Assembly: GCA_030041985.1 (NCBI GenBank)
Contig: JASIAM010000274.1
Span: 1-50,826, forward strand
Source: Bryobacteraceae bacterium
GTDB lineage: Bacteria; Acidobacteriota; Terriglobia; Bryobacterales; Bryobacteraceae
Length of the DNA stretch: 50,826 bases
Direction: 5' to 3'
Shown here: piece after piece, positions 1 to 50,826 of the stretch
How positions within the stretch are numbered: position 1 is the stretch's first letter
Layout: the number at the start of each line of letters is the position of its first letter
The notes under the pieces: generated by a model
The model's input: the letters and a program-made list of their open reading frames with translations, nothing else
Told to the model about the DNA's origin: nothing
Databases searched by the model: none
Made by a program: the position numbers and the translations under genes

Positions 1-950
1 ACGGCAAGGAAATCCAGCAAGTAGCGCGGGAGTTGGGGGTCTCCATTCCCACCGTTACGAAGTGGCGCAGGCGCTTTGCACTGTGGGGGTTGAGGGGACT
101 GCGGGACCAGGCGCGGCCGGGCAAGCCGGTCAAGTATGACGCGGTGTTTCGCAACCGGGTGCTGGCCTTGCTGGAAGAGACACCGCCGCCCGGGATGTCC
201 CACTGGGACGGGCCGGCTGTGGCGGAAAAACTCGGCGCCAGCGTTCATGCCGTCTGGCGTGTTTTACGCCGCGAAGGAATCTATCTGCAAAGAAGGCGCA
301 GTTGGTGTGTGAGCACCGACAAGGAGTTCGCTCCCAAGGCTGCCGACGTGGTGGGGCTGTATCTGAATCCTCCGTTAAACGCCGTGGTTCTGAGCGTGGA
401 CGAAAAGCCGAGCATACAGGCAATCGAGCGGGCCTCGGGTTACGTGGAGACCGACAGCGGTAAAGTGGTGCGCGGGCTGAAGAGTACCTACAAGCGCCAC
501 GGGACGCTGAATCTCTTTGCCGCCCTCGAAGTCGGTACTGGCCAGGTAAGGACGAAGTTCACTGAGTTCAAGAAGCGGAAGGATTTTTGTGGGTTCCTGG
601 ATGGCGTGCTGGCCGAGCAACCGCAACACGCGGAGATCCACGTCATCCTGGATAACTACTCTCCGCACAAACGAAACGACGATTGGCTGGCGAAGTTCCA
701 TGGGCGCGTGCAATTTCATTTCACGCCCACCGCGGCCAGTTGGCTGAACCAGATTGAAATTGTGTTCAGTCTGCTGCAACGCAAGACACTCAACGGAGCA
801 AGCTTCAAAACCACAGATCAGCTGCGCGACGCCATTGAAGCCTTCTTCCGAAGGCACAATGAGCGCGCCAAGCCCTTCCGCTGGCGCAAGCGCGACGTCA
901 AGGGCAGTCAACTCAAAAATACAATTATTAATTTGCGCAATTAAGCACTA
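1..950 (+). mobile_element. IS630-family insertion sequence, left end outside window
   Basis: The element is recognised only by its transposase gene. The left terminal repeat lies outside the window and I could not define a right terminal inverted repeat. IS630/Tc1 elements target TA, and TA occurs just after the transposase stop (ctaGATAAcc around 949-956), so the right boundary given is approximate. No passenger gene is visible. Confidence 0.6.
3..944 (+). CDS. IS630-family transposase (5'-truncated by window edge)
   Basis: DDE transposase that cuts and pastes its own element. The frame is open from base 3 and reads through a helix-turn-helix (GKEIQQVARELGVSIPTV) before the first available start, a TTG at 33, so the true start is probably upstream of the window. 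Counting from that TTG, the catalytic triad is D123 (SVDEKP), D207 (VILDNYSPHK) and E242 (WLNQIEIVFS). The D207-E242 gap of 34 residues is the DD34E spacing of the IS630/Tc1 superfamily. The C-terminus looks complete, ending in a basic tail before TAA. No internal stop or frameshift is seen, so the enzyme may be active if the missing N-terminus is intact. Confidence 0.92.
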   Translation, partial: GKEIQQVARELGVSIPTVTKWRRRFALWGLRGLRDQARPGKPVKYDAVFRNRVLALLEETPPPGMSHWDGPAVAEKLGASVHAVWRVLRREGIYLQRRRSWCVSTDKEFAPKAADVVGLYLNPPLNAVVLSVDEKPSIQAIERASGYVETDSGKVVRGLKSTYKRHGTLNLFAALEVGTGQVRTKFTEFKKRKDFCGFLDGVLAEQPQHAEIHVILDNYSPHKRNDDWLAKFHGRVQFHFTPTAASWLNQIEIVFSLLQRKTLNGASFKTTDQLRDAIEAFFRRHNERAKPFRWRKRDVKGSQLKNTIINLRN

Positions 951-1245
951 GATAACCGGCTCGTCGGGACATCCAGTGCAAGAACAGCGCCACGGGTCAA
1001 AAAAATCCCGCAAGCTTCGAGGCTCCCGTTTATAGAAAACTTACGCGCAATCCAGGAGAACCGGAGTAAGTTGGTTTGTGCAGAGTGCGCCCGCGAAGAT
1101 ACTAAAAAGTGGAACTCGCATACTCCTGCAACGAAGCGCTCAGAGAGTTTGGCCGGTGCATACTATAACTGCCCGGGCACACCATAATCGGGCGCTGGGT
1201 CTATCGAGCTAAATACGGGCTAGGTTTCGAAGGAGAGAGATCTGG
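945..1245. other. Intergenic, no gene seen
   Basis: About 300 bases between the transposase and the stop of the sigma-54 activator, which is transcribed toward it. I see no convincing coding frame, tRNA or terminator. A short palindrome GCCCGGGC lies near 1171-1178. Part of this stretch may be the right end of the insertion sequence. Confidence 0.5.
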
Positions 1246-2310
1246 CTAGGATCGATCTGGGATCGAAAGCTCGACATCGCCTTTGGAATCTTCGGTTGCA
1301 ATCCGATTCTGCGACTGCCAACGGTGGAGTTTGTTCAAGAGCGACTTATAGCAGATGCCCAGACGGCGCGCAGCTTCTTTGCGATTCCAGTTGACTTCGT
1401 TCAAAGTCTGGAAGATTAATTCGCGCTGCGTCTTTTCGCTGGCATTGGCAGCCAGATCTTTCAACGACATAGCGAGGGACGAATTCCGCGAAGACGCAGC
1501 CACGGATACGTTCTGCTTTTTCTCTGTGAGATCGGCGAGCACGTGCTGAAGATCAGGAAGAATCAGAAAGCGCCTGACCGCATTTTCCAATTCGCGGACA
1601 TTGCCGGGCCAGTGGTAATTCTGAAAGGCCTCCAGTACTGGCGCAGGCAATTGTCTTACTGCGCTGGAGTAAGTGACGCCATAGCGCTCGATGAACTTCT
1701 CGCAAAGCGCGGGAATGTCCTCTTTGCGGTCGCGCAGGGGCGGGACTTCCAGCGTGATGACATTGAGGCGAAAATACAGATCCTCGCGTAATTCCCCGCT
1801 AGCCACCATGTCCTTCAGGTATCTGTTCGTGGCTGTGATAATTCGGGCTTCGGATGTTAAGCTATGAGTTCCCCCCAAACGGGAGTATTCTCCGTCTTGT
1901 AACACGTGCAGTAACTTGGCTTGTAACAACGAACTCATTTCCCCTATTTCGTCAAGCATGATGGTTCCGCGGCCGGCCAGCTCGAACTTACCCGGTTTTT
2001 CGCGCAAAGCCCCAGTGAAGGCCCCCCTTTCATGGCCGAATAACTCCGATTCCATCAAGTCCGCCGGCAGAGCGGCACAGTTGACTTTCACGAAAGGCTC
2101 CGAGCTCCGGTAGCGGGAATGGATGTACCGGGCAATCATCTCCTTACCGGCGCCGGATTCACCGAGAATCAGGATCGGCACATTGACCGGAGCGGCGCGG
2201 TCGCAAATGGCCTGGATTTGCAGCATCCGTTCGTTGGCGGTTTGAAAAGGATCTTCCGTTTCAGCACCCCGCAGCGGCTCGTCCCGCTCTGATTCCAGAA
2301 CCCGGATCAT
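1246..2310 (-). CDS. Sigma-54-dependent transcriptional activator, AAA+ plus Fis-type HTH, no receiver domain
   Basis: Enhancer-binding protein that would use ATP hydrolysis to open sigma-54 RNA polymerase promoters. Visible elements: Walker A GESGAGKE (residues 50-57), the sigma-54 contact loop GAFTGA (96-101), Walker B TIMLDE (116-121), arginine-finger region REDLYFRLNV, WPGNVREL, and a C-terminal Fis-type helix-turn-helix (NRKEAARRLGICYKSLLNKL) near residues 300-325. At 354 aa it lacks the N-terminal receiver of NtrC-type proteins, but the gene directly upstream encodes just a receiver and overlaps it by ATGA (2307-2310). The first ~17 residues look like the last helix of a receiver, so the pair may be a split NtrC-like gene (see findings). 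It is the last gene of a three-gene leftward operon. Confidence 0.93.
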   Translation of the reverse strand: MIRVLESERDEPLRGAETEDPFQTANERMLQIQAICDRAAPVNVPILILGESGAGKEMIARYIHSRYRSSEPFVKVNCAALPADLMESELFGHERGAFTGALREKPGKFELAGRGTIMLDEIGEMSSLLQAKLLHVLQDGEYSRLGGTHSLTSEARIITATNRYLKDMVASGELREDLYFRLNVITLEVPPLRDRKEDIPALCEKFIERYGVTYSSAVRQLPAPVLEAFQNYHWPGNVRELENAVRRFLILPDLQHVLADLTEKKQNVSVAASSRNSSLAMSLKDLAANASEKTQRELIFQTLNEVNWNRKEAARRLGICYKSLLNKLHRWQSQNRIATEDSKGDVELSIPDRS

Positions 2311-2654
2311 GGCATTTCCAGATCGACTTCCTCTACCGGTTTGACCAGGTAATCCAGAGCGCCCAGACGCATCGCCTGCACAACCGTGGGGATCTGCTTA
2401 TCTGCCGAGAGGACAATAGAAGGCACGCGAGCGCCGGTGCGGTTCATCTCGGCCAGCACATCAAGGCCGCATGCGCGCGGCATTCGGATATCCAGTAAGA
2501 GCAAAGAAGGCGGCACGCCATTACTTAGCCGCCGTAAGAACTGTTCGCCGGAATCAAAACATGACACACCGTAGCCTCGCATCGCAAGCAAGTCCGAAAG
2601 GTAAGTGCGAACCCCGGCATCATCGTCCACAACCCACACGGTAGAATTCTTCAC
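2307..2654 (-). CDS. Short response-regulator receiver domain protein
   Basis: Stand-alone CheY-like receiver, 115 aa. The acidic pair is in WVVDDD (D10-D11), the phospho-acceptor is D55 (LLLLDIRMP), the switch residue is S83 (IVLSAD) and the conserved lysine is K105 (LVKP). It stops 10 residues after K105, so most of helix alpha5 is missing; typical receivers run 10-15 residues further. Its stop overlaps the start of the sigma-54 activator (ATGA), and its own start overlaps the stop of the upstream kinase-like gene (ATGA at 2651-2654), implying tight translational coupling. It probably controls the adjacent AAA+ protein in trans, or is the N-terminal half of a formerly fused NtrC-like regulator. 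Confidence 0.9.
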   Translation of the reverse strand: MKNSTVWVVDDDAGVRTYLSDLLAMRGYGVSCFDSGEQFLRRLSNGVPPSLLLLDIRMPRACGLDVLAEMNRTGARVPSIVLSADKQIPTVVQAMRLGALDYLVKPVEEVDLEMP

Positions 2655-3325
2655 CCTAATAGCTCCACAGATCTGATTAATGGCAACTCACACATGATGC
2701 AGGAACATCCTTCGGTTTGGGTGGCATGAACCGTACCGCCATGTAACTGCCAGAGACCGGCAGGGCCTGAAAGGTCCGGTACTATATTGGCTATGCCATC
2801 CACAGGACAGGCTATTAGTTGCACGCCGATTCGGCCGTCCGATTCGGCCGCAGAGACCTTGATCAAGCCAGGGGAATTCGCGCGTTGCGCAACCGCTGCA
2901 ATGAAACCGCGGAGGGCCTGCGTGAGCTTGTCAGCATCGCCTGCCGTGATCATGGTTATGTCCGGGAGGTTTTGTTCGAGGGCGATGTTCTTACCCGCCA
3001 ACTGCGGAAGTATCTCCGCCAGCGCTTCCTGAAGCGCAGCATCAAGCTGGAAGGGCGCCAATTCCAATTTCGAATCGGTTGAAAAATCGGCGAGCTGCTG
3101 CAAGATGACCACCAGATGTTCGATATTTTCGAGCGCTAAGTTAAGATACCGCAAGGTATTTGCTGAGGAGTTATCCTGCGGCGACGCCAGTGTCATACGT
3201 AGATACCCGCGAGCCGTAAAGAGTGGGCCGGAGAGGCTATGACCCAAGTTGGACAACCAGTGTTCCCGAATTATTTCCAGGGCTTCCGAAGAGTTGAATG
3301 CAAACTTATCTACTCCCTGTTTCAC
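2651..3325 (-). CDS. Degenerate histidine kinase, possible Spo0B/ChpT-like phosphotransferase
   Basis: A 224-aa soluble protein with no membrane segment or sensor domain. Residues 20-75 look like a DHp dimerisation helix with a candidate phospho-histidine at H29 (LGHSLSGPLFTARGYL). The C-terminal half sits where a HATPase_c domain should be, but I cannot find the N-box asparagine or the DxGxG and GxGxG ATP-lid motifs; only a vague GPAGLWQLHGGTV stretch resembles the G2/end region. This resembles phosphotransferases such as Spo0B and ChpT, which keep the DHp fold and have a decayed ATPase. The start is GTG at 3323-3325 with a G-rich upstream sequence. It is the first gene of the operon with the receiver and the sigma-54 activator. 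The family call is an inference from motif placement. Confidence 0.7.
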   Translation of the reverse strand: MKQGVDKFAFNSSEALEIIREHWLSNLGHSLSGPLFTARGYLRMTLASPQDNSSANTLRYLNLALENIEHLVVILQQLADFSTDSKLELAPFQLDAALQEALAEILPQLAGKNIALEQNLPDITMITAGDADKLTQALRGFIAAVAQRANSPGLIKVSAAESDGRIGVQLIACPVDGIANIVPDLSGPAGLWQLHGGTVHATQTEGCSCIMCELPLIRSVELLG

Positions 3326-3709
3326 CTGAGGCCCCCACCCATTACTCGCAACAAAGCGACCTTATTTACGGTATCTTACTCAGGCTGACGCCGCAATCGC
3401 GGGCTAGCGTGTGGTGATACATCACAATATTTCTGCCGTAATGGAGGGTACCAGTTTCAGTTTGCATGTGGTTTTTTACTATTAGTGAATTAAACCACGA
3501 ATCTCTGCGGACAATTGTGTAACTTCAACCAGCAGATTGGCGTGCTCGTTGTACTGCGCACCTGAGCTCATGCCCACGGAATAGCAGGTTACATTCCAGT
3601 TGTTCCATGGACATCCGGCCACTCGGAAGCTGATGATCCTGGCATTTTGTGTGGGAAAGGAGACGATAGCCTCCCCATCGGGTATGGCGGGATCGGACGG
3701 ATTCGGTTC
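3326..3709. promoter_or_regulatory. Divergent intergenic region with a weak sigma-54-like site
   Basis: This 384-base region separates the leftward phosphotransferase/receiver/activator operon from the rightward hybrid kinase and should hold both promoters. At 3538-3553 (+) the sequence TGGCGTGCTCGTTGTA matches the -24/-12 sigma-54 layout (TGGCACG-N4-TTGCW) with GG at -24 but GT instead of the invariant GC at -12, so it is a weak candidate. An AAAGGAGA ribosome-site-like sequence is at 3656-3663. No other gene is convincing here. Confidence 0.3.
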
Positions 3710-6154
3710 ATGATTGGAAGGTTGGACTGCACGGAATACGCGGCTGCATTGCAGGAATATCTTGCCGGCAATCAAAAGCGCTCGCTCGATCGGGCGGCCG
3801 CCGCGGTGCGTAGCATTGTTGCGGGTTCACAAGGGCTGCGCTGGTTGACAGCCACGCACCAGAATGTCTTGACAGAGGCGTTGCAGTTGGCCAGCGATGG
3901 CATGCGGGAGGCAATTCTGGAACGAGCCGCCGTCTGTCTTGCCAGGAGCCTGTCGCCCTGCATATGCGAGACGAATGATTGGCCGGCAAGGGATCGCGGC
4001 GGTTCAGAAACCGTGGAAGCGCAGCTCCGCCGCCACAACGAAGAACTCATGGCAGCGCACCACAGTATAGAGCACGAGCGCAGCCGCTACCAGGAGCTTT
4101 TCGATTTCGCACCGGATGCCTACTTCGTAACCGGCATGGAGGGAGCCATCTGGGAGGCCAACACGGCGGCCGCCGCTCTGCTGCGCATGCCCCAGGAACT
4201 GCTGCGTGGGCAATCTCTGCACGAGTTTGTAGGCGAAGCATACCGCAGCGAGTTTCGGGGGCGGCTGCACGCGTTGCATGCCGGAGCGATTGAAAAAGTG
4301 GAGGATTGGGAAATCGCCCTCGTCCCACGGCACGGCGCGGCCATGCCCGCGGCTGTGACGGTTGTGGCGGAGCGGGCAGTTCCGGCGCCCATGGCGGGCT
4401 TACGCTGGCTCTTGCGCGATGTCACTGAACGCAAGCGGTTGGAGCATGAGAGGACTCGATGGCTGCTGAGCCGGGCGAAGGCCAAAGCCGCGCGGCGTTT
4501 CAAATTCCTGGCCGAAGCCAGCGCCCTGCTGGTGGGCCCGCAAGACGTGGAAGCCAGTTTGGCCAGCGTCGCTCGCTTGGCGGCTTCCTTCCTCCGCGGA
4601 TGGTGTTTCATCAGTATCGTCGAACCGGGCGGCGCGCTACGCCAACTGGAGGCAGCGCCTCCATCGCCAGAGTTTGAAGAAGTGTCCGAGAAACTGCGGG
4701 CACACTCTCTGTTTGATGGAAAGACCGAAGGGTTGCCGGAGGCGCCCTGTCAAATCGAAGCGCACCTGACGGAGTGGTATGACCGGGTGGCTGACAGCCC
4801 CGCGCACGCCGGACTGCTACGCCAGACCACTGGCCGTATGGCGACCATATTACCGTTGCGCCTGCACGAGCGGCTGGTTGGCTTGATGATGTTGGTGCGC
4901 ACCCTTGCTTCACGCCCAAACAACGCGGCCAATCGGGCGCTCGAAGAAGACCTGGCGCGGCGCTGCGCGTTGGCCCTGGAAAACGCCCGGTTGTATCGTG
5001 AGCTGGTAGCGCAGCGCGACAAGGCGGAAATCGCCAGCCGCACCAAAAGTGAGTTCGTGGCCGTCCTGGGCCACGAACTGCGCAATCCGCTGACTCCGAT
5101 CGTCGGATGGACGCGGAGGTTGAAACGCTACCCGGCTATAGCGGAGGATCCTACGCTGGCGGAAGGCCTTCTGGTTATGGAGAAGAACGCGTTGGTACTC
5201 ACTCGCCTGGCGGACGACTGCGCTGATTTGACCCGAATCTCCGAAGGTAAGTTTCGAATCGAGCACGGTCTGGTCGATATGAACCAGGTTGTGACCGCGG
5301 CGGCTGAGGGAATCCGCGGCATGGCTTCCGAACGAGGCCTAAGCCTGAGAATCGAGCTGGCGCCGGTACCAGTGGCAGTTGAAGGGGACGCGATACGGCT
5401 GGAGCAAGTGCTCGCCAACCTTCTGACCAATGCGGTCAAATACACCGAGAATGGTGGGCGCATCTCCATCCGCACAGCAGCGTTTGGCGAATACACGGAG
5501 GTCGAAATAACGGACACGGGGATCGGAATCGAGCCGGAGTATCTCGATCAGATTTTCGAGCCCTTCCGGCGGGGAGCCGCGTCCTGGCTCACGTCGAGAT
5601 CGGGACTGGGACTGGGACTTTCCATCGTACGCCGGATCGTGGAAACGCATGGAGGCAGGGTTTGGGCAGAGAGCACGGGATTGGGCTGCGGCAGTACGTT
5701 TCGGGTTCGCCTGCCGAGAGCAGCGCAGGCCATCTCCACGAGGCCTGCAGGCGCTAGCGCGGAGTGTGCCCAAGCCGTAACCAAGCGTTTGCGCATTCTT
5801 TTCGTTGAGGATTCAGCCGATATCGTGTTTCTGGTGAAGACCGGCCTGGAAAGCTTGGGCCACATAGTGGTGAACGCCAGTAACGGACGTGCGGCCCTGC
5901 AGATGATCCAGGCAGACACTCCGGACCTGCTCATTTCCGATATCAAAATGCCCTTCATGGACGGATATGAGCTCATTCGCACGATCCGCCGCGAGCCGGC
6001 ATTCCATGCAACGCCTGCCATCGCCTTGACAGGCTTCGGCGCGAAGGCGGAAATCGAAAGGGCGCGGGCAGCCGGGTTCGACTTATGCCTGACCAAGCCG
6101 GCCGAGACAGAACAGATCGCGGCCGCAATTAGGGAGCTCGCGGAGAGGGGCTAA
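3710..6154 (+). CDS. Hybrid sensor histidine kinase, PAS-GAF-HisKA-HATPase-REC
   Basis: Soluble hybrid kinase of about 815 aa. Order of parts (residues from this start): N-terminal helical region, PAS domain ~130-240 (YQELFDFAPDAYFVTGMEG), GAF-like domain ~265-420, HisKA with phospho-histidine H455 (GHELRNPL), HATPase_c with N-box NLLTNAVKYTENGG, DTGIGI and GLGLGLSIV lid motifs, and a C-terminal receiver with acceptor D744 (LLISDIKMPFMDG) and conserved Lys (LTKPAE). All catalytic motifs are present. I chose ATG 3710; an in-frame TTG at 3647 would add 21 residues of low-complexity sequence. It is divergent from the phosphotransferase/receiver/sigma-54 operon and is the obvious candidate phosphodonor. 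It converges on the aminotransferase with only three bases between. Confidence 0.93.
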   Translation: MIGRLDCTEYAAALQEYLAGNQKRSLDRAAAAVRSIVAGSQGLRWLTATHQNVLTEALQLASDGMREAILERAAVCLARSLSPCICETNDWPARDRGGSETVEAQLRRHNEELMAAHHSIEHERSRYQELFDFAPDAYFVTGMEGAIWEANTAAAALLRMPQELLRGQSLHEFVGEAYRSEFRGRLHALHAGAIEKVEDWEIALVPRHGAAMPAAVTVVAERAVPAPMAGLRWLLRDVTERKRLEHERTRWLLSRAKAKAARRFKFLAEASALLVGPQDVEASLASVARLAASFLRGWCFISIVEPGGALRQLEAAPPSPEFEEVSEKLRAHSLFDGKTEGLPEAPCQIEAHLTEWYDRVADSPAHAGLLRQTTGRMATILPLRLHERLVGLMMLVRTLASRPNNAANRALEEDLARRCALALENARLYRELVAQRDKAEIASRTKSEFVAVLGHELRNPLTPIVGWTRRLKRYPAIAEDPTLAEGLLVMEKNALVLTRLADDCADLTRISEGKFRIEHGLVDMNQVVTAAAEGIRGMASERGLSLRIELAPVPVAVEGDAIRLEQVLANLLTNAVKYTENGGRISIRTAAFGEYTEVEITDTGIGIEPEYLDQIFEPFRRGAASWLTSRSGLGLGLSIVRRIVETHGGRVWAESTGLGCGSTFRVRLPRAAQAISTRPAGASAECAQAVTKRLRILFVEDSADIVFLVKTGLESLGHIVVNASNGRAALQMIQADTPDLLISDIKMPFMDGYELIRTIRREPAFHATPAIALTGFGAKAEIERARAAGFDLCLTKPAETEQIAAAIRELAERG

Positions 6155-6157
6155 CCG

Positions 6158-7378
6158 CTACATCTGGCTTGCCAGGATGCCGTGCGAGCGCCGGGCGCAG
6201 TTTGCGGCGACGATGTCTTTGACGCAGGCCGCCACGTAGCGCACCTGGCTCTCGGCCATGGCGGGATAGAGCGGCAGCGATAATATCCGCTGATAGAGCC
6301 GCAGAGCGCGATCGCAGGCGCTCCTGCCAGGCGATATGCGGGCAAAGAACGGATGCAGTGGTATGGGAATAAAGTGCACGCTGGCGCCAATCGATCGGGA
6401 CACTTTCATCGAAGAACTGCGGCGCAAAGGTATAGCCAAAGAATTCAGATTGAGGCGCAGGACGTAAAGATGCCACGAGTGGCTGTTTCCTTCGCCTGGA
6501 GCCGGAGTCTCCACCTCCTCGACCCCGGCGAACTCCTGGTTGTAAATGCCGGCATACCGGCGCCGGATCTCGATGAAGCGTTCGAGCTTGCGCAACTGGT
6601 GAATGCCGATGGCGGCCTGCAGGTCGGTGAGATTATATTTGAAGCCCGTGTCCAGGACCTCGTAGTACCAATTACCGCGCCGCGTATAGCGGTTCCAGGC
6701 GTCTCGGCTCATTCCATGCAGCGAAAGCATGCGCATGCGAGAGGCCAGTGCGGCACGCGGAGTGACCACCATTCCGCCCTCGCCGGTGGTCATATTTTTG
6801 GTGGCGTAGAAACTGAAAGCCACCGCATCGCTTACATCATCGGCGCCATCGGAGGGCATGGAGCCAATCGGACGTCCTTCATAGCGGGAGCCGGCAGCGT
6901 GGGCGGCGTCCTCAATCACAAACAAGCCGTGCCGGCGGGCAAGCGCCCAGATGGCCCGCATGTCGCAAGGCAGACCGGCGAAGTGTACGGGAAGAATGGC
7001 GCGGGTATTCGGCGTTATGGCGCGGGCGATCTCCACCGGATCGATGTTGCCATCTTCTCCGATATCCGCTAACACGGGTTTAGCGCCGACATGGCGGATG
7101 GTGTGCACTGTCGAACAGAACGTGAGCGGAGTGGTGATCACTTCGTCGCTTTTCCCAAGGCCTAAAGCCGCCAGGGCCAGGTGAAGCGCGGCCGTGCAGG
7201 AACTGACCGCGACAGCCTGCGACGCGCCCACGTAGGCCCGGAACTCTTCTTCGAATTGGGCCGTTCGGGGACCGGTGGTCAGCCAGCCTGACCGTAAGGC
7301 TGCTTCGACTTCGCGCACTTCCTCGTCACCAATGGATGGCACATGAAAGGGAATGAAAGATTCGTTTGGGATCGTCAT
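6158..7378 (-). CDS. DegT/DnrJ/EryC1/StrS-family aminotransferase with an internal compensated frameshift
   Basis: PLP-dependent sugar aminotransferase of the type that makes amino sugars for surface polysaccharides. The Schiff-base lysine is K194 (FSFYATKNMTTGEGG), preceded by the EDAAHA cofactor motif (156-161). About 406 aa, a normal length. Residues ~315-328 (PLRRSSSMKVSRS) do not fit the family, which has a pattern like RaqFfdEL here. The neighbouring frame over the same DNA reads APQFFDES, which does fit. Two compensating one-base indels near 6400-6425 would explain this. Flanking sequence (SIGASVHFIPIPLHPFF) is good. It is the last gene after the NusG-like and sugar-transferase genes. 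A 12-bp palindrome CCCTAATTAGGG (7387-7398) overlaps the ribosome-site region. Confidence 0.9.
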   Translation of the reverse strand: MTIPNESFIPFHVPSIGDEEVREVEAALRSGWLTTGPRTAQFEEEFRAYVGASQAVAVSSCTAALHLALAALGLGKSDEVITTPLTFCSTVHTIRHVGAKPVLADIGEDGNIDPVEIARAITPNTRAILPVHFAGLPCDMRAIWALARRHGLFVIEDAAHAAGSRYEGRPIGSMPSDGADDVSDAVAFSFYATKNMTTGEGGMVVTPRAALASRMRMLSLHGMSRDAWNRYTRRGNWYYEVLDTGFKYNLTDLQAAIGIHQLRKLERFIEIRRRYAGIYNQEFAGVEEVETPAPGEGNSHSWHLYVLRLNLNSLAIPLRRSSSMKVSRSIGASVHFIPIPLHPFFARISPGRSACDRALRLYQRILSLPLYPAMAESQVRYVAACVKDIVAANCARRSHGILASQM

Positions 7379-7426
7379 GGGAATTACCCTAATTAGGGAC
7401 GGCCGGCACGCATTGGCCCCCGGCGG

Positions 7427-8114
7427 TCATCGGCTCAGGTCTCGCAGAATCCGTTCCCGGTCGAAACCGAGCGGGAAGAAACTGTAGCGCGCGGTCATCC
7501 AGAGCAGCTTGAGGTCGCTGCGCAGGCACCGTGACTGCTGATAACGCGCATTCAAGTGAAGTTTTTCGGGCAGGATCACAGCGCGGTAGTAGGCATCGCG
7601 ATCCGCAGCGGCGGCGAGGATCAATTCCTCATCACGGAATACCAGACTGGCCAGATCGGTAATCCCAGGCCGCGATTCCAAAATCCTGCACCAAAGCTCG
7701 TCGCCGGACCGCACGTACTCCGGAACCTCGGGGCGTGGTCCGATGAGACTCATCGTGCCCTCGAGCACGTTCATCAACTGAGGCAGTTCGTCGAGTTTGA
7801 ACGCCCTCAGCCAAGCGCCCACGTGCGTAACACGGGGGTCGCGCCGGGCGGTGATCGGCGAACCCTGGCTGCCCGCGCATGGTACGGAATTTCCGGATAA
7901 GGAAAGGCGCTCCATGTCTGCCAATCCGCTTTTGCCAGAAAAAAATCGGCCGCCCGTCCTCCATGGCGATCAGCAAAGCGATGAGAGCGAACAAAGGCGC
8001 AAGCAGCGCAAGGGCAATTAGCGCGCAGGAGGCATCCAAAACACGCCCTAGCCGCGCGGCGGCCGGCCCTTGTCCGGACATGCTGCGCCGCGCTTCACAA
8101 GTAAGAGCCGGCAT
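7427..8114 (-). pseudogene. Undecaprenyl-phosphate phosphoglycosyl transferase (sugar transferase), frameshifted
   Basis: Monotopic phosphoglycosyl transferase that starts exopolysaccharide assembly by loading a sugar phosphate on undecaprenyl phosphate. It is split over two frames. The 5' part has one hydrophobic helix (ALIALALLAPLFALIALLIA) and GRPIFFWQKRIGRHGAPF...RKFRTMRG; the 3' part resumes with SQGSPITARRDPRVT, the catalytic DE motif in AFKLDELPQLMNVL, and SLIGPRPEVPEYV. The shift falls at about 7865-7878; removing one base from the run after MRG restores one reading frame. Either a real mutation or an assembly error. The start is ATG 8114 (overlapping the NusG-like stop by 20 bases) or ATG 8081. 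It is of the short PglC-like type without the extra four-helix domain of WbaP. Confidence 0.82.
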
Positions 8115-8700
8115 GCGCTTCTTCCGCCATCTCCACGCGGCTCGCGTCAATCTCTAACAAGACCGATCGCTGCAGCAATGTCACCGAAAGGACCAACCGG
8201 AAGGTAGGCCTGTCACCCACCACCACACCTTCCACTCCCGCAAGCGCGCCGGACCTGATCCTGACTTTCTGGCCCGAGTGCCAGTATGGATAGGGAACCA
8301 CCGGAATTCTGGCCTCGATGGCCTTTTGAATCGACGCGATTTCTACTCTGTCGAGAGGGACTGGAGTACGTCCGAAACCCACCAACCGCAGCACTCCTGG
8401 CGTAGTCACAATCGGCAGGCATGCCGTAGGATCGAACTTGCAGAACAGGTAACCGGGAAACAGCGGCAGATCGAACTCGCGGGCCCGGCGGGCATATTGG
8501 TGCCGGCGCGTGTACAAAGGCAAAAAGGTTTCGAAGCCCTTATTGGTTAGCAGTTGGCGAACTACTTTCTCGTGGCGATTCTTCACGCTGAGTGCAAACC
8601 AATTCAGATCTGCCAGCGCGGGGACCTTCTTGCCGGCAATCGGCGGGCCCAATGCTTCGCCCAGCAGCGCTGGGGACACTACGGAATCCGGAATGTTCAT
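8095..8700 (-). CDS. NusG-like transcription antiterminator (RfaH/UpxY/LoaP type)
   Basis: Specialised NusG paralog, about 200 aa. An NGN domain spans roughly residues 30-130 (NWFALSVKNRHEKVVRQLL, FLPLYTRRHQYARRAREFD, LPLFPGYLFCKFD) and a KOW motif follows (GQKVRIRSGALAGVEGVVV) near residue 150. Such paralogs travel with polysaccharide operons and help RNA polymerase read through long gene clusters. Here it is the first gene of a leftward set with a phosphoglycosyl transferase and an aminotransferase, which fits that role. The start is set at ATG 8700; a GTG at 8718 is also possible, and neither has a strong ribosome site. Housekeeping NusG is about 180 aa, with a different N-terminus and secE next to it, so this is not the housekeeping copy. 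Confidence 0.88.
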   Translation of the reverse strand: MNIPDSVVSPALLGEALGPPIAGKKVPALADLNWFALSVKNRHEKVVRQLLTNKGFETFLPLYTRRHQYARRAREFDLPLFPGYLFCKFDPTACLPIVTTPGVLRLVGFGRTPVPLDRVEIASIQKAIEARIPVVPYPYWHSGQKVRIRSGALAGVEGVVVGDRPTFRLVLSVTLLQRSVLLEIDASRVEMAEEAHAGSYL

Positions 8701-9136
8701 AATTGCCCGATTCAGCACAGCTACCGCTCACTCGCGTGCGGGCGCAAGTATCAAAGCGCTATCAATAAACGGGCTAGTGTCTGCACGAGGTGTGCCAGCG
8801 GGAGCGAGCCTACTATGCAGTACTTACGGCATTGGCCGGATTTGGGTTATCCCGGCATCAGCGAGGCGGGCGAATGCAGGGCGGCGGAGCGAAAGGGCAG
8901 CCGCGGTGCCAGTTGTGGAAAGCCAGTTCTCGCGCGGAGATTTCCGTTCCGGTGAGCTTGGGGATTCCCCTCCCGCAGCAGGCGCGAATTGCCGAATGGC
9001 CACCGTTTTGCAATCTTTGGTCCAGGCCAATGCGCGATGGCGCGACCCTCTCAGCCGAAATGCTACACCGATATCCAAAGGCCTGCGGCCGAGGCACTCG
9101 CTCTACTCGAGCCGCATGCTCGCGAGGTCGCCGCTA
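8701..9136. promoter_or_regulatory. Divergent intergenic region between NusG-like gene and NarL-type kinase
   Basis: About 436 bases. The kinase reading frame stays open leftward through this whole stretch, with in-frame ATGs at 8996 and 9116, but the translation upstream of 9137 is low-complexity and unlike any kinase domain I know. I treat the region as non-coding and expect promoters for both directions here. No clear -35/-10 pair, hairpin or RNA gene was found. Confidence 0.4.
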
Positions 9137-9832
9137 ATGGCATCCCGGCAGCCACCCCCCGCTCCTGCCCATCTGGCGCGGATCGATGATCAGGAGCGGC
9201 GCCGGCTCTTGCGCGATCTCCACGATGAGGTCGGTCACGATCTTGTGCTGATCAAATTGCATCTGGAGAATATCGCGCGGTACAGGAGTAGCCCGTCCGG
9301 TTCCCGCCTGGCCGAGGCCATCGCCTTGGTTTCGCATGCCATTGACGCGCTGCGGCGCCTGACTCGGGATCTTGGGCCAGCAGTCCTGGAAAATCCAGGC
9401 TTTCTTCCGGCCATCCGCGGATACATCCGGCAGTTCTCGTCGAGAGTTAAAATTAAGGTCTCGTTCCGGACGCGCAACCTGCCGGCGGAGATTCCCTCCG
9501 CCTACCAGTTGGCTGTTTACCACGTTTTGCAGAGCGCACTGTCGAACGTGGTCGAGCACGCTTCGGCGCAACATGTGACTGTATCGCTCGGACGGGCGAA
9601 GCCTTCAGCACTGAGAATGGTAATCGCGGATAATGGGGTCGGATTCAATGTAAGCGCCAAACTAGCCGCCGGCTCCTTCGGTTTAACCGCTATGCAGGAA
9701 CGAGTGGAAGCCCTGGGCGGCGAGATCCGGTTCCGCTCCCGGCCCCAAGCGGCTGGGGCAAAAACTTATGGGACAAAAATCGAGGTGACTCTTCCCCTTC
9801 GAAGCACTAAATCCGGCAGCAGATCAAGATGA
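9137..9832 (+). CDS. NarL-type sensor histidine kinase (HisKA_3 + HATPase_c), soluble
   Basis: About 231 aa. The dimerisation and phospho-acceptor domain is HisKA_3: RIDDQERRRLLRDLHDEVGH has the phospho-histidine in DLHDEVGHDL. The HATPase_c has N-box-like SALSNVVEHASA, DNGVGFN and GSFGLTAMQERVEALGG. There is no membrane or sensory domain, so the input is probably cytoplasmic or through a partner. I chose ATG 9137 because GAGG at 9124-9127 is nine bases upstream; ATGs at 9116 and 8996 would extend it. The stop overlaps the start of the response-regulator gene by ATGA (9829-9832). The partner regulator is an internal-deletion remnant, so the pathway may be dead or the kinase may act on another regulator. 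Confidence 0.85.
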   Translation: MASRQPPPAPAHLARIDDQERRRLLRDLHDEVGHDLVLIKLHLENIARYRSSPSGSRLAEAIALVSHAIDALRRLTRDLGPAVLENPGFLPAIRGYIRQFSSRVKIKVSFRTRNLPAEIPSAYQLAVYHVLQSALSNVVEHASAQHVTVSLGRAKPSALRMVIADNGVGFNVSAKLAAGSFGLTAMQERVEALGGEIRFRSRPQAAGAKTYGTKIEVTLPLRSTKSGSRSR

Positions 9833-10092
9833 GCCTGGCGGCGCCCAAAAAGATTTCCATCCTGATTGCCGATGACCATATTCTCTTCCGCGAGGGCGCT
9901 AAGGCCGTTTTAAGCGGAGAGCGCGATATGGAAGTAGTGGGCGAAGCAGGCAACGGCCGGGAAGCGGTAAGAATGGCGCTCCGCCTACATCCCCATGTCG
10001 TTCTGATGGACAAGATGATGCGCAAGCTCGATATGCACGATCGCGCGGAACTCATCCGCTACGCCATCCGTAAGGGCTTGATCGAACCGTAG
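9829..10092 (+). pseudogene. NarL/FixJ-type response regulator with internal deletion (87-aa remnant)
   Basis: The first ~63 residues are a good receiver start: KISILIADDH (acidic pair D15-D16) to HPHVVLMD with the phospho-acceptor D61. The sequence then jumps directly to RKLDMHDRAELIRYAIRKGLIEP, which is the very end of a LuxR-type HTH domain. The second half of the receiver and nearly all of the DNA-binding domain are gone, roughly 120-130 residues compared with the usual 210-220 aa. The frame is preserved, so a short chimeric protein could still be made and might be phosphorylated poorly or not at all. It is translationally coupled to the kinase upstream through ATGA. The junction lies at about 10012-10024, in ATGATGCGCAAGCT. 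Confidence 0.85.
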
Positions 10093-10226
10093 CCGAAAAC
10101 GGGACTGGAAGCTCAGACTTTGATCGAACTCGCTGATCCTGGCGGGGCGGGCCGCCGTCATGAGCCGGAGCGGCGCGCAACACCAGGATCGCCGAAACAA
10201 GAATTGCTGAACTTTGCATGACTCTC

Positions 10227-10775
10227 TTAGGATCCCTGGGAGGCAATCCGCAAGTTGTTCCTCACCTGCGCGGTCACTTGCAGGGCCTGGACGTGCACCA
10301 TGTTCCGATCGGCTTCCGAATCCACGACACCTTCGAGCGAAACCCACCCGTTCTTGACGATGAGATGAACCGGAGGAGTTGGCCCGGCCCCGTATTTCTC
10401 GAGGAGACCGTTCTCATAGATCACGCGATAGAGACGCTTGCGCAGAGCATCGTCACTCTTAGACGGCGGCAGTACTTCGATCTTGTTCACCACTTTGTCG
10501 ACACCGGCAACGTGCCCCACCGCGCGCGCAGCAGTGTGCTTGAGGGTGTCCCGGGTAACCTGTCCCGACAGGGTTACAGTGTGACCCTGGACTTCGAAGC
10601 GGATCGTATCGAATACGCCATAAAACGGCAACTCCGCGAGCCTCTCGTGGATAGACCACTCAAAGCTATCCAATGTTCGCCCGGCCCACTGATGCTCCTG
10701 CGCAAAGGCAGAACCACCAACGAGCACGGAGGCATAGACAAGGGTCAGTAAGGTGCGCTTCAGATTCTTTTTCAT
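10227..10775 (-). CDS. Exported protein with two BON domains
   Basis: 182 aa. An N-terminal signal peptide (basic start MKKNLKR, hydrophobic core, cleavage after AFA-Q near residue 25) sends it to the periplasm. Two BON domains follow: about residues 38-102 (VQGHTVTLSGQVTRDTLKHT) and 110-178 (VKNGWVSLEGVVDSEADRNM). BON domains bind membranes or envelope ligands, as in OsmY, and are often stress induced. The start has GAGAG six to ten bases upstream. Directly repeated TCGAACT heptamers with starts 11 bases apart sit at 10797-10814 in the upstream region. It stands alone; the neighbouring antiporter gene is co-directional but 177 bases further upstream. Confidence 0.85.
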   Translation of the reverse strand: MKKNLKRTLLTLVYASVLVGGSAFAQEHQWAGRTLDSFEWSIHERLAELPFYGVFDTIRFEVQGHTVTLSGQVTRDTLKHTAARAVGHVAGVDKVVNKIEVLPPSKSDDALRKRLYRVIYENGLLEKYGAGPTPPVHLIVKNGWVSLEGVVDSEADRNMVHVQALQVTAQVRNNLRIASQGS

Positions 10776-10952
10776 AATTTTCTCTCTTTTAGTAGTCGAA
10801 CTGACTATCGAACTCGAAAACTAAGCGGCAATCATGCCTCCAGAACGCCCGCATCATTGACAAGGGCTTAAGTTCATCGCCTGCTTGTGAGCGCCGAGCC
10901 TATCCGACACTCTGACCTTGCGCCGTCACCACAAGCGGTCCGACACCAACCT
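10776..10952. promoter_or_regulatory. Upstream region of BON gene with helically phased direct repeat
   Basis: On the + strand TCGAACT occurs at 10797-10803 and 10808-10814, an 11-base period (one helical turn) about 25-40 bases before the BON gene start. This is the geometry of a dimeric regulator site, but with only two short copies it could be chance. Confidence 0.2.
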
Positions 10953-12131
10953 TTACTCAGTCACTCCCGCGCATACGGGCGCAGTGGAGTGGCGCGGATT
11001 CCTTCGCAGGAACTTAACCAGGGTTGCGTTAATTAAGATTGTGACCAGCGATGCCGCGAGGATCGCGTGGTAGAGTCCGGCGGTTATGAGACCAGCTTGC
11101 CGGGAGACTTGGGCGAGCACGAAAGAGAACTCGCCGATCTGAGTCAGGCCGGCCCCCACGCGGACAGCGGTGTCCACGGAGTAGCGAAATGCCCGGACGA
11201 CGCCGAACCAGACCACGAACTTACCGATGACTACAAGACCCGCGATTAGCAGCACCAAACGCCAGTCCGAAAACCAGGTTTGTGGATCGATCAGCATCCC
11301 GATAGTCACAAAGAAGACGGCGACAAACGCGTCGCGGATGGGAAACGTCTTCTCAGCGAATTTGTGCGCGTATTCGGAGCCGCCCACAAGCAAGCCGCCC
11401 ATAAACGCGCCCAGAGCCAGCGATAGGCCGGCGGCTTCCGTGATGGTGGCGACTACCAGGCAAATTGTCAGTGCCAGCAGGACGGAAATCTCATCGCTGC
11501 GGATCTTTTCGACGCGGGCCAGCAGGCGTGGAACGATCCTCCAACCCACCGCGATCACGGGAATCAGTAGAAGAACGGCTTTGCCGACACGCCAGAGCAC
11601 CTCGCCATAACTTGCGCCATGAGAACCGAGGCCAGGCAGGACGACAGTGAGAACTATGACCGTGATGTCTTCGATCAGGGTGAGAGTCACCATGATCCGG
11701 CCCGCTTCCGACGCCAGTTCCCCGCAATCGACCAGCAGGCGCGTCAATACCATGGTGCTGGCGACGCTGATAACACAGCCGGCCGCAATGCCCTGTGTTA
11801 TAGGCCAGCCCGCCAACATGCCCACCCCGAGGCCGAGTGCGATGGAGAGTGAGATGCCAATGGGCGCTCCAATCAGAGCGACCCACTTCACGCGGAGCAA
11901 TTCGGGAATCAAGAACTCGATTCCAACCGAAAACATCAGTAACACGACTCCGGCTTCGGCCATCACTTCGAACGAGTGCACGTCTGAAATGCGCGGCCCT
12001 GGCGTAAGTGGACTTAGAATAAGGCCGGCTAACACATAGCCTAAGATCGGCGGCTGACGAATGCGCCAGAACAATAGGCCTCCGAGGAGGGCGGCCGCGA
12101 GCACCATGGCGATGTCGTGAAAAATGACCAT
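10953..12131 (-). CDS. Kef-type cation/proton antiporter membrane domain (CPA2 family)
   Basis: 392 aa inner-membrane protein with about 11-13 hydrophobic segments. It opens with FHDIAMVLAAALLGGLLFWRIRQPPILGYVLAGLILSP, the CPA2 N-terminal signature, and carries VVLLMFSVGIEFL and LGAFMGGLLVG in the transport core. The protein would exchange K+ or Na+ for protons. It ends about six residues after the last helix and has no TrkA-N (RCK) nucleotide-binding domain, so gating must differ from that of KefB/KefC, or a separate RCK protein is encoded elsewhere. The start ATG 12131 has AGGGAGA seven bases upstream. Divergent from the nitronate monooxygenase. Confidence 0.9.
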   Translation of the reverse strand: MVIFHDIAMVLAAALLGGLLFWRIRQPPILGYVLAGLILSPLTPGPRISDVHSFEVMAEAGVVLLMFSVGIEFLIPELLRVKWVALIGAPIGISLSIALGLGVGMLAGWPITQGIAAGCVISVASTMVLTRLLVDCGELASEAGRIMVTLTLIEDITVIVLTVVLPGLGSHGASYGEVLWRVGKAVLLLIPVIAVGWRIVPRLLARVEKIRSDEISVLLALTICLVVATITEAAGLSLALGAFMGGLLVGGSEYAHKFAEKTFPIRDAFVAVFFVTIGMLIDPQTWFSDWRLVLLIAGLVVIGKFVVWFGVVRAFRYSVDTAVRVGAGLTQIGEFSFVLAQVSRQAGLITAGLYHAILAASLVTILINATLVKFLRRNPRHSTAPVCAGVTE

Positions 12132-12465
12132 TCACTATCTCCCTTGGGGCGCCATCGTTGGTTGTGCCAAACAGGTGGCGTGGATTGCGGGATGCCGCCC
12201 AACCAATGTGAGGCAACCGATGCTCCACGAGTCGGATCGGGCGTAACCGGCCGCTTCTCAACGCCGACCGGGGGTTTTGATGGCAATTCGCTGGAGGACC
12301 GCAATCGACAGGTTGCGCTCCTGCCGTATGAGTGCGACCTGGTGTTCGTGTTCCGTCACCTGGATTCAAAGACATCTACAGATCCACTGAAATACGGGGT
12401 GAAGGCGCCGAATACTGCATTCCAAAAACAGAGGCTCCCGCCGGCTCTTCGATACTATAGGCTTA
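12132..12465. promoter_or_regulatory. Divergent intergenic region, antiporter / nitronate monooxygenase
   Basis: A 334-base spacer that must hold the promoters of two divergent genes. Open frames run through it but their translations look like shadow sequence. I found no hairpin, RNA gene or convincing operator. Confidence 0.35.
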
Positions 12466-13572
12466 ATGCCGAACCGAACCAGCCACGGCCGCCCATCCAA
12501 CCGAACCTCACTGCCGCTCGAACGCAGCCATTGGTTCGCTCAACGCTATGGCCTCAAAGTTCCGATTCTGCTCGCTCCCATGGCCGGTGCCTGCCCTCCC
12601 AGTCTGTCTATCGCTGTGGCGAACGCTGGCGGTATGGGGGCAATGGGGGCGCTGCTCACACCGCCCGCTGGTATTCACGCTTGGGTGGAAGAGTTCCGGT
12701 CCCAAAGCAGTGGCCCTTTTCAGTTAAACGTTTGGATTCCCGATCCGAAACTAATAAGAGATCTTGACGCTGAACGTAGGGTCTGCGTTTTTCTGGAAAA
12801 GTGGGGCCCACCGGTACCTCCATTGGCGGGCGATTCCGTACTACCCGACTTCGATGCGCAATGTGAGACGTTCCTGGACCTGGCGCCGGCAGCCATTTCC
12901 TCGATTATGGGCGTGTTTCCGCCGGGGTTTGTGACTCGGTTGAAGGATCGCGGCATTGCCTGGTTCGCCACGGCCACGACGCTCGCGGAAGCCCGAACCG
13001 CGGCTCAAGCGGGCGCGGATGCCATCATCGCGCAGGGTTACGAAGCCGGCGGGCATCGAGGGTCCTTCGATCAGGCAGCCGCCGAGCGGCAAGGCATTGG
13101 GTTGTTCGCGCTATTACCGCGGCTGGCCGACCATATCGACCTTCCGATTATCGCTGCTGGCGGGATTGGCGACGGGCGAGGCGTGGCCGCCGCGCTTACG
13201 CTGGGCGCGAGTGCGGCCATACTGGGGACGATCTTCCTGCGTTGTTCCGAGGCGAAGACTCATCCGGCATGGGCCAGTGCTTTGGACAACCTCGAACCGG
13301 AACGCACCACACTTACCCGAGCCTTTACGGGACGCCTGGGGCGCGCCATCGCCACGGAGTTTGTAACCGCGGCAGCATCGCCAGACGCTCCCCGGCCCGC
13401 GCCGTATCCGGTGCAACGGGGCCTAACTGCTGCGATGAAGAAGGCTGGCACCGCTGCTGGTGACTATCACAGGATGCAGGTGTGGGCCGGACAATCGGGG
13501 GCGATGGCCAAACCGGTTCCGGCTGGGGAACTCGTGCAGCAGATCTGGAAAGAGGCGCGAGAGCTTCTCTAG
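12466..13572 (+). CDS. Nitronate monooxygenase (2-nitropropane dioxygenase family)
   Basis: FMN-dependent TIM-barrel enzyme, 368 aa, that oxidises alkyl nitronates such as propionate-3-nitronate. Visible signatures: [30 protein letters not shown] at the N-terminus (flavin contacts), the [12 protein letters not shown] catalytic loop with the conserved histidine, and the phosphate-binding [29 protein letters not shown]. The ATG at 12466 is the first start in a frame that fits the family; the first ~20 residues are probably a disordered extension. It is monocistronic or followed by the AlgH-like gene 32 bases downstream. Other members of this fold include the FabK enoyl-ACP reductases, but the AGGHRG motif favours nitronate monooxygenase. 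Confidence 0.9.
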
Positions 13573-13604
13573 CTAGCCTCCGGCCTTCTTCTGGTAGACA
13601 ATGA

Positions 13605-14261
13605 ATGAATATGTTGTCCATCTCTCGGCTCCTCCGGGTGGTCGGATGCGGGATGGCGCTCGGATGCAGCGCGCTGCCGGCGCAGAGCAAAAAGGTGGAA
13701 GATCTCGGCGCGGGAAAAGTGTTGGTCATGGAGCGGCAGACGGCCGATCCAGTGTTTGGGCAGTCGGTGATTCTGCTTATTGAATACAGCGCCGACGGAG
13801 TGGTAGGTGTCATGTTGAACCACTCTTCGGATGTGCCGTTGTCCCGACTGCGCGAGGTAGAAGGCACCGCGAAACGGTCCGACACCCTCTATGTCGGCGG
13901 TCCTGTCGAGATCGAGCAAGTAACGGCCCTTGTACGCACGCCTACTGCCCCTCCGGACGCAATTCACGTGTCCGGGGATCTCTATGCCGTCCAGAGCAAG
14001 CCCGGCCTCGAAGCCGCGCTTAAAGCATCCAAAGGTCCCGACGGCCTGCGTGTGTACCTTGGTTATTGCGGCTGGGTCATTCCCCAGTTACAAAATGAAG
14101 TGAACAGCGGCAGTTGGTACATCTTCGATCACGGCGAGCAATTCGCCTTTGATTCCGCGCCAGGCACCCTCTGGAGCCGTCTCATCGGCCGTGCGGAACT
14201 AAGACTGGCTCTGGCGCTGGTCCCTTCCGCGCAACGATTGCCCCCGCTTGGCCGCCGATAG
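13605..14261 (+). CDS. YqgE/AlgH-family protein with an export signal
   Basis: 218 aa. The body matches the AlgH family (DUF179): DPVFGQSVILLIEY, GVVGVMLNHSS, LYVGGPVE and VYLGYCGWVIPQLQNEV appear in the right order. Unlike the usual cytoplasmic ~185-aa AlgH proteins, this one starts with a signal-peptide-like stretch (MLSISRLLRVVGCGMALGCSALPAQS), suggesting export to the periplasm. A cysteine inside the hydrophobic segment does not form a clear lipobox. The biochemical role of the family is unknown. The start could be ATG 13605 or ATG 13611. A TAGC-rich repeat motif overlaps its stop codon (14256-14278). Confidence 0.82.
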   Translation: MNMLSISRLLRVVGCGMALGCSALPAQSKKVEDLGAGKVLVMERQTADPVFGQSVILLIEYSADGVVGVMLNHSSDVPLSRLREVEGTAKRSDTLYVGGPVEIEQVTALVRTPTAPPDAIHVSGDLYAVQSKPGLEAALKASKGPDGLRVYLGYCGWVIPQLQNEVNSGSWYIFDHGEQFAFDSAPGTLWSRLIGRAELRLALALVPSAQRLPPLGRR

Positions 14262-14278
14262 CCGATCGCTGATAGCCG
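14256..14278. repeat. GCTGATAGC-type short interspersed motif
   Basis: CGATAGCCGATCGCTGATAGCCG overlaps the AlgH-like stop codon and contains the same GCTGATAGC core found in two other intergenic sites of this window (near 23160 and 48755-48795). I describe it as a possible member of an extragenic palindrome family; the assignment rests on three copies only. Confidence 0.35.
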
Positions 14279-14302
14279 AAAGCAGCGGCATCAGTGGGGA
14301 CG

Positions 14303-14938
14303 TTAAATAAACATCTCTTCGTCCTGCGTGGCGTGGTCAACGGAAGGTCTCCGCGACCCGTGGACGAGGGTGGAAACAGCGGCCGAGACTCCGGCGGCAA
14401 TTCCATTTACTTCACGCACCGGCCGCATTGCCGCGCGCTTTACCGCATCCCCAATTTGCTCTACTTGTTCGACCGTATTATCCACCGATTGATCGATCTG
14501 TTCCAGGCGGGTGCGGGCGCGCTCGCTGGCATCGTGCAGTAAGTTTCCGAGACGCTCTGCCTGCTCGCGCCCGGTTTTGGCAATCGCCACTCCCTCGGTT
14601 GCGATCTCTCGAATCCGCGGACGGCTCTCGTCTAGGATCTGCTCTACCTTGGTCAAAACACCCGCGGCTTGTTCGATCACCGGGCCGGCCTTCTCGATCA
14701 CGGGAGCCGCCTTCTTCAACGCCGCACTGGTCACATCCACTAGCGGCTCGAGTTTGTCGATTACGGGCAACGCTCTCTTTGCAGCATTCCCACCCTGTTC
14801 CACCAGGGGAGCAATTGTCTCCTGCGTCTTCCGAATCAAGCGGTAGAGGGCAAATACCACGAATGCCTGCACCAGAAAAGCGATGCATGCCAAAATCACC
14901 GCCACGGTGATAACAATTCGGAAGATATCGTCCGGCAT
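14303..14938 (-). CDS. Membrane-anchored coiled-coil protein (DUF948-like), function unknown
   Basis: 211 aa. One N-terminal transmembrane helix (residues ~8-32, IVITVAVILACIAFLVQAFV) is followed by a long helical, heptad-rich region (about 35-185) with many Ala, Glu and Val residues (ALKKAAPVIEKAGPVIEQAA). The tail ends in QDEEMFI. The overall plan resembles DUF948 and similar stress-associated proteins, but I do not recognise a catalytic motif. It lies 21 bases downstream of a YtxH-type gene in the same direction, and the two are probably co-transcribed. A structural role at the inner membrane is an inference. Confidence 0.75.
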   Translation of the reverse strand: MPDDIFRIVITVAVILACIAFLVQAFVVFALYRLIRKTQETIAPLVEQGGNAAKRALPVIDKLEPLVDVTSAALKKAAPVIEKAGPVIEQAAGVLTKVEQILDESRPRIREIATEGVAIAKTGREQAERLGNLLHDASERARTRLEQIDQSVDNTVEQVEQIGDAVKRAAMRPVREVNGIAAGVSAAVSTLVHGSRRPSVDHATQDEEMFI

Positions 14939-14959
14939 GAAAAAGATCCTTGACGGCTT

Positions 14960-15280
14960 TTAGTGAGGCAAGTCCTCTGCCGTTGAAGAGCCTTCCGCGC
15001 CGCGCGGGTTCACGGTTTCACGATATGCCTGCCGCCCGGCTTCCATCGCTTCGGAGAAGGTTTCCCGCTGGCGGCTAATGGCATCTTTCCCACGATCCAC
15101 CCACTCGGATGCCGTTTGGCGGATACCCTCGGTACGCTGCTTCAGGTAATCCCCTCCCTCGTTGGCTTTGTTCTTGATGTAGTCGCGTGTCTCCGCGCCG
15201 GACTTGGGAGCGAGCAACATACCAATCCCAACTCCCACACCTAATCCCAGCAAGAAGCTCGACAAGCCGTTCTTATCCAT
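14960..15280 (-). CDS. YtxH domain-containing protein
   Basis: 106 aa. A short glycine-rich hydrophobic segment at residues 5-25 (LSSFLLGLGVGVGIGMLLAP) followed by KSGAETRDYI is the YtxH signature. The remainder is an amphipathic, charged helix. The family is linked to general stress in Bacillus, but its molecular role is unknown. I chose ATG 15280 because AGGAGAATCAAG sits directly upstream; an earlier in-frame start at 15316 lacks such a site. Co-directional with the coiled-coil membrane protein downstream, likely one operon. Divergent from recX. Confidence 0.85.
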   Translation of the reverse strand: MDKNGLSSFLLGLGVGVGIGMLLAPKSGAETRDYIKNKANEGGDYLKQRTEGIRQTASEWVDRGKDAISRQRETFSEAMEAGRQAYRETVNPRGAEGSSTAEDLPH

Positions 15281-15374
15281 CTTGATTCTCCTGTTGATAC
15301 GGATTCCACACACCACTGGGAAGCCGCCTGTGTGAGCCTTGTTTCAGTATACTCCGGCATGAGAAAACTACATC

Positions 15375-15914
15375 ATGGCGGAACGTAAGCCGCTGGATGA
15401 TGACGCACTGTGGGTATACGCACTAAAACTGCTAGCCTCCCGGGCATATTCACAGGGCGAATTGCGGGAAAAACTGCGGCGCAGGGCGGCGCGCGCGGCC
15501 GGCGTGGATGCCGTTCTCGCCCGCCTGAAGGACGATGGCTACCTGGACGACCGCAAGTTCGCGGAGAGTTTCGCCGCGACGCGGCTGGCTAACGAGAAGC
15601 TGGGAAGCGCGCGCGTTTTGCGCGATCTGCGGCAGCGCCGCGTCGCGCCTTCTTTGGCCGAGCGCACCGTGCGCCAGGTCTATCGCGAGGTTAATGAAGA
15701 GGCGCTGATCGAAGATTGGGTGCGCCGTAAGTACCGTCTTGCCACCCGCGAAAATCTCTTTGCAGAGGACAAGGATGTTGCCGCCGCCTATCGCAGGCTG
15801 CTGCGCGCCGGCTTTCGTCCGGGCGAGATCCTGCGAGTGTTGAAACGGTTCGCCCGCAATCCGGAATTGTTAGACTCTTTCGAGACTCCGGACGACACCA
15901 TCGCACCCGAGTGA
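15375..15914 (+). CDS. recX: Regulatory protein RecX
   Basis: 179 aa, all-helical modulator that binds RecA filaments. The family pattern is clear: [22 protein letters not shown] (three-helix repeat start), [20 protein letters not shown] and a third repeat near DWVRRKYRL, then the C-terminal [21 protein letters not shown]. recA is not next to it in this window. The last 45 bases overlap the 3' end of the ferredoxin gene on the other strand (convergent overlap 15870-15914), so transcripts of the two could pair at their ends. Start ATG 15375; the ribosome site is weak. Confidence 0.9.
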
Positions 15915-16277
15915 GCCGCCGCATAGCGGGTTGCGCGCAAAGGCAAACTCCTCCACCACGCGCCCTCCGATCAGGTGTTCCTGAATGATTCGCTCCAGCA
16001 CCTCCGGGGTGGCCGAGTGGTACCAAACGCCTTCCGGGTAGACCACGGCGATCGGGCCCTGTTCGCAAATCCGCAGACAATTGGCTTTGGTGCGATACAC
16101 CTTGTCCATGAGCTGCAACTCCGCCAGGCGGCGTTTCAGATAAGCCCAAGCTTCTACGCCCACCTCTTCGCTACAGCACTTCGGCTTAGCTTGCTCGGCG
16201 CACACGAAAATATGACGCTGGACTGCGGGAATGTGTAATCCCGCGGCAATTTGCTGCAATCTGGGCACATCGGCCAT
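15870..16277 (-). CDS. Thioredoxin-like [2Fe-2S] ferredoxin
   Basis: 135 aa. The N-terminal half reads [19 protein letters not shown] and continues to [25 protein letters not shown], the four-cysteine pattern of thioredoxin-fold 2Fe-2S ferredoxins (shethna-type and NuoE-related). These small electron carriers act in the cytoplasm; the physiological partner is not known. The gene follows lemA by 37 bases in the same direction and could be the last gene of the TPM/nucleotidyltransferase/LemA operon. AGGAG lies about 12 bases before the ATG at 16277. The tail ([21 protein letters not shown]) has one more cysteine. The 3' end overlaps recX on the other strand. Confidence 0.88.
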
Positions 16278-16314
16278 TTCTGTGGATTCTCCTTATTACG
16301 CTCTGGCGGCACTG

Positions 16315-16908
16315 TCACGGCACGTGAGCAGGACCGAGGCCTGACCCCGTGAGCGCTCCGGGATCGGTCTGAAAGTACGCATCGTTGCGATGAAAGCCGG
16401 CGAGGGCCGCAACCATATTATTAGGGAACATCTGAAGCGAGGAATTGTAGTGTTCCAGCGTCTCATTGTACTTGCGCCGCTCGACGGCGATGCCGTTTTC
16501 CGCGGCGGCGATTTCGTCCTCCAATCGCAAAAGCTGTTTATCGGCCCGCAACTGCTGATAATTTTCCGTGAGCACCAGCAGGCGAGCGAGAAGGTTCGAA
16601 AGGCGCTCGTTGGCCGCGATCTTTTCCTGCGCGGTGCGGGCGCCGGCGAGAGCGCCTTGCGTCTCGGTCACACTCCCGAAGAGATCGGACTTGGCGATAC
16701 TTTCCTGTTCCCGGGCGGCACGTTTCACCATTTCCGCCAGGCTGGGAATGAGCTCAGCGCGGCGTTCGAGAGCCTCCTGCACCTGCAGCCATTCGCTCGT
16801 GACCTCATCGCGCTCCATCACCAGCCGATGCCGCACGCTGGCAAACTCGCTGGCGGCTGCTAATGCGACAGCCGCAAACACCAGCACGGGAATCAGGATG
16901 GCTCTCAC
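16315..16908 (-). CDS. LemA family protein
   Basis: 197 aa with one N-terminal transmembrane segment (LIPVLVFAAVALAAASEF) and a helical cytoplasmic or periplasmic body. LemA signatures: ALERRAELIPSLAEMVKRAA, the repeated NERLSNLLARLLVLTENY, and the C-terminal YNETLEHYNSSLQMFPNNMVA. The TM segment lacks the usual NxVxL-type prelude in full but the order is typical. Its GTG start overlaps the stop of the nucleotidyltransferase gene (GTGA, 16905-16908), showing translational coupling. LemA genes are often found beside TPM-domain genes, as here. The function of the family is unknown. Confidence 0.9.
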   Translation of the reverse strand: MRAILIPVLVFAAVALAAASEFASVRHRLVMERDEVTSEWLQVQEALERRAELIPSLAEMVKRAAREQESIAKSDLFGSVTETQGALAGARTAQEKIAANERLSNLLARLLVLTENYQQLRADKQLLRLEDEIAAAENGIAVERRKYNETLEHYNSSLQMFPNNMVAALAGFHRNDAYFQTDPGALTGSGLGPAHVP

Positions 16909-17717
16909 GTCGGCTCTCCTATTATTCCAGGCTCTTCCTGTTCCAGACTCTTCTTATGTTCCAAACTACCGGCGGAGTCACGTTCGAGCCGGTCCACAGA
17001 TTCAATGACCTTGGTGATGCCTTCCAGGTAGGGGGCCAGCAGCGCCCAGGGATCCACCTGCCGCGGAGGGAATCGCTCTTCGCGCAAGTCCAGAAGTTTG
17101 TCGAAGGGCTGCGGGTCGATGCCGAAACATGCCGCCGCCTGCCGGACGATTTCCCGCTTGCGTGGAGGGACATCCACTCCCTGTAGCGCCAGCGCGTGCC
17201 GGAACAGCACACAAAACGTAGAAACCGAGTCGGCCAGCAGACGCCGCAACAGGTTGTGATCCGACATCATGCCTGCCGCTTTTTGGCGCAATCGCAGCAA
17301 TTTCGACCGTAAATCGCGCTCGACCTGCGCGCGGTAGAGCGATCCCGTCCGCCCGCGATCGATGCGCAGTCCGGAAATCGCGTCTTTACCATACAGCAAG
17401 CGGTGCTGCTGCTGGATATCGAGAAATTCGATCGCGAAGCAGTCCGTAGAAGCGGCCATTTCCTGTTCGGTAAGCAAGAGCGGCGACGGGTTTCCCAAGC
17501 CGCGCCACCAATGAAACAGTTCTTCGGCCGCCGCCAGTTCGCGCGGTGTAATGGCGTTCAATACGCAGAGAACATTGAAATCGGAATATTTCGGCTGGCA
17601 CTCGCCGGCGCTGCCTTCACGAGTATCTACGGCCGAGCCGTACAATACCACCGACACCAGGCGTTCCGAATAGGCCTGCTGCAACTTGCGAACCAGATGA
17701 TCGAGCGGCTCCGGCAC
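16905..17717 (-). CDS. Nucleotidyltransferase-fold protein with altered active-site Asp
   Basis: About 270 aa. Residues 5-45 carry a nucleotidyltransferase motif: LVSVVLYGSAVDT then YSDFNVLCVL. Classical members have GS followed by DxD (SDIDLL); here the second Asp is Asn (SDFN), so metal binding and catalysis may be impaired. The rest is helical, with a long alpha-helical region (DLRSKLLRLRQKAAG) resembling HEPN-type or substrate-binding domains. I set the start at GTG 17717, six bases after GGTGA and just past the TPM gene stop (17722). The frame is also open leftward through the TPM gene, but that part does not look coding. It lies between TPM and lemA with coupling to both. Confidence 0.72.
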   Translation of the reverse strand: MPEPLDHLVRKLQQAYSERLVSVVLYGSAVDTREGSAGECQPKYSDFNVLCVLNAITPRELAAAEELFHWWRGLGNPSPLLLTEQEMAASTDCFAIEFLDIQQQHRLLYGKDAISGLRIDRGRTGSLYRAQVERDLRSKLLRLRQKAAGMMSDHNLLRRLLADSVSTFCVLFRHALALQGVDVPPRKREIVRQAAACFGIDPQPFDKLLDLREERFPPRQVDPWALLAPYLEGITKVIESVDRLERDSAGSLEHKKSLEQEEPGIIGEPT

Positions 17718-17721
17718 GGTT

Positions 17722-18540
17722 TCACCAATCGCCGCAAGCGCCGCCGCCGGGCGCCGGGTGGGTGCACTGCCCTTTGGGTACTCCGCCGAATCCGCCAAAA
17801 CTATCGCCGGAGTCGTATCCGCCGAATCCGCCGCTGCCCCGGCTGCCCCAACTGGCGCGGCTGATGACGCTGGAAAGGCCAGGCAGAAAACCGGCGCTGC
17901 GGCTCCACCGCCTCCCCCGCCTATGCCCGCTATAACCGTGGGTTCCGCCGCTGACCATAAGCCAGGCAAGCAGAACGAACGCTCCCACAAGCACCGGCCA
18001 AGCAATCGAGTCCCAAACGGTGGGATGAATTCTACGTTCGAGGGCGGCTTTCACGCGGACGTGTTTCGTCCGCGTTATGGCGTCGCCGAGCGTGGACGCT
18101 GCGGCCAGCACGGCTTCGCCATACTGCCTGCGCCGTACCGCGGGCCGCATCTCGCGAAGCATGCTCTGCTCAAGCCCGCCCGGCACGAGCGCCCGGATGC
18201 CGTCTCCCACTTCGAGACGGCTGCGCCTTTCGCCGATGGCGAGCAGCAGCAGGGCGCCATCACCATTCGCCTGGCCAATTTCCCAGCCCCTAAAAATCGT
18301 ACGGGCGACATCGTCGATGGGTTCCCCCTGAAGGGAGGGAATAGTAACGAATGCAATCTCGACGCCGGCCGCTTGCGCGACCGCGCGGCAGTAATTTTCC
18401 AGTTGTTGCCGGCTCGCGGCATCGATCACACCCGCAAAATCGCTGGCGCACCCTTGCCGCTTGAGGGCCTTCCAGTCCACAGCCTTTACGGCGAGTGGGC
18501 CAAGTAACGCCAGGGCGCACAGCCGCAAACACTTCCGCAT
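17722..18540 (-). CDS. TPM domain protein (YgcG/Psb32/MOLO-1 type), membrane-anchored
   Basis: 272 aa. Signal peptide ([20 protein letters not shown]), then a TPM domain at about 30-160 ([55 protein letters not shown]), then one transmembrane helix near 190-208 ([16 protein letters not shown]) and a Gly/Ser-rich tail ending GGGACGDW, the usual terminus for this family. The domain is thought to act outside the cytoplasmic membrane, as in plant Psb32. First gene of a tight leftward operon with the nucleotidyltransferase and lemA. The start ATG 18540 is divergent from thiE, 60 bases away. The tail is unusual in having two cysteines. Confidence 0.87.
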
Positions 18541-18564
18541 TTGGAAATTTCAGTGTACTACTCT

Positions 18565-18591
18565 GGGGACTGGGGGCTGGGGAGATTGGGG
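18565..18591 (+). promoter_or_regulatory. Candidate G-quadruplex just upstream of thiE
   Basis: Four G-runs (18565-18568, 18572-18576, 18579-18582, 18588-18591) separated by loops of 3, 2 and 5 bases meet the G3+N1-7 rule for quadruplexes, and a fifth run (18598-18600) abuts the thiE ATG. It lies on the coding strand in the leader or ribosome-site region, where it could slow translation or transcription. Folding in the cell is unproven. Confidence 0.5.
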
Positions 18592-18600
18592 ACTGGTGGG

Positions 18601-19191
18601 ATGCTGCGCTATTATATCACCGATCGTGCCGCTCTCGGGGATCTTGACCCGCTGCACTCGGGGCTTCTGGAATGCATCGAGCGCAATTTGGCTCGCGGAG
18701 TTGACTACATCCAAATTCGCGAAAAGGACCTTGCGGCCCGCGAATTGTGCGCACTGGTGCGCCGCGCCCTGTCTCTCCCCAATCCGCACGGGACGCGAAT
18801 TCTGGTGAACGAGCGGACCGATATCGCGCTGGCCTGTGGGGCCTCCGGCGTACACCTTCCTGCGCATTCCGTGGCTCCGAGCGTTTTGCGAGCCAGGTTT
18901 GTTCGGGAAGCGGCTCCGCCCGGTTTCCTGATTGGCGTTTCCACGCATTCTGTGGACGAACTGCGTACCGCCGAACGGGAAGGCGCGGATTTCGCCGTGT
19001 TTGGTCCCGTATTCGCCACAGCTTCAAAGATCGCTTATGGCGCGCCGCAAGGCATTTCACGGCTGCGCGAAGCCGTGCGCGCCGTTTCCCTGCCCGTGCT
19101 GGCCCTGGGCGGCATCAACAGCGAAAATGCGGCCCAGTGCCTCGAGGCGGGTGCAGCCGGCATTGCGGGAATTTCGCTGTTTCAGCGATGA
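18601..19191 (+). CDS. Thiamine phosphate synthase (ThiE/TenI family)
   Basis: TIM-barrel enzyme, about 196 aa, joining the thiazole and pyrimidine moieties to make thiamine phosphate. Family landmarks: [10 protein letters not shown] at the N-terminus, [69 protein letters not shown] and [29 protein letters not shown]. The S-T-H-S and K residues for phosphate and pyrimidine contacts are present. TenI proteins share the fold, so an isomerase role is an alternative. I chose ATG 18601 because the frame upstream is the G-rich leader. It is followed 18 bases later by bioB. I see no TPP riboswitch. Confidence 0.86.
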
Positions 19192-19209
19192 CATAATGGG
19201 ATTCGGCTC

Positions 19210-20217
19210 ATGTCCGCCCTTACAACTGAACGGCCTCTCCTTCGGCACGATTGGACCATCGAGGAGATTGAAGCGATCTATAACATGCCGCTGCTGGAGC
19301 TGATTTTTCAGGCTCAGGTAGTGCATCGGCAGCATCATCGCCCGGACGAAGTGCAGGGCTGCATGCTGCTCAGCATTAAAACCGGTGGCTGTCCGGAAGA
19401 CTGCGCCTATTGCCCCCAATCGGCTCACTACCACACGGGCGTGGCGCGCCAGGAATTGCTGAGCGTGGAACAAGCGTTGGCAGCAGCGCGTGAGGCTCGC
19501 GCGAGCGGCGCCACCCGTTTCTGCATGGGCGCGGCCTGGCGAAGCGTCCCGAATGGTGAGCCGTTCGAGAGGGTGCTAGCCATGGTGCGTGGCGTGCGCG
19601 CGCTGGGGCTTGAGGCATGCTGCACCCTGGGCATGCTGACCAGCAACCAGGCCAAGGCTTTGGCAGATGCCGGATTGACCGCGTATAACCACAACCTCGA
19701 TACTTCGCCCGAATTTTACGGCGAGATCATCACCACGCGCACTTACCAGGATCGCCTGGATACGCTCGATCGCGTGCGTCGCGCCGGGATTACCGTCTGT
19801 TGCGGCGGCATTATCGGGATGGGCGAGAACGCCACGGCGCGCTGCGGCCTGCTCGAACAACTGGCCTCTCTCGATCCACATCCGGAAAGCGTTCCTATTA
19901 ATATGCTGGTGCGGGTTCCGGGCACACCCTTAGCCGGGCAGGCAGACGCCGATCTGCTCCAAAATGACGCGCTCGAATTGGTGCGCACGATCGCTACTGC
20001 GCGCGTGCTGATGCCGCTTGCCAAAGTGCGCCTGAGCGCGGGCCGCCTGGCGCTATCCGAAGAAGCACAGGCGCTGTGTTTTCTGGCTGGCGCCAATTCC
20101 GTATTTCTGGGTGACCGTCTGCTGACAACTCCCAATCCCGGCCAGGCCGCGGATACGAAGCTGTTTGAACGGCTGGGCCTGCGGCTTGAGGGCACCACTG
20201 CGCCCTTCGCGGGCTGA
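19210..20217 (+). CDS. bioB: Biotin synthase
   Basis: Radical-SAM enzyme that inserts sulfur into dethiobiotin, 335 aa. The 4Fe-4S SAM cluster motif is C61-x3-C65-x2-C68 ([16 protein letters not shown]). Other signatures: [56 protein letters not shown] and KVRLSAGR, matching the 2Fe-2S ligands and substrate pocket. It directly follows thiE with an 18-base gap, suggesting co-transcription of two vitamin genes, although the other biotin genes are absent from this window. The stop overlaps a palindrome that may regulate vapBC. Length and motifs are normal; I expect an active enzyme. Confidence 0.96.
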
Positions 20218-20237
20218 CACGTGTCCACGTGTTACAC
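20216..20237. promoter_or_regulatory. Palindromic operator candidate upstream of vapBC
   Basis: GACACGTGTC (20216-20225) is a perfect 10-bp palindrome, directly followed by CACGTG (20226-20231) and then GTGTTACAC (20229-20237), an odd-length palindrome. They lie 9-30 bases upstream of the antitoxin start. RHH antitoxins normally bind such repeats with their toxin to autoregulate the operon, so this is the likely operator. Confidence 0.5.
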
Positions 20238-20245
20238 TGAAAAGC

Positions 20246-20491
20246 GTGATAGCCCGAAGAAACGTCACTTTAAGCTTGCCGGAATCCCTACTGCGGCGCT
20301 TCCGTGTCTATGCCGCCGAGCGGAATCAATCCATGACCCGCCTGATGGAAGATGCCATCTCCCATCTGCTCGAAGATCAGGGCCATCGGTCGAAGGCTGG
20401 ACAGCGTTTTCTCGAGCGAATCCGGAATGCTCCCGCCCGCGGAACTCAGGGCAAGATCCGCTGGACTCGTGACGAGTTGCATGAGCGTTGA
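20246..20491 (+). CDS. VapB-type antitoxin, ribbon-helix-helix
   Basis: About 82 aa, starting from GTG 20246 (VIARRNVTLSLPESLLRRFRVYA). The first 45 residues fit the RHH fold: a beta strand NVTLSLP, helix SLLRRFRVYAAER and helix SMTRLMEDAISHLL, which binds DNA as a dimer. The C-terminal part (RTQGKIRWTRDELHER region) would wrap the toxin. The start is uncertain because no good ribosome site is visible and a longer open frame reaches into bioB. The gene overlaps the toxin gene by 11 bases (20481-20491). A palindromic operator candidate lies immediately upstream. The pair sits right behind bioB, a common place for small mobile toxin-antitoxin modules. Confidence 0.82.
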   Translation: MIARRNVTLSLPESLLRRFRVYAAERNQSMTRLMEDAISHLLEDQGHRSKAGQRFLERIRNAPARGTQGKIRWTRDELHER

Positions 20492-20891
20492 ATTCATCGA
20501 TACGAATATCCTCATCTATGCGTACGATGGGAGCGCCGGCGCCAAACATAGCAAATCGGTCGAGTTGTTGACACGCCTGGTTCAGGAAGAGGCCGGCGTG
20601 GTGAGTATCCAGGTCCTCGCCGAATTCTACTCTGCGTCCGTTAAGAAATTAGGGATGGATCCCATGGAGGCAGAAGCCGTGCTCTCCGATCTCGGAAGCT
20701 GGACGATTCATCGTCCTGGCCACGCAGACCTGATCAGGGCTTCCCTGCTATGCCGCCGGCACAAGCTCGCTTGGTGGGATGCTCTTGTGATCCACAGCGC
20801 GATGGAGCTGGGTTGTCACATCTTGTGGAGCGAGGACATGAACCATGGCCAGCGTTTCGGCGCTCTGCGAATCCAGAATCCTTTCCGCTAG
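20481..20891 (+). CDS. VapC-type toxin, PIN-domain ribonuclease
   Basis: 136 aa. PIN domains are Mg-dependent RNases with four acidic residues; here D7 (FIDTNILIYAYD), E48 (VLAEFYS), D100 (AWWDALVIHSA) and E118/D119 (LWSEDMNHGQRF) are all present, so the toxin should be active. Typical VapC length. The start ATG 20481 overlaps the antitoxin stop, the normal arrangement that ties toxin synthesis to antitoxin translation. The next gene is on the other strand and converges after 27 bases. Family assignment is by motif; the RNA target cannot be read from sequence. Confidence 0.92.
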   Translation: MSVEFIDTNILIYAYDGSAGAKHSKSVELLTRLVQEEAGVVSIQVLAEFYSASVKKLGMDPMEAEAVLSDLGSWTIHRPGHADLIRASLLCRRHKLAWWDALVIHSAMELGCHILWSEDMNHGQRFGALRIQNPFR

Positions 20892-20918
20892 GCTGTCGGA
20901 CCAGTTCCGATACGCCGC

Positions 20919-23144
20919 TCACAGGCCGGGAGCCGGTTGCAATTGCAAAGTGCCAGCCGCCTGCACTTTGTCGAACTGCATCGGATAGCTGCGGCCCGCA
21001 TTGTAATTGGGCCACTGGTCGCGGTAATGGGACGAGAGCATCTGGCCGGATTGCCCTGTAAGTTCGTTGAGCAGCGAGCGGTCCCAATCGCCGGGTTCGG
21101 CAGTCATGCGCATGGACGGCATCAGGGCGCGCGTGGTCTGCTTCACCGAAGTCGCCGACCCGCTCATGGGCAAAGGGCCAATGTCAAAATACTTGCCAAT
21201 CCAGGGAAGCTGGTGAATGACGGGATTATCGATTTCCGCGCGCAGCCAGGCGCCGTACTGCCAGCGCTTGAAATCGCGTCCCTGAATGCGCGTGGCCTCT
21301 TCCACGCTATCCGCCAGCGCGCGCAGCAGCATCTCATCATAATCGCGGAACCAGCCGGGCGGGCGTTCGCGCAGCAGTTTTTCGATCAACGCGGAGGCGA
21401 TTTGCACATCGTAGGCCGCGCCGTGTCCCGGCGATGCGCTTTCTGCTACGGCTGTGCGCACATATTGGTACGCCAGCGAGATGAGGAACGGCGCCGCAAG
21501 GCTTTTGTCCATCTGCCCATTCCAGGAACGAAGCAGGCCGGCCGCCTCATCCAGGGTCGGGCTATGGGCGCCGCGGTGATGATAAGCGGCCACCAGTTGC
21601 GAAGCCAGAAAATGCAACCATGGCGAGTAAACGTCGGTTTGTACGGCGAGCATCTCGGCCGGCTCCCAGCCTTTTCGCGCGGAGAGCAGATCGAGGATTT
21701 GGCTGGACCGGTAGCCGGGTGCGAACTCGCCATTCACTGGGTAGGGGTAATCGGGCGGAAACGAATCCTGATTGGCGGAGACGATGATCCCGCGCGGGGG
21801 ATTGAAAGCGGCGGGAAGCTGGTCGAAGGGAATATAGCCATTCCATTCGTAATCTCCCGATGCGCCATCTACGGGGAGGTCGCCCGCGTACCCCTTGCGT
21901 ATGGGTAGTTTGCCCGCGATGTGGTAGCCGATGTTGCCATCGGCATCGGCATACACGACGTTTTGCGCCGGTCCGGGAAACCGCTCCATAGCTTTCAAAA
22001 ATTGCTGCCAGTTCTGCGCCTTATCGTATTCGAGAACAGGGAATGCGAAGATGGCCGGGTCGTTGGCGGTCCATCGCAGCGCCATGGTTTGGCCGCCCTC
22101 GTTGAGGAACAGCGGGCCGTGCCGGGTGACCCAGGTCAACAACTCTTCCATCTGGGAGCGGCCTTTCACGCGGATGAATTCGATTTGCGGGCGCGCCTGC
22201 TCGAGCTGGCCGCGATAGAGGTAACGGCCGCTGCGTTGATCCAGCTTTTCCACGTAAAGATCCTGGACGTCGAATTCCACGTTGGTGAATCCCCAGGCGA
22301 TGCGCTGGTTGTGGCCGACCACGACGCCCGGCGTGCCGGGCAGAGAGACGCCGGCAACGTCGAGATCACCGCCCTGCAGGTGTGTCATGTACCAGATGCC
22401 GGGCAGTGTCGGGCCCAGATGCATGTCATTGGAGAGCAGGGGATGGCCCGATTGGGTGCGGCTTCCGGCCACGGCCCAGGCATTCGATCCCGGCTGCACC
22501 TCTGCGCCAGTGCGGATGGAGAACAGATAATCGACCTTTTTCGGATCTCCGTCGCGCACCATCTCGCGTTTGAGAATATCGGTGCGCCAACTGGAGGTTA
22601 ACATGCGAAACATTTCGAGACCGATGAGGAGGGAATCGACCCCGCTCCAGGGCCGCGGCTGATAGCCGAGCAATGTAAACTCCAGGGGAAGATCCGTGAG
22701 GTGCGTGGAGATAAACGCGTTCACGCCGCGCGCGTAGGCAGCTACCGCCTGGCGATCCTGCGAGGGCAGGTTGAGGTAAGCGGCTTCGGCGGTGCGGCGC
22801 AACCCCAGCCGGCGGACTTCACGATCATTTTCTAATCCGGCGGTACCCACGATTTCGGAAAGCTCTCCGGCCGCCGCGCGCCGCAGGGCATCCATCTGCC
22901 ATAAACGGTCCTGAGCTGTGACGTAGCCTTGGGCCACCAGAGCATCCTCTTCGGTGGAAGCACGAATGTGCGGCTCACCCAGGGAATCGAAGGAAACAGT
23001 AACTGGATGAGAGACCGGGATACGGATCGTTCCCGAGCGCTGCGGCAAGGGACGCCAGGCGTACCAGTAAACAACAGCCAGCGCGACAACCAGCAAAGCG
23101 GCGATCAGCCAGTTGATGGTAGTAACGATGCGGTGAGAGTTCAT
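20919..23144 (-). CDS. Penicillin acylase family protein (Ntn hydrolase), membrane-anchored
   Basis: About 741 aa Ntn-hydrolase precursor. An N-terminal helix (INWLIAALLVVALAVVYWY) anchors or exports it. Cleavage is expected before Ser220 in QPGSNAWAVAG, which becomes the N-terminal nucleophile of the beta subunit. Other family marks: EPHIRASTEEDALVAQGYVTAQDRLWQMD (alpha), LLSNDMHLG, VVGHNQRIAWGFTN (beta) and the catalytic Asn/Arg region GDYEWNGYIPFDQLP. Substrates of the family are acylated amines such as beta-lactams or acyl-homoserine lactones; which one applies is not decided by sequence. I chose ATG 23144; an upstream TTG or ATG at 23216 would add 24 residues of poor sequence. Divergent from the SMP-30 protein. 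Confidence 0.92.
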   Translation of the reverse strand: MNSHRIVTTINWLIAALLVVALAVVYWYAWRPLPQRSGTIRIPVSHPVTVSFDSLGEPHIRASTEEDALVAQGYVTAQDRLWQMDALRRAAAGELSEIVGTAGLENDREVRRLGLRRTAEAAYLNLPSQDRQAVAAYARGVNAFISTHLTDLPLEFTLLGYQPRPWSGVDSLLIGLEMFRMLTSSWRTDILKREMVRDGDPKKVDYLFSIRTGAEVQPGSNAWAVAGSRTQSGHPLLSNDMHLGPTLPGIWYMTHLQGGDLDVAGVSLPGTPGVVVGHNQRIAWGFTNVEFDVQDLYVEKLDQRSGRYLYRGQLEQARPQIEFIRVKGRSQMEELLTWVTRHGPLFLNEGGQTMALRWTANDPAIFAFPVLEYDKAQNWQQFLKAMERFPGPAQNVVYADADGNIGYHIAGKLPIRKGYAGDLPVDGASGDYEWNGYIPFDQLPAAFNPPRGIIVSANQDSFPPDYPYPVNGEFAPGYRSSQILDLLSARKGWEPAEMLAVQTDVYSPWLHFLASQLVAAYHHRGAHSPTLDEAAGLLRSWNGQMDKSLAAPFLISLAYQYVRTAVAESASPGHGAAYDVQIASALIEKLLRERPPGWFRDYDEMLLRALADSVEEATRIQGRDFKRWQYGAWLRAEIDNPVIHQLPWIGKYFDIGPLPMSGSATSVKQTTRALMPSMRMTAEPGDWDRSLLNELTGQSGQMLSSHYRDQWPNYNAGRSYPMQFDKVQAAGTLQLQPAPGL

Positions 23145-23175
23145 AGCTGTTAGCGATCGGCTGTCAGCTATCAGC
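23144..23175. repeat. TAGC-rich imperfect palindrome upstream of penicillin acylase
   Basis: The 32-base stretch 23144-23175 contains TAGCTG, GATCGGC, CTGTCAGC and CTATCAGC and overlaps the penicillin acylase start. It can form imperfect hairpins and shares the GCTATCAGC/GCTGATAGC core with the motifs at 14256 and 48755. Confidence 0.35.
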
Positions 23176-23259
23176 TTAACCTGAAGTGGCTGTAGGGCAG
23201 CTTCAGCCGGGTGCACGCCTCGGTTTCGGGTACACTAAGACGCGGAACCAGGAGGATTT

Positions 23260-24327
23260 ATGAAAGGGAGAGGGATGCTCACGGTAGCGGTTTTGGGCGT
23301 GGCTGGTGCAACGGCCGCCTGGGGGCAGATACAGCCTCCTGGGGGACTGCGCCAGGGGCCGGGAGTGCAGGCGCCGCAGGACGCCAGAGAGGCCGACGTG
23401 CTCAAGAGCTGCAAGACTCCGCCTCCAGCGCCGGCCGGGCGGGGCGGCGGCCGAGGCCGAGGGCGCGGCGGGGCGGCCACTGCGCCTTCAGCTCCGCGCG
23501 ATGTCACCACAATCCCAGGAGTCATCGCGGCGGGGCAGCAATGGAGAGAGGTATGGGAAGTGGACGGCAATAATGCCGACGGCATTATCGCTACCAAGGA
23601 CGGCGGCATCCTGATTGCCCAGAATGATAAGAGCGAAGTCGTGAAGCTGGATAAAGACGGCAACGCTTCGGTAACGTATATGGGCACTAATACGGGCGGG
23701 TCGCTGGCGATGAACTCCAAAGGCGTTCTGTTCGTGGCCAACCGGGGCTTGAATCCATCCATCGAGGAACTCGCGCCGAAGCGGCACACTTTCGCCAACA
23801 AATACAACGGCGATCCCATGGATTGTATCGGCGGCGTTCTCAATGACATTACCGCCGATAGCAAAGGCGGTGTCTACTTCACCATGGGCGGCCTCTATTA
23901 TGCGGACCCGAAGGGCGTCATCACGCGGTACGGCGAGAATCTGTTCACCAATGGCATCGTCCTCAGTGCCGACGAAAAGCACTTATACGTAACCAATGGA
24001 CAGACGCTGGCCGCGTTCGATGTGCAGAAGAATGGCTCTCTCACCAACCAGCGCGAGCTCGCTAAACTGGATGGCGGCGGCGATGGCAGCACGTTCGACG
24101 CCGCGGGACGCATCTACGTAACAACCACCGCTCCCGGCATCCAGGTGATTGGACCCGATGGCAAGAACCTGGGCCTGATCCCGACGCCACGCGGCGTAAT
24201 CAGCGTAGCGTTCAGCGGCCCTGATAGAAAGACGCTGTATGCGGTATCGAGGGACAACGCGCAGAATAAAGACTGGATCATCGCGATCCAGATGATCGCC
24301 CAGGGTCCCAAAGGCCGCGGCAAGTAA
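23260..24327 (+). CDS. Secreted SMP-30/gluconolactonase-like beta-propeller protein with Gly/Arg-rich linker
   Basis: 355 aa. Signal peptide (MLTVAVLGVAGATAAWGQ) with cleavage near residue 23, then a low-complexity linker (about 63-80) rich in Arg, Gly and Pro, then a six-bladed propeller. Repeats such as ADGIIATKDGGILIAQND, LAMNSKGVLFVANRGL, LNDITADSKGGVYFTMGG, NGIVLSADEKHLYVTN and STFDAAGRIYVTTTAPGIQVI give the SMP-30 style blades. A metal-dependent lactonase is possible but the exact substrate is unknown. ACCAGGAGGATTT gives a strong ribosome site before ATG 23260. It is the first of three co-directional genes (DUF763 protein eight bases downstream, then SDR). Confidence 0.85.
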   Translation: MKGRGMLTVAVLGVAGATAAWGQIQPPGGLRQGPGVQAPQDAREADVLKSCKTPPPAPAGRGGGRGRGRGGAATAPSAPRDVTTIPGVIAAGQQWREVWEVDGNNADGIIATKDGGILIAQNDKSEVVKLDKDGNASVTYMGTNTGGSLAMNSKGVLFVANRGLNPSIEELAPKRHTFANKYNGDPMDCIGGVLNDITADSKGGVYFTMGGLYYADPKGVITRYGENLFTNGIVLSADEKHLYVTNGQTLAAFDVQKNGSLTNQRELAKLDGGGDGSTFDAAGRIYVTTTAPGIQVIGPDGKNLGLIPTPRGVISVAFSGPDRKTLYAVSRDNAQNKDWIIAIQMIAQGPKGRGK

Positions 24328-24335
24328 GACCAATC

Positions 24336-25517
24336 ATGAAGCGTTCCGGATTTGCGGATCTCCCGTTGCACTCCGGGCACGTGCCCGGGCGGCTGGCGAG
24401 CCGCATGACGCGCCTGGGGACCGCCATCACCGAGAGTATCGTTCATCACTACGGCTTGGCGGAGTTTCTGTCGCGCCTCAGCGATCCGTTCTGGTTCCAG
24501 GCGCTGGGCTGCGTAATGGGGATGGACTGGCACTCTTCCGGCGTCACCACCGCGGTGCTGGGCGCTTTGAAGCGGGGCCTCAATCCGTGCGCACACGAGC
24601 TTGGCATTTATGTTTGCGGCGGGCGCGGCCGGCATTCGCGGCGCACGCCCGATGAACTTCGCGCAGTAGCGGAAGCGCGCTGCCTGGATGGGGAAGCGCT
24701 GGTGCGCACCAGCCGGCTTACGGCGCGAATCGATAACAACGCCATCGCGGACGGATTCCAAATCTACTTGCATAGTTTCGTGGTGAGCGCCGCGGGCGAT
24801 TGGGTAGTGGTGCAGCAGGGCTTGAATGATTCGAACGGCTGGGCGCGCCGCTATCACTGGCATTCCGCCGCGGTGCGCGATTTCACCGCCGAGCCACACA
24901 CCGGCATTACCGGCGATGGCACGATTCCGGGAGTGATTATGAACCTGGTGGATCGCGCGGCGAAGCCGGCGCAAAGCGCAATGCTAGCGCTGGTACGCGA
25001 GCCGCCGGACCGAACACTGGCCGAGTTCTGCCATTTGACCTTGCCGCGCCGCCATGAGGTGCGCGCCGCAGACGTGGATCGAAGGCGTCTCGGAGCCGTG
25101 CTGGCGGTGGCGTACGAACGGGAATTCCGCGACTTTGCTTCGCTGCTGCTGCTGGAGAAGCTAGGGCCGCGGACGCTGCAGTCATTGGCTCTGATTGCCG
25201 AGGTTGTCCATGGCACGCCCACGCGGTTTTCCGACCCCGCGCGCTTCTCATTCGCGCATGGAGGTAAAGACGGGCATCCCTTCCCCGTGCGGCTGGACAC
25301 TTACGACCGATCGATCGCGGTGATGCGGCATGCGCTCGACCGCGCGCGTGTGGGCGATACCGAGAAGCTCGAGGGCTTTCGGCGCCTGGAGCGATTCGTT
25401 CGCGCCGTGGAAGAGCATTGCGAACCGGAAGCGCAGATCGATGCTGTGATCGCGCGCGAGCGCCCGGGATCGAATGCGATGCACACAGGGCAGCTTTCCC
25501 TTTTCGACATTTCATGA
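24336..25517 (+). CDS. DUF763 domain-containing protein
   Basis: 393 aa cytosolic protein. The opening [20 protein letters not shown] and RMTRLG fit the DUF763 signature GxxxLPLHxGxxPxWL. Other conserved-looking blocks are the Trp-rich [36 protein letters not shown], and the later [17 protein letters not shown] and [12 protein letters not shown]. The length is near the family's usual ~370-420. No enzymatic function is established; the many His and Trp residues hint at nucleic-acid or metal binding, but this is only a hint. It starts eight bases after the SMP-30 gene and its stop overlaps the SDR start by ATGA (25514-25517), so it is coupled to the SDR. Confidence 0.85.
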
Positions 25518-26272
25518 CACACAATGGCAAAGTCGCGCTGGTTACCGGCGCTGGAAGCGGTATCGGGCGCGCAGTGACGCTGGCATTTCACGGCGCGGGG
25601 TACGCGGTGGTATTGGCGGGGCGCCGCGCCGAAAGACTGGAGGCGACGGCCGCCGCGGCTGGCCCGCCAGATAGCCGGCTGCTGGTGGCGCCGGCTGACA
25701 TCAGCAACCCCGATTCCGTGCGGGCGCTGTTTACCAAAACGGTGGAGGCTTTCGGGCGGCTGGACGTCCTCTTCAATAACGCGGGCAGCAACGCGCCTGG
25801 GATTCCGATGGAGGATCTTACTTTCGAACAGTGGAACAAAGTGGTTGCGGTGAACCTTACGGGCGCATTTCTGTGCGCGCAGGAGGCGATTCGCATCATG
25901 AAAGCGCAGACCCCGCGCGGAGGGCGCATTATTAACAACGGCTCGCTTTCTGCCCACGTCCCGCGGCCCAACTCTGCGCCCTATACCGCGAGCAAGCACG
26001 CGCTCACCGGCCTCACTAAGTGCATTTCGCTCGATGGCCGCAAGTACGACATCGCCTGCGGGCAGATCGATATCGGCAACGCAGTCACTGAGATGACCGA
26101 GCGCATGGCCGCGGGCGTGCCACAGGCCGACGGCACCAGGGCGGTAGAGGCGCGCATGGAGATCCGTCATGTGGCCGAAGCGGTGCTGTACATGGCGAAC
26201 CTGCCGCTCGAAGCCAACGTCCAATTCATGACGGTGATGGCTACGAAGATGCCGTTTGTCGGCCGGGGGTAA
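25514..26272 (+). CDS. Short-chain dehydrogenase/reductase
   Basis: 252 aa SDR. The cofactor motif is TGAGSGIG (11-18), the NNAG motif is at 88-91, and the catalytic triad is S144, Y157 ([11 protein letters not shown]) and K161. After the start of the Rossmann fold, GRRAERLEA points to NADP(H) preference through the Arg pair. The start is set at ATG 25514, coupled to DUF763 by ATGA; a longer frame upstream is not convincing. The substrate is unknown. The last segment ([33 protein letters not shown]) is the usual C-terminal region. A small inverted repeat separates it from the convergent DUF1501 gene. Confidence 0.93.
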
Positions 26273-26282
26273 CTGGCAACTG

Positions 26283-26300
26283 AGACGGATAATTCCGTCT
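26283..26300. terminator. Small convergent hairpin between SDR and DUF1501 genes
   Basis: AGACGGA-TAAT-TCCGTCT is a perfect 7-bp inverted repeat with a 4-base loop. It ends at the DUF1501 stop codon, between two convergent genes, but there is no clear U-tract on either strand, so terminator function is only a possibility. Confidence 0.35.
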
Positions 26301-27534
26301 ACACGATGCCCAAAAACTTCGCATCATACCCCGGGAACACCGTTCCCAGCGTCGGGTTGCCCAGGTGGCGCGCCACCAGTTCGCCGAGTACATCGCGGAA
26401 ATCGGTGGTGAGAGCCAAGTCGCGATTCTCGTAGAGCTGCTCCCTTTCGAGGCCCGGCCACCGGCCGTAAACCTTGCCGCCTTTGACCGGTCCGCCCATT
26501 ACGAACATGCAATTGGCATGGCCGTGATCGGTACCGCGGTCACCATTTTCGTGCGCGGTGCGGCCGAATTCCGACATCGTCACCAGCACCACGTCTCCCA
26601 TGCGGTCGCCCAGATCCTGCCAGAACGCGCTGAGCGCCTCGCCGTACTGGCGCAGCAGGTTGGCAAGCTGCCCCTCGGAAGCGCGCTGCCCCATCTCATT
26701 GACATGGTGATCCCACCCGCCGATATCGGCAAAGGCCATTTCCAGGCCGACATTCGCCTTGATCAGTTGCGCAATCTGCCGCAGGCAATCGCCGAAGCGT
26801 CCGCGCGGATACTCCGCGGCCGGCTGATAGGGCGCTTTCTGAATGGCTGCGAGCAGATGCATCGCTTCGAAGGTCTCGCCGCCTACGGCGTGGAGCGCGG
26901 GATCGCTCGATTCCATGTAGAACTGCTCGAATTGTTTAGCGGCCTCCGCGTTGCGGATTTGGAAATCGCCGATATTCTGCAGCGCCAATGCGGGCCGGTT
27001 GCCACGCATGGCGCGCGGCAGGATCGCCCCCATCGAAAGCGCACGCAGCGGCGACGCGCCGGCTTCTGCCGGTGTCAACGCGCGGTTCATCCAGCCGTCA
27101 GTCGTGCCTTTCAGTCCCGGCGTGCCGGATTCCATGTAGTCCTGCGCATCAAAGTGCGATCGCGTGGGATCGGGAGACCCGGCGGCATCAACAATCGCAA
27201 GATGTCCCTGCGCGAAGAGCGGCTGGAGGGGCGTGAGCGATGGATGCAGGCCGAAAAATCCATCCAGGTCAATGGCCGCATCCAGCCCTTGGGCTCCGGG
27301 CGCCGGCCGCGGAATCGCGATGGTGGGCCGCATCGTGTAGTAGGCCTTCTCGCCGTGCGGCACCACGATGTTCAAACCATCGGCTGCGCCGCGCTGGAAG
27401 ATTGCTACCAGAATCTTTTTGCGCGGTGAAGGCGCGCCGGCTGCATATAGCGCGCGCTCGAGCCACAGCGGCGCGCTGCCGGCGCCGATCATGGCCAACG
27501 CGGAATTGCGGAGAAAAATGCGGCGGGTGTTCAT
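26299..27534 (-). CDS. DUF1501 family protein, Tat-like signal
   Basis: About 411 aa. The N-terminus has an Arg-rich Tat-like or Sec signal (MNTRRIFLRNSALAMIGAG), then the DUF1501 body: KKILVAIFQRGAADGLNIVVPHGEKAYY, then LHPSLTPLQPLFAQGHLAIVDAAGSPD, SHFDAQDYMESG, the conserved GGWDHHVNE and VVLVTMSEFGRTAHENGDRGTDHGHA. These motifs resemble sulfatase/alkaline-phosphatase folds and the family is common in planctomycetes and acidobacteria. The exact function is unknown. It starts five bases after the DUF1800 stop, a pairing seen in many genomes. ATG 27534 is chosen over a longer frame because the signal peptide begins there. Confidence 0.9.
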   Translation of the reverse strand: MNTRRIFLRNSALAMIGAGSAPLWLERALYAAGAPSPRKKILVAIFQRGAADGLNIVVPHGEKAYYTMRPTIAIPRPAPGAQGLDAAIDLDGFFGLHPSLTPLQPLFAQGHLAIVDAAGSPDPTRSHFDAQDYMESGTPGLKGTTDGWMNRALTPAEAGASPLRALSMGAILPRAMRGNRPALALQNIGDFQIRNAEAAKQFEQFYMESSDPALHAVGGETFEAMHLLAAIQKAPYQPAAEYPRGRFGDCLRQIAQLIKANVGLEMAFADIGGWDHHVNEMGQRASEGQLANLLRQYGEALSAFWQDLGDRMGDVVLVTMSEFGRTAHENGDRGTDHGHANCMFVMGGPVKGGKVYGRWPGLEREQLYENRDLALTTDFRDVLGELVARHLGNPTLGTVFPGYDAKFLGIV

Positions 27535-27539
27535 AATTC

Positions 27540-29240
27540 CTAATGCCTCTGAAAATCGGGAGACTCCAGCAGAGCCGCGGTGTTCTGCCCCGCTGCCTGC
27601 AGATCTATCTTCACGCCTGGAACCTTGTTGTCCGCCAGGTTCAATGCGAAATTCATGCGAGCCAACAGGCCGGCGGAGTTGAGCCATTCCTGGCTGGAAT
27701 TGGAATAGCCGGTCGGCTCCTGCTTGCGGTATAGAGGCTCGCCCATCCGCTCCACCTGACTGACCAGGTTAGAGGCGAAATCGACATCGCCATTCACGGC
27801 GCGCACCGCGCTCACCACCATTTCAAGCGGCGATTTGAGCTTGGCGCGATAGGCGCCCACGGACCAGAATTCTTTGGATTCGAGCATGGTGCTCATCACA
27901 GCGCGCAAATCGCCGCCGCTTTTCAGGAAGGTCTGCGCCATGCGCTCCACCAACACCGGCGGCGGATCGTCGGACACAAACCGCATGGCCAGCTTGCGCG
28001 ATATGAAGTGCGCCGTGGAAGGATGATGGGCCAAAATATCCAGCACCTTTTCGCCATCTTCGATGCCGCCGCCCTTCGGAATCTTGACGCCCAGCACGAT
28101 TTTTTCGCCTTGATCATGCATGCGCGGATTGAATGTGAAGGGGCCGCCTTCATTGGGGCGTTCGATCGTCCAACCGGTGAAGCAGCGCGCTACTTCCGTG
28201 ACATCATGCTGCGTGTAGCCGCCATCCACTCCGAGCGTGTGCAACTCCATCAGTTCGCGGCCGTAATTTTCGTTCAGCCCGCCAACGGCGCGGTTCACGC
28301 GGTCGCGCTGCTCCGGATTGGCCCGCGACTCCCAATTATCGAGATAGAACAGCATGGCAGGACTTTTTGCCGTGGCCTCCAGCAGGTCTCGAAACTTGCC
28401 CAAAACGTGGGGCCGGATCACATCACGCTCATAGGCGGTCACCAGAACATGGTCCGCGCCTTTATCCAGGTACACATTGAAATGGTTGAACCAGAAATCG
28501 GTGAGCACCTCTTCCAACTGGCGATTGCTGTAGATGGCGCGCAGCAACTTGCCCTGCGTGAGGTCAAGCGTCACTACCTGCTGGGGACCATTGGCCATAT
28601 CAATCTTGCGGCGCAATTGCGGAGGCGCCGGGGCAAAGATCGCCTGCCGGATACCTCCCGGCAGCGCCAGCAGCACGTCATCCTGGCGGTCCGCCGGAAT
28701 GGCTTCAAAGGCCGCCAGGCGCTGTTCGGGCGTGCCCCGGCGAAGCGCGCTCACCTGTTCGGGTGTAAGCAATGCGGCCATCTCCTGCTCGGCCGTCCTC
28801 TGATCGCCAGTCTTTTGCCGGCGCTCGATGCGTTCCGCAACCCGCTCGACCATCATGCGGCGGTCCGGATCATTAGGAAATGACAAGCGTCCGTTCAGCA
28901 TGCGCCGCACCATCTGCGGCTCGGGATAATTTTCTACCAGGGTGCGCGATGTCATGAACAGCGAATCGAGCGGCTTCAACTTCTCTTCGAGCACCGGATT
29001 TTCCGCGATGCGATAGGGATGCAGTTGCTGGCCGATCCATTTCTTCAGCCCCATCGCTTTCACCCGTTCGAAATCGCCTGGCCGCGGGCCGAATGTGAGC
29101 CGGTTCAACGCGTGCGCGATGCGATCTTCTTTGGGGATCTGCCGGTGAAAGTCCGGCGCATTTTTTCTGGCGGACGCCGCCACCAACGGCAGCACCACCG
29201 CGCCTGCCAATGTCACCGCTAACATTCCTCGGTTACGCAT
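27540..29240 (-). CDS. DUF1800 family protein, exported
   Basis: 566 aa. Signal peptide MRNRGMLAVTLAGAVVLPLVAASA, then the DUF1800 core: RIAHALNRLTFGPRPGDFERVKAMG, LEEVLTDFWFNHFNVYL, NYGRELMELHTLGVDGGYTQHDVTEVARCFTGWTI and FNPRMHDQGEKIVLG. The family is secreted and always near DUF1501 partners; it may assemble with them on the cell surface. No enzymatic activity is established for it. It forms an operon with the DUF1501 gene (five bases apart) and has a 71-base upstream gap to the NADH dehydrogenase gene, which runs in the same direction. Length is normal and I saw no lesion. Confidence 0.92.
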   Translation of the reverse strand: MRNRGMLAVTLAGAVVLPLVAASARKNAPDFHRQIPKEDRIAHALNRLTFGPRPGDFERVKAMGLKKWIGQQLHPYRIAENPVLEEKLKPLDSLFMTSRTLVENYPEPQMVRRMLNGRLSFPNDPDRRMMVERVAERIERRQKTGDQRTAEQEMAALLTPEQVSALRRGTPEQRLAAFEAIPADRQDDVLLALPGGIRQAIFAPAPPQLRRKIDMANGPQQVVTLDLTQGKLLRAIYSNRQLEEVLTDFWFNHFNVYLDKGADHVLVTAYERDVIRPHVLGKFRDLLEATAKSPAMLFYLDNWESRANPEQRDRVNRAVGGLNENYGRELMELHTLGVDGGYTQHDVTEVARCFTGWTIERPNEGGPFTFNPRMHDQGEKIVLGVKIPKGGGIEDGEKVLDILAHHPSTAHFISRKLAMRFVSDDPPPVLVERMAQTFLKSGGDLRAVMSTMLESKEFWSVGAYRAKLKSPLEMVVSAVRAVNGDVDFASNLVSQVERMGEPLYRKQEPTGYSNSSQEWLNSAGLLARMNFALNLADNKVPGVKIDLQAAGQNTAALLESPDFQRH

Positions 29241-29311
29241 GGAGCTTCTATCGTTATTAAACGCAGCGAACGGCGGCGAGTTGCGAATGGCGTTGAGAAA
29301 GGTGTGAAACG

Positions 29312-30637
29312 CTACCGCTTCGCGCTATGGACGGAAGCGCTCACTTCGGGTGCCTCCGTAATGGATGCCCCCGTAATCAAGCGGGCGCCGCGGCTGAAGG
29401 TGAGATATTGAAAACCCCACTGGATGAAGACCAACACGCGGCTCTGAAATTGAACCAGATACATCAAGTGGATGAAGAGCCAGACAAGCCAGGCAATCAG
29501 GCCGTGGAGATGCACGCCGAAAATACGCGCTACCGCCGCCGCCCGGCCAATGACAGCGATATCGCCGCGGTCGGCATAGCGGAACGGGCCAATGTGGGCC
29601 GTCTGGCCATTCGCGCGCGCGGCGATCACCCGCGCGGCAAACGCCCCGCCCTGCATCGCCACTTGCGCCACCCCGGGCAAAGGCTTGCCATCCGGGCCGG
29701 GCCGGGTTGCCAGATCGCCCACTACGAAAATTTCGGGGAAGCCGGGGATGGTGAGATCGGGTTCCACAGGGATGTGGCCGCCGCGATCTCTGGTGATGCC
29801 GGTTCGTTCCGCCAGTACGCGCCCGAATCCGCCGCCATGCACGCCCCCCGCCCAAAGCACTGTCTTGGTGGCGAGCCGCTCCATTTCTTGATGCTCGTTT
29901 TCCAAAGTGACGCCATCGCCATCCACATTCACCACCTTCACGCCGGTTCGCACCTCCACGCCCAGGCGCGCGAGAGCCTCTACCGTGTGGCGGCCCAGGT
30001 CCTCCGGAAATGTGGGCAGCACATGGTTCGAGCCATCCAGAATCAGAATGCGCGCGGTATGCGGATCAATGGAGCGGAATTCGTGTTTCAAGGTGAACGC
30101 CGCAATTTCGCCCAGCGCGCCCGCGAGCTCCACGCCCGTCGTGCCGCCGCCTATGATCACGAAGGTCATCCACTGCCGCCGCAGTTCCGAATCCGTTAAA
30201 CGCTCGGCTGCCTCGAACGCAAAGAGGATTTTGTGGCGGATCGCTGTCGCTTCTTCGACGCTTTTTAAGCTGGGCGCCCACTGGCACCACTGGTCGTTGC
30301 CGAAATAGAAACTCTCCGAACCTGTGGCTACGATGAGCGAATCGTAGGGAAAGACGCCGCCATCGCGCAGTTGAATGGTGCGAGCGTGCGGATCAATATC
30401 GGCGGCCTCTCCGAGCAGCACCTGCGTGTTGGCTTGACGCCACAAAATGCTGCGCAGCGGAGCGCAGATTTCGCCCGGCGAAAGAGACCCCGTCGCTACC
30501 TGATAGAGGAGTGGTTGAAATAAGTGGAAATTGCGCCGGTCGATCAGCGTAACGTGAACCGGCGCGCGCCGTAACGCGCGCGCCGCATAAAGGCCCCCAA
30601 AGCCACCGCCCAAGATGATGACGCGATGAGCTGGCAA
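29312..30637 (-). CDS. Type II NADH dehydrogenase (NDH-2), FAD-dependent
   Basis: 441 aa flavoprotein. An N-terminal FAD Rossmann motif (VIILGGGFGGLYAARAL), the second dinucleotide motif (FVIIGGGTTGVELAGALG) and FVVGDLAT, which binds the flavin, are all present. A C-terminal hydrophobic hairpin near residues 380-415 (LHGLIAWLVWLFIHLMYLVQF) anchors it at the membrane, as in known NDH-2 enzymes. It feeds electrons from NADH to quinone without pumping protons. The start is TTG 30637, behind a AGGTGG purine run; no ATG is near, so the start is somewhat uncertain. It lies 11 bases downstream of the epimerase-like gene and is likely co-transcribed. Confidence 0.93.
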   Translation of the reverse strand: MPAHRVIILGGGFGGLYAARALRRAPVHVTLIDRRNFHLFQPLLYQVATGSLSPGEICAPLRSILWRQANTQVLLGEAADIDPHARTIQLRDGGVFPYDSLIVATGSESFYFGNDQWCQWAPSLKSVEEATAIRHKILFAFEAAERLTDSELRRQWMTFVIIGGGTTGVELAGALGEIAAFTLKHEFRSIDPHTARILILDGSNHVLPTFPEDLGRHTVEALARLGVEVRTGVKVVNVDGDGVTLENEHQEMERLATKTVLWAGGVHGGGFGRVLAERTGITRDRGGHIPVEPDLTIPGFPEIFVVGDLATRPGPDGKPLPGVAQVAMQGGAFAARVIAARANGQTAHIGPFRYADRGDIAVIGRAAAVARIFGVHLHGLIAWLVWLFIHLMYLVQFQSRVLVFIQWGFQYLTFSRGARLITGASITEAPEVSASVHSAKR

Positions 30638-30648
30638 CCTTCCACCTA

Positions 30649-31737
30649 CTAAATTGGAGTCAATCCGAGGCCCGGACGATTCGGAAGAATCAGTTTTCCC
30701 TTTTCCACTCGCACGCCGTGGAAAGGATCGTTGGCGATCAGCAGGTTGCCGTCCAGATCGGCATAATCCACCAATGGCGAAAGGTGCGCCGCCGCGGTCA
30801 CCGAAACGGAACTCGATACCATGCAGCCAAGCATGGTTTTCATGCCCATCGCTTTGGCTACTTCAATCATGCGGTACGCTGCGAGCACACCACCGGCCTT
30901 ATCGAGCTTCACATTGACGCCATCGAACGCATCACGCAGCTTGGGAATATCGGAGGCGTGCCGGCAAGCCTCGTCGGCAATCACCGGAATATGCACGCGG
31001 CTGCGCACCCAGCGTGTCTCTTCGATCATGTCCGCCGGCATCGGCTGTTCGATGAATTCCACACCTTGCTTTTCCAGCCAGTTGATTTTGCGAACCGCCT
31101 CTTCTTTGTCTTTCCAGCCCTCGTTGGCATCCACGCGCAGGGGTTTTCTGGTGACGCTGCGCACGGCTTCGATGGTCGGCTCGTCGGTCGAAAGTCCCAC
31201 CTTCACTTTCAAGATGGGATACTCGGCGGCCTCACGCGTTTTCTGGCGCGTAATCTCGGGTGTATCGATCCCGATCGAAAATGTAGTGAGCGGCGTATCC
31301 TTGGGATCGAGGCCGAAATACGTGTAGAGCGGGATTCCCAGCTTTTGGCCCACCCAATCCATGAGCGCGATATCGATAGCCGCTTTACCGGCCCACTCTC
31401 CATCCACGCGCCGGAACACTTCCGCCATCACCTTGGAGAACTGCAGGGGATCGGCGGCCAGCAGGAGGTCGCGCACCGATTCGGCGGCTTTGCGAGCCGA
31501 TTGCGCGTCTTCTTTATACCGCACGATGGGCGCGCCTTCGCCATGCCCGGTAAGGCCATCGCGCGTGTAGGCCACGTGCAAAGTATCGCGGTACTCGCTC
31601 GACGACATGGTAGTCGTCCATGTGTGCCGCAAATTCAGCCGCACAATGTGCGTTTCCAACGTAGTGGCGCCAGCGGCCCGCAAAGCGCCCGCAAACGGGG
31701 CTGCGGCAACGGCCCCTACGAAGCTTCGCCGGTTCAT
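30649..31737 (-). CDS. Exported enolase-superfamily dipeptide epimerase-like protein (mandelate racemase/muconate lactonizing enzyme family)
   Basis: 362 aa. A twin-arginine-like signal (MNRRSFVGAVAAAPFAGAL) precedes the fold. Catalytic pair K177 and K179 (YPILKVKVG); metal ligands D203 (VDANEGW), E230 (EFIEQPM) and D255 (IADEACR); K278/K280 (VNVKLDKAGG) close the barrel. This pattern fits Ala-Glu dipeptide epimerases, which act on cell-wall peptides; the specificity cannot be assigned by eye. The signal peptide is unusual, since family members are normally cytoplasmic. It forms an operon with NDH-2 downstream. The VOC gene upstream runs in the same direction, 61 bases away. Confidence 0.88.
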   Translation of the reverse strand: MNRRSFVGAVAAAPFAGALRAAGATTLETHIVRLNLRHTWTTTMSSSEYRDTLHVAYTRDGLTGHGEGAPIVRYKEDAQSARKAAESVRDLLLAADPLQFSKVMAEVFRRVDGEWAGKAAIDIALMDWVGQKLGIPLYTYFGLDPKDTPLTTFSIGIDTPEITRQKTREAAEYPILKVKVGLSTDEPTIEAVRSVTRKPLRVDANEGWKDKEEAVRKINWLEKQGVEFIEQPMPADMIEETRWVRSRVHIPVIADEACRHASDIPKLRDAFDGVNVKLDKAGGVLAAYRMIEVAKAMGMKTMLGCMVSSSVSVTAAAHLSPLVDYADLDGNLLIANDPFHGVRVEKGKLILPNRPGLGLTPI

Positions 31738-31798
31738 CTCAGTAACTAGGGTAACGCAAGCGGCGAAATAAAAATCTGATAATGCGTTCGCCTGGCCG

Positions 31799-32296
31799 TT
31801 ACTTCCAGTCGTCCATCGCCTTACGCGGCAGCGACCCCGGAAGGAAATCCACCAGTTCCAGCCGCACGCCGTTGGGATCCATCACACTGGTGATGCTGGT
31901 TTGCGTTGAGCCGGTGCGCGGATCATCCACCTTTAAACCGCGCTCCCGCAGCGTGGTCACCGCAGCGTTCAAATTGGCCGGCCAGATGCCGATGTGACTC
32001 AGCCCCGCGGGCCTCTGCGCATTCGCCGGAGCCAGTTCCAGAAATGTGTCGCGTGTCATTTGCAGATAGGCGAGCGTGGGCTTGCCGTCTTTATCTTTAA
32101 TCGTGAATGCTTCGCGCAAGCCCAGTACTTGCGTGTAGAAACGCATGGACTCGTCGAAATCCTTGACATAAATTCCGACGTGGTTCAGCCGCAGACCCGG
32201 ATTGGAAACCTGCTGGGCCGCGCCTGGTTGCATCAGCAAACCGCCAACCACCACCCCCGTTGCGAACAAAGTAACGCCACCGATCAGATTGCGCAT
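31799..32296 (-). CDS. Exported VOC (glyoxalase/dioxygenase fold) protein
   Basis: About 165 aa. A signal peptide (MRNLIGGVTLFATGVVVGGLLMQPGAAQQ) and then one VOC domain of the beta-alpha-beta-beta-beta type: LRLNHVGIYVKDFDESMRFYTQVLGLREAF and LSHIGIWPANLNAAVTTLRERGLKVDD, ending DPNGVRLELVDF. Metal-ligand positions are H(NHVG), E (LELVDF) and H(SHIG). The substrate is unknown. I chose ATG 32296 because AGGAGGATTCC precedes it; the longer frame upstream starts in low-complexity sequence. Exported glyoxalase-like proteins are common in Solibacter-type genomes. Confidence 0.86.
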   Translation of the reverse strand: MRNLIGGVTLFATGVVVGGLLMQPGAAQQVSNPGLRLNHVGIYVKDFDESMRFYTQVLGLREAFTIKDKDGKPTLAYLQMTRDTFLELAPANAQRPAGLSHIGIWPANLNAAVTTLRERGLKVDDPRTGSTQTSITSVMDPNGVRLELVDFLPGSLPRKAMDDWK

Positions 32297-32461
32297 GGAA
32301 TCCTCCTGGGGCCATATTGTTATAAAAAACCGCGCAGCGCGCCAGCGCACATTCCCCGATTGTTGCGGCCGTTGCATTTGCATGCAAAAGACGACCGCAT
32401 CGAGCCTTGACTCCGGACAGTCACTTTGATAGCTTCCTCCGGCTAGTAACAGGGGGTGAGT

Positions 32462-35400
32462 GTGAAAAGCTCGCTGATTCTATTGGCCGGTGCCGCTTTG
32501 TGTATCGGCGCGTTTGCCCAGGGGCAGCTTTCGCAGATCCAGGGAACGGTTACCGATGACACCGGGGCCGCCATTCCCGATGCCAGCGTGAAAGTGACTA
32601 ACACGGCCACTGACCTCGTGCGCACCGTGGTTACCGGCTCCGATGGCACATATGTCGTGCCTGATCTTCCCGTCGGACCGTATCGCATGGATGTGACCAA
32701 GGAGGGCTTCGCGGTCTTCGCGCAGACCGGGATCGTTTTGCAGATCGCCACCAATCCGACCATTAATCCCACACTCAAAGTAGGCAGCGTAAGCGAGCAG
32801 GTGCAGGTGGAAGCCAACGCGGCGCTGGTCGAAACCCAGGCCACCGGCTTCGGAAACGTGATGGAAAACCAGCGTATCCTGGAATTGCCGCTGAATGGCC
32901 GCATGGCTACCGACCTTATCCAGTACACCGGCGGCGTGATTCCCCAAGGCGTCGCCGGCAACGGCGGTTTCCCCGGCACGTCGCAGTTCGTCATCGCTGG
33001 CGGGCAGGCTTTCGGCGTGGCCTTCTGGCTGGATGGCAGCGTGTACAACAACCCCTGGGACCTGGCAAACATGCCCTTGCCCTTTCCCGACGCCCTGCAG
33101 GAATTCAAGGTCGAAACCAATTCGCTCACCGCGCAGAACGGCGTACACGCGGGCGGCACCGTCACGGGAGTAACCAAGGCGGGCACCAACGAGTTTCACG
33201 GCGATGCCTTCGACTTTTTCCGCAACGGCGACATGAACGCGCGCAACTTCTTCGCCCCTACCCGTGATACCCTCAAGCGCAACCAGTTTGGCGGCACCAT
33301 CGGCGGCCCGATCAAGAAGGACAAACTTTTCTTCTTCTTCGGCTATCAGAACACCATCACCCGCCAGGATCCCACCGCTAACACCGCGGCCACTTTCGTT
33401 CCGACGGCTGCCATGATGCAGGGCAATTTCAGTGGCTGCCCCACTGATCTCAGCGCCTCGGTGATTACAGGCCTCGAAGCGGCTGGCCTCCCCGCATCCG
33501 CCGGCGCCCAGGCGATCAGTTCCCATCAACTGCCGCAGACTCTGCTCGATCCGGCGGCGCTCAAACTGGCAGCCATGCTTCCGGTTTCTAACGCTCCCTG
33601 TGGCAACACGTCTTATGGCCTGATTACCCAGATCAATGAGGATCAGTTTGTCCCTCGCATTGATTACCAGCACAGCGCCAAAAACAATATGTTTGGGCGT
33701 TACCTCCGGGATCACTACTTCCGCCCTCCGTCCTATCAGTTCAATTCCGGTAATCTCCTAACAACTACGCAGGGCGCGCTCAATGATGCAGACCAGTCTT
33801 ACGCCTTCGGCGATACTTACTTGATCAGTCCAACATTAGTGAACTCCGTCCATGCCACCATAGACCGCATCGGCATCCATCGCTACGATTCCAACTTTGT
33901 CTCTGCGTGCGATCTGGGAGTGCCGGTGTATTGCGGCTATGTGCCGCACCAGAGCGATTTCACCGTGACCGGCGCATTTTCTGTGGGCCCGGGCACTGGC
34001 GGCCAAGCCGAGTCTCATGCCACTCCCATTCAACTCAACGACGATATAAGCTGGATTCACGGCAATCATCAGATAAACTTCGGTGCTGGCGGCGAAGTAT
34101 CCAAAATGCTGTTTTATGGCAACGTCTACGCCCAGACCAACTGGACTTTCAATAACCTCCCCGCATTCTTACTTGGTCAGTTCAGCGCGAATTCCATGTC
34201 TCTGCCCAATGACTTGTTGCAGGAGAAGTGGTTTGTGAATGCGTATGTGCAGGATACCTGGAAGGTCACTCCCAAGTTGACGGTGAATGCCGGTTTGCGG
34301 TGGGAGCCTTTCCTCCCTCCTTCAGAACTTAATGGTTCCGTCTATAACTTCAGCTTGGCGAATTTAATTAACGGCGTAAGAAGCACGCAGTTCGTGAATG
34401 CGCCGCCGGGCCTAACTTATCCGGGAGATCCCGGATTCATCGGCAAGACCGGGGAGCAAAGCCAGTGGGACTTATTTGCCCCACGCGTGGCGCTTGCCTA
34501 CGATCCCACAGGAGAAGGCAAAATGGTGATCCGCGCTTCCTGGGGCATTTCTTATGACTATGTGGCCGGTGAGTTGATGGTGAACTCGGCGGATGCTCCG
34601 CCTTACGGCGGCACCGAGATCTGGGCGGGTCAGTTCAGCAATCCTTTCGCCAGTAATCCGGGTGGAAATATCTATCCTTATACGGTCAATCGCAACGCGC
34701 CTTTCGCCCCCGGGGGAATTTACATATACTTGCCGCCTAACTTGAAAACTCCCGCCATTAACCAGTGGAACTTCGCCGTCCAGCGACAATTGGGGAAGGA
34801 TTGGGTAGTGAAAGCCACTTACATGGCGAGTGAAGCCACGCATCTATGGGACTCATACCAAGTGAACCCGGCTGTCTACATCCCTGGAAACTGTGTAACA
34901 GGGCAGTACGGACTCACTGCCCCTGGTCCTTGCTCCACCGCCGCCAATCAAAACTTCCGCCGGGTGTTCACCCTCAGCGGATTACCCGGCACCGTAGTAA
35001 CCTCAACCGCTGGCATTCCCACCCCGGCCTACGGTTACGTGGACTCGTTCGATTCCGGAGCGACCTCCAGCTACAACGGTCTGATCCTCGAAGTGCAGAA
35101 GCGCTTCGGCCAAGGCTTTAGCGCCTTCGCCAACTATACGTGGTCGCACTGCATTGGAGACCTCTCGATTGGCGATGGCACCGGTAACGCCGGACAGGGA
35201 CTGGCCAACCCCAACAGCCGGAATTACGACCGTAGCAACTGCCAGTCGAACGAAATTGGCGGCACCTTCTCTTCCGACCGGCGGCAGATTTTCAACTTGA
35301 CTCTCGTTTATCAGACCCCTAAATTCTCCAACGTCTGGCAGGACTGGCTGATGTCCAACTGGAAAGTAGCAGGAATTTTCCATGCGATGTCGGCGTACTG

Positions 35401-35839
35401 GGTGACGCCCATCCTGTCCAGCGATGTAGCGCTCAATGGCGATTCCGGAAATGAGCGGCCAGCCCAGATACTGGCAAATCCGCTTTGCGCCAATCCGGGT
35501 CCGAGTTGTTGGATCAATCCGGCCGCCTTCTCGAGTTCGCCGCAATATCTGGCGCCGGGCACGCTCAGCGGGCTGCTTCGCAACAATATTCCCGGTCCTG
35601 GCTATTTCGGACTCGACGCAGATGTCTCCCGGCAGTTCCGCATTCGGGAAAGACAGACACTCACGTTTCGTGCCGAAGCATTCAACCTGACCAACAGCAT
35701 GCGTCCCGGCATCTCGCTTCCCAGCCTGGCCGCCGGCGCATCAGGCCTTAATCTGACTTTCGGCACGCCCACTTTCGGCCAGATCACCAGCGCGCAAGAC
35801 CCGCGCATCCTGCAACTGGCCCTGATTTACGCGTTTTGA
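32462..35839 (+). CDS. TonB-dependent outer-membrane receptor with N-terminal carboxypeptidase-regulatory domain (Oar-like)
   Basis: About 1125 aa. Signal peptide (LILLAGAALCIGAFAQG), then a CarboxypepD_reg/Cna-like domain at ~20-100 (IQGTVTDDTGAAIPDASVKV and DGTYVVPDLPVGPYRM), the plug, and a long beta-barrel rich in aromatic repeats. Barrel marks: FHGDAFDFFRNGDMNARNFF, FGGTIGGPIKKDKLFFFFGYQ, WKVTPKLTVNAGLRWEPF, AFNLTNSMRPGI and the terminal aromatic strand LQLALIYAF. It resembles Oar proteins that move oligosaccharides or proteins across the outer membrane. GGGGG five bases before the GTG at 32462 supports this start; a GTG at 32456 is in frame. Substrate unknown. A degraded hicBA pair follows it. 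Confidence 0.93.
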   Translation: MKSSLILLAGAALCIGAFAQGQLSQIQGTVTDDTGAAIPDASVKVTNTATDLVRTVVTGSDGTYVVPDLPVGPYRMDVTKEGFAVFAQTGIVLQIATNPTINPTLKVGSVSEQVQVEANAALVETQATGFGNVMENQRILELPLNGRMATDLIQYTGGVIPQGVAGNGGFPGTSQFVIAGGQAFGVAFWLDGSVYNNPWDLANMPLPFPDALQEFKVETNSLTAQNGVHAGGTVTGVTKAGTNEFHGDAFDFFRNGDMNARNFFAPTRDTLKRNQFGGTIGGPIKKDKLFFFFGYQNTITRQDPTANTAATFVPTAAMMQGNFSGCPTDLSASVITGLEAAGLPASAGAQAISSHQLPQTLLDPAALKLAAMLPVSNAPCGNTSYGLITQINEDQFVPRIDYQHSAKNNMFGRYLRDHYFRPPSYQFNSGNLLTTTQGALNDADQSYAFGDTYLISPTLVNSVHATIDRIGIHRYDSNFVSACDLGVPVYCGYVPHQSDFTVTGAFSVGPGTGGQAESHATPIQLNDDISWIHGNHQINFGAGGEVSKMLFYGNVYAQTNWTFNNLPAFLLGQFSANSMSLPNDLLQEKWFVNAYVQDTWKVTPKLTVNAGLRWEPFLPPSELNGSVYNFSLANLINGVRSTQFVNAPPGLTYPGDPGFIGKTGEQSQWDLFAPRVALAYDPTGEGKMVIRASWGISYDYVAGELMVNSADAPPYGGTEIWAGQFSNPFASNPGGNIYPYTVNRNAPFAPGGIYIYLPPNLKTPAINQWNFAVQRQLGKDWVVKATYMASEATHLWDSYQVNPAVYIPGNCVTGQYGLTAPGPCSTAANQNFRRVFTLSGLPGTVVTSTAGIPTPAYGYVDSFDSGATSSYNGLILEVQKRFGQGFSAFANYTWSHCIGDLSIGDGTGNAGQGLANPNSRNYDRSNCQSNEIGGTFSSDRRQIFNLTLVYQTPKFSNVWQDWLMSNWKVAGIFHAMSAYWVTPILSSDVALNGDSGNERPAQILANPLCANPGPSCWINPAAFSSSPQYLAPGTLSGLLRNNIPGPGYFGLDADVSRQFRIRERQTLTFRAEAFNLTNSMRPGISLPSLAAGASGLNLTFGTPTFGQITSAQDPRILQLALIYAF

Positions 35840-36031
35840 CATGGAACCGAGGTTCGGGCACAGGCTTCGTATCCGGCGATTCCGGGCGTCTGGGCGCATG
35901 CCGAAACTCTCGAGGCCTGCCGTGAAGAACTGGAGAGCGTGCTTGCAGGATGGGTGCTGCTCAGCGTTGCCGATCACTCCCCGATTCCGGAGATTGACGG
36001 GAACCGCGTCGAAATCCGGGAAGTCGCTTAA
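35840..36031 (+). pseudogene. HicB antitoxin C-terminal remnant
   Basis: The frame starting right after the TonB receptor stop reads to TAA at 36029-36031 and has no start codon. Its last ~55 residues fit HicB: IPGVWAHAETLEACREELES, VLAGWVLLSVADHSPIPEID and NRVEIREVA. HicB normally starts with an SPR-like beta-strand module which is missing here, so only the C-terminal half survives. The HicA-like frame starts at the next base, as expected for hicBA. No transcription or translation signal remains. This is a relic of a toxin-antitoxin module. Confidence 0.7.
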
Positions 36032-36097
36032 TTGCCGGCCATCGGCGCGATCAAACGCAGAGAGTTGATCGCGTGCCTGCGTGTGCTGGGTTTCCGC
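36032..36097 (+). pseudogene. HicA toxin N-terminal remnant
   Basis: Directly after the HicB remnant stop, TTG 36032 begins LPAIGAIKRRELIACLRVLGFR, which is the HicA N-terminus (pattern KRRELIrxLrxLGF). After about 22 residues the similarity ends: the conserved GGKH-type sequence with the catalytic histidine is not found in any frame, and the FAD-oxidase start codon follows 50 bases later. The toxin is truncated and cannot be active. Confidence 0.65.
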
Positions 36098-36150
36098 CAA
36101 TTTCTGCAAGTTACGGCGCATCCCGTTCTATTAGCGCTAGAATCGAACCG

Positions 36151-37521
36151 ATGCCCGAGGCGCCTGCCATCAATCCTGCTTATCTCGAAGACGCCTCGGG
36201 CTTCCACGGTTACGCGGAGCGTGTAATCGCCCCTATAGATGAAGCAGGGGTGGTTGCCGCTTTACGCGAAGCGGCCGATGCGGGAACAGCCGTTACTATT
36301 GCGGGCGCGGGCACCGGTGTGACCGGCGGGCGTGTACCGCAAGGCGGTTGGGTCGTGTCGCTCGAAAAATTCACGCGCCTGGAGGTTCAGAAGGGCTGCG
36401 CTACTGCCGGAGCGGGCGTGCTGTTGCGCGACCTCCACGCCGCGGCGCAAGCGAGTGGCCAACTCTATCCGCCCGATCCCACCGAAACGGGCGCTTCCAT
36501 CGGCGGCACGATCGCTACCAATGCCAGCGGCGCGCGCAGCTTCCAATATGGCGCGACCCGCCGCTGGATCGAACGGCTGCGCGTCGTGGCGCCCGATGGC
36601 CGCGTGCTGGATATCGGCCGCGGCGATGCCATCGATTTCGATTGTCCGGCCATTCCGCTGCCCGCAGTTACCAAGAACACTGCAGGCTACCTCCTCCACC
36701 CGGGCATGGATTGGATCGACCTGTTCACCGGCTCGGAGGGCACTTTGGGCGTAGTGACCGAAGCACGCCTGCGCCTCGTGCCCGCCCCCCAAGCAGTGCT
36801 CGCCGGCATTATTTTTTTCGGCGGCGATGATGCGGCGCTGGATGCTGTCGATGACTGGCGTGCATCTGCCCCCGTCCGCATGCTCGAGTACTTCGACGTG
36901 GCGTCTTTGGACCTGCTGCGCGGGAGGTTCCCCGAGATTCCTCGAGCGGCGCGCGCTGCCATCCTGTTCGATCAGGAACTCGCCGCAGACGACGATCGCG
37001 AAATCGATGAGTGGTCCACGCGCATCGAAGAATCGGGCGCGCTCGCGAACGATTCCTGGGTTGCGCTTTCCGCCGCCGATCGCGAACGGTTCCGCCGTTT
37101 CCGCCACGCGCTGCCGGAACTGGTCAACGACACTGTTCGCCGCAATGGCGCGCTGAAGATGAATACCGATTACGCCGTGCCGCTTCGCCGCAATCGCGAG
37201 ATGCTGCGCTATTACCGCGAGCGGCTCGAGCAGGAATTTCCGGGGCGCTATGTGATCTTCGGGCACATCGGCGATGCGCATCTTCACGTAAATCTGTTTT
37301 CCTCGCCCGGGGACCCGCAACATGCCATCGCCCTGATCCTCGAATTTGCCCACAAAGCTGTCGAGTTGGGCGGCACTGTTTCCGCCGAGCATGGTTTAGG
37401 CAAGCGCAAGGCAAACCTGCTCAAGCTGCAATACGCCCCAGAACATCTGGAAGCGATGCGCGCCGTGAAACGACGGCTCGATCCCGAAAACCTGCTGGGC
37501 CGCGGCGTGCTATTGGGGTGA
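36151..37521 (+). CDS. FAD-binding oxidase, glycolate/D-lactate dehydrogenase (GlcD-like)
   Basis: 456 aa. The PCMH-type FAD-binding domain covers roughly 1-220: VTIAGAGTGVTGGRVP, YPPDPTETGASIGGTIATNASGARSFQYG and FTGSEGTLGVVTEARLRLV are diagnostic. The C-terminal FAD-oxidase domain has FGHIGDAHLHVN and GGTVSAEHGLGKRKANLL, which supply substrate and flavin contacts. The enzyme should oxidise a 2-hydroxy acid (glycolate, D-lactate or D-2-hydroxyglutarate) in the cytoplasm or at the membrane; the exact substrate is unclear, and no GlcE/GlcF partner genes are nearby. ATG 36151 is chosen because it directly precedes the family N-terminus. Confidence 0.92.
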   Translation: MPEAPAINPAYLEDASGFHGYAERVIAPIDEAGVVAALREAADAGTAVTIAGAGTGVTGGRVPQGGWVVSLEKFTRLEVQKGCATAGAGVLLRDLHAAAQASGQLYPPDPTETGASIGGTIATNASGARSFQYGATRRWIERLRVVAPDGRVLDIGRGDAIDFDCPAIPLPAVTKNTAGYLLHPGMDWIDLFTGSEGTLGVVTEARLRLVPAPQAVLAGIIFFGGDDAALDAVDDWRASAPVRMLEYFDVASLDLLRGRFPEIPRAARAAILFDQELAADDDREIDEWSTRIEESGALANDSWVALSAADRERFRRFRHALPELVNDTVRRNGALKMNTDYAVPLRRNREMLRYYRERLEQEFPGRYVIFGHIGDAHLHVNLFSSPGDPQHAIALILEFAHKAVELGGTVSAEHGLGKRKANLLKLQYAPEHLEAMRAVKRRLDPENLLGRGVLLG

Positions 37522-37543
37522 AAAAATATTTGAAAGAGCCATC

Positions 37544-37831
37544 ATGCGGACTATCAGAAGAATCGTATCGTGGGGATGCCTGGTTCTAGTGAGCCTGATG
37601 GGCTTGACCTTTGCCGCCGACGACCTCTGGTCGCGCTTCCGCGGGCGTCCGGTGGAACAGGTCAAAGTCGACCGTATATACGCCGATGTAACCCACTGGA
37701 ATTACGTAGAGTATTCGATCGGCACGCCGGTCATGGAGACGTGCCTCGAAGCACTAATGCCGCATTTCGGCTACACTCCGTGCTGGTATCTGAAGCGGCA
37801 CCCCATCCGGCAAATCGGTCCCTATTACTAA
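37544..37831 (+). CDS. Small exported or membrane protein, unknown
   Basis: 95 aa. A hydrophobic N-terminal segment (IVSWGCLVLVSLMGLTFAAD) looks like a signal peptide or an anchor. The remaining 65 residues hold conserved-looking aromatic and charged positions (DLWSRFRGRPVEQVKVDRIYADVTHWNYVEYS) and two cysteines at the end (CLEALMPHFGYTPCWY). I do not recognise a family. AAAGAGCC sits before the ATG. It follows the FAD oxidase by 22 bases, perhaps in one transcript, and ends nine bases before the kinase gene stop on the other strand. Aromatic content and start context support a real gene. Confidence 0.6.
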   Translation: MRTIRRIVSWGCLVLVSLMGLTFAADDLWSRFRGRPVEQVKVDRIYADVTHWNYVEYSIGTPVMETCLEALMPHFGYTPCWYLKRHPIRQIGPYY

Positions 37832-37840
37832 CCCGAAAAG

Positions 37841-40429
<2,589 letters not shown>

Positions 40430-40532
40430 CACCAAAATTCTATCGTGTGAGGCCCACTAGCCGCTGAGCGGCGAGGGGTAGCCGTCGCCGCCCCCCAGCA
40501 GAAGCCGCCGGCCGAAGCCCTGGCCAGATGCC

Positions 40533-42431
40533 TTACTGATGCACGGACGTATAGAGCGTTGGCGCGCCGGCGAAGTTGCCCAGGGCGAAGGTCACCGGAA
40601 CGACGTCGCTATCGGGAATATTGGGCACGATCACATTGAATTGATAGAGACCCAGAAAGCCTGGCGCTAAGCCGGCATACTGGACCGTGGCCGGCGCCGA
40701 TCCGAAAAAGACCTGCAGCGGCATGGTCAATTGATTGGTCTGTTGTACGATTTGGCCTTGGGGCGGCGCAGGCGTAACTGGGCCGAATCCGTTGCCGAAA
40801 AATGTGATGCTCTCTCCGGGCTTGGCAGGCCGGTACGATATGCCGCCGAGATTCGCGCTGGAGGGCAAAATATAAGTCGAGGTGCCGTTCACCACGGCTG
40901 CCAGGTATTGCGTGCCGCTGATGGTATACCCAAGGCACAAGCCAGGCTGGGCGGCATTCACAGTGACAGAAATGGCGGGGCTGGTTCCGCTCGTTGCAGT
41001 GACCTGAACGGTTTGCGTTCCGGGGCTGACATTCAGCGGCACCAGGGCGTTGACTTGCGTAGGACTGATGTAGTCCAGCACGGCGTTTTGGCCGGCGATA
41101 GAGACCGAGGTGCCATCGAGCGACGTGGGCGCTATGTTCCCGTTGAAATCGGCCGATGTCCAGGAACGGGTGTCGGTGGCGAGAGTGGTCCCATGCACTT
41201 CCATCCAGCCTCCGGGCGCTACCTCACCGGCATAACCGCCGCACGCGGAAGCGCTGTTCATGCTAGTGATAATCGGCGGGATGATCGGAGCGCCTGCGGT
41301 GCCGCTTGGCGTAAGCTGACGAATAACGTTGTTTTGCCGGTCGTCGATATAGATGATTCCGCTCGGCCCTAGCGCGATTCCGCTAGGAAAATTCAAGGTG
41401 GCGTTGGCGCCCAACCCGCCATCGCCGGTGTATCCGGTTTTGGATCTGCCCGCAATGGTGTGAATGTTGCCGTCGGTAGTTACTTCGCGGATGCGGGAGT
41501 TGAAAGTGTCGACAATGAACACATTGCCGGAAGCGTCCACAGCGACGTCTTCCGGGTAGTTGAGTTGCGCTTTAGTAGCCGGTCCGCCATCGCCGGAATA
41601 GCCGCCCGTCAATCCGCAGATGCCCGCGATCGTTACGATCACGTGGTTCATGGTAGTATTGGGCCCATATATTTCGCGGACGCAGTGATCGTACGTATCG
41701 GCGATAAAGACGTCTCCGCTCGCGTCCACGGCCACGCCCTCCGGATTATTGAGCGAGGTGTACCAGGCGATCACATCGCTTTGGGCTTGTAGCGGCGGAT
41801 TGTCGCCGTTGCCGGCAACGGTGTAAATGTACTGATTACTGGCTTGGATTTCGCGGATGCGATTGTTGAGCGTATCGGCGATAAAGAGATCTCCCGAGCT
41901 ATCCGTAGCCAAGCCGGTAGGGCCGTTTATCTGGGCGTCGGTGGCCAGGTAGGCATCGCCCGAAAAACCACCTCCGAGCGTAGTGCCCGCGATGGTATTG
42001 ATGATGCCGCTGGTATTCACTTCGCGAATCGCGGCATTGGAGGCGGGAGCGGTTTGAGAAAAATACACGTTGCCGGAGTGATCCACGGCCAAGCCACAAG
42101 GCGACGAAATATAGGCCGAGGTAGCCGCTCCCGTATCACCGGCATAGCCGCTCGTGCCGTCTCCAGCGATGGTATTGATAACGCCGCCGCTCACCTTGCG
42201 GATGCGGTAATTGATCTGATCTGCGATATACAGATTGCCGGACTGGTCCGTAGCGATCTTGCAGGGGTTATTGAGTTCCGCTTGAAGGGCGGGACCTCCG
42301 TCGCCGGAATAGCCCAGTGTGCCATCGCCAACCACGGTAGCGATAGTGTAAACCGGCTGCGCCCGGCCAATCGAGAGCGCAAGCGATGAAACAGTAATCA
42401 ACCAGAAGATAGATTTACGATAGGAGCTCAT
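40533..42431 (-). CDS. Secreted NHL-repeat beta-propeller protein with TIGR03437 C-terminal domain
   Basis: 632 aa. Signal peptide (ITVSSLALSIGRAQ), then six or so NHL repeats with a recurring DASGNVFIVDTFNSRIREV pattern (for example ADQINYRIRKV, ADTLNNRIREI, ADTYDHCVREI) over residues 30-385, forming a propeller. The last ~240 residues carry a Solibacter-type C-terminal domain: PGGWMEVHGTTLA, VSIAGQNAVLDYISPTQVNALVP, AKPGESITFFGNGFGPV and FFGSAPATVQYAGLAPGFLGLYQFNVIVP. This C-terminal type is common in Solibacter and is a strong taxonomic hint. The protein is likely surface-exposed. Divergent from the second TonB receptor. Confidence 0.92.
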   Translation of the reverse strand: MSSYRKSIFWLITVSSLALSIGRAQPVYTIATVVGDGTLGYSGDGGPALQAELNNPCKIATDQSGNLYIADQINYRIRKVSGGVINTIAGDGTSGYAGDTGAATSAYISSPCGLAVDHSGNVYFSQTAPASNAAIREVNTSGIINTIAGTTLGGGFSGDAYLATDAQINGPTGLATDSSGDLFIADTLNNRIREIQASNQYIYTVAGNGDNPPLQAQSDVIAWYTSLNNPEGVAVDASGDVFIADTYDHCVREIYGPNTTMNHVIVTIAGICGLTGGYSGDGGPATKAQLNYPEDVAVDASGNVFIVDTFNSRIREVTTDGNIHTIAGRSKTGYTGDGGLGANATLNFPSGIALGPSGIIYIDDRQNNVIRQLTPSGTAGAPIIPPIITSMNSASACGGYAGEVAPGGWMEVHGTTLATDTRSWTSADFNGNIAPTSLDGTSVSIAGQNAVLDYISPTQVNALVPLNVSPGTQTVQVTATSGTSPAISVTVNAAQPGLCLGYTISGTQYLAAVVNGTSTYILPSSANLGGISYRPAKPGESITFFGNGFGPVTPAPPQGQIVQQTNQLTMPLQVFFGSAPATVQYAGLAPGFLGLYQFNVIVPNIPDSDVVPVTFALGNFAGAPTLYTSVHQ

Positions 42432-42603
42432 GGATCCGAAAGCTTAAAACTGAAAGCGGACGCGCGAACACGCTTCCCTGGCATTTGAGTTGCCAGCAGC
42501 CCTTCCCTAAGAGTCGTAGTAACCTATTCTACTTCGGGTGCCTGCAAACATCGCAGATTTTTGTGTCGATTCGACTCAAGTAGATTCAAGGGTAAACGCA
42601 TTT

Positions 42604-45600
42604 ATGAGAATCCGGCAAAGATTATTTCTGGCTATCGTTTTGTGTGCCCTTTGGGCTTCTGGTGTGCCGTTTGCGCCCGCTTGGGGACAGGCGCCGGGGG
42701 GCTTCGGGGCAGTGGGAGGCACGGTAATGGACCCCGATGGCAACGGCCTTCCGGACGCGAGAATTGTTCTCTCGAACCAATCGTTGGGCGTTCGACGTCC
42801 GCTGGACGGCACCGACGACGGGGTATTTTACGCGCCCACGGTGGTTCCCGCAAAGGGCTACCGGCTGAGCGTGACGCGCAAGAATTTCACCAATTGGGAT
42901 AGCGGCGAGTTCATGGTAACCGCGGGGCAGAAGCTGAATTTCGATATCACGCTGCGGTCGGTGGAAGGTGGCGCGAAGGGCCAGGGCGAGGGCCACGAGC
43001 GCTTCGTGGAAGACACGAAGGCCGGCGTGGGCGCGATCGTGCCCGCAGATGAGGCCGCGGATACGCCTGCCAGCGGGCGCAGAGTGGATGCCTTTGTGCC
43101 ACTGGCTGCGGGAACCACGGAAGCCGATTCACTTCCAGGAGTGCCGGTGTTTCATGCGGTGCCCTATTCCAACGTGTTTCTCACGGATGGACTTTCCACC
43201 ACCAATACCTATCTGCTGGATAAACCGGGAATGGCGAATCAATTATCTGAAGATGCCATTCAATCGGTGGACATTGCTTCCGCCGACTTCCTCACGGAAT
43301 TCACGGGCACCATGGGGGGCATTGTCGACGCCACCACGCGGGCCGGCACGGCCGCCTATCATGGCGAGGCATATGGATATTTCCGCGATCCCTCGCTCCA
43401 GGCGGACAATCGTTACGCATCCGGATTTAATGTGAGGCAAAAACAACATCAGGCCGGGGTGGACGCGGGAGGACCGATTCAGCCGGACAAGATTTTCTTC
43501 TTCGCGAACCTGGACTTTCTGGACCGCAGCGGTCAGGGCCTCAACCGCATTACCAATCCCATGATTGCCAACTCTTCGGGTACCCAGGTGCTGGCATCGA
43601 ATTGCCAGGCAACGGCGGCACAGTGCGCTATCGCCGAACAATTCATCCAGAAGCAAATGAACGTGCTCGAGCCGCTGTGGGACCACGATTACCGAGGCCT
43701 GGCACGGTTCGATTACCACAAAAGCCTGCGTAACAACTTCACTCTGGAAGGCAACGCCATGCAATTCCGCGCACCCAGTCTGGCGGAAACCGAAGTGGTC
43801 GCTCCCAACGGCGGCATGATCGGAGATCCCATTCTGAGCGACCAGACACGCTACGTGAAAATCGGCTGGACGGCAACGGGGAGCAATCAGGTCACCAATG
43901 ACATGCGACTGGGCTATTTTCAGGACCGCGTGAGCGAGGACGCGGTCCCTACCGGATTGCCGACCGGCACTCTGGGGATTTCGATTGCGGGAACCACGGT
44001 GGGGGCCACCCAGCCTTATAGCGCAATTGTTCCGAGTGAGCGCCGCTATCAGGCCATGGATCAGGGCTATTGGACACTGGGTTCCCACACCATCCGCGTA
44101 GGCGGCAGTATGATCTGGACCCGTGATTTCATCGATTCGCTGGCTGACGAAGGGGGTCTCTATACCTATCCTTCGTTGACGGCATTCGCGGAGGACTTTG
44201 GGCTGACAGGTCAGAGAGATTATACTTACTTCAGCCAAACCCTGGGTGATCCCACACGAAGCCTGCCGACCAGAGATCTCGGTGTTTTTGCCGAAGACAC
44301 CTGGAGAGGCACGAACCGGCTGACTATCACTTACGGCCTGCGTTATGACCGCACGCATCTGACGCAACCCACCCAAGTCAACACCAACTATTACCTGACT
44401 GACACCGTCACCGAGCCATGGCTGAATCTTTCACCGCGGTTTGGCGCCGCTTACATGCTCGACGACCACACGGTAGTGCGCGCCGGGTACGGCTGGTATT
44501 ACGCGCCCATTTCCGGCCAACTGTTAGACTCTCTGTATCTCGGCAATGCCATATATCAGACCAACATACTGATTCCGCCGGGCATAACCGGCGCACCGAT
44601 ATATCCCAACATTATTCCGACTACCGGCGCCATTCCCACCGGATCGCAGAATGTGACCTACGGCCTCACTACCTTCCGTAACCCGTACAACGCGGAAATG
44701 ACGGTGGCCATTGAACGGCGCGTGCGGCCGGATACGACAGTGACTCTGAGCCTGATGCACAACCGAGGGTATAAGTTGTGGACTACCGAGGACTACAATC
44801 AGGCCAATCCGAGCAGCGATCAGGTCACTACCGCGACTTACAACATCGATAATGCCGCCGGGCAGACGGTCAATACTTATACGACGCAGATGTGGTATGC
44901 CAAGAACAACGGAAACTTCGCGCATGTTTTTCAGATTGAGAATAGCGGCTCGTCATGGTACAACGCCGCTTCGCTGCAGGTTCGCAGGAACATGTCACAC
45001 GGGCTGAGTCTGCTTGCGTCCTACACGTTTTCTCACTCCCTCGACGACACCGGTCAAAACGCTCCGTTTGGGGCAGGGTTTTCGAGCACGTACAATCAGA
45101 ACTACATGTTAGATAAAGGCAATTCCGCATTCGACCAGCGCCAGCACGCGGTCATTCAATGGTTGTGGCAGCCGAAGGTCACCAACAGCAACTCGGTGAC
45201 AGCCCGTTATCTACTGAACGGCTGGCAGGTTGCCGGCATCGCGACGCTTGCTTCGGGGCAATATGATACGCCTATAATCGTTGTCCAAGGCCAGCAGTTT
45301 TCGGGGATCTCGATGGTCTACACCAGTACGATCAATGGTTCCGATGGCTGGAACCGCGTGCCCTTTGAGGCGATCGGCAGTTTGCCAACCGGGCCGGAAT
45401 ACAACGTGGATGTGCGGATTTCGCGGCCGCTACCCATCACCGAGCGCATTAAAGCGACGCTGCTGGTTGAGGCGTACAACGTACTCAATAAGCAGTTCAA
45501 CACGGCGGTAAATACAATCGCGTACACCTCCATAGGGGAGCTGCCGTCCGGCCTGGTGAGCGGAACGCGGACCGGCACGCTATTTCCCGTACCGGAATTG

Positions 45601-45681
45601 GGCGCCGGCATTGCGGCGCAGGGTTTTCCGGACGGCACCAATGCGCGGCGTGTGCAATTCGGATTTCGGGTGGTGTTCTAA
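42604..45681 (+). CDS. TonB-dependent outer-membrane receptor with carboxypeptidase-regulatory domain (Oar-like), second copy
   Basis: About 1025 aa. Signal peptide (LFLAIVLCALWASGVPFAPAWG), a CarboxypepD_reg domain (GTVMDPDGNGLPDARIVLS and YRLSVTRKNFTNW), a linker rich in Gly/Glu/Ala (EGGAKGQGEGHE), a plug, and a large barrel. Barrel markers: YHGEAYGYFRDPSLQADNRY, AGVDAGGPIQPDKIFFFANL, YGLRYDRTHL, AAYMLDDHTVVRAGYGWYY, LLVEAYNVLNKQFN and the C-terminal aromatic strand RRVQFGFRVVF. The start is ATG 42604; the frame is open 22 codons further up. It is divergent from the NHL protein, so both may be controlled together from the 172-base gap. Substrate unknown. Confidence 0.92.
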   Translation: MRIRQRLFLAIVLCALWASGVPFAPAWGQAPGGFGAVGGTVMDPDGNGLPDARIVLSNQSLGVRRPLDGTDDGVFYAPTVVPAKGYRLSVTRKNFTNWDSGEFMVTAGQKLNFDITLRSVEGGAKGQGEGHERFVEDTKAGVGAIVPADEAADTPASGRRVDAFVPLAAGTTEADSLPGVPVFHAVPYSNVFLTDGLSTTNTYLLDKPGMANQLSEDAIQSVDIASADFLTEFTGTMGGIVDATTRAGTAAYHGEAYGYFRDPSLQADNRYASGFNVRQKQHQAGVDAGGPIQPDKIFFFANLDFLDRSGQGLNRITNPMIANSSGTQVLASNCQATAAQCAIAEQFIQKQMNVLEPLWDHDYRGLARFDYHKSLRNNFTLEGNAMQFRAPSLAETEVVAPNGGMIGDPILSDQTRYVKIGWTATGSNQVTNDMRLGYFQDRVSEDAVPTGLPTGTLGISIAGTTVGATQPYSAIVPSERRYQAMDQGYWTLGSHTIRVGGSMIWTRDFIDSLADEGGLYTYPSLTAFAEDFGLTGQRDYTYFSQTLGDPTRSLPTRDLGVFAEDTWRGTNRLTITYGLRYDRTHLTQPTQVNTNYYLTDTVTEPWLNLSPRFGAAYMLDDHTVVRAGYGWYYAPISGQLLDSLYLGNAIYQTNILIPPGITGAPIYPNIIPTTGAIPTGSQNVTYGLTTFRNPYNAEMTVAIERRVRPDTTVTLSLMHNRGYKLWTTEDYNQANPSSDQVTTATYNIDNAAGQTVNTYTTQMWYAKNNGNFAHVFQIENSGSSWYNAASLQVRRNMSHGLSLLASYTFSHSLDDTGQNAPFGAGFSSTYNQNYMLDKGNSAFDQRQHAVIQWLWQPKVTNSNSVTARYLLNGWQVAGIATLASGQYDTPIIVVQGQQFSGISMVYTSTINGSDGWNRVPFEAIGSLPTGPEYNVDVRISRPLPITERIKATLLVEAYNVLNKQFNTAVNTIAYTSIGELPSGLVSGTRTGTLFPVPELGAGIAAQGFPDGTNARRVQFGFRVVF

Positions 45682-45703
45682 GATTTAGGGGCACCGGCGG
45701 CCT

Positions 45704-45819
45704 TTTAGTGGCGCTGGCGGTCTCTGCCGCCGGCTTCAGTGAGCCGCCAAGTGACAAACCTCGACATTGTCACGAACGCAATGCGCTCGCCGGCGGCGGA
45801 GACCGCCAGCGCCACTAAA
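45704..45819. repeat. Long nested inverted repeat (REP/MITE-like)
   Basis: The arms at 45704-45734 and 45789-45819 are 31 bases each and match in 30 of 31 positions as reverse complements (for example TTTAGTGGCGCTGGCGGTCT). The 54-base loop contains a second perfect inverted repeat GTGACAA/TTGTCAC (45751-45757 and 45767-45773). It lies between the convergent TonB receptor and EVE genes and could act as a terminator, a REP/MITE element or both. No open frame is inside. Confidence 0.75.
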
Positions 45820-45828
45820 GCCCCAGAA

Positions 45829-46239
45829 TCAGATACCGGCGTCGGGATAGCGCGCGCGCATCCAGGCGACAAACTTTTCCGGCGCGGGCATGGTGGAAAG
45901 CCGGCCCTGGCGGACTAGCGCCCAATCGTCGAATTTTTTCGATTGCTTGATTTCCGCAAGTGTGGTGGGCGGGTTGAGGCGCGCTGTGAATTCGAATTCC
46001 ACCACGGCCGATTTGGGATTTTTGGGATCATCCCGCGCCTCGGAGCGCACAGTGGCCAGGCCAACGATCGCGGATTCACCGCCGCTGTGATAAATGAAGA
46101 CACGATCGTCCGGGCGCATTTCGCGAATGGCGCGCACGGCCTGCGGGTTGGTAACGCCGTCCCACAGGGTCTTCCGTTCACGTTCCAGATGGTCGATGGA
46201 GTAAGTGTCCGGGTCGGTTTTCGCGAGGAAATAACTCAT
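45829..46239 (-). CDS. EVE domain-containing protein
   Basis: 136 aa. The protein is one EVE domain (a PUA-like fold that binds modified nucleotides): SYFLAKTDPDTYSIDHLERE, LWDGVTNPQAVRAIREMRPDDRVFIYHSG, SAIVGLATV and PPTTLAEIKQSKKFDDWALVRQGRLSTMPAP are in the usual order. No fused nuclease is present, so this is the stand-alone housekeeping type (YthJ/thymocyte-protein-like) and not a restriction-linked fusion. It is convergent with the TonB receptor across the inverted repeat and divergent from the tannase gene, 46 bases away. Confidence 0.92.
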   Translation of the reverse strand: MSYFLAKTDPDTYSIDHLERERKTLWDGVTNPQAVRAIREMRPDDRVFIYHSGGESAIVGLATVRSEARDDPKNPKSAVVEFEFTARLNPPTTLAEIKQSKKFDDWALVRQGRLSTMPAPEKFVAWMRARYPDAGI

Positions 46240-46285
46240 CCCGGACTATCTTAGACCAAAACGGCAGGCGTTAAAATCAGTAACA

Positions 46286-48046
46286 ATGCTCAGGAAACTC
46301 TTTTCATTCGCGGTTACGGCAGCATGGCTGATGATTGTGGCCCGCGCCGCTTACAGCCAGGCGCCGGGATCAACCAAGTGCGCGAGTCTTGCGGCCCTGG
46401 GCGGCGCGGCGCTTCCGAATCCGGCTACTGTGGTAACAGCAGCCGAATGGAACCCTGCCAAACAAGCGCAGGGAAACACGCCGGCGCTGCCCGAGCACTG
46501 CGAAGTCTTCGGCAAGATGAACGAGCGGAGCGGCGTCAACTCCGAGCGCTATGCCATCCGTTTCCATCTGCGTTTGCCCGCCAACTGGAATGGCCGTTTC
46601 TTTTTCGAGGGCGGTGGCGGATCAAACGGCAATCTGGGCACGGCGTTTGGAAATCTTCAGGGCCAGCAGCGGACCAACGCGCTGGCGCTCGATTATGCCG
46701 TGGTGTCGCAGGATTCGGGGCACGATAATGCAGTGAACAATGAGCCGAACCGCAATGGCACGGTCACATTTGGTTTCGATCCGCAAGCGCGCCTCGATTT
46801 CGGCTACCGGTCCTATGACCAGGTGACACAGGCGGCCAAAGCGTTGATTCAGGCATTCTACGGGAGGCCGCCGGAGCGCTCGTATTATGTCGGCTGTTCC
46901 GAGGGAGGGCGCGAAGCGATGATGATGTCGCAGCGCTTCCCGGAATACTTCGATGGCATTTTAGCGTGCTCTCCCGGCTTCAATCTTCCGAAGGCGGCAG
47001 TGTTCGGCCACGCGTGGGATATGCAGGCGCTCAGCGAGGTGGCTAAGGCCACGGGTATTTACGACCGTTTCGGCGGACCTTTTCTCAACAAGACATTCAC
47101 CGATGAAGATCTTGACTTGGCCGCGCAGGCGGTGCTCGCGGCTTGCGACAAGCTGGACGGCCTGGAGGACGGGATCATCGGCAATTTTGACGCGTGTACG
47201 GCGGCGGTAGTCGCGCCGCAGTTGTCGGCGATCACCTGCCGTGGTCCTAAGAGGGTCACTTGCCTTGCGCCCGTACAGGTGACGGCATTGGAGAAGATTT
47301 TCGCCGGTCCGAAAGACTCCAAAGGCGAGCTTCTCTATGCAGACTGGCAGTGGGACCGCGGCATCGGGGGGAGCACCCTTCCGAAAGGCCACCCCGGGGG
47401 CGACGCTTATTATCAGGGATGGCGCATTTGGAAAATGGGCGCTTACGATTCACCGGTAAATTCGGCCATCATTGCCACACTGGGGAGCGCTTCGGTCTCA
47501 GCCCTGTTTACTACGCCTCCAACATCGGTGGCCACGAGCGGCGCGGCGCCGCTGGCATACCTGCTCGGAATCAATTTCGACAGCGTGGGGGCGAAACTCG
47601 GCGCCAAGGCGGGAGAATATACCGAACCGGTTTCGGAATTCATGATGGCCAGCTCCACAGAGTTATCGGCGTTTCGGAAACGGGGCGGCAAGCTGATCAT
47701 TGTGCATGGGGTAAGTGATCCGGTCTTTTCCATTCGCGATACGATCCACTGGTGGAAAGAAGTGAATCGCGTGAACCAGGGCAGCTCCTCCGATTTTGTG
47801 CGGCTGTTCGCGGTTCCGGGAATGAATCACTGCGCTGGCGGTCCGGCAACTGATCAGTTCGATGCGTTTGGCGCGCTCGTGAATTGGGTGGAAAAGGGAG
47901 TAGCGCCGGATGCGATCGTGGCCACCGCAGGGCCGGCCTCGCCATGGCCCGGGCGAACCCGGCCGCTATGTGTATATCCCAAGCAAGCACATTACAAAGA
48001 TAGCGGCAGCATTGAGGACGCGGCGAATTTCGTTTGCCGCGAGTAG
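46286..48046 (+). CDS. Tannase/feruloyl esterase family protein, secreted
   Basis: 586 aa. Signal peptide (LFSFAVTAAWLMIVARAAYSQA), then the alpha/beta-hydrolase of the tannase family. The characteristic CS-D-HC set is visible: C204-S205 in YYVGCSEGGREAM, Asp in VHGVSDPVFS, and HC in GMNHCAGGPATDQF, so a Cys-Cys bridge next to the catalytic Ser and His is expected. Substrates are plant gallate or ferulate esters, or PET-like aromatic esters as in MHETase; which one is not decided here. It may serve plant-polymer breakdown. Convergent with the ABC ATPase after 12 bases. Confidence 0.92.
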   Translation: MLRKLFSFAVTAAWLMIVARAAYSQAPGSTKCASLAALGGAALPNPATVVTAAEWNPAKQAQGNTPALPEHCEVFGKMNERSGVNSERYAIRFHLRLPANWNGRFFFEGGGGSNGNLGTAFGNLQGQQRTNALALDYAVVSQDSGHDNAVNNEPNRNGTVTFGFDPQARLDFGYRSYDQVTQAAKALIQAFYGRPPERSYYVGCSEGGREAMMMSQRFPEYFDGILACSPGFNLPKAAVFGHAWDMQALSEVAKATGIYDRFGGPFLNKTFTDEDLDLAAQAVLAACDKLDGLEDGIIGNFDACTAAVVAPQLSAITCRGPKRVTCLAPVQVTALEKIFAGPKDSKGELLYADWQWDRGIGGSTLPKGHPGGDAYYQGWRIWKMGAYDSPVNSAIIATLGSASVSALFTTPPTSVATSGAAPLAYLLGINFDSVGAKLGAKAGEYTEPVSEFMMASSTELSAFRKRGGKLIIVHGVSDPVFSIRDTIHWWKEVNRVNQGSSSDFVRLFAVPGMNHCAGGPATDQFDAFGALVNWVEKGVAPDAIVATAGPASPWPGRTRPLCVYPKQAHYKDSGSIEDAANFVCRE

Positions 48047-48058
48047 CAAGAGCTGACT

Positions 48059-48736
48059 CTAGTCGATCGAGTAAATACGGCCATCGCGTAGGTGCAAGCG
48101 GCGGTCGGCGAACGCCGCGGCTTCGGTGCTATGCGTGGCCAGCAAAACGGTGGCGCCGAAACGCACGGCGCTCTCGCGCAGCAGATCCAAAACACGATTG
48201 CCGCTGGTGGTATCGAGGTTGCCCGTTGGTTCGTCGGCGAGCAGCAAGTCCGGAGAGTGCACCAGCGCTCGCGCAATGGCGACACGCTGCATCTGCCCTC
48301 CGGAAAGCTGATACGGCATTGCGCTGCGCTTTTCCTCCAAGCCGACCCATGCCAGCCGGTCGAGCGCAGCCTTGAAGGAGTGCCTCTGGCCCGCCAGCAG
48401 CAGCGGCAATTCGACATTTTCCAGGACCGTCAGCGTTGGCAGCAACTGAAAAAACTGAAATACGAAACCGATACGCCGGCGGCGGAGCGCGGTGAGATCG
48501 GCTTCGGAACAGGAAGAAGTAGCGCGGCCATCAATGAGCACTTCGCCGGACGTGGGCAGATCCATGGCTCCCGCGAGATTAAGCATGGTAGTTTTGCCAC
48601 AACCGCTGCGGCCTACAAGCGCAACTAAGTCGCCGGGCGCCAGCGTGAGCGAAATATCATGCAACACGGGCACCGGCTCTCCACTGTTGGAATAGGTTTT
48701 AGAAACCCGGCGAAGTTCGAGGCGAGGCGCCGCCAT
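48059..48736 (-). CDS. ABC transporter ATP-binding protein, LolD/MacB type
   Basis: 225 aa ATPase. Walker [11 protein letters not shown] (~residue 41), Q-loop [21 protein letters not shown], signature [15 protein letters not shown], Walker [10 protein letters not shown] and H-loop [10 protein letters not shown] are intact. Sequence style is that of the LolCDE/MacB/FtsE group, which drives lipoprotein release or efflux through an FtsX-type permease. No permease gene lies next to it in this window: the upstream gene is a small secreted protein and the downstream one runs the other way, so its partner is encoded elsewhere. It is preceded by the perfect hairpin 48755-48795. Confidence 0.9.
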
Positions 48737-48754
48737 CGGCTCTCATAATATCGC

Positions 48755-48795
48755 GCTATCAGCCATCACAGACACTCGGGGTGATGGCTGATAGC
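48755..48795. repeat. Perfect 15-bp hairpin with GCTATCAGCC arms
   Basis: GCTATCAGCCATCAC (48755-48769) and GTGATGGCTGATAGC (48781-48795) are exact reverse complements separated by 11 bases. The hairpin sits 18 bases upstream of the ABC ATPase start and 55 bases after the stop of the small secreted protein gene, so it could stop or protect that upstream transcript, although no U-run follows. The arms share the GCTGATAGC core seen at 14256 and 23144. Confidence 0.6.
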
Positions 48796-48849
48796 TATTG
48801 GGAAGGGAGAAAATAGGAGAATAACTTCTAACGAGGAAGTAACCGGCAC

Positions 48850-49167
48850 TTACTCAAACTGAATTTTAGTCTTAGTGCCGCCGAGGTCGATTTCATTGAC
48901 CTGAGCACTGCCATTTACCTGCTTCATATCAATCTGCGTGTTCTGGTACTTCTTCTCAGAAGTGGTAACCTTGGCACTGGCTTCGACAGCCTGGCCATTA
49001 GAATTGGTGAAGCGAACCTTGGCGTCATCCATTACCGCAAGGCTGTACTTACCTGCCTTCAGCTCTACGTTGCCAACCTTAGTAGCGCTGTCAAAGGTAA
49101 CGTCATAACTCTTCGCGCCGGCCACTGACAGGCCCATAACCGCGAACAATAACAATGATCGAAACAT
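48850..49167 (-). CDS. Small secreted protein, unknown (Acidobacteria-type)
   Basis: 105 aa. Signal peptide MFRSLLLFAVMGLSVAGA and a beta-rich mature part (DVTFDSATKVGNVELKAGKYSLAVMDDAKVRFTN ... QNTQIDMKQVNGSAQVNEIDLGGTKTKIQFE). It looks like a small beta-sandwich; I know no function. AGGAGG sits 12 bases before ATG 49167, a slightly long spacer, and supports this start over the in-frame ATGs further upstream. A 450-base upstream gap holds a candidate promoter and a direct repeat, suggesting regulation. High content of Lys, Asn and Gln marks it as different from the neighbouring GC-rich genes. Confidence 0.72.
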   Translation of the reverse strand: MFRSLLLFAVMGLSVAGAKSYDVTFDSATKVGNVELKAGKYSLAVMDDAKVRFTNSNGQAVEASAKVTTSEKKYQNTQIDMKQVNGSAQVNEIDLGGTKTKIQFE

Positions 49168-49620
49168 GTGTTTTTGGAACCTCCTGCTGGTTAGTGAATT
49201 CATCGACTCACTAGAAAGGATGACGGATGCTCGATGGAAGTTACACGATTCAACCCGGAATAGCCCCAAAAGGCCATCCTCGGCAAGCTCGGCAGTTTCT
49301 GTCAGTTGCGGCTGATTGCGATGATAACATTACGAGCGAGTGACACAAGCTTGCGAGGCGAGTGACACCTGGGCCGGGTGTACTCTTCCAAACAAAGCTA
49401 CGGAAAAATGCTTCGTCAACACTGAACGCTATTGGATTTGTTTTAAACCGCCAGGCGTCATACACGAAACTGAAGTGTTAGGTGACTTCGAGTGAAGCCA
49501 GGGCACCCTACAGAACGGGGTTGGTTACCGGCACGTTTGGTGAATGGTGGGCGGCCCGTGAAAGAAAATATGGTTATTGGTGTTGTGCGGGCCACCACGA
49601 GGCAGAAGCAGCGGCTCCAC
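49168..49620. promoter_or_regulatory. Long upstream region of the small secreted protein gene, candidate promoter and direct repeat
   Basis: 453 bases with no gene. On the minus strand TTGACG (-35, 49414-49419) and TTTGTT (-10, 49391-49396) are 17 bases apart, a weak sigma-70-like promoter that would give a leader of about 215 bases. Within the leader GCGAGTGACAC occurs twice (49336-49346 and 49358-49368), with starts 22 bases apart, close to two helical turns, suggesting a dimeric regulator site. The rest holds nothing recognisable. Confidence 0.3.
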
Positions 49621-49887
49621 TCAGGCGGTGAGGGCTTTTATACGGAGGTGCAGTTTTGATTTATAACGCGCTGCGGTGTTTTTCTTGATGATGCCGGTTT
49701 TGGCGGCGCGATCGATCAGGGAAAACGTCGCCGGAAGGAGATCACCCGCTTTCTTAGGGTCCTTCTCCTGAATGGCTCGCCGCATGGCGCGAATCTGGTG
49801 CCGCAACCTGCTCTTATTTTTGCGATTGTAATCGGTGCGCCGCTCTGTTTGCCGTCCGCGCTTGAGTGCGGAATAAGTATTTGCCAT
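49621..49887 (-). CDS. rpsT: 30S ribosomal protein S20
   Basis: 88 aa, all-helical, very basic protein that binds 16S rRNA. The sequence begins [40 protein letters not shown] and ends [25 protein letters not shown], matching S20 in order and length. The start is ATG 49887; a longer frame leftward is noise. It has its own promoter region (111 bases) divergent from the single-domain receiver gene. No S20 regulatory leader was recognised. Confidence 0.95.
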
Positions 49888-49998
49888 TGTTCGAGTTCCC
49901 AGGATAGCGCACCACAGGCGCGGCGGGCAAGTGGCGGCTGGTAAGTTGGACGCCTTTGGCAAGGCGTTTGCAATAGCACAATCGGGAAAGGAGCCTGG

Positions 49999-50397
49999 AT
50001 GGAAATATCCGGGAGGCCAACTGGAATCACCGTGCTGGTGGTAGAAGATACCGGTCCGCTTTGCAAGATGATCGGCCGCATGCTGCACGATAACGGTTAT
50101 GCGGTCCTGGAAGCAGCCGATGGCGCTGAAGCGCTGGCCATAGTAAACCGCGAAGGCGGCAGAATCCAACTCGTGCTAACGGACGTAATCATGCCGCGCA
50201 TGACGGGCACTGAACTGGCGGATCATTTGTCACAATTGCATCCGGAATTGCCAGTGCTGTTTATGTCGGGCTTCGCTGAGGATCCCGTAGTGCAACGGCT
50301 CACGAAAGCCAACGGCCGTTTCCTGCGGAAACCCTTCACTGCCAGAGTCCTGATCGAAGCCGTGAACCAAGCGGTGGCGCGCGCCGCCAAGGGATGA
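49999..50397 (+). CDS. Single-domain response regulator (receiver only)
   Basis: 132 aa. CheY-like receiver: acidic residues in VLVVEDTG, phospho-acceptor Asp in [13 protein letters not shown], switch Ser in LFMSGFAED, and Lys in [12 protein letters not shown]. There is no output domain, so it acts by protein contact or as a phosphate sink. No kinase lies beside it. GGAAAGGAG sits five bases before ATG 49999. It is of the type used in motility or hybrid-kinase pathways, but its partner is unknown. Convergent with the TPR protein. Confidence 0.93.
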
Positions 50398-50400
50398 GTC

Positions 50401-50826
50401 CTATTTCAATTTTTCCAGTTTCTTGCGAATTTCCGGCGCATCCTTGGCGTCCGGACTGATCTCCAGGTACTTGGCAAACGCTTCCTTTTCGGCAGTCGTA
50501 TCTTTCTGCTTCGCGGCCGCCTCGCCCAGCCGCAACCAAGCCTCGCCATACCCCGGATTCCATTTCGTGGCCTCGCGATAGCGATTGGCCGCGGCCCGGT
50601 AGCTGCCCTTCTTGAAGTAATAATTGCCGACGGTGAGTTCCTTTTCGGCCCGCAAGGGATTGAAAGAGTATTCCTCAGTCTTCAGGTTTTCGTCTTCTTC
50701 TTGCGGTACTTGCTCCTTGGTTGCAGTGGGGACCGGCCGATCCTTTTTCAAGCCGTCATCCGCCCGGGCCCTCCAGGAAACCGCTACGGCGCTGGCCAAC
50801 GCCAGTGCCACTACCCAACGGGACAT
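50401..50826 (-). CDS. Exported TPR-repeat protein
   Basis: 141 aa; the ATG is the last three bases of the window, so the start is set by the frame and cannot be checked upstream. A signal peptide (MSRWVVALALASAVAVSWRARA) directs export, then a charged stretch (KKDRPVPTATKEQVPQEEDEN), then at least two TPR repeats: ELTVGNYYFKKGSYRAAANRYREATKWNP and GYGEAWLRLGEAAAKQKDTTAEKEAFAKYLEISPD. It resembles a reduced BamD-like protein but lacks the lipobox Cys and is shorter. A role in envelope assembly is a guess. Confidence 0.8.
   Translation of the reverse strand: MSRWVVALALASAVAVSWRARADDGLKKDRPVPTATKEQVPQEEDENLKTEEYSFNPLRAEKELTVGNYYFKKGSYRAAANRYREATKWNPGYGEAWLRLGEAAAKQKDTTAEKEAFAKYLEISPDAKDAPEIRKKLEKLK

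Follow-up and report, generated by a model that had tools for sequence, protein, structure and literature searches.

Receiver chemistry requires a Lys and a Thr/Ser that are supplied by the second half of the receiver domain. The described systems closest to the locus studied here are the NarL/FixJ-type response regulators, such as VraR/LiaR and NarL, and the HisKA_3 kinases of the MctS/UhpB/LiaS kind. In Bordetella pertussis, according to PMC5020355, the kinase gene risS is frame-broken and lies beside its regulator gene; RisA, the regulator, is functional and pairs with a different kinase. We examined a 50,826-nt stretch of contig JASIAM010000274.1 of a Bryobacteraceae bacterium (“the window”), in which a histidine kinase gene is followed by a very short response-regulator gene (Table 1). 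As assembled, the regulator gene is surely decayed. Judged from its sequence, the whole is probably a decayed NarL-type two-component operon with two internal deletions.

Table 1. Features of the kinase–regulator locus, in window coordinates.
Feature	Position	Strand	Remarks
Probable kinase N-terminal remnant, in a frame other than that of the core	9031..9135	+	short match
Kinase deletion junction	9130..9160	+	net 362 nt absent, frame probably broken; 4/14 orthologues
Kinase catalytic core, HisKA_3 + HATPase_c	9137..9832	+	Pfam domains, orthologue alignment; putative start
Response-regulator relic, receiver start fused to HTH end	9829..10092	+	87 aa
Receiver part kept, residues 1–61, phospho-Asp codon (10009–10011) last	9829..10011	+	
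Regulator deletion junction	10011..10019	+	~133 codons (399 nt) missing vs orthologues
LuxR/GerE HTH end kept, residues 62–87	10012..10089	+	

A sequence-only reading of this DNA had described an in-frame jump from the start of a receiver, through its phospho-Asp (D61), to the end of a LuxR-type HTH, in a gene still coupled to that of its kinase by ATGA. The overlap of the regulator’s ATG with the upstream stop is indeed present (ATGA, 9829–9832), and the open reading frame, Pfam and column log-odds all bear out the jump. Pfam’s Response_reg profile matched residues 11–68 of the 87-mer (37.9 bits). The GerE profile gave a sub-threshold score on residues 61–79 (13.3 bits; cut-off 23.5); this match spans just profile positions 39–57 of 57, and the HTH is thus incomplete. 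Column log-odds were taken from 125 intact NarL-type regulators. These were drawn from 151 frames with a receiver match in the loci fetched until then; frames of 190 aa or more were kept if an HTH-tail match followed 90 or more residues on, and identical sequences were removed. By this measure, residues up to 61 are receiver-like (receiver, +3.86; HTH, −2.86) and the protein is HTH-like overall from residue 65, placing the switch between 61 and 65. Residues 62, 63 and 69 fit the receiver and HTH columns poorly alike, residue 64 fits both, and residue 76 fits the receiver column better than the HTH column. Alignments run beyond residue 61 because the receiver motif MPxLDG and the HTH motif MxKLD resemble each other. 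A receiver that simply continues past this point was ruled out, as the column scores favor the HTH from residue 65 on.

The column of D61 holds Asp in all 125 intact regulators, and the receiver sequence of the 87-mer ends there; nothing in it corresponds to the receiver Lys, which is nearly invariant (column 113 of alignment A1). Hence, the protein has neither the complete receiver nor the complete LuxR/GerE HTH of a functional NarL/FixJ regulator. Its tail, KMMRKLDMHDRAELIRYAIRKGLIEP, aligns with the corresponding segment in the orthologues (NLMRKLDLHDRSELIRYAIRKRLVEA in locus L158) and comprises about 26 residues rather than the 23 first proposed. A single regulator family, encoded beside the orthologous kinase, matches both pieces, as expected of NarL/FixJ descent; a fusion of two unrelated regulators was ruled out on these grounds.

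To collect orthologues, 237 genomes from the taxonomic family, including that of the window, were searched, and at most seven candidates were scored per genome. Orthologous operons, with matches above 230 bits, were found in 15 other genomes; the next match scored 147 bits. The kinase that led to this distinct operon family sits in L124 (genome G154), where the receiver match was best. A single full-length regulator frame is present at 14 of the 15 orthologous loci. At the remaining one, L155 (2700–3352; G154), the regulator is broken within its linker, leaving receiver and HTH in separate frames, and this locus was omitted from the regulator counts; L156, whose kinase is 93% identical to that of L155, has an intact regulator. 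A probable further orthologue in G441, truncated by a contig end, was left unused. A query with the antiporter gave no strong match in G001–G004, which precluded a syntenic empty-site comparison.

Comparison with the 14 intact orthologues located the ends of the deletion, as the earlier reading had envisaged. Relative to 11 of the 14, the gap amounts to 133 codons (399 nt); relative to the other three, it is 134, 135 and 142 codons (402–426 nt). In 130 other frames that carry both parts, the residues missing from the 87-mer number 124–160 (median 135). The loss is therefore of some 133–135 residues, larger than the ~120 initially estimated, and relative to the intact orthologues it is a disabling lesion of the type that defines a two-component pseudogene.

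Did this deletion arise between short matches, as the sequence-only reading suggested? Its proposal of a clean, in-frame internal deletion is upheld by the orthologues; the short matches at ATGATGCGC are not. That string is the HTH side of the join, and L164 and L170 have AACATGATGCGG and AATATGATGCGC, respectively, at the same place; it is no evidence of a repeat because it is ordinary HTH code in intact relatives. The parent sequence of the gap is lost from view; direct repeats were sought in the 14 intact orthologues. The gap ends there have 0–3 bases in common at the join, and the longest in-register runs within 15 bases are of 4–5 bases, providing no useful repeat; a repeat-mediated deletion was rejected. 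The window flanks of the gap contain short imperfect repeats. Of exact ones in 8701–10300, CAAGATGA, also at 9825, is the only 8-mer, and there is no 9-mer. These flanks cannot test the repeat mechanism, because a deletion leaves a single copy.

The partner kinase appears to have suffered as well. Its HisKA_3 and HATPase_c domains score above the Pfam cut-offs, and its NCBIfam matches, below cut-off, are of the MctS/UhpB/LiaS kind. The core is 39–59% identical to those of 14 uncut orthologues, whose frames are 385–499 aa long, none being core-only. Very roughly 150–170 extra residues precede the core in these kinases, their starts being only approximate. No Pfam name was found for this N-terminal part (e.g., L156, 1501–2000) in the three members scanned (E up to 0.05), and it could represent a sensor domain not yet described. 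In the window, a stretch of 27–35 residues that corresponds to a region close to the beginning of this part is recognizable at 9031–9135 (46% over 35 residues; E = 1.9e-4 for the whole window), and four orthologues (L155–L158) match with E-values of 3e-6 to 3e-5 on 1.2 kb. At whole-genome scale, the E-value is 0.07, weaker than that of a likely chance hit, interrupted by a stop, on another contig (E = 0.005), and 10 of the 14 orthologue kinases, the fairly close L159 among them, gave no such match. In each of the four kinases matching both parts, the net loss is 362 nt, which is not a multiple of three; the gap figures for L160 (1261) and L163 (801) were discarded as out-of-order side hits, and L161, cut by a contig end, was omitted from the gap alignment. 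With this short N-terminal match as its basis, we consider the kinase frame to be probably broken. For the L168 kinase, a weak alignment extends in the frame of the core as far back as 9035, which, if real, counts against a frame break. The core frame is open further upstream, to 8510, and a candidate restart ATG lies at 9137, nine bases after GAGG (9124–9127).

Sequence divergence was examined for signs of relaxed constraint. In a kinase tree of 16 rows with no outgroup, no end branch is longer than that of the window core (1.33; L160, 1.05; median, 0.19), and this core sits with L155–L161 on one side of a split that has 100/100 support. It breaks 8 of 60 invariant positions, vs. 0–5 of 60–65 in the uncut orthologues; the contig end that cuts L161 explains its figure of 43/61. 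The HTH tail breaks 2 of 13 (11/13 kept), vs. 0–1 of 13–14 in the orthologues, and the receiver part shows no excess at 2 of 21 (19/21 kept), vs. 0–3 of 21–24. Differences by codon position (first, 0.35–0.48; second, 0.21–0.30; third, 0.59–0.66) are as under long constraint. This pattern fits lesions that are recent relative to the divergence, with relaxation that is mild at most, and does not prove neutrality.

We also looked for the missing parts and for similar short forms elsewhere. Searching the organism’s own genome with the missing regulator part returned paralogues only (18 matches; best, 47%), and no second copy of the missing regulator or kinase parts was recognized in the assembly. 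No short-form homologue spanning the junction was present among the matches listed from 299 genomes of the class (E up to 1e-14) or 396 of the phylum (E up to 1e-15); these sets overlap, at most 18 and 13 candidates per genome, respectively, were passed on, and the organism’s own genome was kept apart. Matches in L024, L028, L031, L045, L099 and L100 reach residue 85, and others from the class genomes reach residues 83–84; their frames are 239–902 and 226–321 aa long, respectively, and they were rejected as junction-spanning relatives. Short receiver frames with no HTH match in the same frame occur in L124, L135, L149, L032, L044 and L110/L111; in L124 the HTH is in the next frame, and in L110/L111 the frames run off the contig end. 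That of L135 (minus strand, 1470–1716) is a receiver-like frame of 82 aa that ends soon after the phospho-Asp and has no HTH match.

An AlphaFold2 model of the 87-mer is a half receiver (mean pLDDT, 85; pTM, 0.69) in which a helix derived from the HTH (residues 69–81) comes after strand 3, and Foldseek places it on receivers (LiaR, 5hev_A; TM by query, 0.75). The input included 25 full-length relatives as extra rows; because the alignment thus held full-length regulators, the model leans toward a receiver-like answer, and stability is not implied.

As for the surroundings, 27 other proteins of the window were scanned with Pfam, and in 21 the best domain covers at least 90% of its profile. The exceptions are at 2651–3325, 10227–10775, 16905–18005, 23260–24327, 27540–29240 and 40533–42431; some of these six are repeats, are below the cut-off or have no family. 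A sugar transferase gene (7427–8150, minus strand), lying ~0.9 kb upstream from the remnant of the kinase, is split over two frames, with Bac_transf profile positions 2–61 in one and 64–176 in the other; it is either a further decayed gene, in line with decay of the operon, or a sequencing error. A DDE_3/HTH_32 protein, probably a transposase, is encoded at the very end of the contig (33–944, plus strand). An Rfam search of 8000–11000 found nothing.

How might such a locus have come about? The ancestral operon would have encoded a kinase (the conserved N-terminal part, HisKA_3 and HATPase_c) and then a full-length NarL-type regulator. One deletion, of net ~362 nt, would have taken most of the kinase’s N-terminal part and broken the frame; another, of ~399 nt, would have removed the second half of the receiver, the linker and most of the HTH, the frame being kept by chance. 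We infer that the organism itself carries the gaps, that these are recent relative to the divergence, and that the products have no useful function. The alternative that comes nearest, still an unlikely one, is that the real genome has an intact operon from which the assembly dropped two stretches of ~360–400 nt. That this is a draft genome in 355 contigs, with two similar-sized gaps within ~900 bases of each other and a third, frameshifted gene nearby, would fit such an artefact. Set against it are the regulator gap ends, which with 0–3 shared bases in the 14 orthologues offer too little for ordinary repeat collapse, the fact that the missing parts went unrecognized on other contigs, and the good profile coverage in those 21 of the 27 other proteins. 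Decay in the organism itself remains our preferred reading. A further rival is a half-alive operon: the kinase core might be made without its N-terminal part (e.g., from the ATG at 9137) and serve another regulator, leaving the 87-mer inert. The catalytic domains that exceed the Pfam cut-offs, the ATG preceded by GAGG at the junction, and core-sized frames of such kinases in a relative, G005 (224, 257 and 260 aa), speak for this possibility. We nonetheless rate it as quite improbable, given that none of the 14 uncut orthologue frames is core-only and that 8 of 60 invariant positions are altered in the core.

Active roles for the 87-mer fare worse. The decoy or sink idea, in which this half receiver would fold, bind to the kinase and titrate phosphoryl flow, draws on the retained frame and ATGA overlap and on the predicted fold with its Foldseek match to receivers. 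Such a role presupposes a working kinase, whose frame appears broken; moreover, the nearly invariant Lys is absent, and no short-form homologue crosses the junction among the matches listed. We regard this idea as very improbable. Least credible of all is a selected miniature system, in which the kinase core, lacking its N-terminal part, would work with a half receiver whose helix 3 is replaced by the last HTH helix, the pair acting as a constitutive sink or adaptor. Most likely, then, the 87-residue protein is a relic and not a working decoy.

Gene decay of this kind is ordinary. The locus carries a caution: a short in-frame ORF with ATGA coupling may mimic a designed decoy, and here the orthologues suggest that the partner gene is broken too. 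Should the short form prove to be made and to bind a kinase, it would represent an unusual type of half-receiver regulator. With NarL/FixJ-type regulators (VraR/LiaR, NarL), the 87-mer has in common the receiver start, the acidic pair and the phospho-Asp, as well as the C-terminal HTH end; unlike them, it has no second half of the receiver, no linker and no first part of the HTH. The window kinase shares HisKA_3 and HATPase_c with kinases of the MctS/UhpB/LiaS kind and differs from them in that its N-terminal part is mostly lost and its frame apparently broken. The likeness to risS of Bordetella pertussis would lie in a frame-broken kinase gene, probable in the present case, next to a regulator gene; in the present operon, the regulator is gutted too.
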